Shown here piece after piece: positions 1 through 64,000 of a stretch of DNA of 64,000 nt (position 1 is the stretch's first letter; each line of letters starts with the position of its first letter). Origin of the DNA: Streptomyces sp. NBC_00236 (GTDB taxonomy: Bacteria > Actinomycetota > Actinomycetes > Streptomycetales > Streptomycetaceae); contig NZ_CP108100.1 of the NCBI RefSeq assembly GCF_036195045.1, forward strand, positions 5,332,001 to 5,396,000, in the 5' to 3' direction. The translations under genes were made by a program, and so were the position numbers. Below the pieces are notes generated by a model. That model made no database searches. It saw only the letters and a list, made by a program, of their open reading frames with translations, and was not told the origin of the DNA.

Positions 1-152
1 GCGACCAGGCAGAGGTAGCAGTCGAGCCCCACGGCGAGATACCGGCGCACCTCACCGGCCCGGGGCGGCGTCCCCGGCGCGGGCCGCTCCGACCCCCCGG
101 GGACGTACGGAGGCCCCGGCTGCCGGTATCCGAGCAGCGGTCCTGCGGTCAA
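1..152 (-). CDS. RDD-like membrane protein, N-terminal fragment (runs off the window)
   Basis: This is an open reading frame on the minus strand that runs off the left edge, so only about 50 residues are visible. They are rich in Pro and Gly and end in RYLAVGLDCYLCLVA, which resembles the start of the first membrane helix of RDD-family proteins (an Arg-Tyr pair followed by a hydrophobic run containing Asp). The best start is a TTG at 152, with an AAAGG-like ribosome site just before it. The family call rests on this short motif only. It could be another small actinobacterial membrane protein with a Pro/Gly-rich cytoplasmic leader. Confidence 0.45.
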   Translation of the reverse strand, partial: MTAGPLLGYRQPGPPYVPGGSERPAPGTPPRAGEVRRYLAVGLDCYLCLV

Positions 153-288
153 CGGCCTTTGCCTGTAAGGAGTATGGGGATCGCGGCCCTTGCGGTTCCC
201 CCGTGATGTCGTCATGACGGAATCATGTCTGATAGCCCGTCACCGCGGGCCCGGACCGCACACCTGCGGGCATCGCGGCCGGCGGCGC

Positions 289-310
289 GTGGTGTAGCCC
301 GCTACACCAC
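289..310. promoter_or_regulatory. 22-bp perfect palindrome, probable operator
   Basis: Two perfect 10-bp arms (GTGGTGTAGC and its complement) flank a 2-bp centre. The site lies between the minus-strand gene starting at 152 and the small membrane-protein gene at 418. It is too short-looped for a terminator and looks like a dimeric repressor site. The cognate regulator is not identifiable here. Confidence 0.45.
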
Positions 311-417
311 CGGTCCGGGAGTCCGGCCCCTCGTACCGGCGTCCGTCCGTCGCGAAGATGGGGGACACGGCCGGGCAGCTGCCCGGCACGACCGCCCGAC
401 CTCTCCTGGAGGAACCC

Positions 418-588
418 GTGAAGCAGCTGCTCCGGACCGTGCTCCTCGTCGCACTCGTCGCGAACGTCTCGCTGAACTTCCTGGTGGAACAGGAAGGACC
501 GAACATTGCCCTGAGCGTGGTCTCGGGCGTGGTCGTGCTCGCGTCGGCGGCAGGCCTGTGGATGCTGCGCGGCCCGCGCGAGAGCTGA
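418..588 (+). CDS. Small two-helix membrane protein, 56 aa
   Basis: The GTG at 418 is preceded by GGAGG at a good distance, so I prefer it to the upstream ATG at 358, whose extra residues are Gly/Pro-rich and uninformative. The product begins VKQLLRTVLL and contains two hydrophobic stretches (roughly residues 4-22 and 30-48) separated by a short polar segment with Glu-Gln-Glu. It ends in a basic Arg-containing tail. It should be an integral membrane protein of unknown role. It sits alone between a palindromic operator candidate and the gdhA promoter region, so I cannot infer a pathway. Confidence 0.6.
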   Translation: MKQLLRTVLLVALVANVSLNFLVEQEGPNIALSVVSGVVVLASAAGLWMLRGPRES

Positions 589-2335
<1,747 letters not shown>

Positions 2336-2353
2336 CCGGATCCCCGGCGCACC

Positions 2354-2393
2354 GAGACCGGCCCGGGACGCGGAAGCGTCCCGGGCCGGTCTC
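2354..2393. terminator. Bidirectional terminator between gdhA and the DUF2568 gene
   Basis: A perfect 18-bp GC-rich inverted repeat with a GGAA loop begins 18 bases after the gdhA stop and abuts the stop codon of the convergent gene. It can serve both transcripts. Confidence 0.85.
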
Positions 2394-2794
2394 TACTCCG
2401 CGGGCTGCGGCCCGCGCCGGAACGTCTCGGCCAGCCCCGTGTTCACCACGACCGCGACGGCCATGACCAGGGCCGCCGTCGGGTGCCCCACCTCGTACAG
2501 CGCGAAGGCGCCGCCGCCGAGCACCACCGCCTTGACGGCGAGCACGCCGGGCAGCGGCAGACGGATCCGGGCACGGGGTGCGGCGAACAGGGCCCACAGG
2601 GCGATGGCCAGGGCCAGGAGCGCTGTTCCCAGCAGGAGTTGGACCGCCAGGCCCTCGCCGAGAGTGAGCCCCCACCAGAACAGGCAGGCCAGCGCCACCA
2701 CTTCGAGGACGAACGCCAGGAACTCGTTGACCGCCCACCACGGGCGGCCCTTCAGCGAAGGGATCGCCGGTCCGTCCGTACGGTTGTCATGCAT
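2393..2794 (-). CDS. YrdB/DUF2568 family membrane protein
   Basis: This is a 133-residue integral membrane protein. After a polar leader (about 20 residues) come four hydrophobic helices, with the family pattern of an Asn-Glu in helix 1 (VNEFLAF), a Trp-rich turn, and AAP-R between helices 2 and 3. I recognise this arrangement as the DUF2568/YrdB family; its function is unknown. The ATG at 2794 follows a purine-rich GGGGTGGGGG stretch. It converges on gdhA and runs in the same direction as msrA upstream. The 47-bp gap from msrA leaves room for read-through, so a shared transcript is possible but not shown. Confidence 0.8.
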   Translation of the reverse strand: MHDNRTDGPAIPSLKGRPWWAVNEFLAFVLEVVALACLFWWGLTLGEGLAVQLLLGTALLALAIALWALFAAPRARIRLPLPGVLAVKAVVLGGGAFALYEVGHPTAALVMAVAVVVNTGLAETFRRGPQPAE

Positions 2795-2841
2795 GGTGCC
2801 CCCACCCCTCGACTCTCACGTCCGGGGTGAGGGTATCCGGC

Positions 2842-3507
2842 TCAGTTACCGGCCGGGGCCACACCGATCGGGCAGGAGACACCGGTGCCGCCGATCCCGC
2901 AGTAGCCGGCGGGGTTCTTGTCGAGGTACTGCTGGTGCGCGGGCTCCGCGGGCCAGAAGGTCCGGCCCTCGGCGGGCAGGATCTCCGTGCTGATCTCGCC
3001 GTAGCCGGAGCCCGTGAGGACCTTCTGGTACGCCTCGCGGGAGGCCGCCACGGCCGCCGCCTGCTCGGGGGAGTGGGTGTAGACCGCGGAGCGGTACTGC
3101 GTGCCCACGTCGTTGCCCTGGCGGAAGCCCTGGGTCGGGTCGTGGGACTCCCAGAAGACCTTCAGGAGCTGGGCGTACGTGACGGTCTTCGGGTCGTACA
3201 CGACGCGGACCGCCTCCGTGTGGCCGGTCAGGCCGGAGCAGACCTCCTCGTACGCGGGGTTCTCCGTGTAGCCGCCCTGGTAGCCGACGAGCGTCGTCCA
3301 GACGCCGTCCGTCTCCCAGAACTTCCGCTCGGCGCCCCAGAAACAGCCCATCGCGAAGTCCGCGACCTCCAGGCCCTCCGGGTACGGGCCCAGCAGGGCG
3401 TTGCCCAGGACCGTGTGCCGGGACGGGACGGTGAATTCCGGGGTGGCGCGGCCGCGCAGGGCCTCCTCCGGTGTGGGGAGCTGCGGGGTGCGGCGGTGCA
3501 GGAACAT
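2842..3507 (-). CDS. msrA: Peptide methionine sulfoxide reductase MsrA
   Basis: MsrA reduces the S-epimer of methionine sulfoxide in proteins and repairs oxidative damage in the cytoplasm. The 221-residue product has the active-site motif GCFWGAE with the catalytic Cys at about residue 55, the substrate-pocket [17 protein letters not shown] segment, and a C-terminal [11 protein letters not shown] tail. That tail provides candidate recycling cysteines near 203 and 212. The ATG at 3507 is preceded by GGAGGAG. A near-perfect SigR-type promoter lies 37 bp upstream, which fits control by thiol-oxidative stress. No fused MsrB domain is present. The identification is secure. Confidence 0.96.
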
Positions 3508-3543
3508 ACGGGGGCTCCTCCTGGATCGGTGTGCTGTCCGTAC

Positions 3544-3569
3544 AACGTCCCGGGAGGCCCGCGGATTCC
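3544..3569 (-). promoter_or_regulatory. SigR-type promoter of msrA
   Basis: On the minus strand the sequence reads GGAAT, then exactly 18 bases, then GTT. This is the published SigR (thiol-stress ECF sigma) consensus of Streptomyces. The -10 triplet is 37 bases ahead of the msrA ATG. The promoter overlaps a GC-rich imperfect hairpin. Confidence 0.75.
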
Positions 3570-3581
3570 GGGACCCCGCGG

Positions 3582-3704
3582 TCAGCGCCGGGGCGTGCCG
3601 TCCCCGGACTCGAAGGTCTCGGCGTACTCGGCGGCCCGCTTGCGGGCCCTGAGCCAGAAGTACACGCCGAGGCCGATCAGGATCAGGGGTATCAGTCGTG
3701 CCAC
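3582..3704 (-). CDS. Single-helix micro-membrane protein, 40 aa
   Basis: This small frame starts with GTG at 3704. The product has one clear transmembrane helix (residues 4-19) followed by [12 protein letters not shown] and an acidic/basic tail, giving an N-out or N-in single-span topology with a basic anchor. A weak AAGGA lies 12 bases upstream. Codon use is typical of the host. It lies between msrA and a larger membrane-anchored hypothetical protein on the same strand, 71 bp downstream of the latter, so it may be the end of that transcript. Function is unknown. It could also be the tail of a longer mis-started frame, but upstream sequence in frame reads as Arg/Gly-rich shadow. Confidence 0.55.
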
Positions 3705-3775
3705 GGGAACACCGGTCCTTGTCGTGGGGTCGGCCGCTGCTTCGCGGTATCGGTACGTCCACGGTCGCACAAGGG

Positions 3776-4879
3776 CTACCGCGACAGCGTCGCCGGGCTG
3801 CCGCCGTTCGCCTCGTAGCCTGCCACCGCCAGGGCCCGGTACACGGTGTACTCGGCGGCCGGGTCGGAGTTCTCCGTCCACGGCAGCGCGCCCACGTGCC
3901 CGTCGATGCGGACCAGCTGGTTCATCGCCTCGGACCAGCGCTCCATCCGGACCAGGAACAGCACCAGGAGATGACGGACGTGCGCGAGCATCGGGTCGTC
4001 GGCACGGGCCGCGTGGACCGCGAACATCGCACCCTCGACTGCCCTGGTCACCACCTGGCTCCGGTAGAACCCCTGCACCAGATTGACCTCGGGCAGGTGC
4101 TCGTACACCGCGAACAGCGGCAGTGCGGCCAGCAACGAGCCCTGCGGGGCGCGGGCGGCCGCGGCGGTCGCGAAGCGGTCGGCCTCCTCGCGGGAGCCGT
4201 GCCACTTCTCGCACCAGAAGTGCAGCGCCGCGATGTGCGCGCCCATGTGGGCCGGCGCCCGGTCGATGATCTTCGCCCAGAGCTGGTCGAACTCCTCGTG
4301 GGAGTACCCCAGTCCGCGGGCCACGGCCAGCTCCACGAGGTACGGCACCGGGTCGCCCGGCGCCAGCAGGGCCGCCTCGCCGACCACGGTACGGGCCTCC
4401 TCCAGGATGATCCGGAAGTCGTCCGTACCGGCCGTCGACGAACGCCACGCCTGCTGCACCAGGAACTCCGCGTGCACGGCCGCGCCGCCCGCGTCCTTCG
4501 GCGCCTCGGCCCGCCACTTGCGCAGCCACGCCCCGCCGACGCCCGGCCGCTGCATCAGCTCAAGCGAAGCGGCCCCGGCGAAGGCCTGCACCCGCTGCCA
4601 GCGCACCTCGCCGTCCTTCGGTGTACCGGACAGCAGCTGGGACGCCGCCCGCCACTCCTGGGTGTGCTGGACGACATCGAGCACGTCGAGGAGATCCTGG
4701 TCGGGGCCCGGCATCCGGATGTCCAGCTCCTCCTGACGCACGAAGCCGTAGGTGTCCGGGTCGGCGGCGTCCGGGGAACCGGGCGCCACCTGACGGATAC
4801 CACCGCGACGCCGCAGCACGAAGGGGCCGACGACCGCGGCGAGCATGCACAGCGCGAACAGGAACCACAGAATCTCCAT
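3776..4879 (-). CDS. Membrane-anchored helical-repeat protein of unknown function
   Basis: The 367-residue product starts at ATG 4879 with a strongly hydrophobic N-terminal helix (residues 2-22) followed by RRR, so it is probably anchored with the bulk in the cytoplasm. The rest is all-helical, with alternating Ala/Leu-rich amphipathic segments and conserved aromatic positions ([39 protein letters not shown]). This resembles TPR-like repeats, but I could not define canonical units. It diverges from metB, with 68 bp between the starts. I recognise it only as a conserved actinobacterial hypothetical; a scaffold role is a guess from its shape. Confidence 0.7.
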
Positions 4880-4947
4880 GCCCCCATTGTCACCGGACGG
4901 CCCGGTGCTCCGTGAGTGGCCTCGGCGGCGGACTACGCTCGGGGCCC

Positions 4948-6093
4948 ATGAGCGACCAGCACAGCTTCGAGACTCTCGCGATCCACGCGGGAAACACCGC
5001 CGATCCCCTCACCGGCGCCGTTGTACCGCCCATTTACCAGGTCTCCACGTACAAGCAGGACGGCGTGGGCGGGCTGCGCGGCGGCTACGAGTACAGCCGC
5101 AGCGCCAACCCGACCCGCACGGCGCTGGAGGAGAACCTCGCGGCCCTGGAGGGCGGCCGCCGGGGACTCGCCTTCGCGTCCGGCCTCGCCGCCGAGGACT
5201 GCCTGCTCCGTACGCTGCTGACCCCCGGCGACCACGTGGTCATCCCGAACGACGCCTACGGCGGCACGTTCCGGCTGTTCGCGAAGGTCGCCTCGCGCTG
5301 GGGCGTGGAGTTCTCCGTCGCCGACACCTCGGACGTGGCGGCGGTCCGGGCCGCGATCACCCCGCGCACCAAGGCGATCTGGGTGGAGACCCCGTCCAAC
5401 CCGCTGCTCGGCATCACCGACATCGCGGCCGTCGCCGGTGTCGCCCGTGCCGCCGGCGCACGGCTGGTCGTCGACAACACCTTCGCCAGCCCCTACCTCC
5501 AGCAGCCCCTCGCCCTCGGCGCCGATGTCGTGGTCCACTCCACGACCAAGTACATGGGCGGCCACTCGGACGTCGTCGGCGGCGCACTGATCGTCAACGA
5601 CCCCGACCTGTCCGAGGAGTTGGCGTACCACCAGAACGCGATGGGCGCCGTCGCCGGGCCGTTCGACGCCTGGCTGGTGCTGCGCGGCATCAAGACCCTC
5701 GCCGTCCGGATGGACCGGCACAGCGAGAACGCCACCAAGGTCGCCGACCTGCTGACCCGCCACCCCAAGGTCACCCAGGTCCTCTACCCCGGACTGCCCG
5801 AGCACCAAGGGCACGAGATCGCCGCCAAGCAGATGAAGGCGTTCGGCGGGATGGTGTCCTTCCGCGTCGCGGGCGGCGAGGAAGCGGCCGTCGAGGTCTG
5901 CAACCGCGCGAAGCTCTTCACGCTCGGTGAGTCGCTCGGCGGCGTCGAGTCGCTGCTGGAGCACCCGGGCCGGATGACGCACGCCTCCGCCGCCGGCTCC
6001 CCGCTGGAGGTCCCGGCCGACCTGGTGCGGCTCTCCGTCGGCATCGAGAACGGCGACGACCTGCTGGCCGACCTGACGCAGGCGCTCGGCTAG
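4948..6093 (+). CDS. metB: Cystathionine gamma-synthase
   Basis: This PLP enzyme joins an O-acyl-homoserine with cysteine to form cystathionine, the entry of the transsulfuration route to methionine. The 381-residue length matches the Cys/Met-metabolism PLP family. Visible landmarks are the N-terminal TLAIHAG segment, the phosphate-site YEYSRSANPTR, VDNTFASPYLQ, and HSTTKYMGGHSD with the Schiff-base Lys at about residue 201. The C-terminal LGESLGGVESLLEHP and LVRLSVGIE segments are typical. The ATG at 4948 lacks a strong ribosome site, so the message may be nearly leaderless. No riboswitch is visible in the 68-bp upstream gap. The close relative cystathionine gamma-lyase cannot be fully excluded by eye. 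Confidence 0.9.
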   Translation: MSDQHSFETLAIHAGNTADPLTGAVVPPIYQVSTYKQDGVGGLRGGYEYSRSANPTRTALEENLAALEGGRRGLAFASGLAAEDCLLRTLLTPGDHVVIPNDAYGGTFRLFAKVASRWGVEFSVADTSDVAAVRAAITPRTKAIWVETPSNPLLGITDIAAVAGVARAAGARLVVDNTFASPYLQQPLALGADVVVHSTTKYMGGHSDVVGGALIVNDPDLSEELAYHQNAMGAVAGPFDAWLVLRGIKTLAVRMDRHSENATKVADLLTRHPKVTQVLYPGLPEHQGHEIAAKQMKAFGGMVSFRVAGGEEAAVEVCNRAKLFTLGESLGGVESLLEHPGRMTHASAAGSPLEVPADLVRLSVGIENGDDLLADLTQALG

Positions 6094-6201
6094 GACCTTC
6101 CGTTCGGATCAGGCCGGACCACGGAGCGGGGTCCGGTGCGCGTGCCGGGGCCCGCGCGCCCGGCATGATCCAGACGAGAGGCCCGAGGACCGTGCAGGCG
6201 T

Positions 6202-6230
6202 GGGCGGGGCCGGTCCCACCGGCCCCGCCC
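6202..6230. terminator. Bidirectional terminator after metB
   Basis: A perfect 13-bp GC-rich stem with a 3-base loop sits between the convergent stops of metB (6093) and the DUF1059 gene (6245). Confidence 0.8.
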
Positions 6231-6244
6231 CGGTGCGGTCTCCC

Positions 6245-6436
6245 TCAGGCCGAGACCTTCTCGTCCTCCAGCGAGGCCCTGACCTGCTCCCTCAGCTCGG
6301 GACTGTCCGTGTGCTCATGGACCGAGATCGCGTGCTCGGTCGCGGCCCGCACGACTTCCTCCTCCTCGCCGGAGATGGTCAGCGAGCAGTTCGACACGCT
6401 CGGATACTTGCGGCAGTCGGCGATCTTCCTGGTCAT
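6245..6436 (-). CDS. DUF1059 family small protein
   Basis: The 63-residue protein starts at ATG 6436 behind GAGGAGG and reads MTRKIADCRKYPSVSNCS. It matches the DUF1059 pattern: a Cys in a D-C-R segment, then S-x-C-S-L-T-I-S-G, and a C-terminal acidic helix carrying an Ala-Thr-Glu-His segment. The two Cys residues suggest metal or redox sensitivity, but no function is established. An in-frame upstream extension (to 6550) would translate the duplicated end of the sigma-factor gene; I reject it because it lacks a ribosome site. Confidence 0.8.
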   Translation of the reverse strand: MTRKIADCRKYPSVSNCSLTISGEEEEVVRAATEHAISVHEHTDSPELREQVRASLEDEKVSA

Positions 6437-6490
6437 CACAGCCTCCTCGGCCGATGCTCCTCCAGGATAGATCGGGCAGCCCCGTGCGAA

Positions 6491-6557
6491 CCCGTCAGCG
6501 ACCTCGGCGGGCATTGATCCGTGCGACCCGTCAGCGACCTCGGCGGGCATTGATCCG
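6491..6557. repeat. Tandem 36-bp duplication over the 3' end of the sigma-factor gene
   Basis: A 31-bp sequence occurs at 6491-6521 and again at 6527-6557, exactly 36 bp apart. The right copy encodes the last residues and stop of the ECF42 sigma factor (INARRGR, stop). The left copy is an extra, untranslated copy just downstream of the stop. It looks like a recent slippage or unequal-crossover duplication. Confidence 0.85.
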
Positions 6558-7685
6558 GGCGGCCTGGCGCGTCAGATGGGCGCGCTCGGCGAGGTTGGGG
6601 GCCTGATGGGCCGCCTCCGCGTACAGCCGTGCCGCCTTCTCCGGATCGCCGTCGCGCTCGTGGAGGTACGCCGCCACCGCGGTGTGGCGGGGGAGCGAGG
6701 CGTCCAGCGCCGCGAGCGCCGCCAGGCCCGCGCGCGGCCCGTCCGCCTCCCCGACCGCGACCGCGCGGTTGAGCCGGACGACCGGACTGTCGGTCAGGCG
6801 CGCGAGCTCGTCGTACCACTCGACGATCTGCACCCAGTCGGTCTCCTCGGCAACGGGCGCGTCCGCATGGAGCGCCGCGATGGCGGCCTGCGCCTGGAAC
6901 TCGCCGAGCCGGTCGCGGGCGAGGGCCGCCTGCAGGATCCCGACGCCCTCGGCGATCGACGCGGTGTCCCACCTGCCGCGGTCCTGCTCGGCCAGCGGGA
7001 CCAGGCTGCCGTCGGACGCGGTCCGGGCGGCGCGCCGGGCATGGTGGAGCAGCATGAGGGCGAGCAGCCCCGCCACCTCGGGGTGGTCGACGGCGGCCGC
7101 GACCTGCCGGGTGAGACGGATGGCCTCGGCGGCCAGGTCGACGTCGCCGGAGTAGCCCTCGTTGAAGACCAGGTACAGGACGCGCAGCACGGTGGCGACA
7201 TCGCCCGGCCGGTCGAACCGCACGCCGGAGACGGTGCGCTTGGCCCGGCTGATGCGCTGCGCCATGGTCGCCTCGGGCACCAGGTAGGCCGCGGCGATCT
7301 GGCGCGTGGTGAGCCCGCCGACCGCCCGCAGCGTGAGCGCGACCGCCGACGCCGGGGTCAGCGACGGGTGCGCGCACAGGAAGTAGAGCTGGAGCGTGTC
7401 GTCCCCCGCGGGGGTCGGCCCGGGCACCGGCTCCTCCTCGACCCGGTCCTCACGGCGCCGGCGCGCCGTGTCGGCGCGCGTCGCGTCGAGGAACTTGCGC
7501 CACGCCACGGTGATCAGCCAGCCCTTGGCATCCCGCGGAGGGTCGGCCTCCCAGACCCGGAGCGCCTCGACCAGGGCGTCCTGCACCGCGTCCTCGGCCG
7601 CCGCGAAATCAGCTCCGCGGCGGACGAGGACGGCGAGCACGCCCGGGGTGAGGCTCCTGAGCAGGACCTCGTCGATCCGGTTCAT
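6531..7685 (-). CDS. ECF42-type RNA polymerase sigma factor with C-terminal TPR-like extension
   Basis: The 384-residue protein has an N-terminal sigma-2 region (about residues 5-75, with AAAEDAVQDALVEALRVW and GWLITVAWRKFLD). A sigma-4 region follows (about 115-170, GGLTTRQIAAAYLVPEATMAQRISRAKRTV). A long C-terminal helical domain (about 180-384, LVFNEGYSG, LNRAVAVGEADGP, YLHERDGDPEKAARLYAEA) completes it. That extension plus a neighbouring YCII gene defines the ECF42 group, in which the C-terminal domain takes the place of an anti-sigma factor. I chose ATG 7685. A GTG at 7697 overlaps the upstream YCII stop as GTGA and is also possible, so translation is coupled either way. The 3' end is duplicated downstream. 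Confidence 0.92.
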   Translation of the reverse strand: MNRIDEVLLRSLTPGVLAVLVRRGADFAAAEDAVQDALVEALRVWEADPPRDAKGWLITVAWRKFLDATRADTARRRREDRVEEEPVPGPTPAGDDTLQLYFLCAHPSLTPASAVALTLRAVGGLTTRQIAAAYLVPEATMAQRISRAKRTVSGVRFDRPGDVATVLRVLYLVFNEGYSGDVDLAAEAIRLTRQVAAAVDHPEVAGLLALMLLHHARRAARTASDGSLVPLAEQDRGRWDTASIAEGVGILQAALARDRLGEFQAQAAIAALHADAPVAEETDWVQIVEWYDELARLTDSPVVRLNRAVAVGEADGPRAGLAALAALDASLPRHTAVAAYLHERDGDPEKAARLYAEAAHQAPNLAERAHLTRQAARINARRGR

Positions 7686-7693
7686 CCGAGAGG

Positions 7694-8101
7694 TCACTCC
7701 GTGATGGTCGGGGCCTCGGTCAGGAACGGGCGCAGCTCCAGCCACTCGTGGATCGGCCTGCCGCCCGCGCCGGGGGCTGCCGACAGTTCCCCGGTCAGCT
7801 CGACGGCGCGCTCGTAGCTGTCGACGTCGATGATCATCCAGCCGGCGATGAGGTCCTTGGTCTCGGCGAAGGGTCCGTCGGTGACCGGCGGCCGACCCTC
7901 TCCGTCGTAGCGGACCCACGCTCCCTCGGGAGCGAGCGCCTGGCCGTCGACGAACTCACCGGTCTTCTCCAGCCGGGCCGCGAAGTCGTTCATGTACTGG
8001 ATGTGGGCCGAGACCTCCTCCGGCGTCCACTGGTCCATGCGCACGTCGTTGACCGGTGCCGGGGCGCCGCGGTAGTGCTTCAGCAACAGGTACTTGGCCA
8101 T
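7694..8101 (-). CDS. YCII-related (DGPF) protein, partner of the ECF42 sigma factor
   Basis: The 135-residue protein starts at ATG 8101 behind AAGGAGA and shows the YCII/DGPF fold signature, VTDGPFAETKDLIAGWMIIDVDS. YCII-like proteins form small alpha-beta barrels resembling enzymes of the muconolactone isomerase type, but no reaction is known for this subgroup. It is the first gene of a two-gene unit with the ECF42 sigma factor; its stop overlaps a possible sigma-factor start. In ECF42 loci such DGPF proteins are usually part of the regulon or signal path. Confidence 0.9.
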   Translation of the reverse strand: MAKYLLLKHYRGAPAPVNDVRMDQWTPEEVSAHIQYMNDFAARLEKTGEFVDGQALAPEGAWVRYDGEGRPPVTDGPFAETKDLIAGWMIIDVDSYERAVELTGELSAAPGAGGRPIHEWLELRPFLTEAPTITE

Positions 8102-8276
8102 GACGGTTCTCCTTGGTGCTCGTGCGGCCCTCTGTGGTCGCGTTCACCCCCGGGACGGAGCCGGTCGCGGGTTCTCGACACGGCCGCCCGGATTTTCCCG
8201 AGATGATTTCCGAGACGTTCTCCGACTGCGCCGACGAGCGTAGAGGAGCCGTCCCGCGATGTCCGGGTCCGACGCT

Positions 8277-8528
8277 CTACCAGCCGTCCAGCGGCGGTGT
8301 CGTCCCGGCGGGCGGCGCCTGCCAGGGCTGGGCCATCACCGCCCACACCGTGAACGCCACGACCGCCGCTGCCGCCGTCGCCAGCCCCAGCCGGCGCAGC
8401 CACCGCCGGCGGTGCAAGAGCCGGGCACCGCGCCGCGCCGCCCGCGCCGGCAGTCCCGCGGGCACGTGCGGACGGGAGGTCTCCAGCATCCGCCGGACCT
8501 CGTCCTCGTTGCGCCGGACCCCGCTCAC
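8277..8528 (-). CDS. Small one-TM protein coupled to a sigma factor, possible anti-sigma
   Basis: The 83-residue product starts at GTG 8528, which overlaps the stop of the upstream sigma-factor gene as GTGA, so the two are translationally coupled. An N-terminal polar segment (NEDEVRRMLETS) and a very basic stretch (RARRGARLLHRRRWLRRL) precede one hydrophobic helix (residues 48-66). A short Pro-rich outer tail ends in DGW. The layout (short cytoplasmic part, one TM, small outside part, coupled to a sigma gene) suggests a minimal anti-sigma factor or accessory protein. No zinc-finger HxxxCxxC motif is present, so this is inference from context. Confidence 0.65.
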   Translation of the reverse strand: MSGVRRNEDEVRRMLETSRPHVPAGLPARAARRGARLLHRRRWLRRLGLATAAAAVVAFTVWAVMAQPWQAPPAGTTPPLDGW

Positions 8529-9055
8529 GGCGCGGCCCGCAACTGCCGGGTGCGACCCCATCGCGCCGTCGGGCTCCGGGTGCCGCGCATCGTGGCCACC
8601 GAGCGGTCGCAGACGGTGCGGATCCGCTCCTGCGCCATCCCGAGCAGTGCCGACGCCTGCTCCTCCGGGACACCTTCGTACAGACGCAGCACGAGAACCA
8701 GCCGCTCCTGCGGGGTCAGCCGGTCCAGCAGCCCGCCGCGCGGACGGCGATGCCGCCACGCCTGACGGGCGAACCGGACGGCCAGATCCTGCCGGGTGCG
8801 GACGTACGGATCCTCGCCGTGCAGCTGGTCCCAGTCCGCGTACGTCCGGGCCAGCGCGGCCGTCAGAAGCCGCTGCGCGCGCTCTCCGGCGCCGGGCGGG
8901 TCCACCGGTTCGGCCGTGAGCAGGGTCGCGACGTGCAACAGCCGGCCCGCCGCGCCCGCCACGAAGGCCTCGAACTCCTGGGCGCGGCGCCGCTGTCGGT
9001 TCGCGTGACGCTCTCGCACGAGGTCAATCGGAGCGCTCCGCGGGCCCCGGGTCAA
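8525..9055 (-). CDS. Sigma-70 family (SigE-like ECF) RNA polymerase sigma factor
   Basis: The 176-residue protein has an N-terminal sigma-2-like helix (FEAFVAGAAGRLLHVATLL), a middle YADWDQL segment, and a sigma-4 helix-turn-helix (LTPQERLVLVLRLYEGVPEEQASALLG, about residues 112-150). It fits the small SigE-type group common in Streptomyces. The first start is a TTG at 9055 without a clear ribosome site; an internal GTG about 36 bases later is an alternative. It heads a two-gene unit with the one-TM protein. The region 2 match is weaker than region 4. Confidence 0.75.
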   Translation of the reverse strand: MTRGPRSAPIDLVRERHANRQRRRAQEFEAFVAGAAGRLLHVATLLTAEPVDPPGAGERAQRLLTAALARTYADWDQLHGEDPYVRTRQDLAVRFARQAWRHRRPRGGLLDRLTPQERLVLVLRLYEGVPEEQASALLGMAQERIRTVCDRSVATMRGTRSPTARWGRTRQLRAAP

Positions 9056-9079
9056 CCCCCGGGAGCCCGGCGGCCCGCG

Positions 9080-9610
9080 CTATCCCGCAGGCGGGGCCTG
9101 GTGCGAGGCCTGCCGCGCGGCCAGGGCCGCGTTGAACCGGGTGAGCAGTGCGCAGAACGTGTCCCGCTCGTCCTCGGACCACTCGTCCGTCACCTGCGAC
9201 ATCAGCTCGCGCCGGGAGGAGCGGACCTCGTCCAGCCGGGCCTGTCCGCGCGGCGACAGCTGGAGCACGACCGCGCGGCCGTCCTCCGGGTGCGAGGTGC
9301 GCTTGACCAGACCGGTGTCCACGAGCGGTGCGACCTGCCGGGTCACGGTCGACGAATCGATCCCCATCCCGGCGGCCAGCGCCTTGACGCCCATGGGGCC
9401 TTCCCGGTCCAGCCGGTTGAGCAGCAGATACGCGGCGCGGTCCATGGAGTTGCGCACCTGGCCGACGCCGCCGAGGCGGGTCTGCTCGGCGCGCCGGGCG
9501 AAGACCGCGACCTGGTGCTGCAGAGCGTCGAGGAGGTGGTCGTGACCCGGGTTCTCCGGGGCGGCGCCCCCGGAAGGAGACGCGGCAGTCGTCATGTCCT
9601 GAGGGGGCAT
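9080..9610 (-). CDS. MarR family transcriptional regulator
   Basis: The 176-residue protein has the winged helix-turn-helix of MarR regulators: ALAAGMGIDSSTVTRQVAPLVDTGLVKR forms the recognition helix region and HPEDGRAVVLQLSPRGQ the wing. Helices at both ends (DALQHQVAVFARRAEQ; EDERDTFCALLTRFNAALAA) would form the dimer. The start could be ATG 9610 or ATG 9595; neither has a strong ribosome site. It is divergent from the threonine ammonia-lyase gene with a 156-bp gap, so it may control itself, that gene, or neither. No obvious palindrome was found in the gap. The ligand is unknown. Confidence 0.88.
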   Translation of the reverse strand: MPPQDMTTAASPSGGAAPENPGHDHLLDALQHQVAVFARRAEQTRLGGVGQVRNSMDRAAYLLLNRLDREGPMGVKALAAGMGIDSSTVTRQVAPLVDTGLVKRTSHPEDGRAVVLQLSPRGQARLDEVRSSRRELMSQVTDEWSEDERDTFCALLTRFNAALAARQASHQAPPAG

Positions 9611-9766
9611 GGCCGGGGGCTCTCTTCGTGCGGTGTCGGATGGGTGGGGGACAGAGTACGCGGCCCCGGGGCAACGCGTACCAGTGCCGCACAAACCTGC
9701 GGACATCGACGCAGGACGGGTCCGTCCGCGGCGGCCGCAACCCCTTTCAGCTGCAAGACTTGCGGT

Positions 9767-10996
9767 ATGAACTTCCCGCCGCCCACCCGATTTCCCCCGC
9801 TGATCCTCGATGACGTCCGGGGTGCGCAGAAGATGCTCTCCGGCGTCTCCCGGGTCACGCCGCTGGAAGGCAGCCGCCATCTGTCCGCGCTGGTGGGCGC
9901 ACCCGTCCAGTTCAAGTGCGAGAACCTGCAGCGGACCGGCTCGTTCAAACTGCGGGGCGCGTACGTACGCATCTCCGGCCTTTCCCCCGTCGAACGGGCC
10001 GCCGGTGTCGTCGCCGCGAGCGCCGGAAACCATGCGCAGGGTGTAGCGCTCGCGTCTGCACTGCTCGGCGTACGGTCAACGGTCTTCATGCCGGTCGGCG
10101 CACCACTGCCCAAGATCGCCGCGACCCGTGAGTACGGAGCCGAGGTGCGGCTGCACGGCCATGTCGTCGACGAGACGCTGGCCGCCGCGCAGGAGTACGC
10201 GCAGGAGACCGGCGCGGTCTTCATCCACCCCTTCGACCACCCGGACATCATCGCGGGCCAGGGCACGGTGGGCCTGGAGATCCTGGAGCAGTGCCCCGAG
10301 GTCCGGACGATCGTCGTCGGCATCGGCGGCGGCGGTCTCGCGGCGGGCATCGCCGTGGCGGTGAAGGCGATCCGGCCCGACGTGCGGATCATCGGCGTGC
10401 AGGCGGCCGGGGCGGCCTGCTACCCGCCGTCGCTGGCCGCCGGCCACCCCGTGTCGATCGGCTCGCTCCAGACGATGGCGGACGGCATCAAGGTGGGACG
10501 CCCCGGCGACGTGCCGTTCGGCCTGGTCCAGGAGCTGGTCGACGAAGTCCGTACGGTCTCCGAGGACGAGCTGTCCAGCGCCCTGCTGCTCTGCCTGGAA
10601 CGGGCGAAGATGGTGGTGGAACCGGCCGGTGCGAGCCCGGTGGCCGCGCTGCTCAGCGACCCGAAGTCGTTCCGCGGACCGGCGGTGGCGCTGCTGTCCG
10701 GCGGCAACGTGGACCCGCTGCTGATGCAGCGCATCCTGACCCACGGCATGTCGGCGGCCGGCCGCTACCTGAGCCTGCGGCTGCGTCTGACGGACCGCCC
10801 CGGCGCGCTGGCGACCATGCTGGGCGTGCTCACGGTGGCCGACGCCAACGTCCTGGACGTCAGCCATGTGCGGACCGACCCCCGGCTCGGACTCACCGAG
10901 GCCGAGGTGGAACTGCACCTGGAGACCAAGGGCCCCGAACACTGCGAAGAGGTCGCGGCGGCACTGCGCGGGGCGGGCTATCTCGTGATGGCCTGA
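9767..10996 (+). CDS. ilvA: Threonine ammonia-lyase (threonine dehydratase) with ACT domain
   Basis: This PLP enzyme deaminates L-threonine to 2-oxobutyrate and ammonia, feeding isoleucine synthesis or threonine breakdown. The 409-residue protein has a fold-II catalytic domain with GSFKLRGAY (Schiff-base Lys at about residue 61), SAGNHAQG, the phosphate-binding loop GIGGGGLAAG near residue 187 and SGGNVDP. One ACT-like domain follows (about 330-409, LSLRLRLTDRPGALATMLGVL). This is the short single-ACT type. Its allosteric behaviour (isoleucine, valine or AMP) cannot be read from sequence. The ATG at 9767 has no recognisable ribosome site, so it may be leaderless. Confidence 0.93.
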   Translation: MNFPPPTRFPPLILDDVRGAQKMLSGVSRVTPLEGSRHLSALVGAPVQFKCENLQRTGSFKLRGAYVRISGLSPVERAAGVVAASAGNHAQGVALASALLGVRSTVFMPVGAPLPKIAATREYGAEVRLHGHVVDETLAAAQEYAQETGAVFIHPFDHPDIIAGQGTVGLEILEQCPEVRTIVVGIGGGGLAAGIAVAVKAIRPDVRIIGVQAAGAACYPPSLAAGHPVSIGSLQTMADGIKVGRPGDVPFGLVQELVDEVRTVSEDELSSALLLCLERAKMVVEPAGASPVAALLSDPKSFRGPAVALLSGGNVDPLLMQRILTHGMSAAGRYLSLRLRLTDRPGALATMLGVLTVADANVLDVSHVRTDPRLGLTEAEVELHLETKGPEHCEEVAAALRGAGYLVMA

Positions 10997-11144
10997 CCTC
11001 TTGCCGGTCGCGATGTATCGCGTTACTGTGCCTCCGCCCGGCCCGGGGGACACGCGCGTTCGTCTCGTGTTTCACCGGGCACGGAAACCCGGGCAAACCT
11101 AGGATCTGTGAGGAAGTCACTCGAACGCACTGGGGGAATCCCGT

Positions 11145-12149
11145 ATGCCAGGCGCGATCTACGCCGAAGGTCTGGTGAAGACCTTCGGCGACGTCACCGC
11201 ACTCGGCGGCGTCGACCTCGACGTGCCGCAAGGCACCGTCCTCGGACTTCTCGGCCCCAACGGGGCCGGCAAGACGACTGCCGTACGTGTCCTCACGACG
11301 CTGCTCAGGCCCGACAGCGGCAGCGCCTTCGTCGCGGGCATCGACGTACTGAAGAATCCCAACGACGTGCGGCGCTCGATCGGGCTCTCCGGCCAGTTCG
11401 CCGCCGTCGACGAGTACCTGACCGGCCGCGAGAACCTGCACATGGTCGGCCAGCTCTACCAGCTGTCCTCCCGCGACGCGAAGACCCGGGCCGCGGAACT
11501 GCTGGAACGCTTCAACCTCGCCGACGCGGCCGACCGCACCGCCAAGACCTACTCCGGCGGCATGCGGCGCCGGCTCGACCTCGCGGCGGCGCTCGTCGTC
11601 TCCCCGCCGGTCATGTTCATGGACGAGCCGACCACCGGACTCGACCCCCGCAACCGGCAGCAGCTCTGGGAGGTCATCGAGGAGCTCGTCGCCGGCGGTA
11701 CGACGCTGCTGCTGACCACGCAGTACCTGGAGGAGGCGGACCGCCTCGCCCACGACATCTGCGTGATCGACCACGGCCTCGTCATCGCCCGCGGCACCTC
11801 CGACCAGCTCAAGGCCCGCACCGGCGGCGAGCGCATCGAGGTCGTCGTCCAGCAGCGCGACCAGATCGACCCGGCCCGCGAGGTCCTCGCCCATCTGGGC
11901 AAGGGGGAAGTCGCCGTCGTCCCGCACATGCGCAAGCTGACCGTCCCGGTCGACGGCGGCGCCAAGCTCCTCGCCGAGGTCATCCGCGACCTCGACGCGC
12001 GCGGCGTGGAGATCGACGACATCGGGCTGCGCCGCCCCACCCTCGACGACGTGTTCATCTCCCTCACCGGTCACGCCGCCGAGCAGGAGAAGACCGACGA
12101 GAACGGGACGGGCGCGCAGCCTGCCGCCCGGACGGAGGCAACGAAGTGA
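11145..12149 (+). CDS. DrrA-type ABC exporter ATP-binding protein
   Basis: The 334-residue ATPase drives a two-component drug or lipid exporter. Walker A is GPNGAGKTTAVR near residue 40, the signature is YSGGMRRRLDLA, Walker B is VMFMDEPTTGLDPRN, and the switch His lies in the TTQYLEEADRL segment (here Q rather than H follows TT, as in many DrrA proteins). The C-terminal extension (from about residue 230) with GLRRPTLDDVFISLTGH is the DrrA-specific regulatory domain. Its stop overlaps the GTG of the permease fragment (GTGA), so the ATPase and permease were translated as a coupled pair. The original permease is interrupted by a mobile element that supplies a substitute. Confidence 0.93.
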   Translation: MPGAIYAEGLVKTFGDVTALGGVDLDVPQGTVLGLLGPNGAGKTTAVRVLTTLLRPDSGSAFVAGIDVLKNPNDVRRSIGLSGQFAAVDEYLTGRENLHMVGQLYQLSSRDAKTRAAELLERFNLADAADRTAKTYSGGMRRRLDLAAALVVSPPVMFMDEPTTGLDPRNRQQLWEVIEELVAGGTTLLLTTQYLEEADRLAHDICVIDHGLVIARGTSDQLKARTGGERIEVVVQQRDQIDPAREVLAHLGKGEVAVVPHMRKLTVPVDGGAKLLAEVIRDLDARGVEIDDIGLRRPTLDDVFISLTGHAAEQEKTDENGTGAQPAARTEATK

Positions 12150-12355
12150 GTGCCGTTACCGAGACGACCGCCGGCCGCGCGCCCCGCTCCGGCGGCGGCG
12201 TCGGCCAGTCCGTCCGTGACTCGCTGGTCATCGCCCGCCGCAACCTGATCCGTATGAGCCGGATTCCGAATCTTGTTCGCTCAGGTGGATTTCAGTTCAA
12301 CTCGGCACGACGTCATGACCTGCGCATGAGCGCCGGGATGGAGGTGGTGAAGTGA
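12146..12355 (+). pseudogene. 5' fragment of the original ABC permease gene, fused to element DNA
   Basis: The first 41 codons (VSAVTETTAG...MSRIP) are the N-terminus of the original DrrB-type permease, in host-like codons. The frame then enters the inserted element at about 12268 and reads 28 unrelated residues (NLVRSGGFQF...MEVVK) to a TGA at 12353. That TGA overlaps the GTG start of the substitute permease. The 69-residue product should have no function of its own. It may still carry ribosomes from the ATPase gene to the substitute permease, acting as a translated leader. Joined to 15131-15859 it would restore a 283-residue permease in frame. Confidence 0.88.
12266..12268. other. Left attachment junction (attL) of element 1
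   Basis: The host permease match ends in CCG here, and the sequence then diverges into element DNA beginning AATCTTG. The crossover lies within these three bases. Confidence 0.7.
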
Positions 12356-13161
12356 GCAGCACGGTGGACAGCCTGGTCATCGCTCGCAGGAACCTAATTC
12401 GGATGTCCCGAATTCCTGAGATGTTGCTTTTTGGGGTCATCCAGCCAGTCATGTTCGTCGTGCTGTTCACGTACGTCTTCGGCGGCTCCATCGCCATCCC
12501 GGGTGCCGGCGTCAGCGCCTCCGCCTACAAGGAATTCCTGATGGCGGGCATCTTCGCGCAGACGGTCACCTTCGCCACGGCCGGTGCGGGCGCCGGGATC
12601 GCGGACGACATGCATAAGGGACTCATCGATCGGTTCCGCTCGTTGCCGATGGCGCGCGGGGCTGTGCTCACTGGTCGTACCCTCGCCGACCTCGTGCAGA
12701 CTGCGGTGACGCTTGCCGTGCTGGCGGGCGTGGCCTTGATCGTCGGCTGGCGTACACACGAGAACATCGGCAAGGTGCTGGCAGGTTTCGCCCTGCTCCT
12801 GCTGCTCGGGTACGCGTTCACCTGGATCGGTGCCCTGATCGGCCTGTCCGTCCGGACCCCGGAGGCGGCAACCTCGGGCGGGCTGATCTGGCTGTTCCCG
12901 CTGACCTTCATCTCGAACGCGTTCGTTCCGGTCAACGGCATGCCGACGTTCCTTCAGTACGTCGCCGAGTGGAACCCTTTCAGCGCCACAGTGCAGGCGG
13001 CACGCGAGCTGTTCGGCAACACGATCGCCGGTGTCCCCAAGTCGGTGACCGGCGCGTGGCCCATGGAGCATCCGGTGTGGGCTTCGCTGATCTGGTCCGT
13101 CCTGATCATCGTGGTGTTCCGCTCCCTCGCGGTGCGCAAGTACCGCCGAGTGGACGCCTGA
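12352..13161 (+). CDS. Substitute ABC-2 type permease carried by element 1
   Basis: This is a complete 269-residue DrrB-type membrane protein with six predicted helices, the ABC-2 segment RTPEAATSGGLIWLFPLTFISNAFVP and the C-terminal WSVLIIVVFRSLAVRKYRR. It is clearly homologous (about three quarters identical by eye) to the interrupted host permease but differs at many residues, so it came from another strain or species. It lacks the host's N-terminal SAVTETTAGRAPRSGGG leader. Its GTG start overlaps the stop of the 5' fragment, giving coupling to the ATPase. By hand count about 36 of 269 codons end in A or T, most densely at codons 11-26, which cover the attachment site. It presumably pairs with the upstream ATPase. 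Confidence 0.9.
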   Translation: MSSTVDSLVIARRNLIRMSRIPEMLLFGVIQPVMFVVLFTYVFGGSIAIPGAGVSASAYKEFLMAGIFAQTVTFATAGAGAGIADDMHKGLIDRFRSLPMARGAVLTGRTLADLVQTAVTLAVLAGVALIVGWRTHENIGKVLAGFALLLLLGYAFTWIGALIGLSVRTPEAATSGGLIWLFPLTFISNAFVPVNGMPTFLQYVAEWNPFSATVQAARELFGNTIAGVPKSVTGAWPMEHPVWASLIWSVLIIVVFRSLAVRKYRRVDA

Positions 13162-13190
13162 CCCGTCCCCCACGCCGCGGATATCGGAAA

Positions 13191-13221
13191 GGGGCTCGCC
13201 AGGCCGAATCCGGCGAGCCCC
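13191..13221 (+). terminator. Terminator after the substitute permease
   Basis: A 10-bp GC-rich stem begins 30 bases after the permease stop and closes an 11-base loop. It ends the exporter operon inside the element, so host sequence to the right would not be transcribed from the operon promoter. Confidence 0.7.
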
Positions 13222-13237
13222 TCTCTGTGGCGGAGCG

Positions 13238-13615
13238 TCAGCAGAAGGTTGCGTACTTCGACGACCCTTCCCAGATGCTCTTCCCGTTGTACGTGGCGAC
13301 AGCCCATGTCGTGAGGGCCGCACAGCTCGGCTTGTTGATACTCACCTTCACCGTGCCAGCGTTGATGGTTGCGCACTTGGATGCCAAGTTCACATCCGGC
13401 CCGTACGGGTACAGCGCGTTCAGGTTGACGCAGAGCTTCGTACCCACGGGGTTGGGGCCGTTCAGGTTCGCTTCGGCGTAGACCTTGCCACCGGACAAGT
13501 AAGGAAGCTTGGCCGTCCCCGACGCCTGCTCGCCAGCCTGAGCCGAGAACGCGCTGGCCATGACGAGGACCAACGCCGCGGATCCTGTCCCCAGCAGCTT
13601 GATGCTTGCCTTCAT
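13238..13615 (-). CDS. Small secreted Cys-containing protein, cargo of element 1
   Basis: The 125-residue product starts at ATG 13615 with GGAG nine bases upstream. It has a clear signal peptide (MKASIKLLGTGSAALVLVMASAFSAQA, cleavage expected after AQA). The mature part (about 98 residues) contains four Cys residues (in LCVNL, KCATI, SCAAL and the final FC), compatible with two disulfides, and several NLN/YPYG turns. I do not recognise a named family, though similar secreted orphans are frequent in streptomycetes. It lies convergent to the substitute permease inside the inserted element and so was brought with it. Toxin, adhesin or morphogen roles are all open. Confidence 0.75.
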   Translation of the reverse strand: MKASIKLLGTGSAALVLVMASAFSAQAGEQASGTAKLPYLSGGKVYAEANLNGPNPVGTKLCVNLNALYPYGPDVNLASKCATINAGTVKVSINKPSCAALTTWAVATYNGKSIWEGSSKYATFC

Positions 13616-13739
13616 CGCTTATCAGCTCCATGTGCGGCCCTCTGCAACGCTGGCTGCGAGACGAGCCGCTGTCGTGTGTGAATCACAGCGAGGCCTGTAC
13701 CTCACGCATGCTAACGATGTGTGATCGCGTGGGAACACC

Positions 13740-15137
13740 GTGTTTTCGGACCTCGACTCGCCTGAGCCCGTGACTCGCGAGGACGCGGCCCGCTACCTGA
13801 ACTCGAAGGGCCACCGCACCCGGCAGGGCAAGCCCTGGGAGGGCGGCAACCTCGCCCGCCGGATTCAGGCCAGCCTGAAGGGTTACGTCGAGTTCAACTT
13901 CGCCGGCCAGAACGAGGACGGCGAGGAGGTCACCACCAGCTTCCGCATCGACGTCCCCAAGGCTCTGACGGACGAGCGCGCGGAAGGCGTGCTCGCCTAC
14001 CTGAAGCGGTCGTCCCGCACGAGGAACGTGGCGGCCTCGAAGTACCTGCTGTCCAGCCGCCTGATCTCCGTGTGCGGCGCCTACCGAACCGGCGCGTCCG
14101 TCACGGAAGGTCGCGCCGTCAACACGGCAGGCCGCTACTACCGATGCATGGCCGGAAGCAAGGGCAACCCGCTCACCGACCGACACGAGGACTGCTGGGA
14201 ACTTCCGGTCGGCGAGGTCGATGCCGCCGTCTGGTCCGAGATCGAGGGCCTGCTGAACAACAAGGCCAAGCTGCACGAGTTGGTAGAGAAGTGGCTGGGC
14301 GCCGTCCCCGACCGTGCCGCGTCCTACCGCCGACGCCTGTCCGAGCTGGACGTCCAGATCGAGAAGAAGCGCAAGGCGCGGAAGAGGAAGATCGCTCTAC
14401 TCCTCGCCTCCGTGGATGAGGACGACGTCGACCAGGACGACGCGAAGCTGGTCGAGGAGCTGAGGGGGGAGCTGACGGCCCAGGAAGACGAGCTGATGGA
14501 GGAGAAGGACCGTGTCGCCGAGTGGCTGGGCGAGGCGGAGGCCCAGGAGGACCGCGCCAGGGATCTCCTCAAGGCCGTGGAGAACATCAGCACTGCACGC
14601 GACTTCACCATGGCGCAGAAGTTGGACCTGATGGACCTGCTCGACATCAAGGTGCACATCACCGACAAGGGAGTGCCTCGGCACAAGGGCCTGGTCGACC
14701 CGATCACCGAGTGGCACCGCGAGACGGGTACCCCGGTGCCCGAGGACCTGACAGACGAGATGTGGAACAAGGTCAAGAACATCCTGTCGGGCACTCGACA
14801 GTGGCAGGACGTGCGCGGCGCCTTCGACGTGATGCTGGAGAAGCTGCGCACCGCGAAGCCGTGGAACGAATACAGCGGGTCCGAGAGGATCGACGGGCGG
14901 GGCTACACGACGCTGTACCGGCGCGTGCATCACTGGCACAGCTCGGGGGAGTACCGGGCCGCTCTGGAGGCGCTGAAGGGCTTCCCGGCTGTGCCGGTGC
15001 CGCCTGCCTATCGGCTCCCTCACATGCTGGTGACCGGTGCGGTCGACCCGGAGTTCACCACCTCTGACCTGGGCGAAGACTGCGATGGGGCGAGCTGCAA
15101 GAGTGACGACATGGCTGGACTAGCTTCCCGGAGATGA
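13740..15137 (+). pseudogene. Large serine recombinase, C-terminal part only
   Basis: The frame (465 residues from GTG 13740) begins inside the recombinase domain (TREDAARYLNSKGHRTRQGKPW...). It continues through a degenerate zinc ribbon (CGAYRTG...YYRCM...C) and a long charged coiled coil (about 195-300, EKKRKARKRK, EELRGELTAQEDELMEEKDRVAEWLGEAE), and ends in a C-terminal tail of about 130 residues. The N-terminal resolvase domain with the catalytic serine, about 150-200 residues in this family, is absent, and no frame upstream supplies it. No convincing ribosome site precedes it. Its final RR and stop codon are encoded by host permease DNA to the right of the crossover. It is inactive as a recombinase. 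Confidence 0.88.
15128..15130. other. Right attachment junction (attR) of element 1
   Basis: Host permease similarity resumes with CCG-GAG-ATG here. Immediately left the sequence is element-specific (GACTAGCTTC). Confidence 0.7.
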
Positions 15138-15859
15138 TCCTCTTCGGGCTCATCCAGCCGGTCATGTTCGTCGTGCTGTTCAGCTACGTGTTCGGCGGCT
15201 CGATGGTGATCGGCGGCTCGACCAGCGCCGCCGAGTACCGCGAGTTCCTCATGGCGGGCATCTTCGCCCAGACGGTCACCTTCGCCACGGCCGGCGCCGG
15301 AGCGGGTATCGCCGACGACATGCACAAGGGCCTCATCGACCGTTTCCGGTCGCTGCCCATGGCGCGCGGCGCGGTCCTCACCGGTCGCACGCTGGCCGAC
15401 CTCGTCCAGACCACGCTCACCGTCATCGTCCTCACGGTCGTCGCCCTGCTCGTCGGCTGGCGCATCCACGAGGGCATCCCGAAGGCGCTGGGGGCCTTCG
15501 CGCTGCTGCTTCTCCTCGGCTACGCCTTCTCGTGGATCGGTGCCCTGATCGGCCTGTCCGTCCGGACCCCGGAGGCCGCGACCTCGGGAGGGCTGATCTG
15601 GCTGTTCCCGGTCACGTTCATCTCGAACGCGTTCGTGCCCACCGAGAACATGGCCGGCTGGCTCCAGCCGATCGCCGAGTGGAACCCGTTCAGCGCGACC
15701 GTCCAGGCGTGCCGGGAACTGTTCGGGAACCCGGGCGTCTCCCCGTCCGACGCGTGGCCGATGGTCCACCCCGTGTGGGCCTCGCTGATCTGGTCCGTGG
15801 TGATCATCGTGGTCTTCCGGACGCTGTCGGTCCGCAAGTACCGCTCGGTCGCCGTCTGA
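15131..15859 (+). pseudogene. 3' fragment of the original ABC permease gene
   Basis: These 243 codons (EMILFGLIQP...RKYRSVAV, stop) complete the host permease begun at 12146, in host-like GC-ending codons. The fragment contains five or six of the membrane helices but has lost its N-terminal 41 residues, its start and its operon promoter. An internal ATG at 15134 would give a 241-residue protein, but no ribosome site precedes it. It shares a 44-bp identical stretch with the substitute copy (15533-15576 against 12823-12866). The natural operon terminator follows at 15878. Confidence 0.87.
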
Positions 15860-15877
15860 ACAGAGCGCTGTCCGAGC

Positions 15878-15934
15878 CGCACACAGCAGGAAGCCCCGGC
15901 CGTCTCATCGGGCCGGGGCTTCCTGCTGTGTGCG
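15878..15934. terminator. Strong bidirectional terminator
   Basis: A perfect 24-bp stem with a 9-base loop lies between the end of the original permease gene and the convergent greA stop. It is the longest hairpin I saw in the window. Confidence 0.88.
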
Positions 15935-15945
15935 AGGTGTGCGGA

Positions 15946-16443
15946 TCAGCCGGAGTACGGCTTCGCCGAGAGGATCTTCACCGTGGCGGTCTTGCCGTTC
16001 GGCAGCTCGTACTCGGCGCTCTCGCCCATCCTCTTGCCGTTCACGCCCACGCCGAGCGGGGACTGCGGGGAGTACGTCTCGATGTCCGCGCTCGCGTACT
16101 CGCGGGAGGCGAGAAGGAAGGTCGTCGTGTCGTCCTCGTCGCCGTCGAAGGCGATCGTCACGACCATGCCGGGCTCGACCACGCCGTCGTCGGCAGGGGC
16201 CTCGCCGACCTTCGCGTGCTCCAGGAGCTGGGTCAGCTGGCGCACCCGGAGCTCCATCTTGCCCTGCTCCTCCTTGGCCGCGTGGTACCCGCCGTTCTCG
16301 CGCAGGTCGCCCTCCTCACGGGCCGCCGCGATCTTGACGGCGATCTCCGTGCGCGCGGGACCAGACAGGTACTCCAGCTCGGCCTTGAGCTGGTTGTACG
16401 CCTCCGGCGTGAGCCAGGTGACGTTTTCGCTGGTCTGGGTCAC
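15946..16443 (-). CDS. greA: Transcription elongation factor GreA
   Basis: GreA enters the RNA polymerase secondary channel and stimulates cleavage of backtracked transcripts. The 165-residue protein has the N-terminal antiparallel coiled coil (about residues 10-80, including AREEGDLRENGGYHAAKEEQGKMELRV, with the Asp-Glu tip pair nearby in GDLRENGGY). The C-terminal FKBP-like domain (PGMVVTIAFDGDEDD...YSPQSPLGVGVNGKRMGESAEYELPNG) follows. I chose GTG 16443, which follows GAGGAG. The frame is open to an upstream ATG (16497), but that extension is not family-like. Confidence 0.95.
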   Translation of the reverse strand: MTQTSENVTWLTPEAYNQLKAELEYLSGPARTEIAVKIAAAREEGDLRENGGYHAAKEEQGKMELRVRQLTQLLEHAKVGEAPADDGVVEPGMVVTIAFDGDEDDTTTFLLASREYASADIETYSPQSPLGVGVNGKRMGESAEYELPNGKTATVKILSAKPYSG

Positions 16444-16632
16444 AGGGTGCTCCTCGTCGGTACTGGGAATACAAAGCATCGCCCTACCCCGAAGCATGCG
16501 CTTCCACGGGTGGGCGAAACCACGAGCCTAACAATTCGGCGGGGAAAGGGGGAGGAGGTAAACGACTGAGAGTGTCGAACCGCAGGTCAGAGGTGCTGAG
16601 AGTCGCTCAGGTCACCCGTGCGGCGGTCAACG

Positions 16633-17043
16633 TTACGCCCCGCCGTCATCCGTGCACCCCAGGAGCTCGACAGCGGTCGCCCGGGACGTCGTGCGCAGGG
16701 TGAGGACCTGGTCGATCCGGTCGGTGTCGGCGTCGAAGCGGAAGTCCTTGCGGGCGACCTCCATGCCGTCCTCGCTCAGCGAGCGGAGCGTGCAGTAGCC
16801 CTTGGCGTCCCGGTCCTTGCGGACTTCCAGATGCACCTCGACGTGGTCGTCCGAGGCGACCTTGAACTTGATCATCTCGGCGCTGAGGCCCTGGCCGTTC
16901 ACGTAGCCGTAGCCGATCCAGCCGACCACGCCCAGCAGGGCGACGCCGAGGACGGAGCCGATGATCTTGAGCTTGCGGTCCGCGCCCTGGTCCGCGGAGC
17001 GGCCGTAGCGGTTCTCGGGAAGCGCCTCGCGCACCGCCGTCAT
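16633..17043 (-). CDS. DUF4307 family membrane-anchored protein
   Basis: The 136-residue protein starts at ATG 17043 behind GGGAGGAACG. It has a cytoplasmic N-terminal part with the hallmark LPENRYGR, then one transmembrane helix (about residues 28-46, LKIIGSVLGVALLGVVGWIGYGYV). An extracytoplasmic beta-rich domain of about 85 residues follows, with two Cys residues (GYCTLRS and LLGCTDD). This is the DUF4307 family found throughout actinobacteria, usually beside mca as here. The two genes are divergent with 97 bp between starts. Function is unknown; the constant link to mycothiol chemistry suggests a cell-envelope redox role, which is inference. Confidence 0.87.
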   Translation of the reverse strand: MTAVREALPENRYGRSADQGADRKLKIIGSVLGVALLGVVGWIGYGYVNGQGLSAEMIKFKVASDDHVEVHLEVRKDRDAKGYCTLRSLSEDGMEVARKDFRFDADTDRIDQVLTLRTTSRATAVELLGCTDDGGA

Positions 17044-17070
17044 GATCGTTCCTCCCGTACCGGGTATCGA

Positions 17071-17096
17071 GGAATTTTCCACCCCCCGGTTCGGTC
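17071..17096 (+). promoter_or_regulatory. SigR-like promoter of mca
   Basis: GGAAT is followed after 18 bases by GTC, one mismatch from the SigR consensus, 44 bases ahead of the mca start. mca is a known SigR target in Streptomyces, which supports the reading. A TATAGA-like box at about 17099 could instead be a housekeeping -10. Confidence 0.5.
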
Positions 17097-17140
17097 ACTA
17101 TAGAAGTTGCACTTCGCGACCAATCACTGAGGATCGAGTC

Positions 17141-18022
17141 TTGACTGAGCAGCTTCGACTGATGGCCGTACACGCCCACCCCGACGACGAGTCGAGCAAG
17201 GGCGCGGCCACCATGGCCAAGTATGTGTCCGAGGGGGTGGACGTGCTGGTCGTGACCTGCACGGGAGGCGAGCGCGGCTCCATCCTCAACCCGAAACTCC
17301 AGGGGGACGCGTACATCGAGGAGCACATCCACGAGGTACGCAAGAAGGAGATGGACGAGGCCCGGGAGATCCTGGGCGTCAAGCAGGAGTGGCTCGGCTT
17401 CGTCGACTCGGGCCTGCCCGAGGGCGACCCGCTGCCGCCGCTGCCCGACGGCTGCTTCGCGCTGGAGGACGAGACCGTGGCGGCGGGGCGCCTCGTCGCG
17501 AAGATCCGCGCCTTCCGGCCGCAGGTCATCACCACGTACGACGAGAACGGGGGCTACCCGCACCCCGACCACATCATGACCCACACCATCTCGATGATCG
17601 CCTTCGAGGGAGCGGCGGACACCGAGAAGTTCCCCGAGGCGGAGTTCGGTCCCGCCTGGACGCCGCAGAAGCTGTACTACAACCAGGGCTTCAACAAGCC
17701 GCGCACGGTCGCGCTGCACGAGGCCCTGCTGGCGCGGGGCCTGGAGTCGCCGTACGGGGACTGGCTGGAGCGCTGGAAGGAGTTCGAGCGCGCCGAACGC
17801 ACGCTGACCACGCACGTTCCGTGCGCGGACTTCTTCGAGATCCGCGACAAGGCGCTGATCGCGCACGCGACGCAGATCGATCCGGACGGCGGCTGGTTTC
17901 GCGTTCCGATGGACATCCAGCGGGAGGTCTGGCCGACCGAGGAGTACGAGCTGGCGAAGTCTCTCGTCGATACCTCCCTCCCCGAGAGCGACCTCTTCGC
18001 GGGCATCCGCGACAATGCCTGA
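17141..18022 (+). CDS. mca: Mycothiol S-conjugate amidase
   Basis: Mca hydrolyses mycothiol S-conjugates to a mercapturic acid, which is exported, and glucosaminyl-inositol, which is recycled. It detoxifies electrophiles in actinobacteria. The 293-residue protein has the zinc motif HAHPDDE (about residues 11-17) and the third zinc ligand in GGYPHPDH (about 140). TTYDENGGY and the Mca-type C-terminal segment with GGWFRVP separate it from the deacetylase MshB. The TTG start at 17141 follows GAGG with good spacing, and upstream in-frame residues are not family-like. A SigR-like promoter precedes it. The next small gene overlaps its stop by 8 bp. Confidence 0.95.
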   Translation: MTEQLRLMAVHAHPDDESSKGAATMAKYVSEGVDVLVVTCTGGERGSILNPKLQGDAYIEEHIHEVRKKEMDEAREILGVKQEWLGFVDSGLPEGDPLPPLPDGCFALEDETVAAGRLVAKIRAFRPQVITTYDENGGYPHPDHIMTHTISMIAFEGAADTEKFPEAEFGPAWTPQKLYYNQGFNKPRTVALHEALLARGLESPYGDWLERWKEFERAERTLTTHVPCADFFEIRDKALIAHATQIDPDGGWFRVPMDIQREVWPTEEYELAKSLVDTSLPESDLFAGIRDNA

Positions 18023-18266
18023 TATGTACGCGACTCAGGCACTGACGCACCTCGTCCCGCTCGCCGAGGAACTGGACAAGAACAAGGTGACCCCCGGGGT
18101 CCTCGGCTTCATCGTCTTCGCAGCGCTCGCCGTGGGCGTGTGGCTGCTGATGAAGTCCATGAACCGGCACATGGGGAAGGTCGACTTCGAGGAAGCGCCG
18201 GATCCGGCGGCGACGGAGGGTGTGGCGGAGCCGGTGGGTTCCGCGGGTTCCACGCAGCGGAAGTAG
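18015..18266 (+). CDS. Small single-TM protein coupled to mca
   Basis: The 83-residue frame starts at ATG 18015, eight bases before the mca stop codon ends, so it is translationally coupled (an ATG at 18024 is an alternative). It has one central transmembrane helix (about residues 28-47, VLGFIVFAALAVGVWLLMKS), then a basic MNRHMGKVDF and an acidic, low-complexity tail. The N-terminal part holds LAEELDKNKVTPG. Its constant position after mca in streptomycetes, as I recall it, suggests a shared role, perhaps membrane tethering, but nothing is known. Confidence 0.8.
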   Translation: MPDMYATQALTHLVPLAEELDKNKVTPGVLGFIVFAALAVGVWLLMKSMNRHMGKVDFEEAPDPAATEGVAEPVGSAGSTQRK

Positions 18267-18330
18267 TGCGGTGGCGGGGCGGGGCGGAACCGGGGTGACC
18301 GGTGGCTCCCCGCCCCTGCGGGCCGGGTTC

Positions 18331-18470
18331 GTCCTCAAACGCCGGACGGGCTGAAAAGACGCCCTCAATCGCCGGGCGGGCTTGATGGTGCGGGAGTGGG
18401 CCGGAAGGCGCCTTCCATCGCCGGGCGGGCCCGACAGGGCCGGACAGGCCTGACAGGGCCGGACAGGCCC
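18331..18470. repeat. Cluster of Streptomyces intergenic repeats
   Basis: Three imperfect copies of a CTCAAnCGCCGGnCGGGCT-like unit occur at about 18331-18352, 18361-18382 and 18413-18430. A tandem pair of GACAGGGCCGGACAGGCC follows at 18433-18470. The first unit is a widespread intergenic repeat in Streptomyces chromosomes. The spacing is irregular, so this is not a CRISPR array. It may act as a weak terminator for the genes on either side. Confidence 0.65.
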
Positions 18471-18482
18471 CGTGCGGGCTGG

Positions 18483-21400
18483 TCATGGGGTCGCCGGGAT
18501 CGCCACGCCCATGATTTCGCGGGCATGGCGGGTCGGGATCAGGCCCAGGCGCCAGGCCTGCCAGCCGTCCTCCAGGTCCACGCCCCGGTTCAGGACCACC
18601 CGGAACGCCTCCGCGCAGTCCTCCAGCTTCGCGTCCCTCGTGGGATGGCCGGCCTCGGTCAGGTCGGCCAGTTCCTGCTGGGCCACCACCGTGCCCACCT
18701 CGATCCCGCCGGGTGAGGCGTACGGCAGCAGCGTGCAGCGCAGGAAGCGGGCCCAGTCCGCGCCCCGCGCGTCGCCGTACGAGTCGAACAGCTCGGCCGC
18801 CTCGCCGCACAGCTCCAGGGCCTGCGGCGCGCGCTGGTTGCCCGCGTCGATCAGGGCCAGCTCCAGAGCCGTCCAGGCCTCCCCGTGGGCGACCCCGATG
18901 CGGCGGAAGTCGGCCCGCGCGTCGACCAGCAACTGGCGCGCGAACCCCGAATTGCGCAGGTTGCCCGTCTGGGCGGCCCGCTGGTCGCGGGTGACGCGCC
19001 CCGAGTGGTGGCGGGCGCACGCCAGCCCGTACACATCGCGCATCCGGGAGAACATCGTGCGGGCCCGCTCCAGCTGCCGTACCGCCTGATCGGTGTCGCC
19101 GGCCTCCTCCAGGGCCTGGCCCAGGTAGTAGAGCGTCCACGCCTCACCGCGGGCGTCCTCGCTGTCGCGGTGACGGGCCAGGGCCGCGTTCAGCTGCTCG
19201 ACCGCGGGGGCCGGATCGCCGTCCATCAGCCGGGCCCGGGCCAGCTGGGTCAGCGCCCACGCCTCGCCCCGCTCGTCCCGCGTCCGCCCGTACAGATCCA
19301 GGGCCGTACGCAGCGCGGCCTCGGCCCGCTCCACCTCGCCCGTCCGCAGGCGCACCTGACCCAGCTGGAACTGCGTCCACGCCTCCCCGTGCAGCGACTC
19401 GCCCTCGCGGTGCAGGACCAGCGCCGTGTCCAGCAGCTCCAGCGCCTCGGCCAGGTGGGCCCGGTCGCGTTCCACCGCGGCCAGCGCGTGCAGCGACCAG
19501 GCACGGTCCTCCGCCTGGGCCGCGGACGACTGGAGCTCGATCGCCTCGCGCAGCCGCGCCGCCGCCTCCGTCAGGTTGCCCTGGTGGTGCAGGGTGATGC
19601 CGAGCGAGCACAGCGCCAGCGCCGTACCCGAGTCGTTCTGCGCCTCGCGGTACAGGCCGACGACGGACGACAGCGTGGTGCGGGCCTTGTCCAGCTCGCC
19701 GAGCTGACGGGCCGCGATGCCGGTCCGCCACTGCACCGAACGCTCCAGCAGCCCCTGGTCGACGGCCTGCGTCAACTCACTGATCTCGCCCAGCCGGTAG
19801 AGGTCGCCGCGCAGCAGGCAGTAGTCGCACAGCGCGCCCAGGAGGTCGAGTACCGCGCCCTGGTCGACGCCCTCGCTGTGCCGCAGCGCGGACGTGATGA
19901 AGCTCGACTCGTCGTCCAGCCAGCGCAGTGCCGCGTCGAGGGAGCCGAAGCCGTGCGGTCCGAACTGCCCGGCCCGGGTGGACATCTTGCCGTCGACCAT
20001 CCGGATGACCGCGCCCGCCAGCTCGGCGTAGTTCGCGATGAGCCGCTCCTGCGCGGCCGTGCGGTCCGCGGCCTCCTCCTCGTCGTTCAGCCGGGCCAGG
20101 GCGAAGCCCCGTACGAGGTCGTGCAGCCGGTAGCGCGAGCCCCGCACATGGTCCAGCAGACCGGCCTCCGCCAGGGCGGTCAGCAGCCGTCCGGCCTCCT
20201 GCTCGTCGGCCGACAGCAGCGCGGCGGCCGCCGCGGCGCCGAGGCTGGCCCGACCGGCCAGCGCGAGCCTGCGCAGCAGCCGCCGCGCCTGCTCGGACTG
20301 GTCGGTGTAGCGCAGCCACAGGGCCCGCTCGACCGGCGGGACCGGTCCGTACGCGGCCAGGTCGGCCGCCAGCGTGCCCGGGGTGCGCGCCCCGAGTGAG
20401 GAGCCCGCGACCCGCAGCGCCAGCGGCAGCCCGCCGCACAGCTCGGTGATCGCCTCGCCGGCCGGGTAGTCGTACGGCCCCTCCCCGTCCTCCTGGGACA
20501 CCTCCCGCAGCAGCTCCTCCGCACCCGCCGGGTCCAGCGCCCCGACCTCCAGCTGATGGACCCGGGCCGGCAGGGACTCCGGCAGACCGAGCGGTTCCCG
20601 GGCGGTGACCAGGACGAGGCTGTCCGAGCGCTCCGGTATCAGCGTGCGGACCTGCTCGGCATCGCTCGCGTCGTCGAGGACGACCGTCACCGGGGTGCCG
20701 GTCAGGTGCTGGTGGTACAGCTCGCTGAGCCTGCGCACCTGCTGCCCGGCGGAGGAGCTGTCGCGGAACAGCAGTTGCTCGCGGGGGGCGCCGAGCCGGT
20801 TCAGCAGATGCAGGAGCGCGTCCCGGGTCGGCAGCGGCGGCTCGTCGTCGGCGCCGCCGCGCAGATCGACCACGCACGCGCCCCGGAACTGGTCCTTGAG
20901 GCTGTGCGCCGCCCGCACGGCCAGGGTGGTGCGCCCGGAGCCCGGCGGTCCGTGCAGGACGACGACGGTCGGCTTCGTCTCGGTCGAGGCGCGGGCCGCG
21001 TGCACCCACTGGGTGATCTGCGCCAGTTCGGCCCGGCGGCCGGCGAACCCGCCCTCGGAGGCGGGCAGATGACTGAACGACTGCTCAAGAAGCGCGCGCA
21101 TGCGCGCGGCCGCACTGCGGTCCCCGCCGCGCAGCTGGGGCGCGGTCCGGTCCGCCGCGGCCTTCTTCTTCGCCGGGGTGCGGGACGAGGCGGCCAGCAT
21201 CCGCTGCTGGTCGATGAACGGGCGGATGCCCCGCACCTCCAGCGCCGTGAGCCACTGCAGCCGCAGCTGTTCCGTCCCGCCGGGCTGCCCGAGCGCCCCT
21301 GCCCGGCGATGCGCCGCCGGCCAGTGCGAGGCGGTGACCTTGGCGACGGTGGCGGTGGCGCCGGCGACCGCGACGACGGCGCCCGCGCCGAGCGCCAGGC

Positions 21401-21716
21401 CCGACGCCGTACCGAGCGCCAGATCCGCGCCGAAAGCCGCAGTGGCGGCAACTCCCGTGACCAGTAACGGCGTTCCGAGCGTCGCCCGGCTGAACCGTTG
21501 CGCCAGCGGCTGCTGCCCGGCCGTCTCGACGTCGAGCGCCTGGGTGTACGTGACGTACTCCTCGCCCGCCCCGGCCGCCAGCGAGTCGAGCGCGGCGCGT
21601 CCGCGTGCCATCAGCGTGCCGGGGTCGGTCCGGCCGCCGGAGCGGCGCACCTCTTCCTCCACGGCCCGTGCCAACAGCCGTTCGGCTTCCGCCCGGTGGC
21701 TGTCCCGCATCCGCAT
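18483..21716 (-). CDS. STAND NTPase with NB-ARC-like core and TPR repeats
   Basis: The 1077-residue protein starts at ATG 21716 behind GAGGGGG. Two hydrophobic helices occur early (about residues 75-125, TPLLVTGVAATAAFGADLAL and an Ala/Val-rich segment), so it is probably membrane-associated. Then comes a P-loop NTPase: Walker A HGPPGSGRTTLA near 255, Walker B TVVLDDASD near 345, and the NB-ARC signature CGGLPLALRVAG near 430. A winged-helix-like region with YRLHDLVRGFALARL follows near 545. From about 690 there are at least seven TPR-like units with the AW(T/S)L...LG pattern. Such proteins act as signal-triggered assembly switches. No N-terminal SARP DNA-binding domain or effector is visible, so its output is unknown. 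Confidence 0.85.
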   Translation of the reverse strand: MRMRDSHRAEAERLLARAVEEEVRRSGGRTDPGTLMARGRAALDSLAAGAGEEYVTYTQALDVETAGQQPLAQRFSRATLGTPLLVTGVAATAAFGADLALGTASGLALGAGAVVAVAGATATVAKVTASHWPAAHRRAGALGQPGGTEQLRLQWLTALEVRGIRPFIDQQRMLAASSRTPAKKKAAADRTAPQLRGGDRSAAARMRALLEQSFSHLPASEGGFAGRRAELAQITQWVHAARASTETKPTVVVLHGPPGSGRTTLAVRAAHSLKDQFRGACVVDLRGGADDEPPLPTRDALLHLLNRLGAPREQLLFRDSSSAGQQVRRLSELYHQHLTGTPVTVVLDDASDAEQVRTLIPERSDSLVLVTAREPLGLPESLPARVHQLEVGALDPAGAEELLREVSQEDGEGPYDYPAGEAITELCGGLPLALRVAGSSLGARTPGTLAADLAAYGPVPPVERALWLRYTDQSEQARRLLRRLALAGRASLGAAAAAALLSADEQEAGRLLTALAEAGLLDHVRGSRYRLHDLVRGFALARLNDEEEAADRTAAQERLIANYAELAGAVIRMVDGKMSTRAGQFGPHGFGSLDAALRWLDDESSFITSALRHSEGVDQGAVLDLLGALCDYCLLRGDLYRLGEISELTQAVDQGLLERSVQWRTGIAARQLGELDKARTTLSSVVGLYREAQNDSGTALALCSLGITLHHQGNLTEAAARLREAIELQSSAAQAEDRAWSLHALAAVERDRAHLAEALELLDTALVLHREGESLHGEAWTQFQLGQVRLRTGEVERAEAALRTALDLYGRTRDERGEAWALTQLARARLMDGDPAPAVEQLNAALARHRDSEDARGEAWTLYYLGQALEEAGDTDQAVRQLERARTMFSRMRDVYGLACARHHSGRVTRDQRAAQTGNLRNSGFARQLLVDARADFRRIGVAHGEAWTALELALIDAGNQRAPQALELCGEAAELFDSYGDARGADWARFLRCTLLPYASPGGIEVGTVVAQQELADLTEAGHPTRDAKLEDCAEAFRVVLNRGVDLEDGWQAWRLGLIPTRHAREIMGVAIPATP

Positions 21717-21866
21717 GAGTCCCCCTCGGTCCCTGCCCTTTCGACCGGTCCGGCACCCGGCCGCCTGAGGTACCAGTCTCCCGCCTGGGACCGGCGCGCG
21801 ACAGGGAGTCTGCGAGACTGCGCCGACAGCCCCCGCGCTCGATTCGGGCACACCTTCGCTTGGAAA

Positions 21867-21890
21867 TGGATTGTCCCTCACTTCAGGAAA
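21867..21890 (+). other. Possible vestige of the DUF255 gene at the left end of element 2
   Basis: In one frame these bases read W-I-V-P-H-F-R-K, matching seven of eight residues of the DUF255 motif WxVPHFEK that spans the right-hand junction at about 24800. The DNA identity is short (CCnCACTTC). It may be the left attachment site or what is left of the displaced 5' part of the gene. Confidence 0.4.
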
Positions 21891-21945
21891 TCATCGGCAC
21901 TGATCTCATTGCTTCCGTACTATTTCTCCTGAGACCGCGGAGGTT

Positions 21946-23607
21946 GTGGTGCGCGAGGATTACGCAACGTTGATCGGGTTAGGGCTCAGTTCCGCAGAAC
22001 TGGAGACTCTGGGTCTGGATAGGGCCGCGACGGCTGAGCCACCCGGACTCATGGACGCCTATCTGCGGCGAAGTAACAAGAAGGAGGATCTGGCCACGCT
22101 GCGAGGGCACTTGCGAGACGTAGTGCTCTGGGCGCAGGCGAACGGGCTTCAGATCCGACACGTGTGGTTCGAACAAATCTCAGCCTCCAAGTCATACGTA
22201 AGGCGTCGGGAGTTCGAGAAGGCCACGCAAGCGGTCATCGACGGCAAGTCAAGAACGCTCTGCGTGTGGAAGACGGACCGTTTCGACCGTCGTGGCATGG
22301 GCGCGGTGGGTCGGATGCTCGACGAGTTCGACCGACGGCACGCACGGCTCGTCTCCGTTTCTGAAGGGCTCGACTCGGCGCAGGGCGGCCGAATGGTCTT
22401 CGCGATCCTGAGTGAACGTGCCAGGGACGAGGCGAAGGACATAGCGCGGCGAGTGAAGATCGGGCACGACTCGCACAAGGCGGAAGGCCGAAGGGGAACA
22501 GGTAGGCCCCCCTTCGGCCTCCATAGCCCTCCAGGCAGCGGCAAGGTCGAACCTCACCCCGGCGAGTACGCCACGGCTCGCAGGCTGGCGGAACTCTTGC
22601 TCGACAAAAGGACGACGAAGGAAGCGGCCCACCAACTCAATGAGGATGGGTACCGAACCCGGAGCGGTGCCACCTGGTCACCCACGGCGGTGAGCAAGCT
22701 GGCTCAATCCCCGCTCTTCTCGGGCATGGTCCCGGTCCGGCGGCGGAAAACGGATGAGTACGGCAACCCGTTGGACATCTGGGAGGGGTACGGCGAGCCA
22801 CTGCGTAACGAGATGGGCGAAGTCATCATGTGCGGAACGGGGGTTGTGACACCAGGCGAGTGGTTTCAGATCAAGGCACTCATCACCGAACGGACTGATG
22901 AGCGATGGTCAAAAGGGAAGCCGGAAGCCAAGTACTTGGGAACGGGCAGCTACCGATGCGGACGAATGCGCGACAAGAGGGGCGTGGGCGTGCTTGAACC
23001 GTGCGGTGGTTCGATGAGTCACCGAGGCGGACGCTACCGGTGCGAAGTCAGACAGACGCGGGGCAAGTCAATCTGCGCCGGGGTGGTCACTCTCGCAGAT
23101 CGCATCGACCGGGCGGTTGGGCAGGCTTGGATTCACCACGTTACGGCCCTTGAGCCCGGCGATCCGGTAGTCACCGAGATGGCTCGCCGGTGGCTTGCCT
23201 TCGCTGACCCCGAGGCACAGGCGAAGAAGGACGAGGTACAGCAGGCCCTTGAGGCGGCCCGGCGGCGTGTGAAGAAACTCGAAGACGACTTCTATCTGTA
23301 CGGGAAGATGGATGAAGAGCGTTTTGATGAGCTGAGTGACGGGCAGCGCGCCGTTATGGAGAGCACCACCGCGATGCTTGAGGCGTTGGACGCGGAGGCG
23401 GACCTCTCACGCCTCACGCAGGCCGATTCCCTGTGTGAGGCGTGGGAAGCAGCGGACATGACGGACAAGCGGGTGCTCCTGAAATGCGCACTTGGCAGGA
23501 ACGGCATCACAGTCAGGCCTGCCGCCCGGCAGGGGGATCACACCCCGATCTTGGAACGGCTTGAGTTCGACTGGTTGTCGAAGCAGGACACAAGCACCGA
23601 GAAGTGA
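21946..23607 (+). CDS. Large serine recombinase (integrase), apparently intact
   Basis: The 553-residue protein has all domains of the large serine integrases. A resolvase domain (about residues 38-185) has the catalytic Ser in YLRRSNKKED at about residue 43 and the conserved VWKTDRFDRRG and ERARDEAKDIARRVKIGH segments. A recombinase domain follows (about 190-290, GRPPFGL...AAHQLNEDGYRTRSGATWSPTAVSKLAQSPLFSG). A zinc ribbon (about 330-380, YRCGRMRD...CGGSM...YRCEVRQ...C) and a coiled-coil C-terminal region (about 420-500) complete it. The GTG at 21946 follows CGGAGG; a second GTG is adjacent. Codon use is more AT-rich than the neighbours. It should catalyse attP x attB integration and may still be active. 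Confidence 0.93.
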   Translation: MVREDYATLIGLGLSSAELETLGLDRAATAEPPGLMDAYLRRSNKKEDLATLRGHLRDVVLWAQANGLQIRHVWFEQISASKSYVRRREFEKATQAVIDGKSRTLCVWKTDRFDRRGMGAVGRMLDEFDRRHARLVSVSEGLDSAQGGRMVFAILSERARDEAKDIARRVKIGHDSHKAEGRRGTGRPPFGLHSPPGSGKVEPHPGEYATARRLAELLLDKRTTKEAAHQLNEDGYRTRSGATWSPTAVSKLAQSPLFSGMVPVRRRKTDEYGNPLDIWEGYGEPLRNEMGEVIMCGTGVVTPGEWFQIKALITERTDERWSKGKPEAKYLGTGSYRCGRMRDKRGVGVLEPCGGSMSHRGGRYRCEVRQTRGKSICAGVVTLADRIDRAVGQAWIHHVTALEPGDPVVTEMARRWLAFADPEAQAKKDEVQQALEAARRRVKKLEDDFYLYGKMDEERFDELSDGQRAVMESTTAMLEALDAEADLSRLTQADSLCEAWEAADMTDKRVLLKCALGRNGITVRPAARQGDHTPILERLEFDWLSKQDTSTEK

Positions 23608-23999
23608 AGGTGGAAGCGTCAGCGGAGTGGTGCCGATCAGCGCTGTGGTGGGCGGCCGTTCTGCTTCAATGCTGGGATCGGATCTTGAGACCGGCGGCCG
23701 GTTAACCGAGATCATCGAGTTCGCGAGCGTGGCCGTCCTACGGGCGGGTACATCGGAAAAGCAGGCATCACGGTGCGCGCTGGAGACTGGTTCGGGGCAC
23801 ACATGCGTTGCGCTGGGAGCGATTCGCGCTGACGTGGCAACCGGGCGGCTCGAGAGTCTGCTGCCGCTCGCAGAGGCAAGCGCAACGCTGCCCCGATACC
23901 ACCAGCCGACGCCTCTGGGTGTCGTAGTTGCCTGCCCGCGTCCGTGTGTGTCCCCGTGGCGCGTAGGCGGTGCTTCGGGGCGTGCGCAAGGATGGAGGT
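23608..23999. other. Noncoding segment between recombinase and DUF255 gene
   Basis: These 392 bases belong to element 2. Open frames cross them on both strands but lack ribosome sites and recognisable motifs. The region must contain the promoter now driving the DUF255 gene. GGAGG lies at 23994-23998, almost touching the ATG at 24000. Confidence 0.5.
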
Positions 24000-26033
<2,034 letters not shown>

Positions 26034-26036
26034 GGC

Positions 26037-26678
26037 TCACAGCCGCAGGCCGCCCTCCAGCGCGATCAGCGCCTCGTCGACCATCGTGATCAGGTCGCCC
26101 TCCTGGCCGTGCTCGCCCCAGTACAGCGTGACCTCGCGCAGGGCACCCAGCACGGCCGCGATGAAGACCCGGATCCGCAGGTCGTCCGCGCTGCGGCCGG
26201 TGCGGTCGGCGAGCACCTGGGAGAGCACCTTCGCCGTGTCCGACATGGTCTCCGTCATCCGGGAGCGGATGGCGGGGACCTCCACCATCAGCCGGGTGCG
26301 CTGGCGCAGTTCCTCGTCCTCCGCGGTGACGAACGACGTCAGCGCCTCGCGCATCATCAGCCGCAGGGACTCCAGCGGGGGTTCGTCCAGCGGGCGGCTG
26401 CGGAGCACGGCCTCCATGATCGGGTCGTACTCGTCGGTGAGGACGATGTCCTCCTTGGTCGCGAAGTACCGGAACACCGTGCTCTGCGACACCTCGGCCG
26501 CCTCCGCGATCTGCTCGATGGTCGTCGCCTCGTAGCCCTGCTCCTGGATGAGGCGGTACGTCGCCTGCCGGATCGCGACCCGTGTCTTGAGCTTCTTGCG
26601 CTCGCGCAGCCCCATCGGGGGCTGCGCCTCGGGTGCGGTGAAGGAGGGGGTACGGGAGGTGGCGGCCATGGTTGCCAT
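26037..26678 (-). CDS. TetR family transcriptional regulator
   Basis: The 213-residue protein has the TetR helix-turn-helix at about residues 25-72 (TRVAIRQATYRLIQEQGYEATTIEQIAEAAEVSQSTVFRYFATKEDIVL) and a C-terminal ligand domain of the TetR_C type (LMMREALTSFV...VFIAAVLGALREV). The start ATG 26678 lies 2 bp after the MFS transporter stop, so the two form one operon with the pump first. It probably represses the pump and itself through the palindrome at 28209. The ligand, perhaps a drug, is unknown. Confidence 0.93.
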   Translation of the reverse strand: MATMAATSRTPSFTAPEAQPPMGLRERKKLKTRVAIRQATYRLIQEQGYEATTIEQIAEAAEVSQSTVFRYFATKEDIVLTDEYDPIMEAVLRSRPLDEPPLESLRLMMREALTSFVTAEDEELRQRTRLMVEVPAIRSRMTETMSDTAKVLSQVLADRTGRSADDLRIRVFIAAVLGALREVTLYWGEHGQEGDLITMVDEALIALEGGLRL

Positions 26679-26680
26679 TG

Positions 26681-28198
26681 TCAGGCATCGACTGGGGCGG
26701 CGGCCACGTCCGCGGGTTCCTCCCGCTCCGGTTCGGCGGCCGGCAGGAACGCCCCGACGAGCAGTGCGCTGATCAGCGCGGTGGCGCCGACGACCAGCAG
26801 AACCAGGCTCATGCCGTGGATGTACGCGGCATCGGCGGACTCCGCGAGCCGCTGCGCCCCGAGCCGTGCCGCGACGGTGTGGGCGGCGACGACGGAGTCC
26901 CCGGCCGTGTCCGCGGCGGCGGCCGGCAGGCCCGCGGTGTCGAGCCGGCCGCTGTAGGCCCCGGCGAGCAGGCTGCCCAGCAGGGCGATCCCGAGGGCGC
27001 TGCCCGTCTGTCGTACGGTCATCAGCAGCCCCGATCCGCTCCCCGCGCGGTCCGGGGGCAGGGCGCCGAGGGCGGCGTTCATGGCGGGGACGACGGCGAA
27101 GCCGAAGCCGGCGCCGGCGATGGTGAGCCAGAGGGCGGTGAATCCGTAGCCGCTGTCGACCGTCGTACGGCTGCCGAGCAGTGCGGCGAAGGCGAGCACG
27201 ACGAGTCCGGCCGACATCGTGGCGCGGGCCCCGAAGCGTGCGTTGACCGGGCCGCCCGCCCGGGTGGCGACGATCAGCCCGCCCATCATCGGCAGCATCC
27301 GCACACCGGTGCCGAAGGTGTCGTGGCCCAGTACGGCCTGGAGGTATCCGGGCAGGATGAACATCAGCCCGGCCAGCGCGAACATGACGAGCGTCGAGGC
27401 GAGCGTGCTCAGCAGGAAGGTCCGCTGCCGCAGCAGGGCCATGTCGAGCATCGGGCGGGCGGACCTGCGCTCGCGCAGCACGAGCGCGGCGATCAGGATC
27501 ACGCCCGCGGCCGGGACCGCCAGGACCAGCGGGTCGCCCCAGCCGCGTCCCGGCGCCTCGATGACCCCGTAGATCAGGGCGCCCAGGCCGGTCGCCGACA
27601 GGGCGGTGGAGACCACGTCGACGGTGGGGGCCGCGGGGTCACGGGTCTCGGGGAGCAGGAACACGCAGGCGGCGATGCCGATGCCGACCATCGGGATGTT
27701 GACGAGGAAGACCGAGCCCCACCAGAAGTGGTCGAGCAGCCAGCCGCCCAGAATCGGGCCGAGCGGCAGGCCGAGCGCGGAGGCGGCCGACACGATGCCG
27801 ACGGCCCTGATCCTGTCCTTGGGCTCACCGAACAGCGAGGGCAGTACGGCCAGGGCGAGCGGCATCACGAGCGCGCCGCCGACGCCCATCACGCAGCGGG
27901 CGGCGATGACGGTGGGCACGTCGTCGGCGAGGGTGCCGATGACCGATCCGACGAGGAAGACGGCGAGGCCGGCGATGAGCATCCGACGGCGCCCGAAGCG
28001 GTCGCCGAGCAGGCCCGCCGGGAGCATCAGCGCGGCGAACACGACGACGTATCCGTCGGCCATCCACTGCTGTTCGCCCGTGGTGGCGCCGAGCTCACCG
28101 GCCATGGTCGGCAGCGCCACGTTGAGGATCGTCATGTCGAATCCGAGGACGAGCATGCTCGCCACCAGGGCCCCCAGGGCCCACCAGCGTCGGTTCAT
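26681..28198 (-). CDS. MFS drug transporter, DHA2 (14-TM) family
   Basis: The 505-residue protein starts at ATG 28198 and shows the 14-helix DHA2 pattern: helix 1 with motif D1 (LGFDMTILNVALPTMAGELG), motif A (LLGDRFGRRRMLIAG), antiporter motif C (GLPLGPILGGWLLDHFWWGSVFLVNIP), and a late cytoplasmic R-Q-T-G-SALG segment. Such proton antiporters export cationic or lipophilic drugs. The TetR gene follows two bases later. The protein ends in an Ala/Glu-rich tail (EREEPADVAAAPVDA). The substrate cannot be told from sequence. Confidence 0.92.
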   Translation of the reverse strand: MNRRWWALGALVASMLVLGFDMTILNVALPTMAGELGATTGEQQWMADGYVVVFAALMLPAGLLGDRFGRRRMLIAGLAVFLVGSVIGTLADDVPTVIAARCVMGVGGALVMPLALAVLPSLFGEPKDRIRAVGIVSAASALGLPLGPILGGWLLDHFWWGSVFLVNIPMVGIGIAACVFLLPETRDPAAPTVDVVSTALSATGLGALIYGVIEAPGRGWGDPLVLAVPAAGVILIAALVLRERRSARPMLDMALLRQRTFLLSTLASTLVMFALAGLMFILPGYLQAVLGHDTFGTGVRMLPMMGGLIVATRAGGPVNARFGARATMSAGLVVLAFAALLGSRTTVDSGYGFTALWLTIAGAGFGFAVVPAMNAALGALPPDRAGSGSGLLMTVRQTGSALGIALLGSLLAGAYSGRLDTAGLPAAAADTAGDSVVAAHTVAARLGAQRLAESADAAYIHGMSLVLLVVGATALISALLVGAFLPAAEPEREEPADVAAAPVDA

Positions 28199-28208
28199 GT
28201 CCGACTCC

Positions 28209-28244
28209 TTTGATAGTCGCAGTCAAGTGACAGTAACTCTCAAA
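28209..28244 (-). promoter_or_regulatory. Probable TetR operator upstream of the MFS gene
   Basis: An interrupted palindrome with 9-bp arms (TTTGATAGT and ACTCTCAAA, one mismatch) lies 11-46 bases ahead of the MFS start. Inside it is a second partial TCA/TGA symmetry. A TTGACA box (28255-28260, minus strand) lies just upstream, so a bound repressor would cover the promoter. Confidence 0.55.
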
Positions 28245-28294
28245 AGATTGTGGGTGTCAACGTGTGGCCCCGCTGTCCGCGCCCGGACATGCGA

Positions 28295-28324
28295 AAGGGC
28301 CGCGGCTCGAAAGCCGCGGCCCTT
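28295..28324 (-). terminator. Terminator after the hemolysin-III-like gene
   Basis: A perfect 13-bp stem with a CGAA loop lies 14 bp downstream of the stop at 28338 and separates it from the MFS promoter. Confidence 0.82.
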
Positions 28325-28337
28325 GTCCTGAGGGGGC

Positions 28338-29039
28338 TCAGTTGTGGTTGTAGGCCACCAGGGAGATGCCGACGTAGTGGACGACGAAGGCCGCGAGGGT
28401 CAGTGAGTGGAAGACCTCGTGGAAGCCGAAGAAGCGCGGTGACGGGTTCGGCCGCTTGATGCCGTAGATGACACCGCCGACGCTGTAGAGCAGCCCGCCG
28501 ACCACGACGAGCACCAGCACGGCGATCCCGCCGGTCCGCATGAAGTCCGGCAGGAAGAAGACCGCCGCCCATCCCATCGCGATGTAGCAGGGCGTGTAGA
28601 GCCAGCGCGGGGCGCCGACCCAGAAGACCCGGAAGGCGATGCCGGCGACCGCCGCCGCCCAGACCGCCCACAGGAGCGGGGTCCCGGTGGACTCGGGCAG
28701 CAGGAGCAGGGTCAGCGGGGTGTAGGTGCCCGCGATGATCAGGAAGATGTTCGCGTGGTCGAGCCTGCGCAGGACGGCCTCGCCGCGCGGCCCCCACGTA
28801 CCGCGGTGGTAGACCGCGCTCACGCCGAAGAGCAGGCACGCCGTCAGGATGTAGATCCCGCAGGCGATCCGGCCGCGGGTGCTGTCCGCCAGCGCGATGA
28901 GCACGATGCCCGCGATCAGGACGGCGGGGAACATGCCGGCGTGCAGCCAGCCGCGCATGCGTGGCTTCAGCTCGACGTCGACGGTTCCGGCTGGTTCCAG
29001 TCCGGCGGGTTCGGGCGCGGCGGAGGTGGCAGCAGTCAT
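28338..29039 (-). CDS. Hemolysin III / PAQR-family membrane protein
   Basis: The 233-residue protein has seven hydrophobic helices after a Pro/Ala-rich leader of about 25 residues. It has the family motifs: SAVYHRG near residue 85 (the Ser and first zinc-type His), RRLDHANIFLIIAGTYTP, and C-terminal FGFHEVFHSLTLAAFVVHY with further His ligands. These fit the PAQR/CREST metal-dependent hydrolase pattern. Despite the name, hemolysis is not established for most members. The start ATG 29039 has only a weak ribosome site. The gene is divergent from pckG and stands alone. Confidence 0.9.
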   Translation of the reverse strand: MTAATSAAPEPAGLEPAGTVDVELKPRMRGWLHAGMFPAVLIAGIVLIALADSTRGRIACGIYILTACLLFGVSAVYHRGTWGPRGEAVLRRLDHANIFLIIAGTYTPLTLLLLPESTGTPLLWAVWAAAVAGIAFRVFWVGAPRWLYTPCYIAMGWAAVFFLPDFMRTGGIAVLVLVVVGGLLYSVGGVIYGIKRPNPSPRFFGFHEVFHSLTLAAFVVHYVGISLVAYNHN

Positions 29040-29248
29040 TCCCGCATCGTACCTACGCCTCCGTAGGTATCGGATATGAGTGGCGATGCTCACGTGGGCG
29101 GCCCTCTGGACATATGGGCGGAACGGTCGGATGATCAAATGAGTGCGGTCGGCACCGGATGAGCGCCAGGGAATTCGAAGGGGTAGAAGCATCCGGGTCG
29201 CAGCCCCCACGGGGCCTACCAAACAGACACCCTCATCAAGGAGCGATC

Positions 29249-31075
29249 GTGGCGCGCGACATCGCGGCTCCCCTCACTGTTCCCACCAACCACCAGGAGC
29301 TCGTCTCCTGGGTCGACGAGATCGCAGCCCTCACCGAACCGGACCGCGTGGTGTGGTGCGACGGTTCCGAGGCCGAGTACGAGCGCCTGTGCGGGGAGCT
29401 CGTCGCCAAGGGCACGTTCACCAAGCTCGACGAGATCAAGCGCCCGAACTCCTACTACGCCGCCTCCGACCCGAGCGATGTCGCGCGCGTCGAGACCCGG
29501 ACGTTCATCTGCTCCGCGAAGGAGGAGGACGCCGGTCCGACGAACCACTGGAAGGACCCCGCCGAGATGCGGGAGATCTTCGTGGGGGACAAGGGTGTCT
29601 TCCGCGGCTCCATGCGTGGCCGCACCATGTACGTCGTGCCCTTCTGCATGGGCCCCGTCGGCTCGCCGCTCTCCGCCATCGGCGTCGAGATCACCGACTC
29701 CGCGTACGTCGCCGTCTCGATGCGCACCATGACGCGCATGGGCCAGGCCGTCCTCGACGAGCTCGGCTCCGACGGCTTCTTCGTCAAGGCCGTCCACACG
29801 CTCGGCGCACCCCTGGAGGAGGGCCAGGAGGACGTCCCGTGGCCCTGCAACTCCACCAAGTACATCTCGCACTTCCCCGAGGACCGCGAGATCTGGTCCT
29901 ACGGCTCCGGCTACGGCGGCAACGCCCTGCTCGGCAAGAAGTGCTACGCGCTGCGCATCGCCTCCGTCATGGCGCGCGACGAGGGCTGGCTCGCCGAGCA
30001 CATGCTGATCCTCAAGCTCACGCCGCCGCGCGGTGAGTCGAAGTACGTCGCGGCAGCTTTCCCGAGCGCCTGCGGCAAGACCAACCTCGCCATGCTGGAG
30101 CCCACGATCTCCGGCTGGACCGTCGAGACCATCGGTGACGACATCGCCTGGATGCGGTTCGGTGAGGACGGCCGCCTCTACGCGATCAACCCCGAGGCGG
30201 GCTTCTTCGGCGTCGCGCCCGGCACCGGCGAACACACCAACGCCAACGCGATGAAGACCATGTGGGGCAACTCCGTCTTCACCAACGTCGCGCTCACCGA
30301 CGACGGCGACGTCTGGTGGGAGGGCATGACCGAGGAGCTCCCGAAGCACCTCACGGACTGGAAGGGCAACGACTGGACCCCCGAGTCCGGCACGCCCGCC
30401 GCCCACCCCAACGCCCGCTTCACCGTCCCGGCCGGCCAGTGCCCGATCATCGCGCCCGAGTGGGAGGACCCGAAGGGTGTGCCGATCTCGGCCATCCTCT
30501 TCGGCGGCCGCCGCGCCTCGGCCGTCCCGCTGGTCACCGAGTCCTTCAACTGGCAGCACGGCGTCTTCCTCGGAGCCAACGTCGCCTCCGAGAAGACGGC
30601 CGCCGCCGAGGGCAAGGTCGGCGAGCTGCGCCGCGACCCGTTCGCCATGCTGCCGTTCTGCGGCTACAACATGGGCGACTACATGAACCACTGGCTGAAG
30701 GTCGGCGCGGACAAGCCGGACCAGTCGAAGCTCCCGAAGATCTACTACGTGAACTGGTTCCGCAAGAACGAGGCGGGCAAGTTCGTCTGGCCCGGCTTCG
30801 GCGAGAACAGCCGCGTCCTGAAGTGGATCGTCGAGCGCCTGGAGGGCAAGGCCGAGGGCGTCGAGACCCCGATCGGCATCCTGCCGGCCAAGGGCTCGAT
30901 CGACACCGAGGGCCTGGACCTCTCCGAGTCCGACCTGGACTTCCTGCTCAACGTCGACAAGGAGGTCTGGCGCGAGGAGGCGGCGCTGGTCCCCGAGCAC
31001 CTCAACACCTTCGGTGACCACACGCCGAAGGAACTGTGGGACGAGTACCGGGCCCTGGTCCAGCGTCTGGGCTGA
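29249..31075 (+). CDS. pckG: Phosphoenolpyruvate carboxykinase (GTP)
   Basis: This enzyme converts oxaloacetate and GTP to phosphoenolpyruvate, CO2 and GDP, opening gluconeogenesis in the cytoplasm. The 608-residue length fits the GTP class. Landmarks are the kinase-1 P-loop [15 protein letters not shown] near residue 272 (with the reactive Cys of the GTP enzymes), the kinase-2 motif [11 protein letters not shown], the guanine-binding [14 protein letters not shown], and [12 protein letters not shown]. The GTG at 29249 follows AAGGAG with ideal spacing; the longer frame to 29159 is not family-like. A terminator follows. Confidence 0.97.
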
Positions 31076-31171
31076 CCGCCCCCTTCGAACTCCGCGTCGG
31101 GCTCCCGACATCCGCCCTGACCTGTGGGGTCAACGGCTCGCCGCGGTAGGGACGTGCACGAACACGGCCCT

Positions 31172-31203
31172 GGCCCCCGGAACCGACAGCGGTTCCGGGG
31201 GCC
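31172..31203 (+). terminator. Terminator after pckG
   Basis: A perfect 13-bp stem with a 6-base loop lies about 97 bp beyond the pckG stop. Confidence 0.78.
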
Positions 31204-31353
31204 GCTCCCTTTCCCGGGGCTCGCGAAACCGCCCGCCCGCCCGCCCGGCACTGTTCGTGTCCGCGTCGTGACCCGCCCGAGCTGTTGGAGGGGGTTGGCC
31301 CCGGCCTACGTTTGACCGGGCCGCGCCGGGGGGTGCGGGGGCTGTGGGGGGTC

Positions 31354-31872
31354 ATGACGTTGTCCGGCATACCGCCGTATCCGGATCAGCACACCGGCAT
31401 GCCGTACCGGCACAGGCGGTTCCCGCGCTGGGTGGTGGTCCTGATCGTGGTGATCGTCTCGCTGCTGGTGCTGTCCCCGGTCGCCCTCGTGGTGGGTTTC
31501 TTCTACGTCTGGGGCAAGAACCACGAGGACCTGCGCTTCCCGTCCCAGGACGTGACCCTCTCCTCCTGCCGGAAGGACGCGGTCACCGGCGGTCCGGTGG
31601 CCGAGGTGCGGGTGACGAGTCAGGCGAAGCAGCCCGGGACCTACACGGTGCAGCTCTCGTTCCGGGACCTGCGGGGCAAGGGCGGCGGCGAGGGCGGGAG
31701 CGAGCCGGCAGGCAGGCGCACCGTGGTCCTCAAGGACCTGCCCGTGGGCGCCACGGTGGCCAGGGAGATCGCCGGGCCGGTGCCGGTCCGGGGACGGCCG
31801 CAGTGCGTGGTCGCCGACGTGACGTTCCTGTCGACCGCCCTGGCCCGTCGGGCGGCGACGGCCACGCCGTGA
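31354..31872 (+). CDS. Signal-anchored extracytoplasmic protein of unknown function
   Basis: The 172-residue product starts at ATG 31354 just behind a GGGGGG run. A Pro/Tyr/His-rich cytoplasmic leader (about 27 residues) and one strong transmembrane helix (about 28-50, WVVVLIVVIVSLLVLSPVALVVGFFYVW) are followed by an extracytoplasmic domain of about 120 residues. That domain has beta-strand character (VAEVRVTSQAKQPGTYTVQLSFRD) and two Cys residues (SSCRK, PQCVV) likely to pair. It resembles small Ig-like or FxLYD-type domains that streptomycetes anchor to the membrane, but I cannot name a family. Confidence 0.72.
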   Translation: MTLSGIPPYPDQHTGMPYRHRRFPRWVVVLIVVIVSLLVLSPVALVVGFFYVWGKNHEDLRFPSQDVTLSSCRKDAVTGGPVAEVRVTSQAKQPGTYTVQLSFRDLRGKGGGEGGSEPAGRRTVVLKDLPVGATVAREIAGPVPVRGRPQCVVADVTFLSTALARRAATATP

Positions 31873-31921
31873 AGCAGTGGCACCCGGCCCACGCGCCTCT
31901 ACGGCACGTGGGCCGGGGCCG

Positions 31922-32341
31922 TCAGAGGGCGCCGACCAGCCGCGGCGGGGCGGCGGGGGATTCGGCGGGGGCCGCGGCCCGGACCGCTGCGGTGTGGGCG
32001 TCCATCCGCTCGGCCGAGAGGATCGCGACCACGGTGTCGGCGCGGGACGCCGCCACCACCAGGGCCCGGCCCGCGAGGGCGTGGGCGCGGCGGTGGAGGG
32101 TGGCCGGGGACGCGTCGCTCAGGCCGGCGTGGCGGGCGGGCGGTGCGCCGCGCAACCGGGCGACCTGTTCGGCGATGCGGTCGCCCGCCTCGCCCAGCCC
32201 CAGCTCGTCGGTGACCGCGAGCAGGGCGGCCAGGTGTCCGGCGAGCTGGATGTCCAGCTCCTCCTCGCGGGTGCGGTGCGGGAAGTCACCAGCGTCGTCG
32301 GCCGGTGTGTGGACCGATTTGGTGCGGATCGGCTCGTACAT
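31922..32341 (-). CDS. Conserved hypothetical, soluble helical protein
   Basis: The 139-residue protein starts at ATG 32341 with AGGAGG upstream. It is predicted all-helical and soluble: an acidic first half (TREEELDIQLAGHLAALLAVTDELGLGEAGDRIAEQVARLRG) and an Ala-rich second half ending in a Pro-rich tail. I recognise no enzyme or binding motif. It is convergent with the membrane protein at 31354 and tandem with the aminotransferase, 84 bp after the latter's stop. Confidence 0.7.
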   Translation of the reverse strand: MYEPIRTKSVHTPADDAGDFPHRTREEELDIQLAGHLAALLAVTDELGLGEAGDRIAEQVARLRGAPPARHAGLSDASPATLHRRAHALAGRALVVAASRADTVVAILSAERMDAHTAAVRAAAPAESPAAPPRLVGAL

Positions 32342-32425
32342 GGATGGCCTCCTGGTGGTGCTGTGGCAACCATCCTAGCTTGGATTCAGTCTAAAGTTGT
32401 CCATGTTCGAGAGACTGTTCGCGGG

Positions 32426-33637
32426 TCACACCTGTCCGTACCCGTCCAGGAAGCGGGCGATCCGGCCGATCGCGTCCGTGAGGTCCTTCGTCGACGGCAG
32501 CGTCACGACCCGGAAGTGATCGGGATCCGGCCAGTTGAACCCCGTGCCCTGCACCACCATGATCTTCTCGGCCCGCAGCAGGTCGAGGACCATCTGCCGG
32601 TCGTCCTTGATCTTGTAGACCTTGGGGTCGAGCCGGGGGAAGAGATACAGCGCCCCCTTCGGCTTCACACAGGTCACGCCCGGAATCTGCGTCAGCAGGT
32701 CGTACGCCACGTCCCGCTGTTCCAGGATCCGGCCGCCCGGCAGCACCAGGTCGTTGATCGACTGCCGGCCGCCGAGCGCGGTGGCCACGGCGTGCTGCGA
32801 GGGCATGTTGGCGCACAGCCGCATGTTGGCGAGGATCGTCAGCCCCTCGATGTACGAGGAGGCGTGCGCCTTCGGCCCGCAGACCGCCATCCAGCCGGAG
32901 CGGTAACCGGCCACCCGGTAGTTCTTGGACAGCCCGTTGAAGGTGAGCACCATCAGGTCGGGGGCGATCGTCGCCGTCGGCGTGTGGGTCGCACCGTCGT
33001 ACAGGATCCGGTCGTAGATCTCGTCGGAGCAGACCACCAGGTTGTGCCGCCGGGCGATCTCCGTCAGCCCGCGCAGCATCTCGTCGTCGTAGACGGCGCC
33101 CGTCGGGTTGTTCGGATTGATGATCACCATCGCCTTGGTGCGGTCGGTGATCTTCCGCTCGATGTCGGCCAGGTCCGGCATCCAGTCCGACTGCTCGTCG
33201 CACCGGTAGTGCACGGCCGTGCCGCCCGCCAGTGAGACGGACGCGGTCCACAGCGGATAGTCCGGAGCCGGTACGAGCACCTCGTCGCCGTCGTCGAGCA
33301 GCGCCTGCATCGACATCTGGATCAGTTCGGAGACGCCGTTGCCCAGGTAGACGTCCTCCACGTCGAGGTCGATCCCCTTGGTCTGGTAGTGCTGCATCAC
33401 CGCGCGCCGCGCGGACAGCAGTCCCTTCGCGTCGCCGTAGCCGTGCGCCCCGGACAGGTTGCGCAGGATGTCTTCGAGGATCTCCGGCGGGCACTCGAAA
33501 CCGAACGCGGCAGGGTTGCCGGTGTTCAGCTTGAGGATGCGGTGACCTGCTGCTTCCAGCCGCATCGCTTCCTCGAGCACGGGGCCCCGGATTTCGTAAC
33601 AGACGTTGGCGAGCTTCGTGGACTGGATGACCTGCAT
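32426..33637 (-). CDS. AlaA-like PLP-dependent aminotransferase
   Basis: The 403-residue class I/II aminotransferase (fold I) resembles glutamate-pyruvate transaminase AlaA. Landmarks are KLNTGNPAAFGFE near residue 38, VPAPDYPLWTA, IINPNNPTGAVY, the PLP-ring SDEIYDRILYD, and FNGLSKNYRVAGYRSGW with the Schiff-base Lys. The C-terminal FRVVTLPS motif binds the substrate carboxylate. It probably interconverts alanine and pyruvate with glutamate as partner, though substrate choice is inferred. ATG 33637 has no strong ribosome site, so the transcript may be leaderless. Confidence 0.9.
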   Translation of the reverse strand: MQVIQSTKLANVCYEIRGPVLEEAMRLEAAGHRILKLNTGNPAAFGFECPPEILEDILRNLSGAHGYGDAKGLLSARRAVMQHYQTKGIDLDVEDVYLGNGVSELIQMSMQALLDDGDEVLVPAPDYPLWTASVSLAGGTAVHYRCDEQSDWMPDLADIERKITDRTKAMVIINPNNPTGAVYDDEMLRGLTEIARRHNLVVCSDEIYDRILYDGATHTPTATIAPDLMVLTFNGLSKNYRVAGYRSGWMAVCGPKAHASSYIEGLTILANMRLCANMPSQHAVATALGGRQSINDLVLPGGRILEQRDVAYDLLTQIPGVTCVKPKGALYLFPRLDPKVYKIKDDRQMVLDLLRAEKIMVVQGTGFNWPDPDHFRVVTLPSTKDLTDAIGRIARFLDGYGQV

Positions 33638-34067
33638 GTCTGCGAGCTTACGACTGTGTTTCGCGCGCTGCCCGGCCTTTCCCCGGCCATTGACCCACCC
33701 GGGTCCCTCCGCCCGCCGCCCCGGCTTCCATCGCCATGCGTCCGCGCTCGTCGGCCGTGGGAACCCCGGGCGCGGGCCGGACCGGGGCTTGGAATGGGGT
33801 GGAACGGCGACGTGACGGAGCGGCCCGGGTGACATGCGCCACGGCGCGCCCCGGTCCGTCGCCGCCGCCCGGTCACTCCGGCAGCCGGGCACCGTACGGC
33901 GACCGGATCCCGAACGTGTCCGAGACGGGGCACCGCCTCACCCGGCACCGCGACAGGGCGCCGCGGAGGATGCGAGGAGGCGTGAACCTCTGAAACCCCT
34001 CAATCCGGGTGAGGGCCGGGTCGCGACGGGGGACGCTGCCCACATGATCGGAAACGGGAAGAAGGAC
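33638..34067. other. Intergenic region between divergent genes
   Basis: These 430 bases separate the divergent aminotransferase and the small gene at 34068. Several open frames cross it but none has a ribosome site or family motif. It should hold two promoters. I see no long palindrome or RNA-like structure in it. Confidence 0.5.
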
Positions 34068-34382
34068 ATGGCCGTGATCGTGATCCGCGACGCGGAGGCC
34101 ATCACCGCCGCGCTCCGGCAGGCGCTGGAACACGCGAACGACGAGGAGCGCCCCGGTCTGGACCGCGCCCTCGCGCTGGCCCTCGCCGAGGCCGGTGTAC
34201 CGGACGCGGAACTGCGCGGCCGCTGGGCGGAGCGCCGGATCAGGGCGGCCGGACACGACGGTCCGCTGGACTCCGTGGCGGCGGTCAAGATGCTGCGCAC
34301 CGCCGAGCCGGGCCTGAGCCTGCGGCAGGCGGTGCAGTTGTCGCGGGATGCGGCGGCGGCCGGCGGCCGGCGTCTGGGCTGA
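34068..34382 (+). CDS. Small helical hypothetical protein, 104 aa
   Basis: The ATG at 34068 follows GAAGGA; an in-frame ATG at 34044 would add eight polar residues. The product reads MAVIVIRDAEAITAALRQAL and contains two helix-rich halves. The second (SVAAVKMLRTAEPGLSLRQAVQLSRDA) has the form of the ribosomal L7/L12 C-terminal helix pair (K-x-VR...GL-L-EA), so it may be an L7/L12-like or ClpS-like adaptor fold. No function is assigned. It appears monocistronic. Confidence 0.62.
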   Translation: MAVIVIRDAEAITAALRQALEHANDEERPGLDRALALALAEAGVPDAELRGRWAERRIRAAGHDGPLDSVAAVKMLRTAEPGLSLRQAVQLSRDAAAAGGRRLG

Positions 34383-34460
34383 CCGTGACGTCGCCCGCCC
34401 GGAGTGCGGGCGGACGCCGGCGGTTCCGCGGCCGGGCCGCTCCGCGGAGCCGAGGGCCCG

Positions 34461-34673
34461 CTACGCGGTCCTGTCCTCGGCCAGGGTGTGGGCCACCAGC
34501 GCGTTGGCATGGCCGTGCCCCATCGCGTGCTCGGACTTGAGCCAGCCCACGATCTCCATGTGCTTGGTCAGCGGCGAGGCGCGGATGAGCTCCTTCCACT
34601 CCGCGACCGGACGGCCGTACTTCTGCTCGATCGACGGGAAATAGCTTGCCGGGCCCTTCACTGCATCGGTCAT
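34461..34673 (-). CDS. DUF4287 family small protein
   Basis: The 70-residue product reads YFPSIEQKYGRP, then WKELI, then KHMEIVGWLKSEHAMGHGH and NALVAHTL. This is the complete DUF4287 domain, a short helical module found alone or fused to DUF5655 in actinobacteria. The ATG at 34673 lacks a strong ribosome site. It is convergent with the small gene at 34068 and divergent from the AraC-type regulator. Function is unknown. Confidence 0.88.
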   Translation of the reverse strand: MTDAVKGPASYFPSIEQKYGRPVAEWKELIRASPLTKHMEIVGWLKSEHAMGHGHANALVAHTLAEDRTA

Positions 34674-34816
34674 GACGGAAGTCTGGCAGCCGGGTCTGAC
34701 AGTCACCCGCCGGAACGCATCACGGCCGGCGCACCCGACAGGACCGGGCACAGGATGTCGGGTGGGGCAGGGTGGTCCCTTCCTAGCGTGGTGGACGTCA
34801 AAGGAAGGAGGCCCGG

Positions 34817-35683
34817 GTGCTGGAGCGGCTGAACGAGGCCATGGAGTACATCGAGCACCGCCTCGACGGCCACATCGACGTCGCCGAGGCGGCCAGGATC
34901 GCGATGACCTCGGAGTACCACCTGCGGCGGATGTTCTCCGCGCTCGCCGGGATACCGCTGTCGGAGTACATCCGGCGCAGGCGGCTCACGGTCGCGGGCG
35001 CCGAGGTGCTGGCCGGGGACCGGACGCTGCTGGATGTCGCGGTGCGGTACGGCTACGCCTCCGGTGAGGCGTTCGCCCGTGCGTTCCGGGCCGTGCACGG
35101 TGTCGGTCCGGGCGAGGCCAGGCGTACGGGTGCCGCGCTGCGGTCCCAGCCCCGGATGTCCTTCCGTCTCGTCGTCGAAGGGATGGGCAGCATGCGATAC
35201 CGGATCGTGGAGAAGGAGGAGTTCCGTGTGGTGGGCAGGAAGGCGCGCGTTCCACTGGTGCACGAGGGGGTGAACCCGGCCATCGCCACGTTCATCCGGA
35301 GCCTCGGCAAGGAGACTGTGGAACGCATCAAGGGCCTGTCCGACCAGGAGCCGGAGGGCATCGTCCAGGTGAGCGACGATCTCGCCGACAGCCGGGCGGA
35401 AGGCACCGAACTGGACTACTACCACGGGGTGGTGAGCTCGGCGCCCGTACCCGAGGACATGGACGCACTCCCCGTGGCGGCGGGCACCTGGGCCGTCTTC
35501 GACAGCTCGGGTGCCTTCCCGCAGGCCCTCCAGTACCTGTGGCGGGACGTCTTCACGGAGTGGTTCCCGTCCAATCCGTACCGGAGCCGGCCGGGACCGG
35601 AGATCCTGCGTGTCCACGTCTCGCCCGACGGGGCGCGGGCCGACGCGCAGTTGTGGATCCCGGTGGAACGGACCGCTGCCTGA
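34817..35683 (+). CDS. AraC/Rob-type regulator with GyrI-like effector domain
   Basis: The 288-residue protein has an N-terminal AraC double helix-turn-helix (about residues 8-100: IDVAEAARIAMTSEYHLRRMFSALAGIPLSEYIRRRRL and DVAVRYGYASGEAFARAFRAVHGVGPGEAR). A C-terminal GyrI-like/bacterial effector-binding domain follows (about 118-288: YRIVEKEEFRVVGRKARVPL...DYYHGVVSSA...WAVFDSSGAFP...EILRVHV). This is the Rob/SoxS-related multidrug-sensing architecture. The GTG at 34817 follows AAGGAGG. Target genes are not evident; the divergent DUF4287 gene is the nearest candidate. Confidence 0.92.
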   Translation: MLERLNEAMEYIEHRLDGHIDVAEAARIAMTSEYHLRRMFSALAGIPLSEYIRRRRLTVAGAEVLAGDRTLLDVAVRYGYASGEAFARAFRAVHGVGPGEARRTGAALRSQPRMSFRLVVEGMGSMRYRIVEKEEFRVVGRKARVPLVHEGVNPAIATFIRSLGKETVERIKGLSDQEPEGIVQVSDDLADSRAEGTELDYYHGVVSSAPVPEDMDALPVAAGTWAVFDSSGAFPQALQYLWRDVFTEWFPSNPYRSRPGPEILRVHVSPDGARADAQLWIPVERTAA

Positions 35684-35858
35684 CGGCACGGCACAGCCGG
35701 CTGAACGGCTCACCGTCCGCGCCCCGTTGGCGGCGGGCCGTCCCCCGTGCGAGCTACGCGCAGGTGTCCACCGTGAGGTGACGACTCCCGCCTGCCGGAT
35801 CCGTAGCGTCGGAGCGTAGCCGCGGGGAGATGCCCGCGGGCCCGGCAGAGGAGTGCGC

Positions 35859-36698
35859 ATGAGAGTCGGCAAGCAGCTTTTGGCCGTCGTGGCGGTCTGG
35901 ATGATCGGCGGTCAGTGTGTTGCCGCGGTGGACGGAAACCCCTGGCTCACGCTGGTTCTCGGCCTTCTGACCGCGGTGCTCGCGGTGGCGGCCTACCGGT
36001 GGGTGGTGGGGCGGACCGAGCACCGTCCGGTCAGCGAGCTGGCGCGGGACGGCGCCCGGTCCGCCACCGGCCGCGGGGTGCTGATCGGCGTGGCGCTGTT
36101 CGGAGCCGTCATCGTGAACCTGGCCTTCGCCGGCTACTACCACGTCGACGGTCTCGGCTCGGTCACCGGCGCGACGGGGCTGATCGGCTTCATGGCGGCT
36201 GCCGCCGTGACGGAGGAAGTGCTGTTCCGAGGCATCCTGTTCAGGGTCATCGAGGAACGCGGCGGCACCTGGATCGCGCTGACGTCGACCGGCATCGTGT
36301 TCGGGCTGATGCACCTGTTGAACCCGAACGCCAGCCTGTGGGGCGCCATCGCCATCGCGGTCGAGGCCGGTGGCATGCTCGGTGCCGCGTACGCCGCCAC
36401 CCGCAGCCTGTGGCTGCCCATCGGCGTGCACTTCGGCTGGAACTACGCCGCGTCCGGCATCTTCAGCACCGAGGTCTCGGGCAACAACACCCCCAAGGGC
36501 ATACTCGACTCCGCGACCTCGGGCCCGCACCTGCTGACCGGCGGCGACTTCGGACCTGAGGGCAGTGTGTACTCGGTGCTGTTCGGCGTGCTGCTGACGG
36601 CGACGTTCATGTTGCTGGCCCGCCGGCGCGGCCACCTGGTGCCCCGGCGCAGCAGGCGCGTCGCCGAGGCGGGGACCACCACTAGAGTTCCCCGGTGA
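35859..36698 (+). CDS. CPBP family intramembrane metalloprotease
   Basis: The 279-residue protein has about seven to eight hydrophobic helices and the CPBP/Rce1 active-site motifs: EEVLFRGILFRVIEE near residue 118 (two Glu plus Arg), FGLMHLLNP near 150 (His), and HFGWNYAA near 195 (His and Asn). Such membrane proteases or protease-like proteins process prenylated proteins or bacteriocins, or mediate immunity. It starts at ATG 35859 behind GAGGAG. Its stop overlaps the histidine-kinase start as GTGA, so the three genes CPBP-kinase-regulator form one coupled operon. A role in sensing or processing an envelope signal is inferred from that. Confidence 0.9.
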   Translation: MRVGKQLLAVVAVWMIGGQCVAAVDGNPWLTLVLGLLTAVLAVAAYRWVVGRTEHRPVSELARDGARSATGRGVLIGVALFGAVIVNLAFAGYYHVDGLGSVTGATGLIGFMAAAAVTEEVLFRGILFRVIEERGGTWIALTSTGIVFGLMHLLNPNASLWGAIAIAVEAGGMLGAAYAATRSLWLPIGVHFGWNYAASGIFSTEVSGNNTPKGILDSATSGPHLLTGGDFGPEGSVYSVLFGVLLTATFMLLARRRGHLVPRRSRRVAEAGTTTRVPR

Positions 36699-37849
36699 CC
36701 AGACTTCGGAGCCTTCCTGAGCTGTGGCGCCGGTTGGACGTCACGGTTCGTGATCTTCCCCTCGGGCTGATCCTTCTCGCCACGTCGCTGATGCCCGCGC
36801 TCCACAACCGCGGTACGGAGATCGGCGGCCTGCCGGGCCGGAGCCTGGACGCACTGGGCGTGGTGGCCGTCTGCCTGCAGAGCCTTCCGCTCGCCGTGCG
36901 CCGGCGGCTGCCGGCGGTCGCTCTCGGCCTGGTGGCGGCCGGCTTCGCCCTGGACCAGCTCAGCGGCTACCACCTGCTCGCGGGAAGCGCGTTGCCCATC
37001 GCCCTGTTGAGCGCGGGATCGCATCTGGAACGGCGTCGGCGCGACACCGTGATCGTCCTCTCCGTGGCGTACGTGTCGCTGGCGGTCGCGCTCCAGCGGA
37101 TCGGGCCCGGTGAGAGCCTGGTCGGATTCATTGCCTTCTACCTGGTCCTGGCCCTCGCCTGGGGCGCCGGGTCGTGGCTGCGCCGCACCCGCATCCTGGA
37201 GAGCGAACAGCGCCGCCGCGTCGCCGAGGACACCCGCCTCGCCGAACGCACCCGCATCGCCCGCGAGCTCCACGACATCGTGACCCACCACGTGACGGCG
37301 ATGGTCGTGCAGACCGAGGCGGCCCGCTATCTGACCGCCGCACCGGACCGGCTCGACCAGACCCTGGCCACGGTCACCGACACCGGCCGGCGGGCCATCA
37401 CCGACCTGAGGCATCTGCTCGACCTCCTCAACCCCGATCACAGCGCCGAGGCCCGGACGCCGACCGTCGGCAGGCTGCTCCCCCTGGTGGAACAGACCCG
37501 CCGGGCCGGGCAGACCGTGGAGTTCACCGAGGAGGGCACCCCGGCGGAGTCGACCGGAAGCGCCGATCTCGTGGCGTACCGCGTCGTGCAGGAGTCACTG
37601 ACGAACGCCCTCAAGTACGCTCAGGGCAGCCTCACTTCGGTCCATGTGCGGCACAGCGAAAGGGAGATCTCCGTGGAGGTCAGCACCGACGGTTCGGGCG
37701 CGCGGGCCCGGGTCCCGGGCGGCAGTGGGCGGGGTCTCGCAGGTCTGCGCGAGCGGGTCGACGTCCTGGGCGGCGAGTTCAGCGCCGGCCCGCGGTCCGG
37801 CGGCGGCTTCGTCGTACGGGCCCGCATACCCGCGGGAAGCTCCGCATGA
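36695..37849 (+). CDS. Sensor histidine kinase, NarL/LiaS-like (HPK7)
   Basis: The 384-residue kinase has about five N-terminal membrane helices (residues 20-165) and a linker coil (EQRRRVAEDTRLAERT). The HisKA_3 phosphoacceptor site is RIARELHDIVTHHVTAMV with His at about residue 193. The ATPase domain shows the N-box QESLTNALKYAQ and G-box GRGLAGLRERVDVLGGEF. Its D-box is short (STDGSG). No extracytoplasmic sensor domain is evident, so it probably senses within or through the membrane. GTGA overlap with the CPBP gene and ATGA overlap with the regulator gene couple all three. Confidence 0.93.
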   Translation: MTRLRSLPELWRRLDVTVRDLPLGLILLATSLMPALHNRGTEIGGLPGRSLDALGVVAVCLQSLPLAVRRRLPAVALGLVAAGFALDQLSGYHLLAGSALPIALLSAGSHLERRRRDTVIVLSVAYVSLAVALQRIGPGESLVGFIAFYLVLALAWGAGSWLRRTRILESEQRRRVAEDTRLAERTRIARELHDIVTHHVTAMVVQTEAARYLTAAPDRLDQTLATVTDTGRRAITDLRHLLDLLNPDHSAEARTPTVGRLLPLVEQTRRAGQTVEFTEEGTPAESTGSADLVAYRVVQESLTNALKYAQGSLTSVHVRHSEREISVEVSTDGSGARARVPGGSGRGLAGLRERVDVLGGEFSAGPRSGGGFVVRARIPAGSSA

Positions 37850-38505
37850 GCGAGCCGATCCGGGTCCTGGTCTGCGACGACCAGATCCTGGTCCGTACCG
37901 GGCTGGTCACGATCATCGACGCCCAGCCCGACCTCGAAGTGGCGGGCGAGTGCGGGGACGGGCGCACCGCGGTCGAGCTGGCCGGCCGGCTGCGCCCGGA
38001 CGTCGTGGTGATGGACATCCGGATGCCCGTGCTCGACGGCATCGAGGCCACCCGGCTGCTGGCCGGTGCCGGGGTGACGCACCCCGCCAAGGTGCTCGTG
38101 GTGACCACGTTCAACCTGGACGAGTACGTCTACGAGGCACTGCGCGCCGGGGCGAGCGGCTTTCTGCTCAAGGACGCGCCGCCGGCCCATCTGCTGCACG
38201 GAATCCGGACCGTGCAGACGGGCGCCGCCCTGCTGGACCCCGAGGTGACACGCCGGCTCGTGGGCCGGTACGCCGCCCGGATCCGGCCGACCGGCTCCAC
38301 CCCGCACGACATCCCGCTGACCCCGCGTGAACTGGAGGTCCTGCGCCTCATCGCGGACGGCTTCTCCAACAGCGAGATCGCCGTGACCCTCCTGATCAGT
38401 CAGGAGACCGTCAAGACCTTCGTGTCGCGCATCCTCGCCAAACTCGGGCTCCGCGATCGCGTCCAGGCAGTCGTCTACGCCTACCGCCAGGGCCTGGTGA
38501 CCTGA
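37846..38505 (+). CDS. NarL/LuxR-type response regulator
   Basis: The 219-residue regulator has a receiver domain with the acidic pair DD at 11-12, phospho-acceptor Asp at about 57 (VVVMDIRMP), the Thr in VVTTF, and Lys in GFLLKDAPP. The C-terminal LuxR helix-turn-helix (about 153-215, LTPRELEVLRLIADGFSNSEIAVTLLISQETVKTFVSRILAKLGLRDRVQAVV) binds DNA. ATG 37846 overlaps the kinase stop. It is the cognate partner of the kinase. Targets are unknown, but self-control of the operon is likely. Confidence 0.95.
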   Translation: MSEPIRVLVCDDQILVRTGLVTIIDAQPDLEVAGECGDGRTAVELAGRLRPDVVVMDIRMPVLDGIEATRLLAGAGVTHPAKVLVVTTFNLDEYVYEALRAGASGFLLKDAPPAHLLHGIRTVQTGAALLDPEVTRRLVGRYAARIRPTGSTPHDIPLTPRELEVLRLIADGFSNSEIAVTLLISQETVKTFVSRILAKLGLRDRVQAVVYAYRQGLVT

Positions 38506-38620
38506 ATTCGCCCCTTGTGGGGCTCCCCACAGTGCGCCACCATGCGCATGTCAAAACCGGAAGAACTTCGGTCGCAGAGGCTTCCCACGCTCTGCGCAGG
38601 TCACTTGAGGGGACCCCCAC

Positions 38621-39547
38621 ATGAAAAAGCCTCTCGTCGGTGCGCTCTTCGCGGTGCTGCTCCTCGGAGCCGGCACCGCGCCCGCGGCAGCGGCCACAAG
38701 CCACGACGCGGCAGCGCCCGGCACGGTCAAGGCGGCAGCGGCCGCCGCGAGCCGCACCGCGGCGGACGCGGCGTCATCCGGCCACACGGCCGTCCGTGCG
38801 AAGGTCAGGCCCAAGGCGGTCGGCTTCGCCGGGACCGTGGCGCTCAGCAACTGTTCGGGATCGGTCGTCCGCACGCCCGGCTCCCAGCCGGGCGACCCCG
38901 CGCTCGTGCTCTCCAACGGGCACTGCATGGAGTCCGGATTCCCGGGCCCGGGCGAGGTCGTGTTCAACCAGCCGTCCACCCGCAGCTTCACCCTGCTCAA
39001 CGCCTCGGGCAGCGGCGTCGGAACCGTCCGGGCGAGCAAGATCGCGTACGGGACGATGACGGACACCGACATATCGGTGTACCAACTCACCTCCACGTAC
39101 GCCCAGATCGAGAGCAAGTACGGCATCAGGGCGCTGGAGCTCAACACGGCCCACCCGGTGCAGGGCACCGCGATCACCGTCGTGTCCGGGTACTGGAAGC
39201 GCACGTACAGCTGCAACATCGACGGGTTCGTCTACCGCCTCAAGGAGGGGGAGTGGACCTGGAAGGACTCGGTCCGCTACACCTCCGCCTGCCAGACCAT
39301 CGGTGGTACGTCCGGTTCGCCGGTGATCGACAACGCCACCGGCAAGGTGGTCGCCGTCAACAACACGGGTAACGAGGACGGGCAGGAGTGCACGGACAAC
39401 AACCCGTGCGAGGTCGACGAGAACGGGCAGGTGACGGTCCGCGAGGGCATCAACTACGCCCAGGAGACCTACGGCATCGTGCCGTGCATCGGCACCGGCA
39501 ACGTCTTCGACCTCGACCGCGAAGGGTGTGCGCTGCCCAAGCCGTGA
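38621..39547 (+). CDS. Secreted S1-family (trypsin-like) serine protease
   Basis: The 308-residue preprotein starts at ATG 38621 behind GAGGGGA and has a Sec signal (MKKPLVGALFAVLLLGAGTAPAAAA). An Ala-rich propeptide-like segment (to about 70) is followed by the protease domain. The triad is readable: His in LVLSNGHCMESG near residue 105, Asp in MTDTDISVY near 150, Ser in IGGTSGSPVIDN near 232. Paired Cys residues (NCSG/GHC, SCNID/SACQT, ECTDNNPCE) fit disulfides. It is probably an extracellular glutamyl- or V8-type endopeptidase; specificity is not predictable. A terminator follows closely. Confidence 0.88.
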   Translation: MKKPLVGALFAVLLLGAGTAPAAAATSHDAAAPGTVKAAAAAASRTAADAASSGHTAVRAKVRPKAVGFAGTVALSNCSGSVVRTPGSQPGDPALVLSNGHCMESGFPGPGEVVFNQPSTRSFTLLNASGSGVGTVRASKIAYGTMTDTDISVYQLTSTYAQIESKYGIRALELNTAHPVQGTAITVVSGYWKRTYSCNIDGFVYRLKEGEWTWKDSVRYTSACQTIGGTSGSPVIDNATGKVVAVNNTGNEDGQECTDNNPCEVDENGQVTVREGINYAQETYGIVPCIGTGNVFDLDREGCALPKP

Positions 39548-39555
39548 CGCAGTCA

Positions 39556-39584
39556 GGGGTGGGGCGGTTCGGCCGCCCCACCCC
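39556..39584. terminator. Terminator between the S1 protease and DUF1206 genes
   Basis: A perfect 12-bp stem with a TTCGG loop begins 9 bases after the protease stop and precedes the convergent DUF1206 stop at 39602. Confidence 0.82.
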
Positions 39585-39601
39585 GTCCGCCGGCCCCCGG
39601 G

Positions 39602-40450
39602 TCAGATCGTGCGCCGGCGGGCGTTCGCCCAGGAGAACAGGCCGAACGCCATCAGGCCCACGGCGATCAGGGCCAGCAGCCAGGGACCGGCCGGGGTCGT
39701 GGCGAAGGAGCGCAGGGTGTCGTCCATCCCCTTGGCCTCGCCCGAGCGCGCCTTCACCGCCGCGGCCACGGCGAAGCCGCCCGCGACGGCGAACACGAGT
39801 CCTCGGGAGACACCGCCGAAGACCCCGGTGATGTCCACGGCGCGCCGCTCGGCGGGCGACATCTCGCCCATCCGCAGATGCTTGTGGAACTTCCGCAGCG
39901 CCGCCCGGCCCGCGATCCACAGGCCCGCCCCGGCGATGACCGCGCCGGCCGCCCCCACCAGCCAGCGCCCGCCCGACATGCCGAGCACCTGCGCAGTGAC
40001 GTCCTTCGACTGCGAGTCGCCGGAACCGCTGCCGCTGCCCCGGTCGCCCGCCGCGAACATCAGGACCGAGTACGACACGAAGGCGTAGAAGACGGCGCGC
40101 GCCGCCGAGGCCAGTCGCTTGGTCGCCTTGCGCCCGTCCGGGCCCGCGGCCCCGAACGCCGCCTCGGACAGCCGCCACAGGGTCATCCCCACCAGTGCGA
40201 CCCCCAGGACCCACAGCAGGACGGAACCGAAGGGCTTCTGCGCGATCTCGGCGAGCGCCCCACCCCGGTCCGCCTGCTTCTGGCCGCTCCCGCCGTCGCC
40301 GAACGCGATACGCAGCGCGAGGACGCCCACCAGGACATAGATCACTCCGCGGGCGACGAATCCCGCCCGGCCGCCCGCCTCGACGGCCGAACTGTCACCC
40401 GCCCGTCTTGCCTTTCCGTGACTTCTCCGGGCTGTCGCAGAGATATTCAT
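39602..40450 (-). CDS. DUF1206 family membrane protein
   Basis: The 282-residue protein has six hydrophobic helices arranged as three repeats of a two-helix unit. Each unit carries the DUF1206 pattern of ARG(V/L)-Y-VG near the first helix (AGFVARGVIYVLVGVLALRIAFG, AARAVFYAFVSYSVLMFA, SRGLVFAVAGGFAVAAAV). It is an integral membrane protein of unknown role. ATG 40450 lies after AGATATT without a clear Shine-Dalgarno site. It runs in the same direction as the deacetylase gene and ends at a shared terminator. The deacetylase stop is only 34 bp upstream, so read-through is possible. Confidence 0.88.
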   Translation of the reverse strand: MNISATARRSHGKARRAGDSSAVEAGGRAGFVARGVIYVLVGVLALRIAFGDGGSGQKQADRGGALAEIAQKPFGSVLLWVLGVALVGMTLWRLSEAAFGAAGPDGRKATKRLASAARAVFYAFVSYSVLMFAAGDRGSGSGSGDSQSKDVTAQVLGMSGGRWLVGAAGAVIAGAGLWIAGRAALRKFHKHLRMGEMSPAERRAVDITGVFGGVSRGLVFAVAGGFAVAAAVKARSGEAKGMDDTLRSFATTPAGPWLLALIAVGLMAFGLFSWANARRRTI

Positions 40451-40484
40451 GTCCAGCCGGTTGCCCCGGCCCGGAGGCGGGAAA

Positions 40485-42119
40485 CTACCGGGCCCCGGCG
40501 GCGCCCGTGCCGCCCGACCGTACCGAGCGGCCCGCCAGCACCTGTGTCCGCTTCCCGTCCTCGATGACGAAACGGCCGTCGATCAGCACATGCGGAATGC
40601 CGACGGGCAGGGTGCGGGGTTCGTCGAACGTCGAGCCCGCCGCCACCGTCGCCGGGTCGAAGAGCACCAGGTCGGCGCGGTAGCCCTCGCGCACGTACCC
40701 GCGGTCGGCCAGTCGCAGCCGGGCCGCCGGCCGCGAGGTGAGGTGGGCGACGCACTCCTCCAGCGAGAGGGTGCCCAACTCCCTTACGTACCGCCCGAGA
40801 TACTGAGGAAACGTGCCGTACGCCCGGGGGTGCGGCTTGTCGCCCTGGAGGATGCCGTCGCTGCCGCCGGTGTGGACGCGGTGGCGCATGATCAGCCGGA
40901 CGTTCTCCTCGTGGCCCACGTGCTGGAGGATCGTCGTCCCCAGCCGGTCCTCCACCAGCAGCCGCCGCGCGGTCACCCAGGGCTCCTCGCCCCGCAGGCG
41001 CGCGGACTCGGCGACCGTACGGCCGACGTGGGCGGCGAGGTCCGGCACGCTGACGCCGGAGATCTCGATGGTGTCCCACTCGATCGGCACCCCGTGGCAG
41101 CCGTCCGACCCCACGACCTCCAGGTCGTGGCGGATCCTCGCCGCCGTGGTGTCGTCGGCCAGGCGCGTCAGGACCGACCCGGGGCCGCCCTCGCTCGCCC
41201 AGCTGGGCAGCATCGCGACCAGGGTCGTACAGCCCGGGGTGTACGGGTAGGTGTCGAGGGAGATGTCGGCGCCCTCGTCGAGCGCGCCGTCGAGCAGGGC
41301 GAGCAACTCGGGGGCGCGGCCCTCGTTCACGCCGAAGTTCATGGTGGCGTGGGCGAGATGGAGGGCGCAGCCGGCGGTGCGGGTGAGCCGCACCATCTCC
41401 TCGTACGCCTCCAGCGCGCCGGCGCCGTACGAGCGGTGGTGCGGGCAGTAGTAGCCGCCGTGCTCGGCCACCACCCGGCACAGGGCGGTGAGTTCGGCGT
41501 CGTCCGCGTACATGCCCGGGGTGTAGGTCAGTCCCGAGGACATGCCGACGGCGCCCTCGGTCATGGACTGCGCGACGAGTTCCTTCATCCGGGTCAGTTC
41601 GGCCTCGGTGGCGGGCCGGTCGTCCCAGCCGACCGCGTACATCCGGACGGTGCCCTGCGGGATCAGGTAGGCGGCGTTCACCGCGATGCCCTGACCGCCG
41701 AAGTTGCGGTCGAGCCGGTCGAGGTAGCCGCCGACGGTGCGCCAGTCGAAGTCGATGTCGCTCCCGTCGCCGTTCCAGCCGGTGATGGAGCGGCGGACCT
41801 CGGCGAGGGTGCGGTCGTCGACGGGGGCGTACGACAGGCCGTCCTGGCCCAGCACTTCGAGGGTGACGCCCTGGGCCGCCTTCGCACTGTGGTCGGGGTC
41901 GCGCAGCAGGGCGAGGTCGCTGTGGGCGTGCATGTCGACGAAGCCCGGGGAGAGGGCGAGGCCGTCGGCGTCCAGGGTGCGGGCCGCGGTGGGGCGGGGG
42001 CCGGGGGAGTCCTCGCGGTGGATCTCCGCGATGCGGCCGTCGACGAGTGCCACGTCGGCGCGGTAGGAGGGGGTGGCGGTGCCGTCGATGACGCGGGCGT
42101 CGCGGATCACCAGGTCCAT
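40485..42119 (-). CDS. D-aminoacylase-type amidohydrolase, candidate N-acetylglucosaminate deacetylase
   Basis: The 544-residue zinc amidohydrolase resembles N-acyl-D-amino-acid deacylases. GFVDMHAHSD near residue 64 gives the HxH metal pair, CALHLAHATMN and PYTPG line the barrel, HVGHEENV and HTGGSDGI supply further ligands including the catalytic Asp, and a C-terminal beta segment (GYVREGYRADLVLFDP) closes the fold. The ATG at 42119 follows GAAAGG. It is encoded behind a fold-III PLP deaminase and opposite a KDG-type kinase, RidA and a GntP permease. In that setting the natural substrate is more likely an N-acetylated amino-sugar acid than a D-amino acid. The substrate assignment is inference; the enzyme class is secure. 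Confidence 0.85.
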   Translation of the reverse strand: MDLVIRDARVIDGTATPSYRADVALVDGRIAEIHREDSPGPRPTAARTLDADGLALSPGFVDMHAHSDLALLRDPDHSAKAAQGVTLEVLGQDGLSYAPVDDRTLAEVRRSITGWNGDGSDIDFDWRTVGGYLDRLDRNFGGQGIAVNAAYLIPQGTVRMYAVGWDDRPATEAELTRMKELVAQSMTEGAVGMSSGLTYTPGMYADDAELTALCRVVAEHGGYYCPHHRSYGAGALEAYEEMVRLTRTAGCALHLAHATMNFGVNEGRAPELLALLDGALDEGADISLDTYPYTPGCTTLVAMLPSWASEGGPGSVLTRLADDTTAARIRHDLEVVGSDGCHGVPIEWDTIEISGVSVPDLAAHVGRTVAESARLRGEEPWVTARRLLVEDRLGTTILQHVGHEENVRLIMRHRVHTGGSDGILQGDKPHPRAYGTFPQYLGRYVRELGTLSLEECVAHLTSRPAARLRLADRGYVREGYRADLVLFDPATVAAGSTFDEPRTLPVGIPHVLIDGRFVIEDGKRTQVLAGRSVRSGGTGAAGAR

Positions 42120-42129
42120 GGGGGGCCTT

Positions 42130-42240
42130 TCAATACCTGGCCTTGCCGGCTCAGTACCTGGCCTCGCCGGCGATTGAGGCGCGGAGGGCCGGGGCGGAGC
42201 CCCGGATACGGGAAGGGGTGGGGTGGGGAAACGCACCCCG
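42130..42240. repeat. Short direct repeats and Streptomyces-type intergenic hairpin
   Basis: Two near-identical copies of CAnTACCTGGCCTnGCCGG lie at about 42131-42149 and 42152-42170. They are followed by a GGCGATTGAGGCGCGGAGG unit and a GGGGC/GCCCC hairpin of a kind scattered through Streptomyces intergenic DNA. The cluster sits between the deaminase and deacetylase genes and may reduce read-through or stabilise the upstream message. Confidence 0.6.
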
Positions 42241-42247
42241 CAGGAAA

Positions 42248-43537
42248 TCAGAAGAACGTGCGGATGTAGTCCGTGACCGTCCCGTCCGCCGCGACCAGCG
42301 GAATCAGCTGCCACTTGTCGAAGCTCGTGCAGGGGTGCGAGAGCCCCATCCCCACCCAGTCCCCGACCTCCAGCTCGGCCGCCCCGTCCGTCCGTACCCA
42401 CGCGTGCTGGTCCGACAGGCCGGTGACCTCGATCCCCGTCGCCTCCCGCACCGAGCCGTCGCGCCCGGACCGCACGACCTGCGCCTGGGGCAGGTCGAGG
42501 TCGTGGGCGGCGTCCCGCTTGCCCGCGTTCAGGAACGCGTGCTCGCCGGTGGGACGCGACACGACCTGGGCCCAGAGCCGGAAGGCGGGCTCCAGCGCAC
42601 CCTCCTCGGGGACCCGGTTGAAGGGGGTGAGGTGGCGGTAGTGCCCGTCGTCGTGCGAGACGTACGCCCCCGAGCGCAGCAGCTTCAGTACGGGGGAGGA
42701 GAGTGCGGGGATCTCGGCGAACACGTCCGCGACCGCGTCGAACCACGCGCTGCCGCCCGCGCTGATCACGATCGGCTCACCGGCGCCCATCGCGGCGAAC
42801 CGGCCCGCCGCGTCGAAGTCCGCGGCGAGCGCGACGAGTCGTCGCAGCCAGTCCCGTACGCGCTCGCCGGTGGCGTCCGGCACCTCGCCCTCGTATCCGG
42901 CCACGCCCACCAGACGCAGCGTCCCGGTGGCGGCCACCGCGTCGGCGACGGCGGCGCAGACGGCCTCGGTACGGGCACCGGTGCGGGCGCCGTCGCCCGC
43001 GCCGAGCTCCACGACGACGTCCACCGGGCGGGAGGCGCCGGCCGCGCTCAGGGCCCGGTCCATCAGCTCGACGCCACGCACCGAGTCGACGTAACAGATG
43101 AAGCGGAACTCCGGGTCGGCGTTCAGTTCGCCCGCGAGCCAGGTCAGCGCTGCCGCGTCGACGAGCTCGTTGGCGAGGAAGATCCGCTGGATCCCGAACG
43201 CCCGGTAGACGCGTGCCTGGTGCGGGACCGCCGCGGTGATGCCCCACGCGCCGTGCTCCAGCTGGCGGGCGAACAGCTGCGGGGACATCGAGGTCTTGCC
43301 GTGCGGCGCGAAGGCGAGGCCGTGGCGCTGCGTGTACGTCTCCAGCAGTGCGAGGTTGTGTGCGACGGACTCGGCCGACAGGGCGAGCACGGGGGTGGTG
43401 AACCCGCCGGTGAAGAGGTTGCGCCGCTGGGCGGCCAGGTCGCCTACGGTCAGGCCCTCCGCGTCGGGCGGGAGCGCCTTGAACCGGTGGTCGACCCGCT
43501 CGTCGGCGAGTCCGGCGACGGGGCGTTCGTCGGCCAT
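42248..43537 (-). CDS. Fold-III PLP enzyme (D-serine dehydratase/D-threonine aldolase type), candidate glucosaminate deaminase
   Basis: The 429-residue protein has the alanine-racemase-like barrel with the Schiff-base Lys in APHGKTSMSP at about residue 81, and the C-terminal metal site LSHPCTSFDKW (His and Cys) of D-serine dehydratases and D-threonine aldolases. The ATG at 43537 follows GAGGAGG. D-glucosaminate dehydratase, which makes 2-keto-3-deoxygluconate (KDG) and ammonia, belongs to this family. The adjacent KDG-type kinase, RidA and sugar-acid permease point to that reaction. A D-amino-acid deaminase is the main alternative. It is divergent from the kinase operon across an operator-like palindrome. 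Confidence 0.82.
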   Translation of the reverse strand: MADERPVAGLADERVDHRFKALPPDAEGLTVGDLAAQRRNLFTGGFTTPVLALSAESVAHNLALLETYTQRHGLAFAPHGKTSMSPQLFARQLEHGAWGITAAVPHQARVYRAFGIQRIFLANELVDAAALTWLAGELNADPEFRFICYVDSVRGVELMDRALSAAGASRPVDVVVELGAGDGARTGARTEAVCAAVADAVAATGTLRLVGVAGYEGEVPDATGERVRDWLRRLVALAADFDAAGRFAAMGAGEPIVISAGGSAWFDAVADVFAEIPALSSPVLKLLRSGAYVSHDDGHYRHLTPFNRVPEEGALEPAFRLWAQVVSRPTGEHAFLNAGKRDAAHDLDLPQAQVVRSGRDGSVREATGIEVTGLSDQHAWVRTDGAAELEVGDWVGMGLSHPCTSFDKWQLIPLVAADGTVTDYIRTFF

Positions 43538-43582
43538 GGGGGTGCCTCCTCGATCGAAGTCTTGCGGTAGGTGACCATCATC

Positions 43583-43599
43583 GTTGCAACATATGCAAC
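43583..43599. promoter_or_regulatory. Probable IclR operator in the divergent promoter region
   Basis: Arms GTTGCA and TGCAAC are separated by 5 bases in an otherwise AT-rich patch between the divergent deaminase and kinase genes. The site lies 46 bases ahead of the deaminase ATG and 98 ahead of the kinase GTG, a natural place for the co-encoded IclR protein. Confidence 0.5.
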
Positions 43600-43696
43600 A
43601 CCCATTGCGTATATCGCTCAAGGCTGTCTAACATCCGAGCCGACGCCCGGTCAATGGTGTGACCCGGCGCCGCCCGCCCGACCCCGAGGAGCCCGA

Positions 43697-44797
43697 GTGT
43701 CCGGAACCCCGGCCAGGACCGACGCCGAGACGGCCATCGATGTCGTGTGCCTCGGCGAGTCCATGGTGACGTTCCTACCCTCACGGCCCGGGCGCCTCGC
43801 CGACGTCCCCTCCTTCGGCCGCGGCATCGGCGGCGCGGAGTCCAACGTGGCCTGCGCCCTCGCGGCGGCCGGGCACCGCGCGGCCTGGGTGAGCCGGGTC
43901 GGCGCGGACGGCTTCGGCGACCATCTCGTCGAAGCGATCGCCGCGTACGGGGTCGACACATCGGCCGTGCGGCGCGACCCGGCCCGGCCCACGGGCATCT
44001 ACTTCCGTACGGCGACGGACCGCGGCACCGACGTCCACGAGGTGGCGTACTACCGGGCCGGATCCGCGGCCTCGGCGATGTCGCCCGCGAACGTCCCGTA
44101 CGAGGCGCTGCTCACCGGCCGGGTCCTGCACCTGTCCGGCATCACGGCAGCGCTCTCCGCCGACTGCCTGGCCCTGCTGCGCGAGCTGACGGCCCCGCGC
44201 CCCGGGCGCCCGCTCGTCTCCTTCGACGTCAACCACCGCCCGGGCCTCTGGCGCGACGCCGACGCGTCCCCCGGCGTCCTGCTGGACCTGGCCCGCCGCG
44301 CCGACCTCGTCTTCGTCGGCGAGGACGAGGCGGAGGAGGCGTGGGGGGTGAAGGGCGCCGCCGCGATCCGCGAGGCCCTGCCGGAACCGGCGGTGCTGGT
44401 CGTGAAGCGGGGCGCGGAGGGGGCGACGGTGTTCTCCCGCCCCGCGGGGCGGGGAGAAGCCCCGCGCGGCGGACACCGGCCCGGAGCCGTCACGGCCGGC
44501 CCGGACACGGTCACCGACGTCCCCGCCCTCCGCGTCGACGTCGTCGCCCCCGTCGGGGCCGGTGACGCCTTCGCCGCCGGGTTCCTCTCCGCCACCCTGC
44601 GCGGACTGCCCGTCCGCGACCGGGCCCGGCACGGGCACCTGATGGCCGCCGCCGTCCTCACCGTCCCCGGCGACCTCACCGACCCGCCCGCCCGCGACCG
44701 GGCCGACCGCCTCGTGGCCCTCGACGACACCGACTGGGGGAGACTGCGTCTCGGCCCCGGGTGGACGGGGGACGACACGGAGGTACGTACGACATGA
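43697..44797 (+). CDS. PfkB-family sugar kinase, probable 2-keto-3-deoxygluconate kinase
   Basis: The 366-residue ribokinase-family protein has the N-terminal VCLGESMVTFLPS and GRGIGGAESNVACALAAAGH segments (PfkB signature 1), SFDVNHRPGLW typical of KDG kinases, and the catalytic anion hole VAPVGAGDAFAAGFLSA (signature 2, Asp as base). It should phosphorylate KDG at C6 with ATP to give KDPG. The GTG at 43697 follows GAGGA. A poorly conserved insertion (about 255-280) is rich in Gly, Arg and Pro. Its stop overlaps the IclR start as ATGA. No KDPG aldolase lies in the window. Confidence 0.85.
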   Translation: MSGTPARTDAETAIDVVCLGESMVTFLPSRPGRLADVPSFGRGIGGAESNVACALAAAGHRAAWVSRVGADGFGDHLVEAIAAYGVDTSAVRRDPARPTGIYFRTATDRGTDVHEVAYYRAGSAASAMSPANVPYEALLTGRVLHLSGITAALSADCLALLRELTAPRPGRPLVSFDVNHRPGLWRDADASPGVLLDLARRADLVFVGEDEAEEAWGVKGAAAIREALPEPAVLVVKRGAEGATVFSRPAGRGEAPRGGHRPGAVTAGPDTVTDVPALRVDVVAPVGAGDAFAAGFLSATLRGLPVRDRARHGHLMAAAVLTVPGDLTDPPARDRADRLVALDDTDWGRLRLGPGWTGDDTEVRTT

Positions 44798-45552
44798 GTC
44801 AGACCGTCGACAGGGCGCTGAGCATCCTGCCGCTGCTCGCGCAGGGACCCGCCGACCTCGGACAGGTCGCCGAGCGGCTCGGCGTCCACAAGTCCACGGC
44901 CCTGCGCCTCCTCCGTACGCTCCACGAGCACGGGCTCGTCTACCGCCAGCAGGACCAGCGCTACCGCCTCGGCGCGCGGCTCTTCGCCCTCGCCCAGGAG
45001 GCCGTCGAGAACCTCGACGTACGGGAGATCGCCCACGCGCACCTCGTCGAACTCAACGCGACCTGCGGCCACACCGTCCACCTCGCCGTGTACGAGGAGA
45101 ACGAGGTCCTCTACATCGACAAGGTCGAGAGCCGCTATCCGGTCCGGATGTACTCCCGCATCGGCAAGCCCGTCGCGATCACCGTCGCCGCCGTGGCCAA
45201 ACTCCTGCTTGCCGACCTCTCCGAGACCGAACGGCGCTCCCTCGCGGAGAAGCTCGACTACCCCATGTACACGTCCCGTTCGACCCCCGGACCCGGCGCC
45301 TTCCTCAAGGAGCTCGCCACCGTGCGCGAACAGGGATGGGCCACCGACCTCGGCGGCCACGAGGAGTCCATCAACTGCATCGGCGCCCCCATTCGCGGCG
45401 CCGACGGGCGCGTCGTCGCCGCGATGTCGGTCTCCGCACCGAACGTGGTCGTCACGGCCGAGGAACTCCTCACCCTGCTCCCCCTGGTCCGTCGCACCGC
45501 CGACACCATCAGCCGGGAGTACTCCGGCACCAACCGACCCAAGAAAGTCTGA
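44794..45552 (+). CDS. IclR family transcriptional regulator
   Basis: The 252-residue protein has the N-terminal winged helix-turn-helix (VDRALSILPLLAQGPADLGQVAERLGVHKSTALRLLRTLHEHGLV, about residues 4-50) and the IclR effector domain (VEN...LYIDKVESRYPVRMYSRIGKPVAITVAAVAKLLLA...INCIGAPIRGADGRVVAAMSVS). ATG 44794 overlaps the kinase stop. It likely controls the divergent sugar-acid genes through the palindrome at 43583, with KDG or an upstream acid as ligand. Whether it represses or activates cannot be told from sequence. Confidence 0.93.
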   Translation: MSQTVDRALSILPLLAQGPADLGQVAERLGVHKSTALRLLRTLHEHGLVYRQQDQRYRLGARLFALAQEAVENLDVREIAHAHLVELNATCGHTVHLAVYEENEVLYIDKVESRYPVRMYSRIGKPVAITVAAVAKLLLADLSETERRSLAEKLDYPMYTSRSTPGPGAFLKELATVREQGWATDLGGHEESINCIGAPIRGADGRVVAAMSVSAPNVVVTAEELLTLLPLVRRTADTISREYSGTNRPKKV

Positions 45553-45558
45553 TCAGCG

Positions 45559-45987
45559 ATGACCGACAGCACCGACAAGACCGTGAAGACCCCGCTCACC
45601 CCGAGCACCCACACCGCCCCGCCCGCGAAGTTCTCGCACGGCGTGCGGAAGGGGAACATCCTCCAGGTCGCCGGCCAGGTCGGCTTCCTGCCCGCCGTCG
45701 AGGGCCAGGCCCCCACCCCGGCCGGTCCGACCCTGCGCGAGCAGACCCTCCAGACCTTCGCCAACGTCAAGGCGATCCTGGAGGAGGGCGGCGCGAGCTG
45801 GGACGACGTGATGATGATGCGCGTCTACCTCACGGACGTTGACCACTTCGCGGAGATGAACGAGATCTACAACACCTACTTCGGCGAGCAGAACCTCAAG
45901 GAGGCCCCCGCCGCCCGCACGACGGTCTACGTCGGCCTGCCCAAGGGGCTGCTCATCGAGATCGACGCCCTCGCGGTCCTCGGCTGA
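45559..45987 (+). CDS. RidA/YjgF family imine deaminase
   Basis: The 142-residue protein matches the Rid family: FSHGVRKGNILQVAGQVGF near the N-terminus, an L-x-QT-Q-FANVKAILEEGG helix, VYLTDVDHFAEMNEIYNTYF, and the signature PAARTTVYVGLPKGLLIEIDALA. The signature Arg binds the substrate carboxylate. Rid proteins hydrolyse reactive enamine/imine intermediates released by PLP dehydratases. Its place between the IclR and permease genes fits a helper for the divergent fold-III deaminase. The start lies six bases after the IclR stop. Confidence 0.92.
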   Translation: MTDSTDKTVKTPLTPSTHTAPPAKFSHGVRKGNILQVAGQVGFLPAVEGQAPTPAGPTLREQTLQTFANVKAILEEGGASWDDVMMMRVYLTDVDHFAEMNEIYNTYFGEQNLKEAPAARTTVYVGLPKGLLIEIDALAVLG

Positions 45988-46033
45988 GCCTGATCCCGTT
46001 GCCCCACCCGTACCACCGCACCACCACGCCGTA

Positions 46034-46069
46034 CGGCACGGCGCCTCGCTCCCGCGGGGCGCCGTGCCG
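46034..46069 (+). terminator. Intra-operon hairpin ahead of the GntP gene
   Basis: A perfect 12-bp GC-rich stem with a 12-base loop lies between RidA and the permease gene. It has no T-run. It could partly terminate, or protect the upstream message, so that permease expression differs from the enzymes. Confidence 0.6.
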
Positions 46070-46113
46070 GGCTCCACCCTGCCCAAGGCCCATGGAAAAC
46101 AACGGAGTTACCC

Positions 46114-47589
46114 ATGCTGCTCGCCGCCAGCCCCCCACCGGTCGAGACGCCACCCCACACCGGTGGACTCCTCCTCCTCATAGACGGGACGGCCGGTCTG
46201 CTGACCGTCGCCGTCCTCGGTATCGCGCTCCTCCTCTTCCTGATCATCAAGGTCAGGCTCCAGCCGTTCGTCGCGCTGCTCGCCGTCTCCATAGCCGTCG
46301 GCCTGGGCGCCGGACTCTCCGTCACCGAGCTCTTCGGCACGGTGCAGAAGTCCGCCGCCGTCTCCGTCATCGAGTCCGGGATGGGCGGCATCCTCGGCCA
46401 TGTCGCGATCATCATCGGCCTCGGTACGATGCTCGGCGCGATCCTCGAAGTCTCCGGCGGAGCCGAGGTGTTGAGCACCCGCCTGCTGAACCTCTTCGGC
46501 GAGAAGCGCGCCCCGCTCGCCATGGGCCTGACCGGCCTGATCTTCGGCATCCCGGTCTTCTTCGACGTCGGCATCTTCGTCCTCGCGCCGATCGTCTACG
46601 CGGCAGCCAAGCGCTCCGGCAAGTCGATCCTGCTCTACTCGATGCCGCTGCTCGCGGGCCTGTCCATGACCCACGCGTTCCTTCCGCCGCACCCCGGCCC
46701 GGTCGCCGCCGCAGGCCTCTTCCACGTCTCGCTCGGCTGGGTCATCCTGATGGGCGCCGTCGTCGGCATCCCGTCCGTCCTGGCCGCCTGGGGCTACGCC
46801 GCCTGGATCGGCAGGCGGATCTTCGTCGAGGTCCCGCAGGACATGGTCGAGGCCGCAGCGGAGGCGAAGGCCGCCGTCGTCGCCGAACAGCGGGCCGCCG
46901 GGGTCACCCCGCACGAGGCCCCCGTAGCGCTCTCCACCGTCCTCGCGATCATCGGCACCCCGCTGGTGCTGATTCTCGCCGCGACGTTCTCCTCCATCGC
47001 GCTCGACCCCTCGACGCCCCGCTCGGTCATCGAGTTCTTCGGCAACCCGTTCGTCGCCCTGACGATCGCGCTGCTGCTCGCGTACTACCTGCTCGGCATC
47101 CGGCGCGGCTGGTCCCGCAAGTCCCTGGAGTCCGTGTCGACCTCGTCCCTCAAGCCGGTCGGCAACATCCTGCTGGTCGTCGGCGCGGGAGGCATCTTCG
47201 GCGCCGTGCTCAAGGGCAGCGGCATCGCGGACGCGCTCGCCGACACCTTCAACGACGTCGGCCTGCCCGTCATCCTGCTCGCCTGGCTCATCTCGGCGGT
47301 CCTGCGCATCGCCCAGGGCTCGGCGACGGTCGCCATCGTCACCACCGCCGGCATCGTGGTCCCGCTCGTCGAGGACCAGGACTTCTCGCAGCCGCACCTG
47401 GCGCTGATCATCATGGCGATCTCGGCCGGTTCGATCATCGCCTCGCACGTCAACGACGGCGGCTTCTGGATGGTGTCGAAGTACTTCGGCATCTCCGAGC
47501 GCGACACCCTGAAGTCCTGGACGGTCCTGGAGACGGTCCTGTCGGTCGCGGGCTTCGTGGTGGCGGCGCTGCTGAGCCTGGTGATCTAG
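46114..47589 (+). CDS. GntP family sugar-acid permease
   Basis: The 491-residue protein has 12-14 hydrophobic helices and the GntP motifs: GMGGILGHVAIIIGLGTMLGAILE, FGIPVFFDVGIFVLAPIVY, PLLAGLSMTHAFLPPHPGP near residue 190, and the C-terminal RIAQGSATVAIVTTAGIV plus SHVNDGGFWMVSKYFG. GntP proteins import gluconate, KDG, D-serine and related acids with protons. In this operon the likely cargo is an aldonic acid such as (N-acetyl)glucosaminate. ATG 46114 follows GGAG at a short distance. Cytoplasmic segment about 230-270 is Ala/Glu-rich. Confidence 0.93.
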   Translation: MLLAASPPPVETPPHTGGLLLLIDGTAGLLTVAVLGIALLLFLIIKVRLQPFVALLAVSIAVGLGAGLSVTELFGTVQKSAAVSVIESGMGGILGHVAIIIGLGTMLGAILEVSGGAEVLSTRLLNLFGEKRAPLAMGLTGLIFGIPVFFDVGIFVLAPIVYAAAKRSGKSILLYSMPLLAGLSMTHAFLPPHPGPVAAAGLFHVSLGWVILMGAVVGIPSVLAAWGYAAWIGRRIFVEVPQDMVEAAAEAKAAVVAEQRAAGVTPHEAPVALSTVLAIIGTPLVLILAATFSSIALDPSTPRSVIEFFGNPFVALTIALLLAYYLLGIRRGWSRKSLESVSTSSLKPVGNILLVVGAGGIFGAVLKGSGIADALADTFNDVGLPVILLAWLISAVLRIAQGSATVAIVTTAGIVVPLVEDQDFSQPHLALIIMAISAGSIIASHVNDGGFWMVSKYFGISERDTLKSWTVLETVLSVAGFVVAALLSLVI

Positions 47590-47590
47590 G

Positions 47591-47619
47591 GCCCGTACTC
47601 ACATCCCCACGGTACGGGC
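47591..47619. terminator. Terminator after the GntP gene
   Basis: An 8-bp stem (GCCCGTAC/GTACGGGC) lies between the GntP stop and the convergent kinase stop. It is shorter than others in the window. Confidence 0.6.
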
Positions 47620-47624
47620 AGCGC

Positions 47625-49997
47625 TCAGGCCGCCGAAGCGCAGATGATGCTCCGGCCCTGGTTCACCTGCCAGTACCAGAACTTCTCACCGCGCCCCGAC
47701 GGGCAGGTCCAGTTCTGGCCCGCCGTCGGGGCCCGGTAGAACCCGGTGATGCGCAGGATCGACTGCCCGGCCACGGGCACGGTCGACGCGTTGCAGCGCC
47801 AGACCACGGTCAGGTCGGCGTTGGTGGCCCCGTTCACGTCCGCGGGGAAGCACTGGCCCACCTGGTAGACCCGGTCGAGGCAGAGCGTCCGGTCGACGCC
47901 GTCGTCACCCGATCTGCTCCACCAGGTGAAGCCCGCCCCCGTATCGCAGGAACTGGAGCCACCGGACCGGGTACTGACACGGTTGACGTGCATGTACGCG
48001 TTCGACGCGCTGCAGCTCACCCGGATCGGCCGACTGGCGCTCATGTCGTCGTGCCCGTCGTTGTACACGTCGAGGCAGTCACCGGCGCGCACGGCGGCGA
48101 ACGCCCGGTCGGTGGCATCCGGGGTGGGGGTCGGTGTGGGAGTGGGTGTGGGCGTCGGATCGTCCGCGGTGTCGCTGTCGCTGTCGGAGTCGTAGCTGCT
48201 GTCGCTGTGGGAATCGGTGTCGGTGTCCGAGCCGGAGTCGTCCGCGCGGGTGTCGCTGTCGTTGTCGGACGATGCCGAGTCGCTGCTGCCCGCACTGGAC
48301 GAACTGCCGCTGATGCCGCCCCTGTTGCCCGTCGTCTCCCAGGGCTGCCAGACCAGCAGCGCGACGACGACGGCCACGGCGGCCAGCCAGCCCAGTGCCG
48401 AGGAGCTCCCCGAGGAGCCGGTCCGAGGAGGCGTCGGACGGGTCGTCGTCGGCCCGGTCGGGGCGGTGCTGGGCGAGGACGTACGCGCCCGGGCGGCACG
48501 GGCCGCCCGGCGGGCGGCCTCCTGCTCGGCCCGCCGTGCCGCCGCGCGCTCGGCCCGCTCCCGCGCCGCGCGCTCGGCCGCTTCCCTTGCGGCGCGCTCA
48601 CGCTCGGCCTGCTCCCGCGCCGCCTGTTCGCGCTGGATCCGTTCCTGTTCGGCGCGCCTCCGCGCACGCTCCTGTTCGGCACGCGCGTGTTCCTGCGCCG
48701 CGCGCTCCCGTTCGCGGCGGGCGCGCTCGGCCTCCTCGCGCTGGGCCGCCTGCCGCTCGGCCTCCAGGCGGGCAGCCTCGGCACGCTCCCGTTCGGCGCG
48801 CTCCTGCTCGGCCTGCTCCGCGCGCTGCCGCTCCGCCAGTTCCGCGAGGGCCGCCATCTCCCGCCGGGTCCGTTCGCGGCGGTCGCGGTCGCGGGCCGCG
48901 CGGGCCTGGCGCTCCGGCGGGTAGATCAGTGTCGGGGGAGGGGGCGGCACCGCGTTCGTGCGCTGGACGAGTGTCGGGGCCGCCGGATTCACCGTCGGCG
49001 GCCTGGGCCGGTTCGTCCGGCTCGTCCTGTCCGGCCGACCCGTCCGGCCCGTTTGACCCGTCCTGTTCGTCCGGCGCTCGTTCGCGAGTTCCAGGCCCTG
49101 GGTCGCGTACGCGCCGATCAGCGCCGTCCACCGCGGCGGCAGCCACCGGGTGCCGCTGTGGGACGCCGGCAGATGGGCCTGGGCCGCGCGGAACCGGGCG
49201 AGCAGGTCGGCGGGCTCGGGCCGTCGTTCCGGGTCGACCGACAGACAGGGCCGGATCGTCGCGACGAGCTCCTTCGGCAGCCCGCCGAGGTCGAGCTCGC
49301 CGCGCTGGACACGGGCCAGCAGCCGCAGCGTGTCGCCGTCTGCGGCGTAGGGCGGCCGCCCGGTGGCGAGCAGGAACAGGGTCGCGCCGAGCGAGTAGAC
49401 GTCGGACGCGGCGGTGGACTCCTCGCCGCGCGCCTGCTCGGGCGAGGTGAAGGCGATCGTGCCGAGGGTGAGACCGGTGAGCGTGAGGTCGCTGGCGTGC
49501 GAGATGCCGAAGTCGATGACCCGGGGGCCGTCCAGCGGCAGCAGCACGTTCTGCGGCTTCACATCGCGGTGGACGATGCCCACTCCGTGCAGCGTGACCA
49601 GGGCCTCCGCGGTGCCGGCGGCTATCCACCTTACGGCCGAGGCCGGCAACACCCCGCAGCTGCGCACCAGTTCGGAGAGCGGGGGAGCGGCGATGTAGTC
49701 GATGGCCATCCACGGCCGCTCCGCCGCCGGGTCGGCGTCCCGCACCCGCGCCGTGTAGGCGCTGGCCACCCGTTGCGCGACCGCCACCTCGCGTGCGAAG
49801 CGCCGCCGGTCGACGTCGCTGACGTTCCCCTCGGCGAGCAGCGTCTTCACGGCGACGAGTCCCCGCCCGCCGCGATCGCCGCCGCGGGCGAGATAGATCC
49901 GTCCCATGCCGCCGGACGCGAGCCGTCCGATCAGCCGGTACGGTCCGAGCGTCGCCGGATCGTCCCCGCCCAGCGCCTGAACCCGCGCCCCGGCCAT
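47625..49997 (-). CDS. Membrane Ser/Thr protein kinase with coiled coil and Ser-Asp-rich outer linker
   Basis: The 790-residue protein begins (ATG 49997 behind GGGGGAG) with a PknB-type kinase domain (about 18-275): GRLASGGMGRIYLARG, catalytic Lys in VAVKTLL, HRDVKPQNVLL, DFGIS and TSPEQARG, so it should be active. A Pro/Arg linker precedes a very long Arg/Glu/Ala coiled coil (about 365-500). One transmembrane helix (about 532-552) is followed by a Ser/Asp-rich stretch (about 560-610) and Thr-Pro repeats, probably a wall-spanning stalk. The outer domain (about 627-790) has six or more Cys residues and a C-terminal W-rich segment (NWTCPSGRGEKFWYWQVNQG). No PASTA repeats are present. The outer domain may sense wall or carbohydrate ligands. 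Confidence 0.9.
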   Translation of the reverse strand: MAGARVQALGGDDPATLGPYRLIGRLASGGMGRIYLARGGDRGGRGLVAVKTLLAEGNVSDVDRRRFAREVAVAQRVASAYTARVRDADPAAERPWMAIDYIAAPPLSELVRSCGVLPASAVRWIAAGTAEALVTLHGVGIVHRDVKPQNVLLPLDGPRVIDFGISHASDLTLTGLTLGTIAFTSPEQARGEESTAASDVYSLGATLFLLATGRPPYAADGDTLRLLARVQRGELDLGGLPKELVATIRPCLSVDPERRPEPADLLARFRAAQAHLPASHSGTRWLPPRWTALIGAYATQGLELANERRTNRTGQTGRTGRPDRTSRTNRPRPPTVNPAAPTLVQRTNAVPPPPPTLIYPPERQARAARDRDRRERTRREMAALAELAERQRAEQAEQERAERERAEAARLEAERQAAQREEAERARRERERAAQEHARAEQERARRRAEQERIQREQAAREQAERERAAREAAERAARERAERAAARRAEQEAARRAARAARARTSSPSTAPTGPTTTRPTPPRTGSSGSSSALGWLAAVAVVVALLVWQPWETTGNRGGISGSSSSAGSSDSASSDNDSDTRADDSGSDTDTDSHSDSSYDSDSDSDTADDPTPTPTPTPTPTPDATDRAFAAVRAGDCLDVYNDGHDDMSASRPIRVSCSASNAYMHVNRVSTRSGGSSSCDTGAGFTWWSRSGDDGVDRTLCLDRVYQVGQCFPADVNGATNADLTVVWRCNASTVPVAGQSILRITGFYRAPTAGQNWTCPSGRGEKFWYWQVNQGRSIICASAA

Positions 49998-50137
49998 GTC
50001 ACTCCCCCTGTCGCACCCCCACCGAGCCCCCCAACCGTGCCACGAGGCCGCCCGAACAGCCATGGAATGCGGCAACTCCCCGACACTCTGTTGCGGGGCC
50101 GGTACATGCCCGGGACGCCCGTCGGACCCCGCACGTG

Positions 50138-50171
50138 CAGCAGCGCCGCCGGGGGAGCGGCGGCGCTGCTG
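50138..50171. terminator. Terminator downstream of the chitinase gene
   Basis: A perfect 13-bp stem with an 8-base loop lies 62 bp beyond the chitinase stop and ahead of the kinase promoter region. Confidence 0.75.
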
Positions 50172-50233
50172 GTCAGTGATGCGTCAGAAGCAACAGGTCT
50201 TGCTCAGCCGTGAGTTGTCGTGTCCAGCGGGGG

Positions 50234-51964
50234 TTACGGAAGGCCGTGGACGTGCGGGCCGACCGCGTTCGACCAGGCGTTGCCCGACGTGGCGTCCCAG
50301 TTGGTCGACCAGGTCATCGCGCCGCGCAGGCCCGGGTAGGTCTTCGACGGCTTGAAGGAACCGCAGCCGGTGCCCTTCGCGAGGCAGTCCAGGGCCGCGT
50401 TCACGACCGAGGGGGCCACGTATCCGCTGCCCGCGCCCCTGGTGGAGGCGGGGACACCGAGACCGACCTGTGACGGGTCGAGGCCGCCCTCCAGCTGGAT
50501 GCACGCCAGCGCGGTGAGGAAGTCCACCGAACCCTGCGAGTAGACCTTGCCGTCGCAGCCGAGCATCGAACCGCTGTTGTAGTACTGCATGTTGACGACG
50601 GTCAGGATGTCCTTGATGTTCAGCGCCGTCTTGAAGTACTCACCCGAGGTGGACTGCATGTCGATGGTCTGCGGAGCCATCGTGATGACGAGGCCGGAGC
50701 CCGCCTTCTGCGACAGCGAGCGCAACGCCTTCGTCATATAGGTGGAGTTGAGGCCGTTCTCCAGGTCGATGTCGACGCCGTTGAAGCCGTACTCCTGGAT
50801 GAGGGAGTAGAGCGAGTTGGCGAAGTTGGTGGCGGAGGCGTCGCTGTTGACCGAGACGGACCCCTTCTCACCGCCGACCGAGATGATGACGTTCTTGCCT
50901 GCCGCCTGCTTCGCCTTGATGTCGGCCTTGAACTGGTCGACGGTGTAGCCGTTCAGGCCCGCCGAGTCCAGGTTGAAGGTGACGGCACCGGGCGTGGCCG
51001 TGGCGTCGGCGAAGGAGACCGCGATGATGTCGTAGTTCGCGGGCACGTCGCTGAGCTTCTGCACGGTCGCGCCGTTGTTGAAGTTCTGCCAGTAGCCGGT
51101 GACCGCGTGCTTGGGCACGGAGGTGCCGGGGTTGGGCTCGCCGCCCCCGGACTTGGCCGTGCGGCCGCTGACGGTGGCGGACTTCACGGACTCGCCGGCC
51201 GCGTTGGTGGCGGTCACCGAGAACTGGTACGCCGTGTCGGCCGCCAGCCCCGTGACCGTCGCCGAGGTCCCGGTGACGGTGGTGGCCTTGGCGCCGTCCT
51301 TGTAGACGGTGTATCCGGTCGCGCCGGACACCGCGTTCCAGGACAGGGCGAGGGAGGAGGGCGTGGCCGTGCCGACGGCCAGACCTGCGGGGGCCGCGGG
51401 GATCGTCGGGCCGGGGTCGGTGCCACCGCCGCCGTCGGGTCCGCTGACCGAGACGTCGTCGACGACATAGGCCGCCTGCCCGTACCAGCCGTGCGTGTAC
51501 ACGGTGACGGAGGTGGTGCTGGGGCCGGTCTTGAAGCTGGTGGAGAGCTGGGTCCAGCTGCTGGAGCCGGGGGTCCAGGTCGACACGTCGGTGGTGCCCG
51601 TTCCGCTCGCGCCCAGGTAGGCGTACCCGCCCTGGACCCAGGAGCTGAGGGCGTACGTCGAGTTCGGCTTCACGGCGACGGTCTGCGTGCACTTGGCGTT
51701 GTCCTGGCCGGCGGGCGTCGCCTTGAGGGCCGCGGTGCCGCCGTGCACGGGGGAAGAGACGGTGGCGCCGGAACCGCCGGAACAGGTCCAGTTGGCGAGG
51801 CCGGACTCGAACCCGGCGTTCTTGGCGACGTTGACGTCGGCGGCCTCGGCGCTGCTGACGAGACCGGTGAGGGTGAGCGCGCCCGCGGCGACGACGGCCA
51901 TGGCGGAGCCGAGGAGCGGGCGGGTGTGACGCCTTCTGTGGCTCGTGGCGGGGGAACGTTCCAC
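50234..51964 (-). CDS. Secreted family 18 chitinase with CBM and FnIII domains
   Basis: The 576-residue preprotein starts at GTG 51964, spaced correctly after GGAGG; upstream ATG extensions lack a signal-like start. After a twin-Arg-containing signal (SHRRRHTRPLLGSAMAVVAAGALTL..., cut after AEA) comes a CBM4/9/16-like jelly roll (about 46-185, NAGFESGLANWTC), then a fibronectin III domain (about 195-280). The GH18 barrel (about 295-575) has ISVGGEKG and the catalytic FNGVDIDLE, whose Glu is the acid/base. It hydrolyses chitin outside the cell to chito-oligosaccharides. The promoter carries the chitin-responsive direct repeats described below. It is transcribed alone. Confidence 0.95.
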   Translation of the reverse strand: MERSPATSHRRRHTRPLLGSAMAVVAAGALTLTGLVSSAEAADVNVAKNAGFESGLANWTCSGGSGATVSSPVHGGTAALKATPAGQDNAKCTQTVAVKPNSTYALSSWVQGGYAYLGASGTGTTDVSTWTPGSSSWTQLSTSFKTGPSTTSVTVYTHGWYGQAAYVVDDVSVSGPDGGGGTDPGPTIPAAPAGLAVGTATPSSLALSWNAVSGATGYTVYKDGAKATTVTGTSATVTGLAADTAYQFSVTATNAAGESVKSATVSGRTAKSGGGEPNPGTSVPKHAVTGYWQNFNNGATVQKLSDVPANYDIIAVSFADATATPGAVTFNLDSAGLNGYTVDQFKADIKAKQAAGKNVIISVGGEKGSVSVNSDASATNFANSLYSLIQEYGFNGVDIDLENGLNSTYMTKALRSLSQKAGSGLVITMAPQTIDMQSTSGEYFKTALNIKDILTVVNMQYYNSGSMLGCDGKVYSQGSVDFLTALACIQLEGGLDPSQVGLGVPASTRGAGSGYVAPSVVNAALDCLAKGTGCGSFKPSKTYPGLRGAMTWSTNWDATSGNAWSNAVGPHVHGLP

Positions 51965-52084
51965 TTGCTGCCTCCGGGGGGAGTCGGGGATGGCGGGGAA
52001 GCGACACGGGGATGCCGGGGGGTGCGGCACAGGGGTGCTGGGGTGTGGAATCGAGGAACGGTGGCCACCGCTGGGCGATAAAGC

Positions 52085-52114
52085 TGGTCCAGACCAATCG
52101 AGTTGTCAAGACCT
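52085..52114 (-). promoter_or_regulatory. Chitinase promoter with direct-repeat (DasR/chitin-response) operator
   Basis: On the minus strand a TTGACA -35 box (52104-52109) overlaps one copy of a 12-bp element (AGGTCTTGACAA, 52103-52114). A second copy (TGGTCTGGACCA, 52085-52096) lies 18 bp further on, between the -35 and -10 positions. The second copy is a TGGTC/GACCA palindrome. This matches the known 12-bp direct repeats of Streptomyces chitinase promoters and the DasR-type consensus. Confidence 0.75.
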
Positions 52115-52673
52115 CTGGCAGGGGCTGGCGGCGAAGAGTGCTGGGAAGAACGCCCCGAAGACCGCTGTGAAGCCCGGTCGGGCGAGGGGTGAGGGGAGTT
52201 GCGTATCGCGGTTCGTTCGCTCACGCGAGGGGGCGATCCACCGGCGCGGGCGCGCGATCCGGGCGCGGGGGCCTGTGTGGGCGGTGCCGCGCCCGGACAC
52301 GGCGGTCTACGCGCATCCGAGGGCCGGAACGTTGCCCGGGCCGAACCCGAAGCGGATGAGGGGGAAGGCGCGTCGAGCGAGTGCGCTCGACGGCGATACG
52401 GTCAGCGGATTGTGAACCGAAACGGCCGGGGCGATCGGCCGACGCCCGCGCAGCCGGCTCAGGACCGAGGCGTTCGGCCGTCTCGCCGGGCGAAGCGAGT
52501 CAGCAGGTGGCACGCCGACTTGATAGGGGGAAGGTCCTGGACGGCGTGTTCGCCTGATCGCTGGCGTGAGTACACAGTCGCCGAGTCACCCAGGACCGCT
52601 CTTGTCTGGTCCGACGTCACTGTACGGCCCGGACGGTGACCGTTCCGCCCGGACGGACGGAGCCCGACGCGAC
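52115..52673. other. Long intergenic region upstream of the chitinase
   Basis: About 560 bases contain no supported gene. Arg/Gly-rich open frames cross it on the plus strand without ribosome sites. No terminator other than the one at 52674 and no repeat family were seen. Confidence 0.5.
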
Positions 52674-52713
52674 CGTACCGCCCGGACCGATTGTCGCCGG
52701 TCCGGGCGGTACG
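52674..52713 (-). terminator. Terminator of the trypsin-fold/VCBS gene
   Basis: A perfect 16-bp stem with an 8-base loop begins 25 bp beyond the stop at 52738. Confidence 0.85.
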
Positions 52714-52737
52714 CGGATCATCTGTGGGGCCGAGGGC

Positions 52738-54309
52738 TCAGGACCCTGCGGGCCACAGAGTGGTGCCGAGGGCGAGGGCGCCGGTGCCGTCTCCCCGATA
52801 CAGGCTGAAGTTGTTTTTGGGGTACATGACCGGACCCGTCAGGTACCAGTAGCCGACCAGGTCGCCCTTGCCGTCACCGTTGAAGTCACCACCGGCTATG
52901 GCTTCCATGGCACTCCAGCTGTTGTCGTGCCACATCTGCCGGGCCGGGGCGAAGGAACCGCTCGTGTTGGCGGCATACAGGTCGAGCCTTCCGGTGGAAT
53001 TGACCGCCGCGATGTCGTCCCGGCCGTCGGCGTTGAAGTCCGCGGTGGCGAAGTGTGTCTTGCCACCCCACGTGCTGTCGTGCCACATGTTCCGCTTGTC
53101 ACCGGTGAGAGCGCCGCTGGGGCCGGAGGTGTAGGCGTACAGCGAGCCGTCTTCCCAGACGGAGATCAGGCCGTCGCGCCCGGAGGCGTCGGCCTTGTAG
53201 CGGGCGATGTGCCGCACGGCCTTCCAGCTGGTGTCCTTCCACATCGGAATTCGGGTACCGAGGTAACCATTCGCGGAGCCGGGGTAGAGATAGAACTGAC
53301 CGTCGCTCGACATTGCGGCCACATCGCCACGGCCGTCACCGTTGAAGTCACCCCCGATGATCCTGGAGAAGGTTTTCCACGTTCCGTCCTTCCACAGGGG
53401 CCGACCGTATTCGAGGGCCCCGCCGGGTCCGGTGTAGAACGCGTGCAGGGTGCCGTCGGTCAGCACTGCGGCGACATCGGTGCGGCCGTCACCGTTGAAG
53501 TCGGCGGAGGTGACGGTCTTGGTGGTCAAGTGGGCCACGTTGGTCAGGCGGGTCTGCCGTATCCAGGAGTCGACGTTGTCGATGCGGGTGTCTACGGCAC
53601 CGTCACGGGTCTCGTCGGAGTTGTAGCAGCCGGCCCCCCAGGACCGGGAGTGAATGCCCACCAGCTCCGGTGTTCCGTCCGCCTTCATGCGGAAGGTGGG
53701 GCCACCGGCGTCGCCCTTGCAGATGCCCGCGGTGTCCGCTGCCGTGCCGCTCAGGGAGAGGGTGGTCTCGTCAACGGCTGTGAGGGTGGGCGTGGCGGTG
53801 TGAGCGGCGTCCGTCACCCATTGCGTCTTCGTACGTCCATAACCGGTGACCCGGATGTCCTCACCAACCGTCACAGGGGTGGAGGCGACCGCGATCGGGG
53901 CAACTTGAAACGCGGGGTCGTTGGAGAAGGGCGTCATCGAGTACAGGCGGACCATGGCCAGGTCACGGTCCGGGTGGGGAACGACTGAAGCGGCCGTGAC
54001 CGGTAGGGGCACGGTTGACGGCCCACCCGCAGTGACCGTTATTCCGTCCGGCACGTACCCGGATGGAATCTGGCCGGTCCCGTCGGCGAAACAGCTGGCG
54101 GCTGTCAGGACCCACACCGGGTCCACCAGCGCTCCCGAGCAGCTGCGCTCGCCGTTCGCGATGTCGAGCTTGACGGTGAAGGCGTAGTCACCGGTCTTGA
54201 CCGTGTCGCCACTGATCGCGACCGCGGGGGCGGAGGAGAGCAGGCAGGCGGCCACAGAGGTCGTGAGCAGGCCGATCGTCCACGAGGTACGCGGATTTCT
54301 TTTGGGCAC
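52738..54309 (-). CDS. Secreted trypsin-fold pseudoprotease with VCBS/FG-GAP repeats
   Basis: The 523-residue preprotein starts at GTG 54309 behind AAGGA and has a signal peptide (cleavage near AVA-IS, about residue 30). The first half is an S1 trypsin fold, but the usual TAAHC is TAASC (His replaced by Ser) and the usual GDSGGP is GDAGGP (catalytic Ser replaced by Ala); only the Asp (RDLAMVRL) remains. It should therefore not be a classical serine protease. From about residue 260 it carries VCBS/FG-GAP blade repeats (SADFNGDGRTDVAAV, GGDFNGDGRGDVAAM, TADFNADGRDDIAAV, GGDFNGDGKGDLVGY) with calcium-binding loops forming a propeller. Binding rather than cleavage is likely. Confidence 0.9.
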   Translation of the reverse strand: MPKRNPRTSWTIGLLTTSVAACLLSSAPAVAISGDTVKTGDYAFTVKLDIANGERSCSGALVDPVWVLTAASCFADGTGQIPSGYVPDGITVTAGGPSTVPLPVTAASVVPHPDRDLAMVRLYSMTPFSNDPAFQVAPIAVASTPVTVGEDIRVTGYGRTKTQWVTDAAHTATPTLTAVDETTLSLSGTAADTAGICKGDAGGPTFRMKADGTPELVGIHSRSWGAGCYNSDETRDGAVDTRIDNVDSWIRQTRLTNVAHLTTKTVTSADFNGDGRTDVAAVLTDGTLHAFYTGPGGALEYGRPLWKDGTWKTFSRIIGGDFNGDGRGDVAAMSSDGQFYLYPGSANGYLGTRIPMWKDTSWKAVRHIARYKADASGRDGLISVWEDGSLYAYTSGPSGALTGDKRNMWHDSTWGGKTHFATADFNADGRDDIAAVNSTGRLDLYAANTSGSFAPARQMWHDNSWSAMEAIAGGDFNGDGKGDLVGYWYLTGPVMYPKNNFSLYRGDGTGALALGTTLWPAGS

Positions 54310-54425
54310 GATTTTCCTTGACTGATTCAGAAGGCGAGGGGCCGCGCAGGACAGATGTGCGCGCCTGTGCGGCAAGCGGGCAGTCGGGAGCGCGGCGTTC
54401 CCGGGATCGCTAGGTGCGTTCGGGG

Positions 54426-54935
54426 TCAGCCGGTGACGCGGATCTCGACGAGCACGGACTGGGCGCCGCCGACGGTGCCCTCACCGACGGACTCGAAGCC
54501 GCCTTCGGGCAGGTCGATCGTGGCCGTCTGGCCATTGGCGGTGAGGTCGGCGCTTATGGGGTGATCCGCAGCTTCCAGAGCGAACACCCGGGGAAGCGAG
54601 AGGGTGATGAAGCCCGTCGCGGCCGTGGCCCGGAAGCAGTAGGTGCCGGCGCGGCCCACCGTGTCGTCCTTGACGGTCAGGACTCTGATCTGCTCGGCCG
54701 CAGGGTCGCAATCGGCCAGCAGGACATGTCCGTCGCCCTTCTTCAGTTCGATTCCCTTGGTCGCGAGGATCTTCGCGGCGCCGGGGTACGAGAAGTCCTC
54801 CACGGCGGAGGGCGGCATATCCTCAGCGGCTTGCTGGGCGGGCTCACCGGCGGCAAAGGCCAGGGGTATTCCGGCCCCCGCCACGAGTGCGCACACGGCT
54901 GCGGCAATCAGTGTTCTACGGGTGCGATGGGCCAC
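54426..54935 (-). CDS. Small secreted protein of unknown function
   Basis: The 169-residue preprotein starts at GTG 54935, preceded by AAGGA. It has a signal peptide (VAHRTRRTLIAAAVCALVAGAGIPLAFA) and a beta-rich mature part of about 140 residues. That part holds two Cys residues (LLADCD and TYCFRATAATGF), probably one disulfide. The segment EDFSYPGAAKILATKGIELKKGDGHVLLADC is reminiscent of actinobacterial secreted proteins encoded beside ALF-repeat or deaminase-type toxins. Here it is divergent from the ALF-repeat toxin gene. Its task, perhaps a chaperone or co-secreted factor, is a guess. Confidence 0.72.
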   Translation of the reverse strand: MAHRTRRTLIAAAVCALVAGAGIPLAFAAGEPAQQAAEDMPPSAVEDFSYPGAAKILATKGIELKKGDGHVLLADCDPAAEQIRVLTVKDDTVGRAGTYCFRATAATGFITLSLPRVFALEAADHPISADLTANGQTATIDLPEGGFESVGEGTVGGAQSVLVEIRVTG

Positions 54936-55287
54936 AGGGAGTCCTTCCGGGCATGGCGCCTGCGCATCCGGAGGCCCCCGCCGAGATGTGATGATCAGGA
55001 AAAGATGTCGCTGGATGCTAAACGTCACCTTTCGAGGCGTCAAGAGCAGTCCGTGACAGGGGAGCTGTCTCGCCTTCGCGCGCATTGACCGTTGGTTTCA
55101 GCCAGTTCGGTGCCATTTGGGCACGAGGAGTCAGCCCTTCGAAGGGCGAACAAAAGCCGCCCATCGGAGGTTATTCAAAGAAAGCACCGTGTGGCGAGAA
55201 GGTAACCCTCTTGTAAATGTCCGCAGTTATCATCTGCGCGCATCGATTCAGCACACACCAATACAAGTTGACGTGGAGACAGAACGC
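54936..55287. other. Intergenic region between secreted protein and toxin gene
   Basis: The 352-bp gap between divergent genes contains an unusually AT-rich patch (about 55170-55260), probably holding the toxin promoter, with TTGACG at 55268. No gene or clear palindrome was found. Confidence 0.5.
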
Positions 55288-58200
55288 GTGAGATTGAAAC
55301 GACGGTTGCATGGGCCGGGTGGCGCCGGGAGAGCGCCGCGCGCGATACGCGCACTGATCACCACCTTGTTGCCGCTCGCTCTGGTTGCGGGCCTGTTCGG
55401 GGCCGCACCGGCCGCTGCCGAGGACGTTCCGCCCGAGATCGTCCCGGGCACCATGCTGGTGGTCCCCACCGACCGGGGCATGGTCGTGGAGCTCTGGAAG
55501 TCGGGCGGGCCCGGCGTCAAGGCCGCCGCCGAGGCCGCGCTGACGGGGACCGACGCCGATGTGCAGGCATTCCTCGACGCATCCTCGGACCTGGACTTCC
55601 AGGACAACCGGGTCCTGACGGCCCAGCTTGCCGGCGTCGGCGGTACCGAGCTCCTGGCTGCCGCCCGCACGGCGCTCGCCGGGACGCCCGAGGATCTGGA
55701 CGACTTCCTGCTGTACGGGTGGCAGTCTCCGCTGGAGCAGGACCAGCGGGTGCTCGTGGCGCAGGTCATGAGCGTGGGTGGCCCCGGGGTCCAGGAGGCG
55801 GGGCGGGCCGCACTGAACGGCACGGCCGAGGATGTGAAGGCATTCCTGGACTCCGGCCAGTACAGCCAGCGTGAGCAGGACAACCGGGTCCAGCTGGTGC
55901 AGGTCATCAGCGTGGGCGGGCCTGCCGTGCAAGCGGCCGGGCGGCTGGCGCTGAGCGGGACCGCGCAGGACATAGCGGAGTTCCTGGAAGTGGGCCAGTT
56001 CGTGGCTCGCTCCCGGGATCAGGAGCACTCCACGGTTGCGCAGTTGGCGGCGCAGGCCCAGGAGGCCGGGCGGCAGGCAGCCGGTGAGACGGCGGCTGCC
56101 AAGGAGGCGTCGGCGCAGGCGGTCGAGGCGGCCAAGCTGGCAAAGGAAGCGGCTCAGCTGGCCGCTGCGGAGGCGGAGGCGGCCAAGGGCGACACCGAGA
56201 AGGCCGCGCAGGCCGCCGGGCGTGCGTCCAAGGCCGCGTCCCAGGCCGCGGCCGCCGCGCAGAAGGCCATCAACGCGGCCAATGCCGCGAGCAATTCGGC
56301 GCGGATCGCGGCGAGTGCCGCGTCGCAGGCGGCGGCAGCCGCCGCCGGTGCGGCACAGGCCGCGGCGAAGGCGCGCGGGGCGGCAGCGGACGCGGCTGTG
56401 GACGCGGGCAACGCGGCGGCGGCGCGTAAGGCGGCGGAGAACGCGCGTGGTGCCGCCAAGGGCGCGAACCTGGCGGCTGACGCGGCCGATCAGGCGGTGG
56501 TGGCAGCCACGGCGGCCGGGGACGCGGCGGCTTCCGCCGCAGGTGCCGGGGCGAACGCCAACCTTGCCGCGGACGCCGCGGTGGAAGCGAGCGGATACGC
56601 CGGTCAGAGCAGCGAGCAGGCCGCGCAAGCGCGAGCCGCGGCAGCGGCCGCACGTCGGCATGCCACTGAGGCGAACCGCGCCGCGGGCGCCGCGGAGGCG
56701 CTGGCCCGCAAGTCCGCGACGGCGGCCGGGGAGGCACGTGACGCGGCCAGGTCGGCGGCGACGCACGCGAACAACGCGGCAAAGGCCGCCGATGACGCCG
56801 CCGACCATGCGGGTGAGGCCGCCACGGCGGCGACGAAGTCGACCGCGCACGCGAACGCGGCCACCGCGGCCGCGAATGTGGCGTCCACCATGGCTGCCAA
56901 GGCCGAGGACGTGTACGCGCTGGCCCGTGAGGTCGAGGCGGAGGAGCTGCTGGGCCGCACCAACGCGGGTATCGAGCTGGCCAAGGACGCCAAGGCCGAG
57001 GAAGAGGCACGTCGGGCCGAGCAGACCCGTGCGGACCAGGAGAACAAGGACCGCGAGGCCGAGGCCCAACGCCTGGCCACCGCGGCTGCCCAGCCCGCGG
57101 CCGACTTCGCGGCCATCGCCGCCGGCGGCCGTGAACTGGCCATGCTGACGATGTCGAGGGGCACCCCCTGGGGGCGGGCCGCCGCCGAGTCCGCTCTCAC
57201 CGGCACGGACGCGGTGGTCATCGAGTACCTGCGTAACGGATGGCGTCTGGCGGCGGAGCAGGACGAGCGTGCCCATGTGGAGCGGCTCGCCGAAGACAGC
57301 TCCGTCAAGGCGGTACGGGATGCCGCGGAGGTGGCCCTGGACGGGGGAGCCGCCGAGATCACGGCGTTTCTGACGCAGGGGCAGTACGAGGCGGGTGAGT
57401 CGGACTTCCGGGTCGCCATCGCCCAGGCCGTCTCCGCGGGCGGGCCCGAGGTCCAGCGGACGGGGCGGGCCGCACTGTCGGCCGGGACGATCGCCGCATA
57501 CCGCACGTTCCTGACGAGCACGCTGGACACAGCGCGCGGTGAGGACGAGCGAGTACGGGCCGCACAGCTGATCAGCAGCGGTGGTCCCGAGGTGAAGTCC
57601 GCGGCACGGATCGCGCTGGAGGGCTCGACGCAGATGCTGCACGCGTTCATCGAGTCGGGCCAGTACATGGCCCAGCGCAAGGACCTCCTCGCCGCGACCC
57701 ACCTCGCGCTGGTGCAGGAACTGATCTCGGAGGCGGTGAAGGTCGCCGCGCTCGCGCAGAAGGACGCGGCCACCGCGCAGAAGGTAGCGGCCCTTGCCCG
57801 CAAAGCCGACGCAGACGCGGAAAAGTACGCGAAGCAGGCTCAGGATTCGGCCGACGACGCCAAGGAAGCCGCCGACGAGGCCGAGCAGCACGCCAAGGAC
57901 GCAGAGACATCGGCGGCCGCCGCGGCCGCATCCGCGAAGACCGCCCGGGCCGCGGCGGACCGTGCCGACCGTGACGCCGACAACGCGGCCGCATCCGCCG
58001 CCACCGCTACCGTCTCCGCCGAGAACGCCCAGGCATCCGCCACCCAGGCATGGTTCGACGCCGATCAGGCACGCGCCTCGGCCATCGCGGCCGGCAAGGA
58101 CTCCGCGGCGGCTCTCGAAGCGGCGACGCAGGCCTTCACCATCTCCGTGCAGAAGCGCAAGGAGGAGGAGGAAGCCCGGCGCGAGGAGCTGCTGAAGGCC

Positions 58201-58944
58201 AAGGAAGCCGCGGAGAACGATCCGGGGGCGCAGGCTCGCAAGCAGTACCGCTGCGGCGTCCTGGACCCCACCTGCGAGATGACCGACAACCCCGTCCGGT
58301 GGTGCGTGCAGAACGAACTTCTGTGCCAGATCATCTCCGTGGGCCCCGCCTTCAACGACGCCATGCAGCAACTGTGGGAGGTCACCGCAACGCTCACGGG
58401 GCTCACTCAGCTCGAGAACTGCGCCATGAAGAAGGACCTCTGGGCCTGCGCGGAACTCACGACGGACGTCATCGTCCAGTCCAAGCTGAAACTGCTGACC
58501 CGGTCGTACGAGGCACTGCGCAACCTCAAGCGTGGCTGCAAGACCGTCGACAGGGTGAGCTTCGGTCTGCTCCGTGTCCTCGACCTGCCGCCGCCCGCTT
58601 CGGCCGGGTGCGGCACCTTCTGGATGGACTCGGACAGACTCGCGCACCACTACATGAGGAAGGACACGAAGGGGGTCATGCACGCCGAGGCCTTCGGGGT
58701 GCACGGCGACTTCAACAAGGTGAACGGGGAGAAGTTCGTCAAGGCGGTCGAGAACCTGGTGACGAATCCGGGTACCCGCAGGATCGAGGGAACGTACCGG
58801 AAGAAGCCCGCCATCCACTTCGTCGACGAAACCGGCCTGCACGTCTCGTTCGCCCGGAACGGGCCGGATGTGGGCATGTATCTCGGCGGCTGGCGATCTG
58901 ACGGCGATCAGCTCCTGTATTTGCTGCGGGACGGAGTGCTGTAA
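55288..58944 (+). CDS. ALF-repeat polymorphic toxin with colicin-D-like C-terminal RNase domain
   Basis: The 1218-residue preprotein starts at GTG 55288 (GGAG upstream; a GTG at 55273 is possible) and has a long signal peptide ending APAAA-ED (about 45). Two blocks of ALF repeats (about 50-250 and 605-800; unit SxGGPxVxxAARxALxGT, then DVxAFL) alternate with very Ala-rich coiled coils (about 255-600 and 800-975). A Cys-containing linker follows (about 985-1090). The last 100 residues (MHAEAFGVHGDFNKVN, then GTYRKKPAIHFVDETGL, then GGWRSDGDQL) match the colicin D tRNase pattern as I know it. It should be exported and used against competing bacteria. The small gene at 58991 is its probable antidote. 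Confidence 0.85.
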   Translation: MRLKRRLHGPGGAGRAPRAIRALITTLLPLALVAGLFGAAPAAAEDVPPEIVPGTMLVVPTDRGMVVELWKSGGPGVKAAAEAALTGTDADVQAFLDASSDLDFQDNRVLTAQLAGVGGTELLAAARTALAGTPEDLDDFLLYGWQSPLEQDQRVLVAQVMSVGGPGVQEAGRAALNGTAEDVKAFLDSGQYSQREQDNRVQLVQVISVGGPAVQAAGRLALSGTAQDIAEFLEVGQFVARSRDQEHSTVAQLAAQAQEAGRQAAGETAAAKEASAQAVEAAKLAKEAAQLAAAEAEAAKGDTEKAAQAAGRASKAASQAAAAAQKAINAANAASNSARIAASAASQAAAAAAGAAQAAAKARGAAADAAVDAGNAAAARKAAENARGAAKGANLAADAADQAVVAATAAGDAAASAAGAGANANLAADAAVEASGYAGQSSEQAAQARAAAAAARRHATEANRAAGAAEALARKSATAAGEARDAARSAATHANNAAKAADDAADHAGEAATAATKSTAHANAATAAANVASTMAAKAEDVYALAREVEAEELLGRTNAGIELAKDAKAEEEARRAEQTRADQENKDREAEAQRLATAAAQPAADFAAIAAGGRELAMLTMSRGTPWGRAAAESALTGTDAVVIEYLRNGWRLAAEQDERAHVERLAEDSSVKAVRDAAEVALDGGAAEITAFLTQGQYEAGESDFRVAIAQAVSAGGPEVQRTGRAALSAGTIAAYRTFLTSTLDTARGEDERVRAAQLISSGGPEVKSAARIALEGSTQMLHAFIESGQYMAQRKDLLAATHLALVQELISEAVKVAALAQKDAATAQKVAALARKADADAEKYAKQAQDSADDAKEAADEAEQHAKDAETSAAAAAASAKTARAAADRADRDADNAAASAATATVSAENAQASATQAWFDADQARASAIAAGKDSAAALEAATQAFTISVQKRKEEEEARREELLKAKEAAENDPGAQARKQYRCGVLDPTCEMTDNPVRWCVQNELLCQIISVGPAFNDAMQQLWEVTATLTGLTQLENCAMKKDLWACAELTTDVIVQSKLKLLTRSYEALRNLKRGCKTVDRVSFGLLRVLDLPPPASAGCGTFWMDSDRLAHHYMRKDTKGVMHAEAFGVHGDFNKVNGEKFVKAVENLVTNPGTRRIEGTYRKKPAIHFVDETGLHVSFARNGPDVGMYLGGWRSDGDQLLYLLRDGVL

Positions 58945-58990
58945 TGCCGGTTAATCTCTGTGGGAGTGCCCGAATCCGGGAAGGTGCGGC

Positions 58991-59227
58991 ATGAGGATCG
59001 AGTTGTCGCAGGACCAGGCGCTGGTCCTCTCCGACTGGATGGACCGGGTGCTGCATACGAAGGAGTTCGCGGCCCAAGTCGACGACCGGGCGGTATGGTC
59101 CGCTTTGTTCGTCATCAGCGGAGCCCTTGAGACGTCCTTGCCAGCCATCTTCGCCGCCGACTACGACGAGCAGTTGGAGGCGGCGCGTGAGCGGTTGCTC
59201 CCTCAATTGGGTGATTTCGGAAAGTAA
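58991..59227 (+). CDS. Probable immunity protein for the ALF-repeat toxin
   Basis: The 78-residue acidic, all-helical protein starts at ATG 58991 behind GGGAAGG, 46 bp after the toxin stop. It reads MRIELSQDQALVLSDWMDRVL and ends in LLPQLGDFGK, with no signal peptide or TM helix, so it stays in the cytoplasm where self-toxin would act. Size, acidity and position are what is expected of an immunity protein to an RNase toxin. I do not recognise its family. A terminator follows at 59259, so it closes the toxin operon. Confidence 0.75.
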   Translation: MRIELSQDQALVLSDWMDRVLHTKEFAAQVDDRAVWSALFVISGALETSLPAIFAADYDEQLEAARERLLPQLGDFGK

Positions 59228-59258
59228 CGCCGCGCACTGAGCGTGCGCCGGGACGAGC

Positions 59259-59283
59259 GGCCGCCGGCCTTCTGCCGGCGGCC
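59259..59283 (+). terminator. Terminator of the toxin-immunity operon
   Basis: A perfect 10-bp stem with a CTTCT loop starts 32 bp after the immunity-gene stop. Confidence 0.8.
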
Positions 59284-59336
59284 GTTGCGTTGACCGGTGG
59301 CCGTTGCGTTGACCGGCGGCCGTTGCGTTGACCGGT
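59280..59336. repeat. Three tandem 19-bp repeats
   Basis: GGCCGTTGCGTTGACCGGY occurs three times head to tail, directly after and partly overlapping the terminator stem. Each copy contains TTGACC. It may be slippage-expanded or a multi-copy protein-binding site. Confidence 0.8.
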
Positions 59337-59748
59337 GGGGGCCTTCGGCGTCCGTGAGAGGGTTCTGCGTGACCCCGTGTGGGCCCGGGGGCCCCAATTC
59401 GGGCCCAGAGTTCACAGTGGGCCCACCAGGAACATCGCGATCCATCGCGTGAAAGCGCTCCCACGCTCTCTGACGTGCGCAGAAGTGTAAATGGATCATG
59501 AATTGTCTCGACGTGCGCGGCTAGGTCGCCGAATGGTACGCAATTTAACTACCAGTCACTTGAGATGATTTGTCAGGCGAACGCCCTGTGCGGACTTCGT
59601 GAGCCCTGCCTCACTGGGCCCCCAAAGGTGTTCTCTGCCTCCCCGGACGTGGATAAAGTGCTGAGGCAGGAGCGCCCGAGTAAGGAGCACCTGGCAGGAG
59701 CGATTGCGGCCGGCGGTACGCGGCGGCCGGAGCCGAACGGGGAACAGC
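59337..59748. other. Intergenic region upstream of the Tad locus
   Basis: About 410 bases with a notably AT-rich patch (59485-59580, including AATTTAACTA) that is the likely promoter region of the following operon. A 71-codon frame (59565-59780) crosses it without ribosome site or motif. No Flp pilin gene is present here. Confidence 0.5.
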
Positions 59749-60627
59749 GTGCCGACAGCAATAGCAGTGACCAGTGCTGACCTCGTGCTGCCTCCGACCG
59801 ATCAGCAGACGCCCACGGCGGTGGTCCTGAGGGCGCCCGACGAGCAACCGCTCGACCAGGCGCTGAGCGATATGCATCTGCTCCTGGAGCAGCACGGCTA
59901 CGTCATCGCGGTCTATCCCGCCAGCATCCCGGTCGCCCACGAGCGTCGGCTGCACATGATCCGCTCGGTGCTGGAGAGCGACCGCATTGCCCTGATCAAG
60001 GCGGATCTGCCACCCTTGGGTGTAGCGGTACTGGTGCGCCAATTGCGGCAGTTGTCCATCTGTGACTTCAGTGCCGGGGTCGTCGCCTCGGCCGCGAGGC
60101 TGCTCTCCCACTACATCCACGCCGGGGCGCTGCTGAACTCGGTCACCAAGCTCGACCGGGTGCCCGTCAGCCTGAAGGCCCATGCGAAGTCATGGGTCCC
60201 CGGCTCGCAGTTCGGTGTGCTGGCCAATCCGAACCCCCAGCTGATCAAGATCGGCTCGGGAGATCTCGCCGGGCCCGAGTTCTCCACCCATCTGCTCGTT
60301 GCCAAGGGGCAGTTGCAGTCCGACTGGGTGGCATCCACGATCGCTCCGGCCTGGCAGGTGCAGGCCGTACAGGAAGTCGCCTTGCCTGCGGATTCGCCCA
60401 CTTGGTGGGGTACTCCGAAAATGATCGAATTCGCCGCCTTTCTGCCCGATATCTCACTGATTTATCAGCTGGTTTCTTCGGTGCGCAGGGAGGTCTGTAC
60501 CTGGTGCGGAAATGAACTCATCGGCGACCGCTGCGGACTGTGCTCGGCCCCGTTGAAACCGCCGGAGAACCAAACGCACGGTTCCGGTGTCCTGAACCAA
60601 GGAACACCCATGCACCACGGGTCGTGA
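59749..60627 (+). CDS. Tad-locus protein of unknown function with C-terminal zinc ribbon
   Basis: The 292-residue protein starts at GTG 59749 behind GGGGAA. Most of it is a mixed alpha-beta domain without TM helices (AVVLRAPDEQPLDQALSDMHLLLEQHGYVIAVYPASIPVAHERR). A C-terminal CTWCGNELIGDRCGLC zinc ribbon and a disordered His/Gly tail follow. It precedes cpaB by 171 bp in the same direction. I do not recognise the main domain. Its place suggests a regulator or assembly factor for the pilus, but an unrelated upstream gene cannot be excluded. Confidence 0.7.
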   Translation: MPTAIAVTSADLVLPPTDQQTPTAVVLRAPDEQPLDQALSDMHLLLEQHGYVIAVYPASIPVAHERRLHMIRSVLESDRIALIKADLPPLGVAVLVRQLRQLSICDFSAGVVASAARLLSHYIHAGALLNSVTKLDRVPVSLKAHAKSWVPGSQFGVLANPNPQLIKIGSGDLAGPEFSTHLLVAKGQLQSDWVASTIAPAWQVQAVQEVALPADSPTWWGTPKMIEFAAFLPDISLIYQLVSSVRREVCTWCGNELIGDRCGLCSAPLKPPENQTHGSGVLNQGTPMHHGS

Positions 60628-60798
60628 GCCATCGCGACGGCGGAGTGCCGCTGCTGCACCCACAGCCCGGCGAACCGCGCACGGCACCGGCCCGCTTCCG
60701 TACGGGCGGAGGCCGCAGCGTGACCCGCGTCCGCCCGACCCCGCTCCGCCCCTCTGTCCGCTCATCGGCCCACGTCTCTCAACGAGGTTGCTCCGCTC

Positions 60799-61509
60799 AT
60801 GAACTCACGGCAACGCCGCGGCGTCATCCTTCTCCTTCTCTCGGTCCTCTGTGCCTTCGGCGCGTTCGCCGGTGTGCTTTCGGTGATCAGTGATGTGAAC
60901 TCGAAGGTAGGACCGGAGGTGACTGCCTACCAGGTCAAATCGAACATAGCCCCCTACCGTCCGCTGGACCCGGGGCAGTTCGAGAAGGTCTCGATGCCGA
61001 AGCGCTGGCTGTCCAAGAACGCCGTCACCGACCTGTCGGTGCTGGACGGCAAGATCGCCGTGACCAACCTCCGCGCGGGTTCGCTGCTTCAGGAGGACAT
61101 GCTCGTCAAGCGCCCGGCGCTGGAGAGCGGGCAGCAGGAGATCGCCATCATGATCGACGCCGCGACCGGCGTCGCCGGCAAGATCCGGCCGGGCAACCTG
61201 GTCAACATCTACGCGACCTTCGGCGGCCAGAACGACAAGGAACAGCCCACCTCGCGCGTCATCGTGCCGAACGCCAAGGTCATCGACGTCGGCCAGCTGA
61301 CCTCCCTGGAGCCGGGGAACGAAGACCGCAGCGGCCCGACCGAGGCCGTGCCGATCACCTTCGCCCTGGACACCACCGACGCACAGCGCGTCGCCTACGC
61401 CGAGTCCTTCGCCGAGCACGTCCGACTGGCCCTGCTGCCGAACGACAGCCCGACCACCCTGCGTCCGGGCGAGGGCAGCTACAACCTCGACGAAGACAAG
61501 AACAAGTGA
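60799..61509 (+). CDS. cpaB: CpaB/RcpC pilus assembly protein (SAF domain)
   Basis: The 236-residue protein has one N-terminal membrane helix (about 8-30, GVILLLLSVLCAFGAFAGVLSVI). A SAF-like domain follows (YQVKSNIAPYRPLDPGQFEKVSMPKRWL...NLRAGSLLQEDML), then the RcpC domain (IAIMIDAATGVAGKIRPGNLVNIYATF). In Tad systems it sits at the envelope and links the secretion channel or wall to the motor. ATG 60799 has a weak ribosome site. It is seven bases upstream of cpaE. Confidence 0.9.
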   Translation: MNSRQRRGVILLLLSVLCAFGAFAGVLSVISDVNSKVGPEVTAYQVKSNIAPYRPLDPGQFEKVSMPKRWLSKNAVTDLSVLDGKIAVTNLRAGSLLQEDMLVKRPALESGQQEIAIMIDAATGVAGKIRPGNLVNIYATFGGQNDKEQPTSRVIVPNAKVIDVGQLTSLEPGNEDRSGPTEAVPITFALDTTDAQRVAYAESFAEHVRLALLPNDSPTTLRPGEGSYNLDEDKNK

Positions 61510-61516
61510 GGACTGG

Positions 61517-62788
61517 ATGAGCACACGAATCCTCCCGGCTGTCGGCGATGCCGACGCCGCCCGATCCATCACCACACTGCTCAGCCAGCTCCCCGACGCG
61601 GAGCCGGCCGGGCCCCTGGGTGACTCCACCGCGCTGCTCGACACCCTGGCCCGGCTCGCCGCCGAGTCACTGGACGAGCTGCCCGAGGTCGTGCTGGTGC
61701 ACGAGCGGATCGGTCCGGTTCCAGCCCTTGAGCTGATCCGGGAGGTGGCCCTGCGCTTTCCGGCGGTCGGGGTCGTGCTCGTCACCGCCGACGCGAGCCC
61801 CGGGCTCTACTCGGCAGCCATGGACTCCGGCGCCCGCGGCCTGGTCGGCCTGCCCCTCTCGTACGAGGAGCTGGCCCAGCGCGTCCAGGCCGCCGCCGGC
61901 TGGTCCGTGGGAGTCCGCCGCCACCTGGGGGCGGGCGCCGAGGTCTTCACCGGTCCCGGTGGCACGGTCGTCACCGTCAGCGGTGCGAAGGGCGGCGTCG
62001 GCGCGACCGTCACCGCCGTACAGCTGGCCCTGGCGGCCCAGGCCTCCGGCCACACGGTCGCCCTGGTCGACATGGACCTGCAGTCCGGAGACATCGCCTC
62101 GTTCCTGGACGTACAGTTCCGCCGTTCCATCGTCGACCTGGCCGCGATCAGCGACATCTCGCCCCGCGTCCTGTCCGACGCCGTGTTCAGCCACGGCAGC
62201 GGCCTCGCCCTGCTGCTGGCACCCGGCGAGGGCGAACGGGGCGAGGAGGTCAGCGACCGGTCCGCCCGGCAGATCGTCAGCGCACTGCGTTCGCGGTACG
62301 AGGTCGTGGTCATCGACTGCGGCAGCCAGATGAACGGCGCCAACGCCGCAGCCATCGAGATGGCCGACATCGCCCTGCTGGTCACGACCCCGGACGTGGT
62401 CGCGGTGCGCGGCGCGAAGCGCATCGTACGGATGTGGGACCGCCTCCAGATCCGCAAGGCGGAGGAGACGACGACCCTCGTCAACCGCTACAGCCGCAAC
62501 ACGGAGATCCAGCCCCCGCTGATCCAGAAGATCACGGGGACCCGGATCGCGGGCACGGCGATTCCCGCCAACTTCAAGGAACTCCAGGGCGCGGTCGACG
62601 CCGGCCGCATGCACGAACTCGACGCGAAGAGCGTCGTCAAACAGGCGCTCTGGGCCCTGGCGGGCGAGCTCGGTCTGGTGAAGGTTCCCGCCGGGGCGGA
62701 AGGCAGTGGCAAGTACAAGAACGACCGGGGTTCGATCGGGCGCTCGCGCAGGCGGGGCGATTCCGCGGGCCGTGGCAAATCCGACTGA
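61517..62788 (+). CDS. cpaE: CpaE/TadZ pilus localisation ATPase
   Basis: The 423-residue protein has an N-terminal receiver-like domain (about 1-135, VVLVTADASPGLYSAAMDSGARGLVGLPLSYEEL) and a MinD/ParA-type domain. Its Walker A reads SGAKGGVGATVTA: the signature Lys of MinD is kept early, but the usual GKT is GAT, as is common for TadZ. DLQSGDIASFLDVQ and VVIDCGSQMN follow. It positions the Tad machine at the membrane. The C-terminal tail is basic and disordered. ATG 61517 lies just after the cpaB stop. Confidence 0.9.
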   Translation: MSTRILPAVGDADAARSITTLLSQLPDAEPAGPLGDSTALLDTLARLAAESLDELPEVVLVHERIGPVPALELIREVALRFPAVGVVLVTADASPGLYSAAMDSGARGLVGLPLSYEELAQRVQAAAGWSVGVRRHLGAGAEVFTGPGGTVVTVSGAKGGVGATVTAVQLALAAQASGHTVALVDMDLQSGDIASFLDVQFRRSIVDLAAISDISPRVLSDAVFSHGSGLALLLAPGEGERGEEVSDRSARQIVSALRSRYEVVVIDCGSQMNGANAAAIEMADIALLVTTPDVVAVRGAKRIVRMWDRLQIRKAEETTTLVNRYSRNTEIQPPLIQKITGTRIAGTAIPANFKELQGAVDAGRMHELDAKSVVKQALWALAGELGLVKVPAGAEGSGKYKNDRGSIGRSRRRGDSAGRGKSD

Positions 62789-62804
62789 GGGGGCAGGTTG
62801 ATCC

Positions 62805-63212
62805 ATGGTGACCACCGAGAGGGCGGAAACCCGGATAGGCAGGAGGCGTGACCGCGACCGCGGACAGACCGCGATCGAGTTCGTCGGGGTTACGCCACTG
62901 ATCATCCTGATGCTCATCGCGCTCTGGCAGTGCGCGCTGTACGGCTACACGTTCATCCTGGCCGGGAACGCGGCGGATGTGGCGGCGCGGGCGGGGAACG
63001 GGTCGCAGTGGAACCAGGACGCGGCCTGCGAGCGTGCCGGCAGGGAGGACCTGCCGAGCGCCTGGCAGGGCAAGGCTGACTTCGGTTGTGACACCGAGGC
63101 GGGACCTCTGTACAAGGCGAAGGTCACGCTCACCGTCCCCGTGCTGGTCCCCGGAGTACTCGACTGGGGCCCGCATGTCACCGGCGAAGCAGCGTCCGCG
63201 AGGGAGGGCTGA
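62805..63212 (+). CDS. TadE-like pseudopilin 1
   Basis: The 135-residue protein has a basic leader (TRIGRRRDRDRGQ) then the TadE signature TAIEFVGVTPLIILMLIALWQCALYGYTF, with the prepilin-type Glu five residues into the hydrophobic helix. The rest is an exposed domain with Cys residues (ACERAG, FGCDTE). It would be cleaved by a TadV-type peptidase and join the pilus as a minor pilin. It is followed three bases later by a second copy. Confidence 0.9.
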   Translation: MVTTERAETRIGRRRDRDRGQTAIEFVGVTPLIILMLIALWQCALYGYTFILAGNAADVAARAGNGSQWNQDAACERAGREDLPSAWQGKADFGCDTEAGPLYKAKVTLTVPVLVPGVLDWGPHVTGEAASAREG

Positions 63213-63215
63213 TCC

Positions 63216-63593
63216 ATGACGGGGAACAAGCGAAGGTCTGTCCGCGACCGCGGCCAGGTCGCCTTCGAGTACATGGGGTTCGTCCCGCTGCTGCTGCTGG
63301 TCGGCCTCTGCGCCATTCAGCTGGGCATCGCCGCGTACGCGGTGAACCAGGCGGGCACCGGCGCCCGGGCGGCAGCGCGTACGGCCAGTCACGAGTTTCC
63401 GGAGACCCCGCCGACGCTGGCAGGCCACCGGGCCATGAGCGACTGGATCTCCAAGAACGGCAATGCGCAATTCGTGCCCTCGTACGGGGCCGACACCGTG
63501 ACGTACACCGCCAAGGTCAAGATCCCCTCGATCATCCCGTGGGTCGACGACTTCGGTACCGCCACCCGCAGTTCCACCATGCCGAAGGAATGA
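63216..63593 (+). CDS. TadE-like pseudopilin 2
   Basis: The 125-residue protein repeats the architecture of its neighbour: a basic leader (KRRSVRDRGQ), the signature VAFEYMGFVPLLLLVGLCAIQLGIAAY with the conserved Glu, and an exposed C-terminal domain without Cys pairs (KVKIPSIIPWVDDFGTATRSS). Paired TadE/TadF-type genes are usual in Tad loci. ATG 63216 lies three bases after the previous stop. Confidence 0.9.
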   Translation: MTGNKRRSVRDRGQVAFEYMGFVPLLLLVGLCAIQLGIAAYAVNQAGTGARAAARTASHEFPETPPTLAGHRAMSDWISKNGNAQFVPSYGADTVTYTAKVKIPSIIPWVDDFGTATRSSTMPKE

Positions 63594-63659
63594 CGCGGAG
63601 CAGCCGCCGCCCCACCCACACCGCACCACACCGGCCAGCCGGATCTAGGAGTCAGCGAA

Positions 63660-64000
63660 ATGAGTCTGCGGGCACGCATCACCGCCCCCGAGGAGCAAGC
63701 CGGGGGGCGGGAGGACGGCCACATGGTCGCCTCCTACCGGGCCAAGCTGCTTGAGGAGATCGACCTGGCGGAGATGTCCTCGCTGGCCGCTGCCGACCGG
63801 CGGGCCCGCCTGGAGCGCGTACTCGGGCACATCATCAGCCGCGAAGGCCCGGTTCTCTCGACCGTCGAACGGTCGCAGCTGATCCGCCGGGTCGTCGACG
63901 AGGCCCTCGGCCTCGGCATCCTGGAACCGCTGCTCGAAGACGCGTCCATCACCGAAATCATGGTGAACGGCCCCGACCAGATCTTCGTCGAGCGCAGCGG
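63660..64000 (+). CDS. tadA: TadA/CpaF pilus assembly ATPase, N-terminal part (runs off the window)
   Basis: ATG 63660 follows AGGAG. The visible 113 residues contain the N-terminal domain of CpaF-type secretion ATPases: LIRRVVDEALGLGILEPLLEDASITEIMVNGPDQIFVERSG. The Walker motifs lie beyond the window. It should power assembly of the Flp pilus. It is in line with the pseudopilin genes, 66 bp downstream. Confidence 0.92.
   Translation, partial: MSLRARITAPEEQAGGREDGHMVASYRAKLLEEIDLAEMSSLAAADRRARLERVLGHIISREGPVLSTVERSQLIRRVVDEALGLGILEPLLEDASITEIMVNGPDQIFVERS

Follow-up and report, generated by a model that had tools for sequence, protein, structure and literature searches.

A probable Haizum-like prophage relic splits a Streptomyces drrB gene and supplies a complete, apparently masked substitute

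Within the window, i.e. the 64,000-nucleotide stretch of Streptomyces sp. NBC_00236 that was analysed (contig NZ_CP108100.1, positions 5,332,001 to 5,396,000), the gene for a DrrB-type permease is divided at codon 41, and its native halves are separated by an insert of 2.86 kb (Table 1). The initial annotation had proposed this split and had named fragments that fail to join in frame as grounds for dropping it; joined in silico, the halves give 283 codons without a stop, and the product is 88% identical to the uninterrupted DrrB of genome G199 (269 aligned positions, one gap). Also as originally described, the first gene of the insert is a full homologous permease in the same orientation, and the broken 5' fragment (the stub) ends on a stop that overlaps the GTG of this permease (12352-12355). 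This substitute is 81% identical to the native 3' part at the amino acid level and 79% at the nucleotide level. The crossover dinucleotide CC was inferred by comparing attL and attR of the window, G057, G146 and NRRL S-646 and the attP of the free phage Haizum. Relatives of the 125-aa protein occur in the same position in G277 and G239, the integrase frame ends on a stop codon within host DNA, and the convergent neighbour is a gene that we take to be greA.

Table 1. Features of the split permease locus (positions in the window)
Feature	Position	Strand	Basis or remark
DrrA-type ABC ATPase gene	11145..12149	+	ORF, Pfam ABC_tran and DrrA1-3_C; stop overlaps start of broken permease
Native drrB-type permease, 5' fragment (codons 1-41)	12146..12268	+	GTG at 12146, in frame through Pro41
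attL	12246..12290	+	Inferred crossover CC at 12266-12267, bases 1-2 of the Pro41 codon; outer limits approximate
Element-borne leader, in frame with broken fragment	12268..12355	+	TGA 12353-12355 overlaps GTG of substitute
Complete substitute permease, 269 aa	12352..13161	+	Pfam ABC2_membrane
Patch of substitute equivalent to the att site, residues 13-28	12388..12435	+	Codon-usage comparison
125-aa protein, signal-peptide-like start (by eye)	13238..13615	-	ORF; no Pfam match
5'-truncated large serine integrase, C-terminal ~465 aa	13740..15137	+	Similarity to intact G057 integrase
attR	15110..15150	+	CC core 15128-15129; outer limits approximate
Native permease, 3' part from codon 42	15131..15859	+	Frame still open
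Convergent neighbour gene, right-hand landmark	15946..16497	-	ORF; position conserved in relatives

The insert had been taken for a serine-recombinase mobile element, which holds for the presence of large serine integrase sequence but not for its state. The open reading frame aligns to intact relatives only from about position 198 of a ~662-aa integrase, and a Pfam profile search found no Resolvase domain in it, whereas the G057 and G146 relatives have one; the copy is therefore defective, its N-terminal catalytic domain being gone. Where a large serine integrase has an N-terminal Resolvase domain followed by Recombinase and zinc-ribbon regions, the window holds a fragment of such a protein. 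In the shared part it is 90% (amino acids) and 91.5% (nucleotides) identical to the intact 662-aa integrase of G057, and over the window's part it is 62% identical to the integrase of Haizum. Because the integrase is truncated, the element cannot excise itself; the insert is no working mobile element but a decayed relic, consisting of the two ends of what was once a prophage.

A search for the same recombinase adjoining a permease copy elsewhere, as had been suggested, was successful in other species. The whole arrangement recurs in a ~53-kb Haizum-like prophage (G057) and in RepSA-carrying elements of NRRL S-646 and IMTB 2501. The G057 prophage combines the intact integrase with a drrB that is split and accompanied by a substitute as in the window, and is collinear with Haizum over ~47 of its ~53 kb, the remainder near attL being without a match; this collinearity with a named member marks it as an Arquatrovirinae-type prophage, of which the window holds the two ends only. 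Of the three parts that define an AICE, namely integrase, Rep (RepSA) and an FtsK-type Tra, the IMTB 2501 element has the integrase and a RepSA match; NRRL S-646 has a homologue of the latter (77%), and inspection of its listed ORFs by eye revealed no Tra gene. Haizum itself (Omarvirus, Arquatrovirinae) shares with the G057 prophage and the window a similar integrase and a closely similar attP arm, and with G057 a mostly collinear genome, but it carries no permease: behind its attP come a terminator-like repeat, judged by eye, and a gene with the annotation HTH DNA-binding protein. The substitute is therefore neither needed for the existence of the phage nor universal in the phage group.

A separate 5' fragment with a full substitute was found at this site in nine loci, and the 4-nt start/stop overlap is present in all nine (8/8 in the original set of eight, to which G326 was added). 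The substitute is full length in each (eight by ORF, G326 by an unbroken 264-residue alignment), so that a complete target frame exists after integration, and in six loci the leader spacer is 81 nt. Since the same site, order and overlap recur in 9/9 such loci, the arrangement goes beyond chance. The elements have related attP leaders, while among the drrB genes of hosts the substitute gene bodies are polyphyletic. G297 was left out of the nine (integrase 44% identical, 5' fragment apparently fused), and AC1-42W (L082), where a disrupted integrase and a short piece of drrB in inverted orientation lie next to greA but the stretch examined shows no drrB gene, was not counted.

To judge from their sequences, the drrB element loci stand in differing states of decay: the native 3' half is shortened or broken in G093, G182, G277 and G090, while all four have a full-length substitute or fused drrB. 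Comparison of the substitute with its chromosomal relative in G066 gives a dN/dS of 0.06, and in six close pairs with a substitute as a member the range is 0.06-0.15, ratios which indicate that the substitutes are under purifying selection. The native halves of the window and G057 are still open, with a dN/dS of 0.045 between them, and are therefore without sign yet of relaxed selection. A tblastx comparison of the larger drrB-greA gaps of G066, G115, G033, G289 and G080 (best 12 matches each) gave no convincing element relic; one could be hidden in G033, G289 and G080, where the query was the entire locus and the matches among the best 12 were drrB itself.

A drrB match at E<=1e-80 was found in 278 of 295 genus genomes, and two matches in 12. 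The pairs were located in 11 of these 12 (all but G239) and comprise four element loci (the window, G057, G090, G146), six pairs far apart on one contig and one split over two contigs (G237). The drrB loci that were read came from 100 of the 278 matching genomes plus G182, mostly those most similar to the substitute and some chosen for their two matches, and as a consequence the sample is no estimate of how frequent relics are in the genus. A pattern scan for DrrB relatives in IMG/VR viral contigs returned 10 stretches that fit, none of which was confirmed, and the Streptomyces phages of INPHARED gave none, the only hits being four weak Listeria-labelled records. In a plasmid search, one Streptomyces plasmid record showed a 62% permease at E<=1e-60.

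That the substitute is recoded, another claim of the initial annotation, is borne out chiefly at the equivalent of the att site. In residues 13-28 the rare-codon fraction is 0.35 in eight substitutes versus 0.06 in 94 other drrB genes; the patch is the top-ranked 16-codon window for rare codons in these substitutes, and its GC3 is lower (Mann-Whitney p=4e-5, unadjusted for relatedness). Ile16 is encoded by ATT in 7/8 substitutes versus 4/94 other drrB, and Phe27 by TTT in 6/8 versus 1/94, changes that fall on the bases 16 bp from the CC core on each side. Likewise, comparison of each native gene with its own substitute shows a mismatch at -16 in 5/5 cases and at +16 in 4/5; for phiC31 attB, positions -16 and +16 are described as sensitive in the available part of one report (PMC5311408). 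The codon pattern thus suggests that the substitute is, apparently, a rescue gene masked from the integrase of its own element. The signal is partly a general one, because substitutes are richer in rare codons over the whole gene (0.08-0.16 versus about 0.04 in other drrB). The lowest patch GC3 of all (0.43) belongs to the uninterrupted drrB of G108 (L164), where no element was found, although this gene has retained ATC and TTC as its two +/-16 codons. The idea that the third base of the Pro codon is the protected position was dropped, CCC being the commonest form, substitutes included (75 CCC, 22 CCG, 8 CCT and 1 CCA among 106 drrB genes read). In G093 a second leader follows the apparent broken start of an earlier substitute, which suggests that recoding is not fully protective.

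The design is not confined to drrB. A dihydropyrimidinase gene (hydA) is split in G266 and G383 by integrases of ~39% identity, and both loci hold a full recoded hydA substitute together with a copy of the downstream LLM-oxidoreductase gene. At the equivalent of the att site, GC3 falls in each of the two (p=0.0006 and 0.008, respectively, one-sided Fisher test). The 5' fragment of G383 stops 82 nt ahead of the substitute, hence translational coupling is not universal. Ten loci of further integrase relatives (25-41% over the searched part) were inspected by eye; the one additional split recognised in a gene of the same direction was that of hydA in G266, and several others abut opposite-direction genes or gene ends. 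Two hydA matches are likewise present in G096 and in G262. A search for hydA in INPHARED gave 26 records, all below 60% (best 39.7% among the 20 of 26 listed). A tblastx hint of Haizum-like genes throughout the G383 island was dropped, as blastn matched the integrase region only.

We consider it very probable that a Haizum-like prophage, now decayed, split drrB, brought a coupled and masked substitute and later lost its body. A Haizum-like (Arquatrovirinae) phage would have integrated by means of its large serine integrase at the CC of the drrB Pro41 codon, carrying a complete drrB at the attP end that becomes attL. Integration would set the carried gene behind the broken 5' fragment, the frame of which would run through a short phage leader and stop on the new start codon, so that translational coupling within the ATPase-permease operon can persist. 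The substitute would be a host-derived drrB in which codons around the att site were changed where the integrase probably needs them, and would therefore likely be a poor attB for its own and related integrases. Deletion of the phage body and the integrase N-terminus would have left it as the working gene. At the sequence level the split site, the substitute, the overlap, the recurrence both in other species and at a second target, the recoding and the purifying selection are established; the substitute is presumably also expressed and functional, the recoding would block recombination, and the process may be a route of drrB allele capture or exchange.

The most serious alternative accepts the rescue but holds that the odd patch codons simply descend from a single ancestral element gene, or mirror donor usage, and do not serve integrase evasion. 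With related leaders in front of polyphyletic bodies, an N-terminal patch could have moved along with its leader, and the gene-wide rise in rare codons and the low-GC3 patch of the element-free G108 gene agree with this. Yet the patch ranks first, the Ile16 and Phe27 codons separate substitutes from other drrB at precisely the +/-16 bases, and the unrelated hydA has the same local deficit, which is why we regard inheritance as a possible but rather unlikely source of the pattern.

It is very unlikely that the locus represents regulated gene integrity, in which drrB would be off in lysogens and restored by excision at a defined stage. Such systems carry no spare copy. The likeness lies in an integrated element that splits a protein gene mid-frame, as in SPbeta-spsM and skin-sigK, where the gene is rebuilt by excision (PMC4191935, PMC5025042, in the available excerpts), and mid-gene integration without replacement sequence or spare copy is given as typical of the class in the part available of PMC10111431. 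The window, however, carries a full replacement in the same operon, its truncated integrase makes self-excision impossible, and the decayed loci examined keep the substitute or a fused gene while the native half is shortened. Least credible of all, and in our view extremely improbable, is chance cargo without rescue function, i.e. an element that entered one of two tandem drrB genes, or a host duplication. drrB-family paralogues are indeed common (12 matches to the substitute at E<=0.001 in the window genome), but a tandem pair without an element at this locus, which the initial annotation had named as refuting evidence, was not seen in any of the 11 located two-match genomes (12 of the 278 matching, 295 searched); moreover, the substitute lies inside attL behind a leader with the exact overlap in every one of the nine loci, and the design recurs at hydA.

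Our preferred reading, a split gene with a coupled and masked substitute, touches on several known systems. Gene-restoring integrative elements carry target-gene sequence and thereby leave the host a working gene after integration, according to the available excerpt of PMC10111431. The drrB element resembles them (e.g. tyrosine integrases at tRNA genes, icd) in supplying such sequence. In the classical case, however, a gene part in attP fuses to the host remainder, whereas here a separate complete gene is installed and both host halves lie outside it. The drrB and hydA elements further differ in the mid-gene use of a large serine integrase, the whole gene behind a 5' stub and the recoded att site, and those at hydA in supplying the next gene too. 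HE-PICI satellite islands have been discussed in similar terms, since an intact copy on the island may stand in for a helper gene that is interrupted; there, captured phage late genes lie in the Late zone, and the available excerpt mentions neither a start/stop overlap nor a recoded att site (PMC10111431). Restoring a gene end is known, but in the literature searched we found no description of an entire, masked gene that is supplied for a site in mid-gene. Synthetic cleave-and-rescue gene drives break a target and supply a recoded, cut-resistant copy by means of engineered nucleases in eukaryotes; the drrB element would be a natural, integrase-based counterpart in bacteria.

On balance we lean slightly towards a general principle, namely, a natural 'break and rescue' in which serine integrase elements of Streptomyces split conserved genes, install a masked copy and replace host alleles. 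If this is true, such elements include a phage, RepSA elements and a ~155-kb island, and the installed copy is complete, often translationally coupled, and recoded at integrase-critical bases such that it cannot serve as attB. Decay would then leave the element's allele as the chromosomal gene and therefore lead to repeated replacement of host alleles; the prediction is hidden allele replacement, and there are chromosomal drrB genes, such as those of G277 and A1277, that resemble element leftovers. The recoded patches would provide natural data on the attB bases that an integrase may need, and a coupled start with a masked copy would be a design for safe landing sites in gene engineering. A serine integrase could in this way land in the middle of a conserved gene at little cost to the host, which gene-end restoration does not allow, and the elements may even vaccinate the locus against related elements.

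The gene for a DrrB-type permease is interrupted in the window past the first bases of the codon for Pro41, and it resumes, behind a 2.86-kb insert, in a 3' part that precedes a convergent gene which we take to be greA (see table). The genome is a single contig of 8.33 Mb, and the named relatives of parts of the locus are Streptomyces. As the initial annotation had held, the two native parts rejoin in frame once the insert is removed: joined in silico, they form 283 codons with zero stops and share 88% identity with a drrB that stands uninterrupted in another genome (G199). Equally borne out was a complete permease inside the insert (the substitute), whose start is overlapped by the TGA of the 5' fragment (4 nt), as the ATPase gene overlaps the GTG at 12146 with which the 5' fragment starts. 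The proposal of a mobile element stood with respect to origin (the insert is read as a relic of a Haizum-like prophage, Haizum being a free Streptomyces phage), but the large serine integrase ORF is the C-terminal part only.

Coordinates of features at the split permease gene and in related elements (L063 and L083, fetched stretches; G383, a genus genome)
Feature	Coordinates	Strand	Remark
DrrA-type ATPase gene	11145-12149		overlaps GTG start (12146) of DrrB-type permease gene
Complete substitute permease	12352-13161		between native parts
Small gene	13238-13615	-	between native parts
Large serine integrase, C-terminal part	13740-15137		ORF between native parts
Native permease 3' part	15131-15859		precedes convergent gene
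RepSA-type replication gene, small drrB-integrated element	L063:9779-10930	-	
RepSA-type replication gene, small drrB-integrated element	L083:8280-9731	+	
Stretch between integrase and hydA substitute	G383:C1 1180043-1333358		about 153 kb

The search proposed there, for the recombinase beside a permease copy in other genomes, was successful (IMTB 2501, NRRL S-646, BV286 and G057). Contigs scanned with the integrase alignment yielded five loci, all adjoining the greA landmark of the drrB site: IMTB 2501, NRRL S-646 and BV286 hold both native parts and the substitute; in A1277 drrB is unsplit, the integrase is broken and a short drrB piece lies inverted; and AC1-42W has only a broken integrase and such a short inverted piece. 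In the case of the 392 genus genomes, 27 had an integrase match (E<=1e-60); sites were assigned for seven, namely drrB in G000, G057, G146, G326 and G297 and hydA in G266 and G383, the other 20 having been viewed by eye only in part. Nine loci (window, G057, G146, NRRL S-646, BV286, G182, G090, G093 and G326) combine a separate 5' fragment with a full substitute, and in all nine the frame of the 5' fragment crosses the leader without a stop, up to a TGA in 4-nt overlap with the start codon (GTG or ATG) of the substitute. Six share an 81-nt spacer; their leader sequences nonetheless differ.

In G057, drrB is split at the identical codon with its halves about 53 kb apart. The integrase ahead of the right half is intact (662 aa, Resolvase domain included) and 90% identical to the window fragment, and a full permease lies directly inside attL (the left insert end). 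The DNA between the halves is collinear with Haizum, circularly permuted, over about 47 kb (matched pieces 66-98% at the nucleotide level), and some 6.7 kb beside attL, permease included, are without a Haizum match; the attP arm of Haizum is closely similar, but the phage lacks a permease. Because G057 thus holds a Haizum-collinear prophage in the same split gene, we read the window insert as a relic that would comprise the left and right ends of such a prophage. Other elements at this site differ: that of IMTB 2501 (G146) carries a RepSA (pSAM2-type) replication gene, that of NRRL S-646 a relative of RepSA together with an ORF which by eye resembles an HTH regulator, and that of BV286 is short. 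RepSA-type genes beside a phage-type integrase suggest that integration modules are swapped between phages and plasmid-like elements.

The integrase frame reaches the att core without meeting a stop codon, the window's TGA being supplied by the host arm (15120-15137, TCC CGG AGA TGA), so that integration alters the C-terminus; in free Haizum the frame extends further into attP (L077:7300-7419). Residues 337-403 of the window ORF resemble DUF4096 (IS4/5 transposase family) weakly and below the cutoff, as do the G057 and G146 integrases. The small protein has a signal-peptide-like start (by eye) and relatives adjoining drrB in G277 (59%; L043:4175-4498) and G239 (35%; L075:11687-11926), and is possibly a lysogeny cargo gene. 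In the G057 prophage, a gene close to small ORFs (L061:15002-15964, minus strand) matches MvdD pre-ATP-grasp weakly and below the cutoff, and marks a possible phage-borne ribosomal-peptide cluster.

From the comparison of attL and attR, the core is probably CC, which is invariant in the Pro41 codon. Around the equivalent site in the substitute (residues 13-28), rare codons (<10% use at the given position) make up 35% in eight substitutes versus 6% in 94 other drrB, the highest of all 16-codon windows, with p-values that are optimistic as the sequences are related; rare codons are somewhat commoner in substitutes throughout. Ile16 is ATT in 7/8 versus 4/94, and Phe27 is TTT in 6/8 versus 1/94. 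At five loci the native attB and its own substitute differ by 7-11 mismatches per 40 bases, base 16 left of the core being mismatched in all five and 16 right in four. In phiC31 attB, the bases reported as sensitive lie 2, 15 and 16 from the core (PMC5311408). The uninterrupted drrB of G108 (L164) has the lowest patch GC3 overall (0.43) without the two +/-16 codons, and no element or relic was found there; the low value may be due to chance or mark an element allele that has been resolved. G093 has two successive leaders between 5' fragment and substitute (L046:2895-3260), which looks like a second element landed inside an earlier substitute; any masking of the substitute from the integrase would therefore not be absolute.

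The substitute is a host gene, to judge from its place among chromosomal drrB, and is kept under selection: six close pairs including a substitute have dN/dS of 0.06-0.15, and a substitute compared with the native half at its own locus scores 0.20 in the window and 0.12 in G057. Between the native halves of these two loci dN/dS is 0.045, so that they show no relaxed selection yet. Since the eight substitutes are scattered over about five positions among chromosomal drrB (FastTree, 111 sequences including halves, some nodes weak), drrB alleles were probably captured or exchanged repeatedly, with the leader retained. In the further-decayed elements (G093, G182, G277, G090) it is the native 3' part that is shortened or broken, the substitute or a fused drrB being complete. 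G277, where drrB is unsplit and remnants of the small gene and of an old drrB 3' end lie behind it, looks like an end product of such decay, and A1277 may be another.

A second target is hydA, present in 282 of 295 genus genomes (E<=1e-180). The G266 integrase (39% identical to that of G057 over 670 residues) adjoins the 3' part of a gene that, from its sequence, we take to be dihydropyrimidinase (hydA). On another contig (L166) the 5' part (5681-6256) meets a full hydA (from 6253) in an ATGA overlap, and beyond it the DNA is 84% identical to native up to and including the adjacent gene, which encodes an LLM-family oxidoreductase; the two contigs are probably ends of one element. The single-contig genome G383 shows this split directly: the halves lie about 157 kb apart, and there are a full hydA substitute and a copy of the LLM gene (Bac_luciferase); here the 5' fragment ends 82 nt before the substitute and overlap is absent. 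GC3 falls near the att-equivalent site in G266 (9/15 vs 400/431) and G383 (10/15 vs 394/430). The G383 island encodes a multicopper oxidase and a trehalase-like glycosidase, contains a weak match to EccE, and gave no nucleotide match to Haizum beyond the integrase.

End-restoring attP sites and regulated gene integrity are already described in the open-access PMC literature searched; a whole recoded substitute was not found in that material (including passages of PMC3218068, PMC10111431, PMC12884075, PMC8743540, PMC9513070 and PMC5311408). We propose that integration would split the gene and place a complete copy right behind the 5' stub, such that ribosomes finishing the stub could restart on the copy, whose altered att region is probably poorly used by resident and related integrases; the substitute is predicted from sequence to be expressed, functional and masked. 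The host would thereby retain its transporter (or enzyme) and the element would keep a stable lysogen, and upon decay the element's allele would be left in the host.
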